A DNA stretch of 11,346 nucleotides from Pseudomonadota bacterium. Lineage in GTDB: Bacteria; Pseudomonadota; Alphaproteobacteria; Micropepsales; Micropepsaceae. A program made the translations under genes and the position numbers. Of the stretch, positions 1-11,346 are shown piece after piece (within the stretch, counting starts at the first letter, position 1; each line of letters begins with the position of its first letter). Below the pieces are notes generated by a model, which did no database searches, was not told the DNA's origin, and saw only the letters and a program-made list of their open reading frames with translations. The DNA lies in NCBI GenBank assembly GCA_021808875.1, contig JAKBAU010000093.1:1-11346 (forward strand), written 5' to 3'.

Positions 1-67
1 CCAAGCCATCACCACCGTCAATGCCATCCACTATTCCGGCAGCGGCCGGCTCGACATCAACGTCTAA
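1..67 (+). CDS. fliK: Partial CDS, 3' end only; probable flagellar hook-length control protein FliK
   Basis: The first 67 bases contain an open frame (codons from base 2) that ends in TAA at 65-67 and encodes a 21-residue tail finishing in GRLDINV. Seen directly: only this tail, 11 nt before the flgD start. FliK-type hook-length control proteins often end in a short hydrophobic and basic strand of this kind, and fliK commonly lies just upstream of flgD and flgE in alphaproteobacteria. The name rests mainly on context, because the fragment is too short to identify on its own. FliK would measure hook length and switch the export apparatus from hook to filament substrates. The spacing suggests it is in the same transcript as flgD. 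Confidence 0.45.
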   Translation, partial: QAITTVNAIHYSGSGRLDINV

Positions 68-78
68 GAGGACGTCCC

Positions 79-744
79 ATGACGACGATTACCCCCAACC
101 TTCCCGCGACCTCGAGCACAGCGCCGGCAACGACGGCCAATGCGCTCAACCAGCTCTCCGGTAATTTCGACAGCTTTCTGAAATTGCTGACGACGCAATT
201 GCAGAACCAGGACCCCACCAGTCCGATGAGCAGCACGCAGTTTACGCAGCAGCTGGTTGCATTCAGCCAGGTCGAGCAGCAGATCAACACCAACTCCAAT
301 CTGCAGACCCTGATCAATCTGGCGCAGAGCAACGGCACCTCCAGTGCGGTATCCTATCTAGGAAAGACGGTGACGCTGACCAATGGCGAGGCACCGCTGA
401 CAGGTGGTGTGGCAAACTGGAACTATGCGCTTGGCACCAATGCCGCAGCGACGACGCTAACCGTCACCGACGCCAACAACAAAGTGGTTTATGTCGGTTC
501 GGGGCAGACCACGGCAGGGATGCATCAGTTTACCTGGAACGGCCAGGACAACAACGGCACACAGTTGCCCGATGGCACCTATAAGCTCACGGTCACTGCG
601 GCCGACAGCGGTGGCGCGAATGTGACGTCAGCGGTGTCCACCAGCGGTCCGGTGACCCAGGTTGATCTTTCGGGCTCAACGCCGCAGCTCATGATGGGCG
701 CCATGTCGTTCCCGCTGTCATCTGTTTCGGCCGTTTCCGGCTGA
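79..744 (+). CDS. flgD: Flagellar hook assembly (cap/scaffold) protein FlgD
   Basis: This 221-residue protein matches FlgD, which caps the growing hook and helps FlgE subunits polymerise outside the cell; it is discarded when the hook is complete. The N-terminal family block is clear at about residues 33-50 (FLKLLTTQLQNQDPTSPM), followed by a TQQLVAFSQVEQQ stretch. The region of about residues 95-195 has the Ig/FnIII-like FlgD fold pattern, with a TVTDANNKVVY strand, an FTWNGQDNNG turn and LPDGTYKLTV. The N-terminal 25 residues are Thr/Ala/Ser-rich, as expected for a secreted flagellar type III substrate without a cleaved signal peptide. The ATG is supported by a GAGGA ribosome site at 68-72. 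The length is usual for the family. It lies between the probable fliK end and flgE. Confidence 0.95.
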   Translation: MTTITPNLPATSSTAPATTANALNQLSGNFDSFLKLLTTQLQNQDPTSPMSSTQFTQQLVAFSQVEQQINTNSNLQTLINLAQSNGTSSAVSYLGKTVTLTNGEAPLTGGVANWNYALGTNAAATTLTVTDANNKVVYVGSGQTTAGMHQFTWNGQDNNGTQLPDGTYKLTVTAADSGGANVTSAVSTSGPVTQVDLSGSTPQLMMGAMSFPLSSVSAVSG

Positions 745-842
745 GCCGCTTTTGCAATCGTGCGGGAGTGAGAAGCACGCCCGGCAACGTATGAGACCGT
801 GAGGCGCGAAGCCGCGACAACGGTTAGGTAAGGAAGAAAGTC
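745..842. other. flgD-flgE intergenic gap (98 nt)
   Basis: This is the only sizeable gap inside the hook block. It contains the flgE ribosome site (AAGGAA at about 830-835) and short, weak inverted repeats (for example CGTGC/GCACG around 760-780). I looked by eye for a sigma-54 -24/-12 element (GG, ten bases, GC), which drives hook genes in Caulobacter, and found no convincing match. flgE is therefore either read through from flgD or uses a promoter I cannot recognise here. Confidence 0.4.
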
Positions 843-2162
843 ATGAGCATCTATGGTGCAATGTCTACCGCAGTGACGGCCCTCGACGCCTATTCGACGG
901 CGCTTGGAACCACCTCGGCCAATATCGCCAACCTCAACACGGTCGGTTACAAGACCGGCGCGACGAGCTTTTCGACGCTGCTGGCCTCGACCATGGGTAA
1001 TTCGGACGTGTCCTCCGCGGGGGTATCGTCTTCGACCGGACAGCTGATATCGCAGCAGGGGCAGTTGCAGACCACCAATTCGAACACCGATCTTGCCCTT
1101 ACGGGTAACGGATTCTTTGTGGTCAATACCTCGCCGACCTCGCCAGGCACCGCCAATTCACTTTACTACACCCGTGCGGGCAGTTTCACGCCGGACGCCC
1201 AGGGCAATCTGAAGAACGCCTCAGGATATTATCTGATGGGGTGGGCCCTTGATTCCAACGGCAATATTCCTTCCAACCAGAACGATCTGACACCGGTCAA
1301 TGTCAACGCCCTGGCGGGCAAGGCTGATCCCACCACCTCGATCAGCTATGCGGCCAATCTGCAGGCTTCCACGCCGGTCACCACCGGATACGTCGCGGGA
1401 GACATGGCCAATGGCACGGTGACACCGACCTTCCAGCGCACGGTCAACATCTTTGACGGGCAGGGCGGTTCTCAGCCCGTGCAGTTCTCCTTCGTCAAGA
1501 CTGCGGCCAATCAGTGGAGCTACGAGGTCAGCTATGAGGGAAGCTCTTCGAACATCTCTCCGGCAACCAATCCGATCTATTCCGGAACGATGAGCTTCAA
1601 CACCGATGGCACCCTTGCCAATGCCAATACATCGCTCAATCCACCCAGTGGCACGATCACCCTCAACCTGCCGTGGAATTCGGCATCGGGACTGTCTGCC
1701 CAGAGTGTCACAGTCAATCTGGGTACGGTGGGCAGCTCCAATGGCATGACCCAGTTCGACAGTACCTCGACCCAGGTGTCGTCCAACGTCAACGGTGCGC
1801 TGTTCGGCTCGCTGACCGGCGTCAGTGTCGACAACAACGGCGTTGTGACGGCCCAGTTCTCGAACGGTTTGACACAGGATATCTACAAGCTGCCAGTGGC
1901 GACGTTTGCCAATCCCAATGGTCTGGATGCCGCCAACGGTCAGGCCTACACGACCTCGAATAATTCAGGTACGCCCAGCATCAGCTTGGCCAATACCGGT
2001 GGTGCCGGCGCGATCAACTCCAAGTCACTTGAGTCATCGACCGTCAATCTCGATACGGAATTCACCAATCTGATCAGCATGCAGAGTGCCTATTCGGCAG
2101 CGTCGAAGGTTATCACGACCTCGTCAAGCATGCTCAATACGCTTCTGGCAGTGATCCCATAA
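843..2162 (+). CDS. flgE: Flagellar hook protein FlgE
   Basis: The 439-residue product is the structural subunit of the hook, the universal joint between basal body and filament. The N-terminal rod/hook/HAP helix is present (residues 1-35, with ALGTTSANIANLNTVGYK), followed by the FlgE/F/G-type motif DLALTGNGFFVV at about residues 83-94. The C-terminal helix at about residues 395-439 (LDTEFTNLISMQSAYSAASKVITTSSSMLNTLL) is the partner of the N-terminal helix in the inner hook core. The middle is Ser/Thr/Asn/Gly-rich and poor in Cys, as expected for the variable outer domains. The length fits FlgE rather than the shorter rod proteins FlgF and FlgG. The ATG is supported by AAGGAA about 7 nt upstream. 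A strong hairpin follows the stop codon by six bases. Confidence 0.95.
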   Translation: MSIYGAMSTAVTALDAYSTALGTTSANIANLNTVGYKTGATSFSTLLASTMGNSDVSSAGVSSSTGQLISQQGQLQTTNSNTDLALTGNGFFVVNTSPTSPGTANSLYYTRAGSFTPDAQGNLKNASGYYLMGWALDSNGNIPSNQNDLTPVNVNALAGKADPTTSISYAANLQASTPVTTGYVAGDMANGTVTPTFQRTVNIFDGQGGSQPVQFSFVKTAANQWSYEVSYEGSSSNISPATNPIYSGTMSFNTDGTLANANTSLNPPSGTITLNLPWNSASGLSAQSVTVNLGTVGSSNGMTQFDSTSTQVSSNVNGALFGSLTGVSVDNNGVVTAQFSNGLTQDIYKLPVATFANPNGLDAANGQAYTTSNNSGTPSISLANTGGAGAINSKSLESSTVNLDTEFTNLISMQSAYSAASKVITTSSSMLNTLLAVIP

Positions 2163-2167
2163 GCTTC

Positions 2168-2210
2168 GCCTGATGCGCCGCAGGAGTGGCGGCGCATCAG
2201 GCATTTGTTC
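2168..2210 (+). terminator. Strong hairpin after flgE, probable transcription terminator
   Basis: A perfect 14-bp inverted repeat (GCCTGATGCGCCGC at 2168-2181, its complement at 2189-2202) encloses a 7-nt loop and begins six bases after the flgE stop. It is followed by a short T-rich tail (ATTTGTT). The stem is G+C-rich and very stable; the T tract is short, so termination may be partial or the hairpin may also protect the hook mRNA 3' end. It separates the hook transcript from sciP. Confidence 0.8.
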
Positions 2211-2318
2211 GAATTGCGCGCATGTCGTTTCAACTTCCTTTACCATGCCGCTTGGCCCTTTTTTAAAGCGCGAGGACCTATGTTCGCAGTGGGTAGTGAG
2301 TCGGGAGAACAGACGAAT
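2211..2318 (+). promoter_or_regulatory. sciP upstream region with a weak CtrA-like half box
   Basis: About 110 bases lie between the flgE hairpin and the preferred sciP start. TTTACCAT at 2239-2246 differs by one base from the TTAACCAT half of the CtrA box, but the expected second half is missing. A ribosome-site-like GGGAG lies at 2303-2307, 11 nt before the ATG at 2319. A longer in-frame start (ATG at 2280, with GAGGA at 2272-2276 only 3 nt away) is possible. A promoter here is inferred from the strong hairpin upstream. Confidence 0.35.
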
Positions 2319-2540
2319 ATGGGCGAAGACCGCAGAGCGCGTGCGACATATGTAATTGGGCCGGATGGCAGTCCCCTGACCTTGGCGGATTTGCCGGCCC
2401 CTGGCACCACACGCTGGGTGATCCGACGCAAGGCCGAAGTGGTTGCAGCGGTGCGTGGCGGATTACTCAGTCTTGAGGATGCCTGCCGGCGCTATACGCT
2501 GACGATCGAAGAATTTCTCGGCTGGCAACGGGCGATCTAG
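2319..2540 (+). CDS. sciP: SciP-like DUF1153 protein (CtrA inhibitor), C-terminally truncated by an in-frame amber codon
   Basis: The 73-residue product begins MGEDRRARATYVIGPDGSPL and contains LADLPAPGTTRWVIRRKAEVV and the helix-turn-helix region at about residues 38-73 (AAVRGGLLSLEDACRRYTLT, then EEFLGWQRAI). This is the highly conserved alphaproteobacterial DUF1153 family, whose Caulobacter member SciP binds CtrA and blocks activation of CtrA-dependent promoters in swarmer cells. The position between flgE and fliF agrees with the Caulobacter layout. The frame stops at TAG (2538-2540), but the same frame continues with a family-like tail to a second TAG at 2592-2594. Without the first stop the protein would be about 91 residues, close to the usual size of about 90. 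The start at 2319 is chosen on family length and GGGAG upstream; ATG 2280 and GTG 2289 are in-frame alternatives. It may be a working short form, a recent pseudogene or a sequence error. Confidence 0.85.
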   Translation: MGEDRRARATYVIGPDGSPLTLADLPAPGTTRWVIRRKAEVVAAVRGGLLSLEDACRRYTLTIEEFLGWQRAI

Positions 2541-2594
2541 CGCTTTGGTCTGGCCGGGCTGCGTGCCACACGGGTGCAGCAATATCGCCATTAG
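2541..2594 (+). other. In-frame continuation of sciP beyond the amber stop
   Basis: Directly after the TAG at 2538-2540 the sciP frame goes on with 17 codons, RFGLAGLRATRVQQYRH, then TAG at 2592-2594. The residues resemble the C-terminal end of DUF1153/SciP proteins (a GLAGLRATRIQQYR-like tail), so this DNA was evidently part of the coding sequence. A single base change (for example GAG or CAG to TAG) would account for the break. There is no start codon or ribosome site for separate translation of the tail. Confidence 0.8.
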
Positions 2595-2612
2595 TTAGCA
2601 AATCCTAAACGC

Positions 2613-2662
2613 GGGGACAGCGGTACAGTCACGTAACTGTGTCGCTGTCTTTGTGTTTGTCG
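2613..2662 (+). terminator. Imperfect dyad between sciP and fliF; terminator-like hairpin or operator
   Basis: ACAGCGGTACAGT (2617-2629) and ACTGTGTCGCTGT (2636-2648) form a 13-bp stem with two G-U positions around the loop CACGTA. The stem can extend outward by one G-C pair and a few G-U pairs. It is followed by a T-rich run (CTTTGTGTTTGTCGTT). It could end sciP transcription. Because it sits just upstream of the CtrA-like box of fliF, it could instead be a protein-binding dyad. The right arm contains TGTCGCT, close to the TGTCGCG motif that I recall being reported for SciP. Confidence 0.5.
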
Positions 2663-2679
2663 TTAATGCTGCCTTTACC
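2663..2679 (+). promoter_or_regulatory. Probable CtrA box of the fliF operon promoter
   Basis: TTAATGCTGCCTTTACC reads as TTAA, seven bases, TTTACC. The CtrA consensus is TTAA-N7-TTAA(C), so there is one mismatch in the second half. In Caulobacter the fliF operon is an early (class II) operon activated by CtrA. A box overlapping the -35 position would place a start site roughly 30-40 bases downstream, around 2705-2715, just before the fliF ribosome site. CCTAGCAG at 2698-2705 is only a loose -10 candidate. A second, weaker TTAG-N7-TAAA arrangement lies at 2595-2609. Confidence 0.55.
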
Positions 2680-2735
2680 CAGAGGCGGCAATGTTTGCCT
2701 AGCAGAAGGTGCCGGGGGATGTGCTCGCGGCTCAC

Positions 2736-2752
2736 GAGGGGGCAGGACATTG
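2736..2752 (+). promoter_or_regulatory. Ribosome binding site and TTG start that set the fliF N-terminus
   Basis: GAGGGGG at 2736-2742 lies 7 nt before TTG 2750-2752. Translation from this TTG gives MPEFLRGVGAARFGVMAG, the normal beginning of FliF just before its first membrane helix. The upstream in-frame candidates (GTG 2639 and ATG 2666) would add a Cys/Gly-rich extension unlike FliF. They also lie within the dyad and the CtrA-like box, respectively. Confidence 0.65.
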
Positions 2753-4411
2753 CCGGAATTCCTGAGAGGTGTCGGCGCCGCACGGTTCGGCGTGATGGCA
2801 GGAGTAGCTGCGGCGCTGACAGCGTTCTTTCTTTATGTTGCGGATGTCATCGCGACACCGCCGCAATCCATCCTCTTCGCCGGGCTCTCGACCCGGGATG
2901 CCAGCCAGATCACTGCCAAGCTCGATACCATGAACGTGCACTACACGCTCGAAGGCGGTGGCGGCACCATCCTTGTGCCGGCGGACCGTGTCGAGAAGCT
3001 GCGCATGGACATGGCGACGCAGAACCTGCCTTCGGCCGGCGTCGGTTATGAGATCTTCGACAAGAGCAATGCCTTCGGTACCTCCGCCTTCGTGGAACGT
3101 ATAGATGAACTGCGGGCATTGCAGGGTGAACTGACCCGCTCGATTGAGACCATCGATGGGATTGAGGCGGCGCGTGTACATCTCGTCCTGCCGCATCGAC
3201 AGATTTTTGCGCGCAACAGCACGCCGCCCACCGCGTCGGTGGTGCTGAAGGCGGAAAGCCAGCTCAGTCGCGAGCAGGTTCTTGCCATCCAGCATCTGGT
3301 GGCCGCCGCAGTGGCCGGGCTCCAGCCGGATCGGGTCGCGGTGATCGATGATCATGGTGATCTACTGGCCGGCGGAGATGGCAATGCCGGCCAGGACGTG
3401 ATGGCGGCCCGTCAGGATCAGCAGACCGCGGATTTTGAAAGCCGGCTCGAGAAGCATATCCAGAGCATCGTGGCGAGTGTGGTCGGACCAGGGCATGTGC
3501 GGGTCCAGGTGGCGGCCGACATCAAGTACAACCACACCCAGCAGACTTCCGAAACCTTCGATCCCAACAGCAAAGTTCCGCTTTCCACGCAGTCGGTTGA
3601 CCAGTCCTCGACCAGCACCCAAGGCCAGGCGAGCAATGCGGTGTCGGTGTCCAATGCCCTGCCGGGCAAGCAGGGCACGACTGCCGGTGGCGGCAATCAG
3701 TCGCTCTCCAAGACCCGGCGCAGCGAAGAGACCACCAATTACGAGATCTCCAAGACGACGACGCTGTCGGTCAATGATGGCGGCGATCTCAAGCGTCTTT
3801 CGGTCGCGGTGGTGGTCGATGATCAGCGCACCCCCTTGGCCTCCGGCAAGACCAAGGAAGCGCCGCTGAGCAAGCAGGAACTGGCTGAGATTACGAGCCT
3901 GGTAAAAACTGCCATCGGCTTTGACAAGGCCCGTGGCGACCGGGTCGAGGTGGTCAACATGCCCTTTGCCCGCATGGATGAGGGTCCCTTGCCCCCCGCC
4001 GCAGCGCCGCTGCTGGGGCTTAGCAGTGCCTATTGGTTCAAGATCATCGAAGCGGCCATTCTCTCGATCACTGCTCTTCTCATTGGCCTGTTCGTCGGCC
4101 GTCCGCTGATCCGCAGCATGTTTGCAGGCACGAGCGTGGCGCCGGTGGGGCCGGTGGGCGTCGCCCAGCTGGGAGCGCCCCAGCCCATGGGACAGCTGGC
4201 GGCTCCTGGTGCTGCGCCAGCGCAGCTTGCCGATGGCTCAGCGCCGCCGGCAGCCGCCCTGCCGCCACCGCCCAGTGGCGCCATGATCGACATTTCTCGC
4301 ATCGAAGGGCAGGTGCGCGAATCCTCCATCCGCAAGGTCGGCGAGGTCGTCGACGCCCATCCCGAAGAAGCCCTCGCGATCCTGCGCACCTGGCTCCATC
4401 AACCGGCGTAA
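2750..4411 (+). CDS. fliF: Flagellar MS-ring protein FliF
   Basis: With the TTG start, the product is 553 residues, usual for FliF, which forms the inner-membrane MS ring on which the motor and export gate are built. A first membrane helix spans about residues 12-34. The YscJ/FliF ring-building region follows, with STPPTASVVLKA preceded by GIEAARVHLVLPHRQIFAR. A Ser/Gln/Asn-rich periplasmic linker precedes the second membrane helix at about residues 428-455 (YWFKIIEAAILSITALLIGLF). A Pro/Ala-rich stretch (about 462-510) leads to the C-terminal FliG-binding segment (IRKVGEVVDAHPEEALAILRTWL). It is the first gene of the probable fliF-flhG operon, six bases before fliG, preceded by a CtrA-like box. 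Longer in-frame starts exist but are not favoured. Confidence 0.95.
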   Translation: MPEFLRGVGAARFGVMAGVAAALTAFFLYVADVIATPPQSILFAGLSTRDASQITAKLDTMNVHYTLEGGGGTILVPADRVEKLRMDMATQNLPSAGVGYEIFDKSNAFGTSAFVERIDELRALQGELTRSIETIDGIEAARVHLVLPHRQIFARNSTPPTASVVLKAESQLSREQVLAIQHLVAAAVAGLQPDRVAVIDDHGDLLAGGDGNAGQDVMAARQDQQTADFESRLEKHIQSIVASVVGPGHVRVQVAADIKYNHTQQTSETFDPNSKVPLSTQSVDQSSTSTQGQASNAVSVSNALPGKQGTTAGGGNQSLSKTRRSEETTNYEISKTTTLSVNDGGDLKRLSVAVVVDDQRTPLASGKTKEAPLSKQELAEITSLVKTAIGFDKARGDRVEVVNMPFARMDEGPLPPAAAPLLGLSSAYWFKIIEAAILSITALLIGLFVGRPLIRSMFAGTSVAPVGPVGVAQLGAPQPMGQLAAPGAAPAQLADGSAPPAAALPPPPSGAMIDISRIEGQVRESSIRKVGEVVDAHPEEALAILRTWLHQPA

Positions 4412-4417
4412 CCCATC

Positions 4418-5455
4418 ATGGCACGCAATTCGCTCAAAACTTTAGGCAAGGACGATATCAATAAGCTGACGGGCGCGGAGCGTTCGGCGGTGCTTATGCT
4501 GGCGCTGGGCGAGGATCACGGCGGACGGCTGTGGGAGTTGATGGATGAGGACGAGGTCAAAGAAGTCTCCCAGCTGATGAGTAATCTGGGTACGGTCACG
4601 GCCAGCGTGGTGGAGAAGGTCCTGGTCGATTTTGTCGGTCAGATGTCGGCGACTGGCTCGCTGATGGGCTCCTATGAAGCCACCGAACGGCTCATCAGCC
4701 GTATCATGCCGACCGACAAGGTTGCCTCCATCATGGAGGAAATCCGCGGTCCGGCAGGACGCACGATGTGGGACAAGCTCGCCAACGTCAATGAAACCGT
4801 CCTCGCCAACTATCTGAAGAACGAATATCCCCAGACTGTCGCGGTGGTGCTCTCCAAGATCAAACCGGAACACGCCGCCCGCGTTCTCGGTGCCCTGCCG
4901 GAGGAATTTGCTCTGGAGGTGGTACAGCGCATGCTGCGCATGGAAAGCGTGCAGAAGGACATTCTCGACAAGGTCGAGAAGACCCTGCGGGTGGAGTTCA
5001 TGTCCAACCTGGCGCGCACCGCCAAACGCGATGCGCACGAAATGATGGCTGAGATTTTCAACAATTTCGATCGCCAGACCGAGTCCCGTTTCCTGACCTC
5101 GCTGGAGGAGCGCAGCCGCGATTCGGCCGAACGCATCAAGGCGCTGATGTTCACCTTTGAGGATCTGGGCAAGCTCGATCCGGGTTCGATTCAGACCCTC
5201 TTGCGCAATGTCGAAAAGGACAAGCTGGCGCTGGGCCTCAAGGGTGCCACCGACATGCTGCGTGACGTCTTCTTCTCCAACATAAGCGAGCGCGCCGGCA
5301 AGATCCTGCGTGAGGACATGGAAGCAATGGGACCGGTCCGTCTTAAGGACGTCGATGAAGCCCAGATGCGCATGGTCAATGTCGCCAAGGATCTCGCCAA
5401 TAAGGGCGAAATCATGATCGCCAACAAACAGGGCGAGGACGAGCTGGTGTATTGA
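4418..5455 (+). CDS. fliG: Flagellar motor switch protein FliG
   Basis: The 345-residue product is FliG, the rotor protein that sits on the FliF ring and meets the stator through a charged C-terminal helix. The N-terminal FliF-binding part begins with [16 protein letters not shown]. The middle domain has the EHPQ-type motif as EYPQ (residues 136-139), followed by [22 protein letters not shown]. The C-terminal domain includes [22 protein letters not shown], then the charged stretch [28 protein letters not shown]. The ATG lies six bases after the fliF stop with only a weak ribosome site, so translation is probably coupled to fliF. Its TGA stop overlaps the fliH ATG by one base. Confidence 0.96.
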
Positions 5456-6093
5456 TGGAACCGGTCAAATTTACCTTCGATACGGTCTTTAGCGGCGGCA
5501 AGGATGTTGTCTCCGACGCAGCCGTTGCGCGTAAGCGCCAGTCGCTTTCCCAGGGCGATATTGAGGCCCTGCGCCGCCAGGCGATGAACGAGGGCATGAA
5601 GATCGGTGAAGTGCGCGCGCTCGAGGCGGTTGCGGCCAGTGCAGAAGATGCAGTCAAGGCGGTACGCGAGGCACTTGCCCGTGCCTCGGCTCAGGTTGAG
5701 CAGTTGCGGGCCGAGGCGGCGACCATTGCCTTGGCCGCGGCGCGGGCGCTCGCGGGTTCGGCGCTCGATGCCTTTGCACCGGCGGCGGTGGAGGATGCCC
5801 TGCGGCTGGCCCTGCATCAGGCTATCGGTGAGCCACGACTGACACTGCGCGCGAGCGCGGATGTGGCCAAGGCGCTGGGACCGCGCCTTGAGGAGATCGC
5901 CGAGCATGAAGGCTTTGATGGCAAGATTGCACTCATCGTCGATCCGGCCCTGGCCAATGCCGATTGTCGCATTGAATGGCGCGGTGGTGGCGCAGAGCGT
6001 GCCACCGCAGTGATCGAACGGGCGCTGATGTCAACAGCGGCCCAGCATTTCGCCCAATTTCAATCCAGTCCAATTTCACTGATCAAGGAGTAG
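5455..6093 (+). CDS. fliH: Flagellar export protein FliH (FlbE-type)
   Basis: The 212-residue protein is placed and built like alphaproteobacterial FliH, called FlbE in Caulobacter. FliH binds the export ATPase FliI and links it to FliN at the C ring. The N-terminus carries a short conserved segment (EPVKFTFDTVFSGG). An Ala/Glu/Arg-rich, probably coiled-coil middle spans about residues 30-105, and a globular C-terminal domain contains EGFDGKIALIVDPALANADCRIEWRGGGAER, a pattern typical of the FliH/YscL/V-ATPase E-like fold. The ATG overlaps the fliG stop (TGATG at 5453-5457); a TTG one codon earlier is also in frame. The stop is TAG, three bases before fliN. Sequence conservation in FliH is low, so the name leans partly on gene order. 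Confidence 0.85.
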   Translation: MEPVKFTFDTVFSGGKDVVSDAAVARKRQSLSQGDIEALRRQAMNEGMKIGEVRALEAVAASAEDAVKAVREALARASAQVEQLRAEAATIALAAARALAGSALDAFAPAAVEDALRLALHQAIGEPRLTLRASADVAKALGPRLEEIAEHEGFDGKIALIVDPALANADCRIEWRGGGAERATAVIERALMSTAAQHFAQFQSSPISLIKE

Positions 6094-6096
6094 ACC

Positions 6097-6453
6097 ATGG
6101 CAGAAAAGGATGACGTTGATCTGCCGGATCTGGCCCAGAACGAGCTGCAAGACGGTGAAGCCTTGCTGCGCGCAGCCGGTGGAGCCGAGAACGAGATCAA
6201 GCTGGGCTCCCATGATCTCGAAGCTGTTTTTGATGTGCCGGTCACGGTTTCAGCGGTACTCGGAAAATCCGCGATGGAGGTCAGCGAGCTGCTCAAGCTC
6301 ACCAAAGGCAACATCGTCGAGCTCGACCGCAAGGTGGGTGAAGCGATTGATATCTTCGTCAACAACCGCCTGGTGGCGCGCGGGGAGGTGGTGCTCGTCG
6401 AAGAGCGCCTGGGTGTCACCATGACCGAAATCATCAAGACCGGCCAGCAATAG
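6097..6453 (+). CDS. fliN: Flagellar motor switch protein FliN
   Basis: The 118-residue product is FliN, a C-ring component used in switching rotation and in docking the FliH-FliI export complex. The N-terminal 45 residues are acidic and variable. The SpoA (surface presentation of antigens) domain occupies about residues 44-115, with VFDVPVTVSAVLGKSAMEVSELLKLTKGNIVELD, then NNRLVARGEVVLVEERLGVTMTEI. The length is normal for FliN. The start is well supported by AAGGAG at 6085-6090, which lies inside the final codons of fliH. fliM is not in this window. Confidence 0.95.
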   Translation: MAEKDDVDLPDLAQNELQDGEALLRAAGGAENEIKLGSHDLEAVFDVPVTVSAVLGKSAMEVSELLKLTKGNIVELDRKVGEAIDIFVNNRLVARGEVVLVEERLGVTMTEIIKTGQQ

Positions 6454-6476
6454 ATCGGCAAAAGGGATACTCAATC

Positions 6477-7844
6477 ATGCGGTTACTCATCATCGGCGGG
6501 TTGCAGGGCCAGATCGGGGCAGCGACCAAGATCGCGATGGCGCGCGGTGCCAAAGTTACCCATGCCGGAGACATCGACCAGGCGCTGGCGGAGCTGCGGG
6601 CCGGTCGCGGTGCCGATCTCGTGCTTGCGGATGTCAGCGAAGACATCGGCCGGCTGGTGCGGGCACTGGCAGGTGAACGCATCTGCACGCCGGTGGTGGC
6701 CTGTGGTGTGGGCACCGATGCCCGCCGTGCCGTCGATGCGATCCGTGCCGGGGCCAAGGAATATCTGCCCTTGCCGCCCGATCCGGAACTGATTGCAGCG
6801 GTGCTGGCCGCGGTTGCCGATGACAGCCACCAGATGATTTACGAGGACGATGCGATGGCCAAGGTCATCGTCCTGGCCGATCAGGTTGCTGGCAGTGAGG
6901 CCTCGATCCTCATCACCGGTGAGAGTGGTACCGGCAAGGAAGTGATGGCGCGCTATATCCACAAGAAATCCGCGCGCGCCGACAAGCCGTTCATCTCGGT
7001 CAACTGTGCCGCCATTCCTGACAATCTGCTCGAATCCGAACTGTTCGGTCATGAAAAAGGGGCCTTTACCGGTGCCATTGCAAGGCGTGTCGGCAAGTTT
7101 GAGGAGGCCAATGGCGGCACGCTGCTGCTCGATGAAATCAGCGAGATGGATGTGCGGCTGCAGGCCAAGCTTTTGCGCGCCATTCAGGAGCGCGAGATCG
7201 ATCGGGTGGGCGGCGGCAAGCCGGTCAAGGTCGACATCCGCATCATCGCCACCTCCAATCGCGACCTCGCGGAGGCGGTGCGCCTGGGCAGTTTCCGCGA
7301 GGACCTTCTCTACCGGCTCAATGTCGTGAATTTGCGCCTGCCTTCGCTCCGAGACCGGCCCCGAGACATCCTGGCGCTGGCCCGGCACTTTGGCCACAAA
7401 TATGCCGATGCCAATGGCACGCCACACCGGCCGCTCGCCTCGGCGACGGAGCGGCTCCTGATCGGCTATGGCTGGCGCGGCAATGTCCGCGAGCTCGAAA
7501 ACACCATGCATCGGGCGGTTCTTCTCGCCCATGGCAGCGAAATCGACCCCGACGCCATCCGCCTTCCGGACGGCACCCAGGTCGGGGAGATGGTTACACG
7601 GCTGCCGACGGGAGCAGAGAGCAGCCCCAGTGACAGTGCCTGGTCAAAACCTCTGGTTGGACGCACGGTGGCCGATGTCGAGCGTGACCTCATCCTGGAC
7701 ACGCTCAACCACTGTCTCGGCAACCGCACCCATGCCGCCACCATATTGGGCATTTCGATCCGTACTCTGCGCAACAAGCTGCGTGAATATGGCCAGGCCG
7801 GCCTTGCGGTTCCGGCTCCGGGCGAAGCGAGACTGGCGGGCTGA
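6477..7844 (+). CDS. flbD: Sigma-54-dependent flagellar regulator FlbD
   Basis: The 455-residue protein has the layout of FlbD, the Caulobacter activator of late (hook and filament) sigma-54 flagellar promoters and repressor of the early fliF promoter. Residues 1-110 are receiver-like but degenerate: the acidic pair is replaced by IIGGLQ and the conserved Lys before Pro by Leu (EYLPLP), though Asp52 is at the usual phosphate-acceptor position. The AAA+ domain (about 125-360) shows Walker A GESGTGKE (148-155), the sigma-54 contact loop GAFTGA (195-200), Walker B GGTLLLDEI (213-221) and GYGWRGNVRELEN. A Fis-type helix-turn-helix lies at about 416-439 (NRTHAATILGISIRTLRNKL). It is in the same run as fliF, so feedback on that operon is likely, as known in Caulobacter. 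A purine-rich AAAAGGGA precedes the ATG. Confidence 0.93.
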   Translation: MRLLIIGGLQGQIGAATKIAMARGAKVTHAGDIDQALAELRAGRGADLVLADVSEDIGRLVRALAGERICTPVVACGVGTDARRAVDAIRAGAKEYLPLPPDPELIAAVLAAVADDSHQMIYEDDAMAKVIVLADQVAGSEASILITGESGTGKEVMARYIHKKSARADKPFISVNCAAIPDNLLESELFGHEKGAFTGAIARRVGKFEEANGGTLLLDEISEMDVRLQAKLLRAIQEREIDRVGGGKPVKVDIRIIATSNRDLAEAVRLGSFREDLLYRLNVVNLRLPSLRDRPRDILALARHFGHKYADANGTPHRPLASATERLLIGYGWRGNVRELENTMHRAVLLAHGSEIDPDAIRLPDGTQVGEMVTRLPTGAESSPSDSAWSKPLVGRTVADVERDLILDTLNHCLGNRTHAATILGISIRTLRNKLREYGQAGLAVPAPGEARLAG

Positions 7845-7860
7845 GCGGGGTTGAACAAGC

Positions 7861-9969
7861 ATGACTGATATCGCTACCACACCGCCTGTCGCTCTGCGCT
7901 TCAATTTGCAGAGCCTTGGCGAACTCATCCGGCGCTCCGAGCTTGCGCTGGCGATCGGCATCATGGCGATCCTGGTCGTGCTCATTGTTCCTCTGCCGCC
8001 GTGGCTGCTCGATATCTCGCTGGCATTTTCGCTGTCCTTCGCGATCCTGATCCTGATGACCGGGGTTTTCATCAAAAAGCCGCTCGAGTTTTCCTCGTTT
8101 CCGACCGTGCTTCTGATATCCACCATGATGCGTCTGGCCCTCAATCTGGCCTCGACGCGTCTGATCCTTGGTCATGGCCATGGTGGCACAGCCGCGGCCG
8201 GCTACGTGATCCAGGCTTTCGGCAAGCTGATCATGCAGGGCAATTTCGTCATTGGCCTGATCGTCTTTGCCATCCTTGTCATCGTCAATTTTGTCGTCAT
8301 CACCAAAGGTTCGGGCCGGATCGCTGAAGTCGCGGCGCGCTTCAACCTTGACGCCATGCCTGGCAAGCAGATGGCGATCGATGCCGATCTGTCTTCGGGA
8401 CTGATTGATGAGAAGGCGGCACGCCAGCGGCGCAAGGATCTGGAAGCCGAATCGAATTTCTTCGGTGCGATGGATGGCGCGAGCAAGTTCGTGCGCGGTG
8501 ACGCGGTCGCCGGACTTCTGATCGTCGGTATCAACATCATCGGCGGTATCATCATCGGCATGGCCCAGAACGGCATGAGCTTTACCGCCGCGACCCAGAC
8601 CTACACCGTGCTGTCAGTGGGCGATGGACTGGTCAGCCAGTTGCCGGCGCTCATCATCTCGACCGCCGCCGGTCTCATGGTTTCCAAGGCCGGTGTCGAA
8701 GGGGCGACGGACAAGGCCTTGATTGGCCAGCTCTCCTATTATCCCCAGGCTCTCGGCGTAGCCAGCGCGGTGATGGCGATCGTTGCGGTCATTCCGGGCA
8801 TGCCCACGGTCGTCTTCATGTTCTTGTCGGCGCTGATTGGCGGTGGCGCCTATCTTGCCCACAAGAAGAAGAGCGAGGCTGCCAAGGCCGAGAGCGTTGC
8901 CGAGCAAAGCGCCAAAGCGGCGAACGAACCCAGTGAAGAGCCGATTTCCAAGAGCCTCGCCATCGACCAGCTGCGCATCGAACTGGGCTACGCGCTGCTG
9001 CCCCTGATCAATGACGTCAAGGGACAGCGTATCACGGATCAGATCAAGGCCCTGCGCCGTCAGCTTGCTCAGGAAGTGGGCTTTGTAATGCCGAGTGTGC
9101 GCATTCTCGACAACATGCAGCTTGGTGCCAATGAATACCGCCTGTGCCTCAAAGAGGTCGAAGCCGGGCGCGGCGAACTGTTCCCCGGCTCGTTGATGGT
9201 GATGGATCCGCAAGGTCGGCCCATTGATCTGCCGGGCACCCATACGAGCGAGCCAGCCTTTGGGCTGCCTGCCATGTGGGTTGCCCAGTCGCTGCAGGAA
9301 GAGGCCTCGTTCCGCGGTCTGACCGTGGTTGATCCGGGCACGGTTCTGACCACCCATCTTACCGAAGTGCTCAAGGCCAACATGGCCGAACTGCTGTCCT
9401 ACGCCGAAACCAAGAAGCTGCTCGACGAATTGCCAGCCGAACAGAAGAAGCTGGTGGAGGAACTGATCCCCTCGCAGGTCTCGGTTACCGGGGTGCAGCG
9501 GGTGCTGCAGACCTTGCTCGCGGAACGCATTTCGATCCGCGATCTGCCCAGCGTGCTGGAAGGTATTGCCGAGGCTCTGGCGCACACCAAGAACGCGCTT
9601 TATCTCAGCGAACATGTGCGCACGCGCCTGGCCCGGCAGATCTGCCATCAAAATCTGTCGCAAGGTGGTTATCTGCCATTGATCGCGCTGTCACCGGCCT
9701 GGGAGCAGGCCTTCGCCGAGAGCATTGTCGGCCAGGGCGAAGAGCGACAGCTGGCGATGGCGCCAAGCCAACTGCAGCAGTTCATCCAAAGCGTCCGCGA
9801 TCGCTTCGACGCGGCGGCGCAGCAGGGTGAGGTCCCCGTGCTGTTGACCTCGCCACAGGTGCGTCCCTTCGTGCGCTCGATCATCGAGCGCTTCCGTGCC
9901 CAGACTACCGTGATCAGTCAGAACGAGATCCACGCCAGTATCAAGCTGCGCACTTTGGGACAGGTGTAA
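7861..9969 (+). CDS. flhA: Flagellar export gate protein FlhA
   Basis: The 702-residue protein is FlhA, the large inner-membrane gate of the flagellar type III export apparatus. The N-terminal half has several hydrophobic membrane helices (for example about residues 27-45, 48-66, 120-145, 210-235, 255-275 and 295-335). The FHIPEP-family signature on the cytoplasmic loop is at about 153-177 (RIAEVAARFNLDAMPGKQMA and following IDAD), followed by KAARQRRKDLEAESNFFGAMDGA. A charged linker rich in Lys/Glu/Ala (about 338-360) leads to the large cytoplasmic C-terminal domain, which docks chaperone-substrate complexes and ends in the conserved region around QVRPFVRSIIERF. Full length for the family. 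It starts 16 nt after flbD with a weak GGGG-type ribosome site and is followed by flhF after six bases. Confidence 0.97.
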   Translation: MTDIATTPPVALRFNLQSLGELIRRSELALAIGIMAILVVLIVPLPPWLLDISLAFSLSFAILILMTGVFIKKPLEFSSFPTVLLISTMMRLALNLASTRLILGHGHGGTAAAGYVIQAFGKLIMQGNFVIGLIVFAILVIVNFVVITKGSGRIAEVAARFNLDAMPGKQMAIDADLSSGLIDEKAARQRRKDLEAESNFFGAMDGASKFVRGDAVAGLLIVGINIIGGIIIGMAQNGMSFTAATQTYTVLSVGDGLVSQLPALIISTAAGLMVSKAGVEGATDKALIGQLSYYPQALGVASAVMAIVAVIPGMPTVVFMFLSALIGGGAYLAHKKKSEAAKAESVAEQSAKAANEPSEEPISKSLAIDQLRIELGYALLPLINDVKGQRITDQIKALRRQLAQEVGFVMPSVRILDNMQLGANEYRLCLKEVEAGRGELFPGSLMVMDPQGRPIDLPGTHTSEPAFGLPAMWVAQSLQEEASFRGLTVVDPGTVLTTHLTEVLKANMAELLSYAETKKLLDELPAEQKKLVEELIPSQVSVTGVQRVLQTLLAERISIRDLPSVLEGIAEALAHTKNALYLSEHVRTRLARQICHQNLSQGGYLPLIALSPAWEQAFAESIVGQGEERQLAMAPSQLQQFIQSVRDRFDAAAQQGEVPVLLTSPQVRPFVRSIIERFRAQTTVISQNEIHASIKLRTLGQV

Positions 9970-9975
9970 GATACC

Positions 9976-11073
9976 GTGCGCATCAAGACTTTCATTGCGT
10001 CCGACATGCGCGCGGCAATGGCCGCGATCCGTGCCGAGCTGGGCGAGGAAGCGCTCATACTTTCGCACCAGAAGACCAAGGGCGAGGGTGTTCTGGTACG
10101 CGTGGCGATCGATGGCAGTCTGAGCGAGGAGCGCATCGAAGAAGGTGTGGCCCGGTCGCTGGCGCTGGCTGAGGATGAAAGACGCGAGGCGGTGGCAGAG
10201 CCCTATGCGGTGGCGTTTCGGGAGAGCCTCATCGCCCGGCTGCGCGGTGCAGCACCACCCTCACCGCGGCCACAGCGTCATTTCAATCGCGCCGAACTGC
10301 TTGGACTTTTGCGCGGTCATCGTCTGGCGGATGGGCTTGCGCACGCGCTGGCTGAAGCGGCCGAACAGAGCCGGCTCTCCGACATGACCCTGGCGCTGGC
10401 TGCGGCACTCGATCAGCGTCTGCGCAGTGCCCCGCTCGAGCTGGCGCAGGCCAAAGGCTTTGTCATTCTGGGGCCGCGGGGCACGGGCAAGACGGTGATG
10501 GCGGGCCGGATTGCAGCGCAGGCCGTGCGCGCCGGACGCCAGGTGCACCTCATTGCCGCCGACACTGAAGGTGCGGGAGCGGTGGAGCGGCTGCGGCGCT
10601 TTGCCGATCATGTGGGCGCCGATTTTGACGTCGCCGAGAGCGAGACGACGCTCCTTGAGCTCGTCCGTCAGAGCAGTGACGCAGGCGCGCTCGCACTTGT
10701 TGACACTGCAGGATTTGATCCGCGCGATACGGCGTCGGGCGCTCTCTGTGTCAACTATGGCGCGCTGTGTGGACTTGAGTGTCTGGCGGTGGTTTCGGCA
10801 CAGGGTGATGCTGAAGAGACAGGGGAGATCTGCGCCGCGCTGGCCGGTCTTGGCGTTGCGCGACTTCTCATCTCTGCGCTCGATGGCACACGGCGCCTTG
10901 GCAGTCTTGCTGCCGCGGCAACAAGTTCGCTGGCGCTTGCTCATGTCAGCCGCTCACCTTTTCTGGGCGGACACCTTGAAACCCTGAGTGCACTGTCACT
11001 GGCCCGTGCCCTGGTTGAGACGGCCACTCCCCTTGCCCATGCTGGAGAGACTGCATGCGTACACCGCATCTGA
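9976..11073 (+). CDS. flhF: SRP-type GTPase FlhF, flagellar placement factor
   Basis: The 365-residue protein begins with the FlhF-type N-terminus (VRIKTFIASDMRAAMAAIRAELGEEALIL, read from a GTG start six bases after flhA). A variable B region and helical N domain lead to the SRP-like GTPase domain: G1 GPRGTGKT (166-173), an ADTEGAGAVERLRRFADHVG segment in the place of DTYRIGAxEQL, and G3 DTAGFDPRD from residue 243. The usual G4 TKLD reads SALD (300-303), so guanine recognition may be weaker. FlhF targets the flagellum to the cell pole in many polarly flagellated bacteria, acting with FlhG. The gene overlaps flhG by 19 bases. GTG is chosen because the N-terminal motif starts exactly there; a GGGACAGG stretch lies upstream. 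Confidence 0.9.
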   Translation: MRIKTFIASDMRAAMAAIRAELGEEALILSHQKTKGEGVLVRVAIDGSLSEERIEEGVARSLALAEDERREAVAEPYAVAFRESLIARLRGAAPPSPRPQRHFNRAELLGLLRGHRLADGLAHALAEAAEQSRLSDMTLALAAALDQRLRSAPLELAQAKGFVILGPRGTGKTVMAGRIAAQAVRAGRQVHLIAADTEGAGAVERLRRFADHVGADFDVAESETTLLELVRQSSDAGALALVDTAGFDPRDTASGALCVNYGALCGLECLAVVSAQGDAEETGEICAALAGLGVARLLISALDGTRRLGSLAAAATSSLALAHVSRSPFLGGHLETLSALSLARALVETATPLAHAGETACVHRI

Positions 11074-11346
11074 CCGCCATCGGTTCGGGCAAGGGGGGCA
11101 CCGGCAAGACCGTGATTGCGATCGGCCTTGCCCAGGCGCTGGTCAAGGCCGGGTCGCGCGTACTGCTTTGCGACGCGGATCTTGGCCTCGCCAATGCGGC
11201 CGTCCAGATGGGGCTTTGCGAGAGTGGCGATCTGCCCTCATTCATGGCTGGTCTGAAGCCACTGGAGTGTTCGGTGGTTGCCACCGCTGCCGGATTTGAT
11301 CTTCTGGCCGCGCCCTCAGGCTCGGGAGCCCTGGCCAATGTGGGGC
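11055..11346 (+). CDS. flhG: Partial CDS, 5' end: MinD-like ATPase FlhG (FleN/YlxH)
   Basis: The first 97 residues of a ParA/MinD-family ATPase are present; the gene runs off the window end. The N-terminus shows the deviant Walker A GKGGTGKT (residues 12-19) and the A' motif CDADLGLANA (Asp40, Asp42), where MinD-like proteins contact nucleotide. Next to flhF this is FlhG, which stimulates the FlhF GTPase and limits flagellar number; in several bacteria it also acts on C-ring proteins or flagellar regulators. The ATG at 11055 lies within the flhF end (19-nt overlap), with GGAGAG about 5-10 nt upstream inside flhF, indicating coupled translation. Chromosome-partitioning ParA is the alternative but is unlikely in this setting. 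Confidence 0.9.
   Translation, partial: MRTPHLTAIGSGKGGTGKTVIAIGLAQALVKAGSRVLLCDADLGLANAAVQMGLCESGDLPSFMAGLKPLECSVVATAAGFDLLAAPSGSGALANVG

Follow-up and report, generated by a model that had tools for sequence, protein, structure and literature searches.

An in-frame amber codon in the sciP gene of a Micropepsaceae flagellar cluster: recent nonsense allele or base error

Does the sciP gene on a Micropepsaceae contig of 11,346 nucleotides (the whole stretch of DNA analysed here, hereafter the window) carry a genuine premature stop, or does the stop reflect a base error, read-through or a naturally short protein? Translation of positions 2319–2594 confirmed the initial annotation, which had described a SciP frame closing at TAG 2538–2540 after 73 codons with 17 family-like codons following: the residues before this in-frame stop end ...GWQRAI, and behind it the 17 sense codons (RFGLAGLRATRVQQYRH) continue with no frameshift to TAG 2592–2594. 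The features of the locus are as follows.

843..2162, + strand: FlgE-type hook protein, the upstream neighbour, open throughout (ORF and profile match)
2280..2318, + strand: possible 13-codon N-terminal extension (upstream in-frame ATG; 86-residue form in the protein database)
2319..2540, + strand: sciP as read in the window, 73 codons and the in-frame TAG (translation; NF051866 110.0 bits, positions 3–73 of 90)
2538..2540, + strand: codon 74, here TAG and in the conspecific genome G000 a glutamate codon; derived single-base transversion (comparison with relatives)
2541..2594, + strand: undecayed remainder of the conserved tail of SciP, comprising 17 sense codons and then the usual stop (alignment)
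2639..4411, + strand: FliF, the downstream neighbour, longest ORF, open throughout (ORF and profile match)

The identification of this frame as DUF1153/SciP proved sound, with the 73-residue form scoring 107.1 bits against Pfam DUF1153 (PF06627, cut-off 23.5) and 110.0 bits against NCBIfam NF051866, 'CtrA inhibitor SciP' (cut-off 100), and the intact conspecific protein scoring 137.6 and 140.3 bits, respectively. The DUF1153 match of the 73-residue form stops at model position 70 of 87 and the NF051866 match at position 73 of 90, whereas intact P0002 reaches position 90; the window copy falls short of the full SciP length of about 90 residues with a C-terminal GLRxTRxQxYR tail. The gene is flanked by flgE upstream and fliF downstream, and outside sciP no decay is visible in the flagellar cluster of the window. 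Translation of fliF probably begins further in than GTG 2639; a CtrA-box-like site at 2663–2677, inside the longest fliF ORF, has one mismatch and is not significant by shuffles. At the other end of the frame, ATG 2280 is immediately preceded by a GAGG-type ribosome site and is a candidate for the actual start of sciP, the corresponding ATG being kept in the relatives G020 and G005 and absent in G017. The protein database entry P0001, from a contig of 11,346 bases, is the 86-residue product starting at this ATG; it represents a two-sequence cluster whose other member may also be truncated.

Comparison with sciP of close relatives, a check proposed in the initial annotation, gave a sense codon at place 74 in all five aligned, namely G000, which belongs to the same species, and G020, G005, G003 and G017. 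Such a sense codon, named in the initial annotation as a finding that would refute its reading, is thereby shown for the relatives only. The stop base was found in the window only and is derived. G000 (about 96% complete) carries the window stretch on contig C149 at 7265–18610, differing from it at 17 of the 11,346 bases, and its one SciP-family match is an intact sciP of 91 codons in which codon 74 encodes glutamate. Within the tail remnant the sole difference from G000 lies at base 2588 and is synonymous, the window state being that of G020, G005, G003 and G017. The interrupted frame is more than chance: what follows the stop over 17 codons is the tail conserved in the family, and G000 reads through the position with a sense codon. 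Genome matches came from alphaproteobacterial assemblies, and the nearest named relatives among the matches listed are Rhizomicrobium MAG proteins with an identity of 86% or below (P0010), which makes the organism an alphaproteobacterium.

That a naturally short SciP form is common in the family is scarcely credible, and the searches gave nothing in its favour. A protein database search with the first 73 residues as query scored 7,997 candidates and gave 7,990 matches, the best 120 of which were listed; owing to this choice of query and to the listing of 120 of 7,990, breaks nearer the protein start would be under-represented. All 119 matches listed besides P0001 extend beyond residue 73, contrary to the idea that many DUF1153 proteins naturally end here, and 113 of them show the complete tail pattern; in the other six (P0018, P0020, P0030, P0056, P0089 and P0114) no normal SciP tail is present, and most of these look frameshifted. 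When 40 hand-chosen proteins were aligned (4 loci together with 36 of the 120 listed matches, the six odd-tail proteins left out), the part lost from the window copy contains the invariant residues G80, L81, R82, T84, Q87, Y89 and R90.

At the level of genomes, PF06627 matched in 68 of 100 (G000 and 99 relatives), and 3 of the 109 matches had an internal stop: one in G017 (TAG for Trp69, in a strong SciP match), one in G015 (TAA) and one in G018 (TGA). The G015 and G018 loci (L034 501–731 and L035 124–297, respectively) are diverged DUF1153 copies. The genus is represented by 60 genomes, G000 among them; by hand count, the best PF06627 match reached at least 125 bits in 46 and was stop-free in 45 of these, the exception being G017. 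A search across the class found a match in 144 of 385 genomes, with no internal stop among the matches listed. On the 113 full tails among the matches listed and the 45 stop-free strong matches, a natural family length of 73 residues was rejected. As controls within the genus, FliF and ribosomal protein S15 had no internal stop in 53 and 63 matches, respectively; on these counts, sciP is not seen to be enriched in stops.

The open frame and tail behind the stop would be in keeping with programmed or suppressed read-through giving two SciP forms, a reading that we nevertheless regard as very improbable. TAG serves as an ordinary stop, and the scan for amber-suppressor tRNA genes proposed in the initial annotation found none with anticodon CTA among the 41 tRNA genes detected in G000. 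Because G000 represents a different strain and its genome is about 96% complete, a suppressor tRNA that is specific to the window's strain, or was missed, may still exist. An evolved two-form scheme is unlikely, since none of the five aligned relatives has the stop. TAG also ends fliH and fliN and, on 40 kb of the matching contig in G000, 5 of the 27 mechanically called ORFs of at least 250 aa (a few perhaps spurious), which upholds the earlier argument that general amber recoding is unlikely. Of the three readings first offered, evolved read-through is left unsupported by the relatives' sense codon and the lack of an amber tRNA in G000, whereas a nonsense mutation and a sequence error both survive.

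Between these two, the other differences from G000 are informative. Thirteen of the 17 are synonymous, and the four non-synonymous ones are the sciP stop, a pair of changes within a single FliF codon, which reads Ser in G000 and Pro in the window, and one change in FliG, where G000 has Met and the window Ile. At several other difference sites the odd base, compared with G020, G005, G003 and G017, is that of G000; by our reading of the relatives' alignment, 8 of the 17 arose, or probably arose, on the window side, and synonymous changes account for 6 of these 8. Unselected changes would be 26–29% synonymous, and the chance of at least 13 synonymous among 17 is about 2e-5 to 8e-5, that of at least 6 among 8 about 0.005 to 0.01. 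This excess of synonymous differences argues that the contig is a true lineage whose differences from G000 are mostly true, though a single base may still be wrong.

An assembly or sequencing error at one base, with the organism's sciP intact, is a serious contender, at somewhat under an even chance: the aligned relatives and close database proteins have a sense codon at place 74, the contig is a short piece, and there is no further disruption near the stop. Oxidative damage in library preparation also yields base changes of this type. Set against an error, true polymorphism seems to account for the majority of the remaining differences from G000, indicating that the contig is not generally error-rich, and the congener G017 has its own stop five codons earlier, which itself could be an error. 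We give somewhat better than even odds to a recent single-base nonsense change, private to the lineage of this contig, in an otherwise normal sciP. Counting against it, only 2.3–2.7% of single-base changes here would be nonsense in the absence of selection, and in a conserved regulator a real one is to be expected even more rarely; nor does the remainder of the flagellar cluster look decayed. The real allele is thus only slightly favoured over a consensus error.

If the nonsense change is real, a single recent base change in a normal sciP would have turned codon 74 into TAG, and the product would be a SciP of 73 (or 86) residues. Such a protein would keep the first two helices of the DNA-binding fold and lose the second half of the third helix together with the invariant tail. 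In the modelled fold, the stop falls within the third helix and takes away the GLRxTRxQxYR tail, from which a weakened CtrA brake is predicted to be likely if the stop base is real; the shortened SciP would act as a weak or inactive brake on CtrA, leaving the flagellar and cell-cycle genes driven by CtrA under less restraint. Counting against a loss of function, the 73-residue form passes the SciP cut-off and models well (mean pLDDT 86.7), and the tail is modelled at low confidence (block means 57 and 42).

Among the 60 genomes of the genus, again by hand count, PF06627 matched in 41 of the 43 that bear FliF, the two others being G036 (58% complete) and G051 (whose FliF match is a fragment at the beginning of a contig). 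Of the 17 genomes with no FliF match, 13 still had a PF06627 match, 5 of them of at least 125 bits, absences in incomplete assemblies being weak evidence in all these counts. At 41 of 43, SciP is nearly constant among flagellated members of the genus. Two near-complete congeners (99%), G045 and G040, have a strong SciP match and no FliF match, as if SciP had outlived the flagellum. If the stop is real, the window would hold a natural allele of a regulator reportedly called essential in Caulobacter (in the title of Tan et al. 2010), and, with one SciP-family gene in the species' genome G000, it would let one ask whether the CtrA brake is dispensable in nature; if the stop is an error, it is merely a caution on single-base calls in short contigs.

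The one lead worth keeping is the independent second amber codon in the congener G017. Its sciP (L033 1486–1758, contig C179) carries TAG in frame where Trp69 is expected, five codons before the stop of the window, with the tail intact behind it; the assembly is fragmented, with about 430 contigs and 82% completeness, and this stop could likewise be an error. That SciP tail loss recurs naturally in the group, as a selectable, partly functional state loosening CtrA control, is improbable; the idea arises because the two amber codons are independent and lie within 5 codons of each other, and because 6 of the 119 other listed relatives lack a normal tail.

The sciP of the window is a known gene with a stop, and neither as an allele nor as an error is it a new kind of system. 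It resembles SciP as described by NF051866 and PF06627 in its sequence, its single copy in G000 and its position between flgE and fliF, and CtrA is also encoded in G000 (NF045991, 421.9 bits against a cut-off of 350); it differs in stopping at codon 74 of 91, with the invariant tail missing. The G017 gene is alike in that a SciP gene of the same genus is interrupted by an amber codon within its last quarter, with an intact tail behind, but differs in the codon, the base change and the fragmented assembly. Altered sciP alleles are also known from Caulobacter, where T24I and T65A are reported to be of reduced effect and epistatic to loss of mucR1/2 (PMC4241560); those are missense alleles in a laboratory strain, whereas the window presents a truncation, of predicted effect only, in an uncharacterised lineage.
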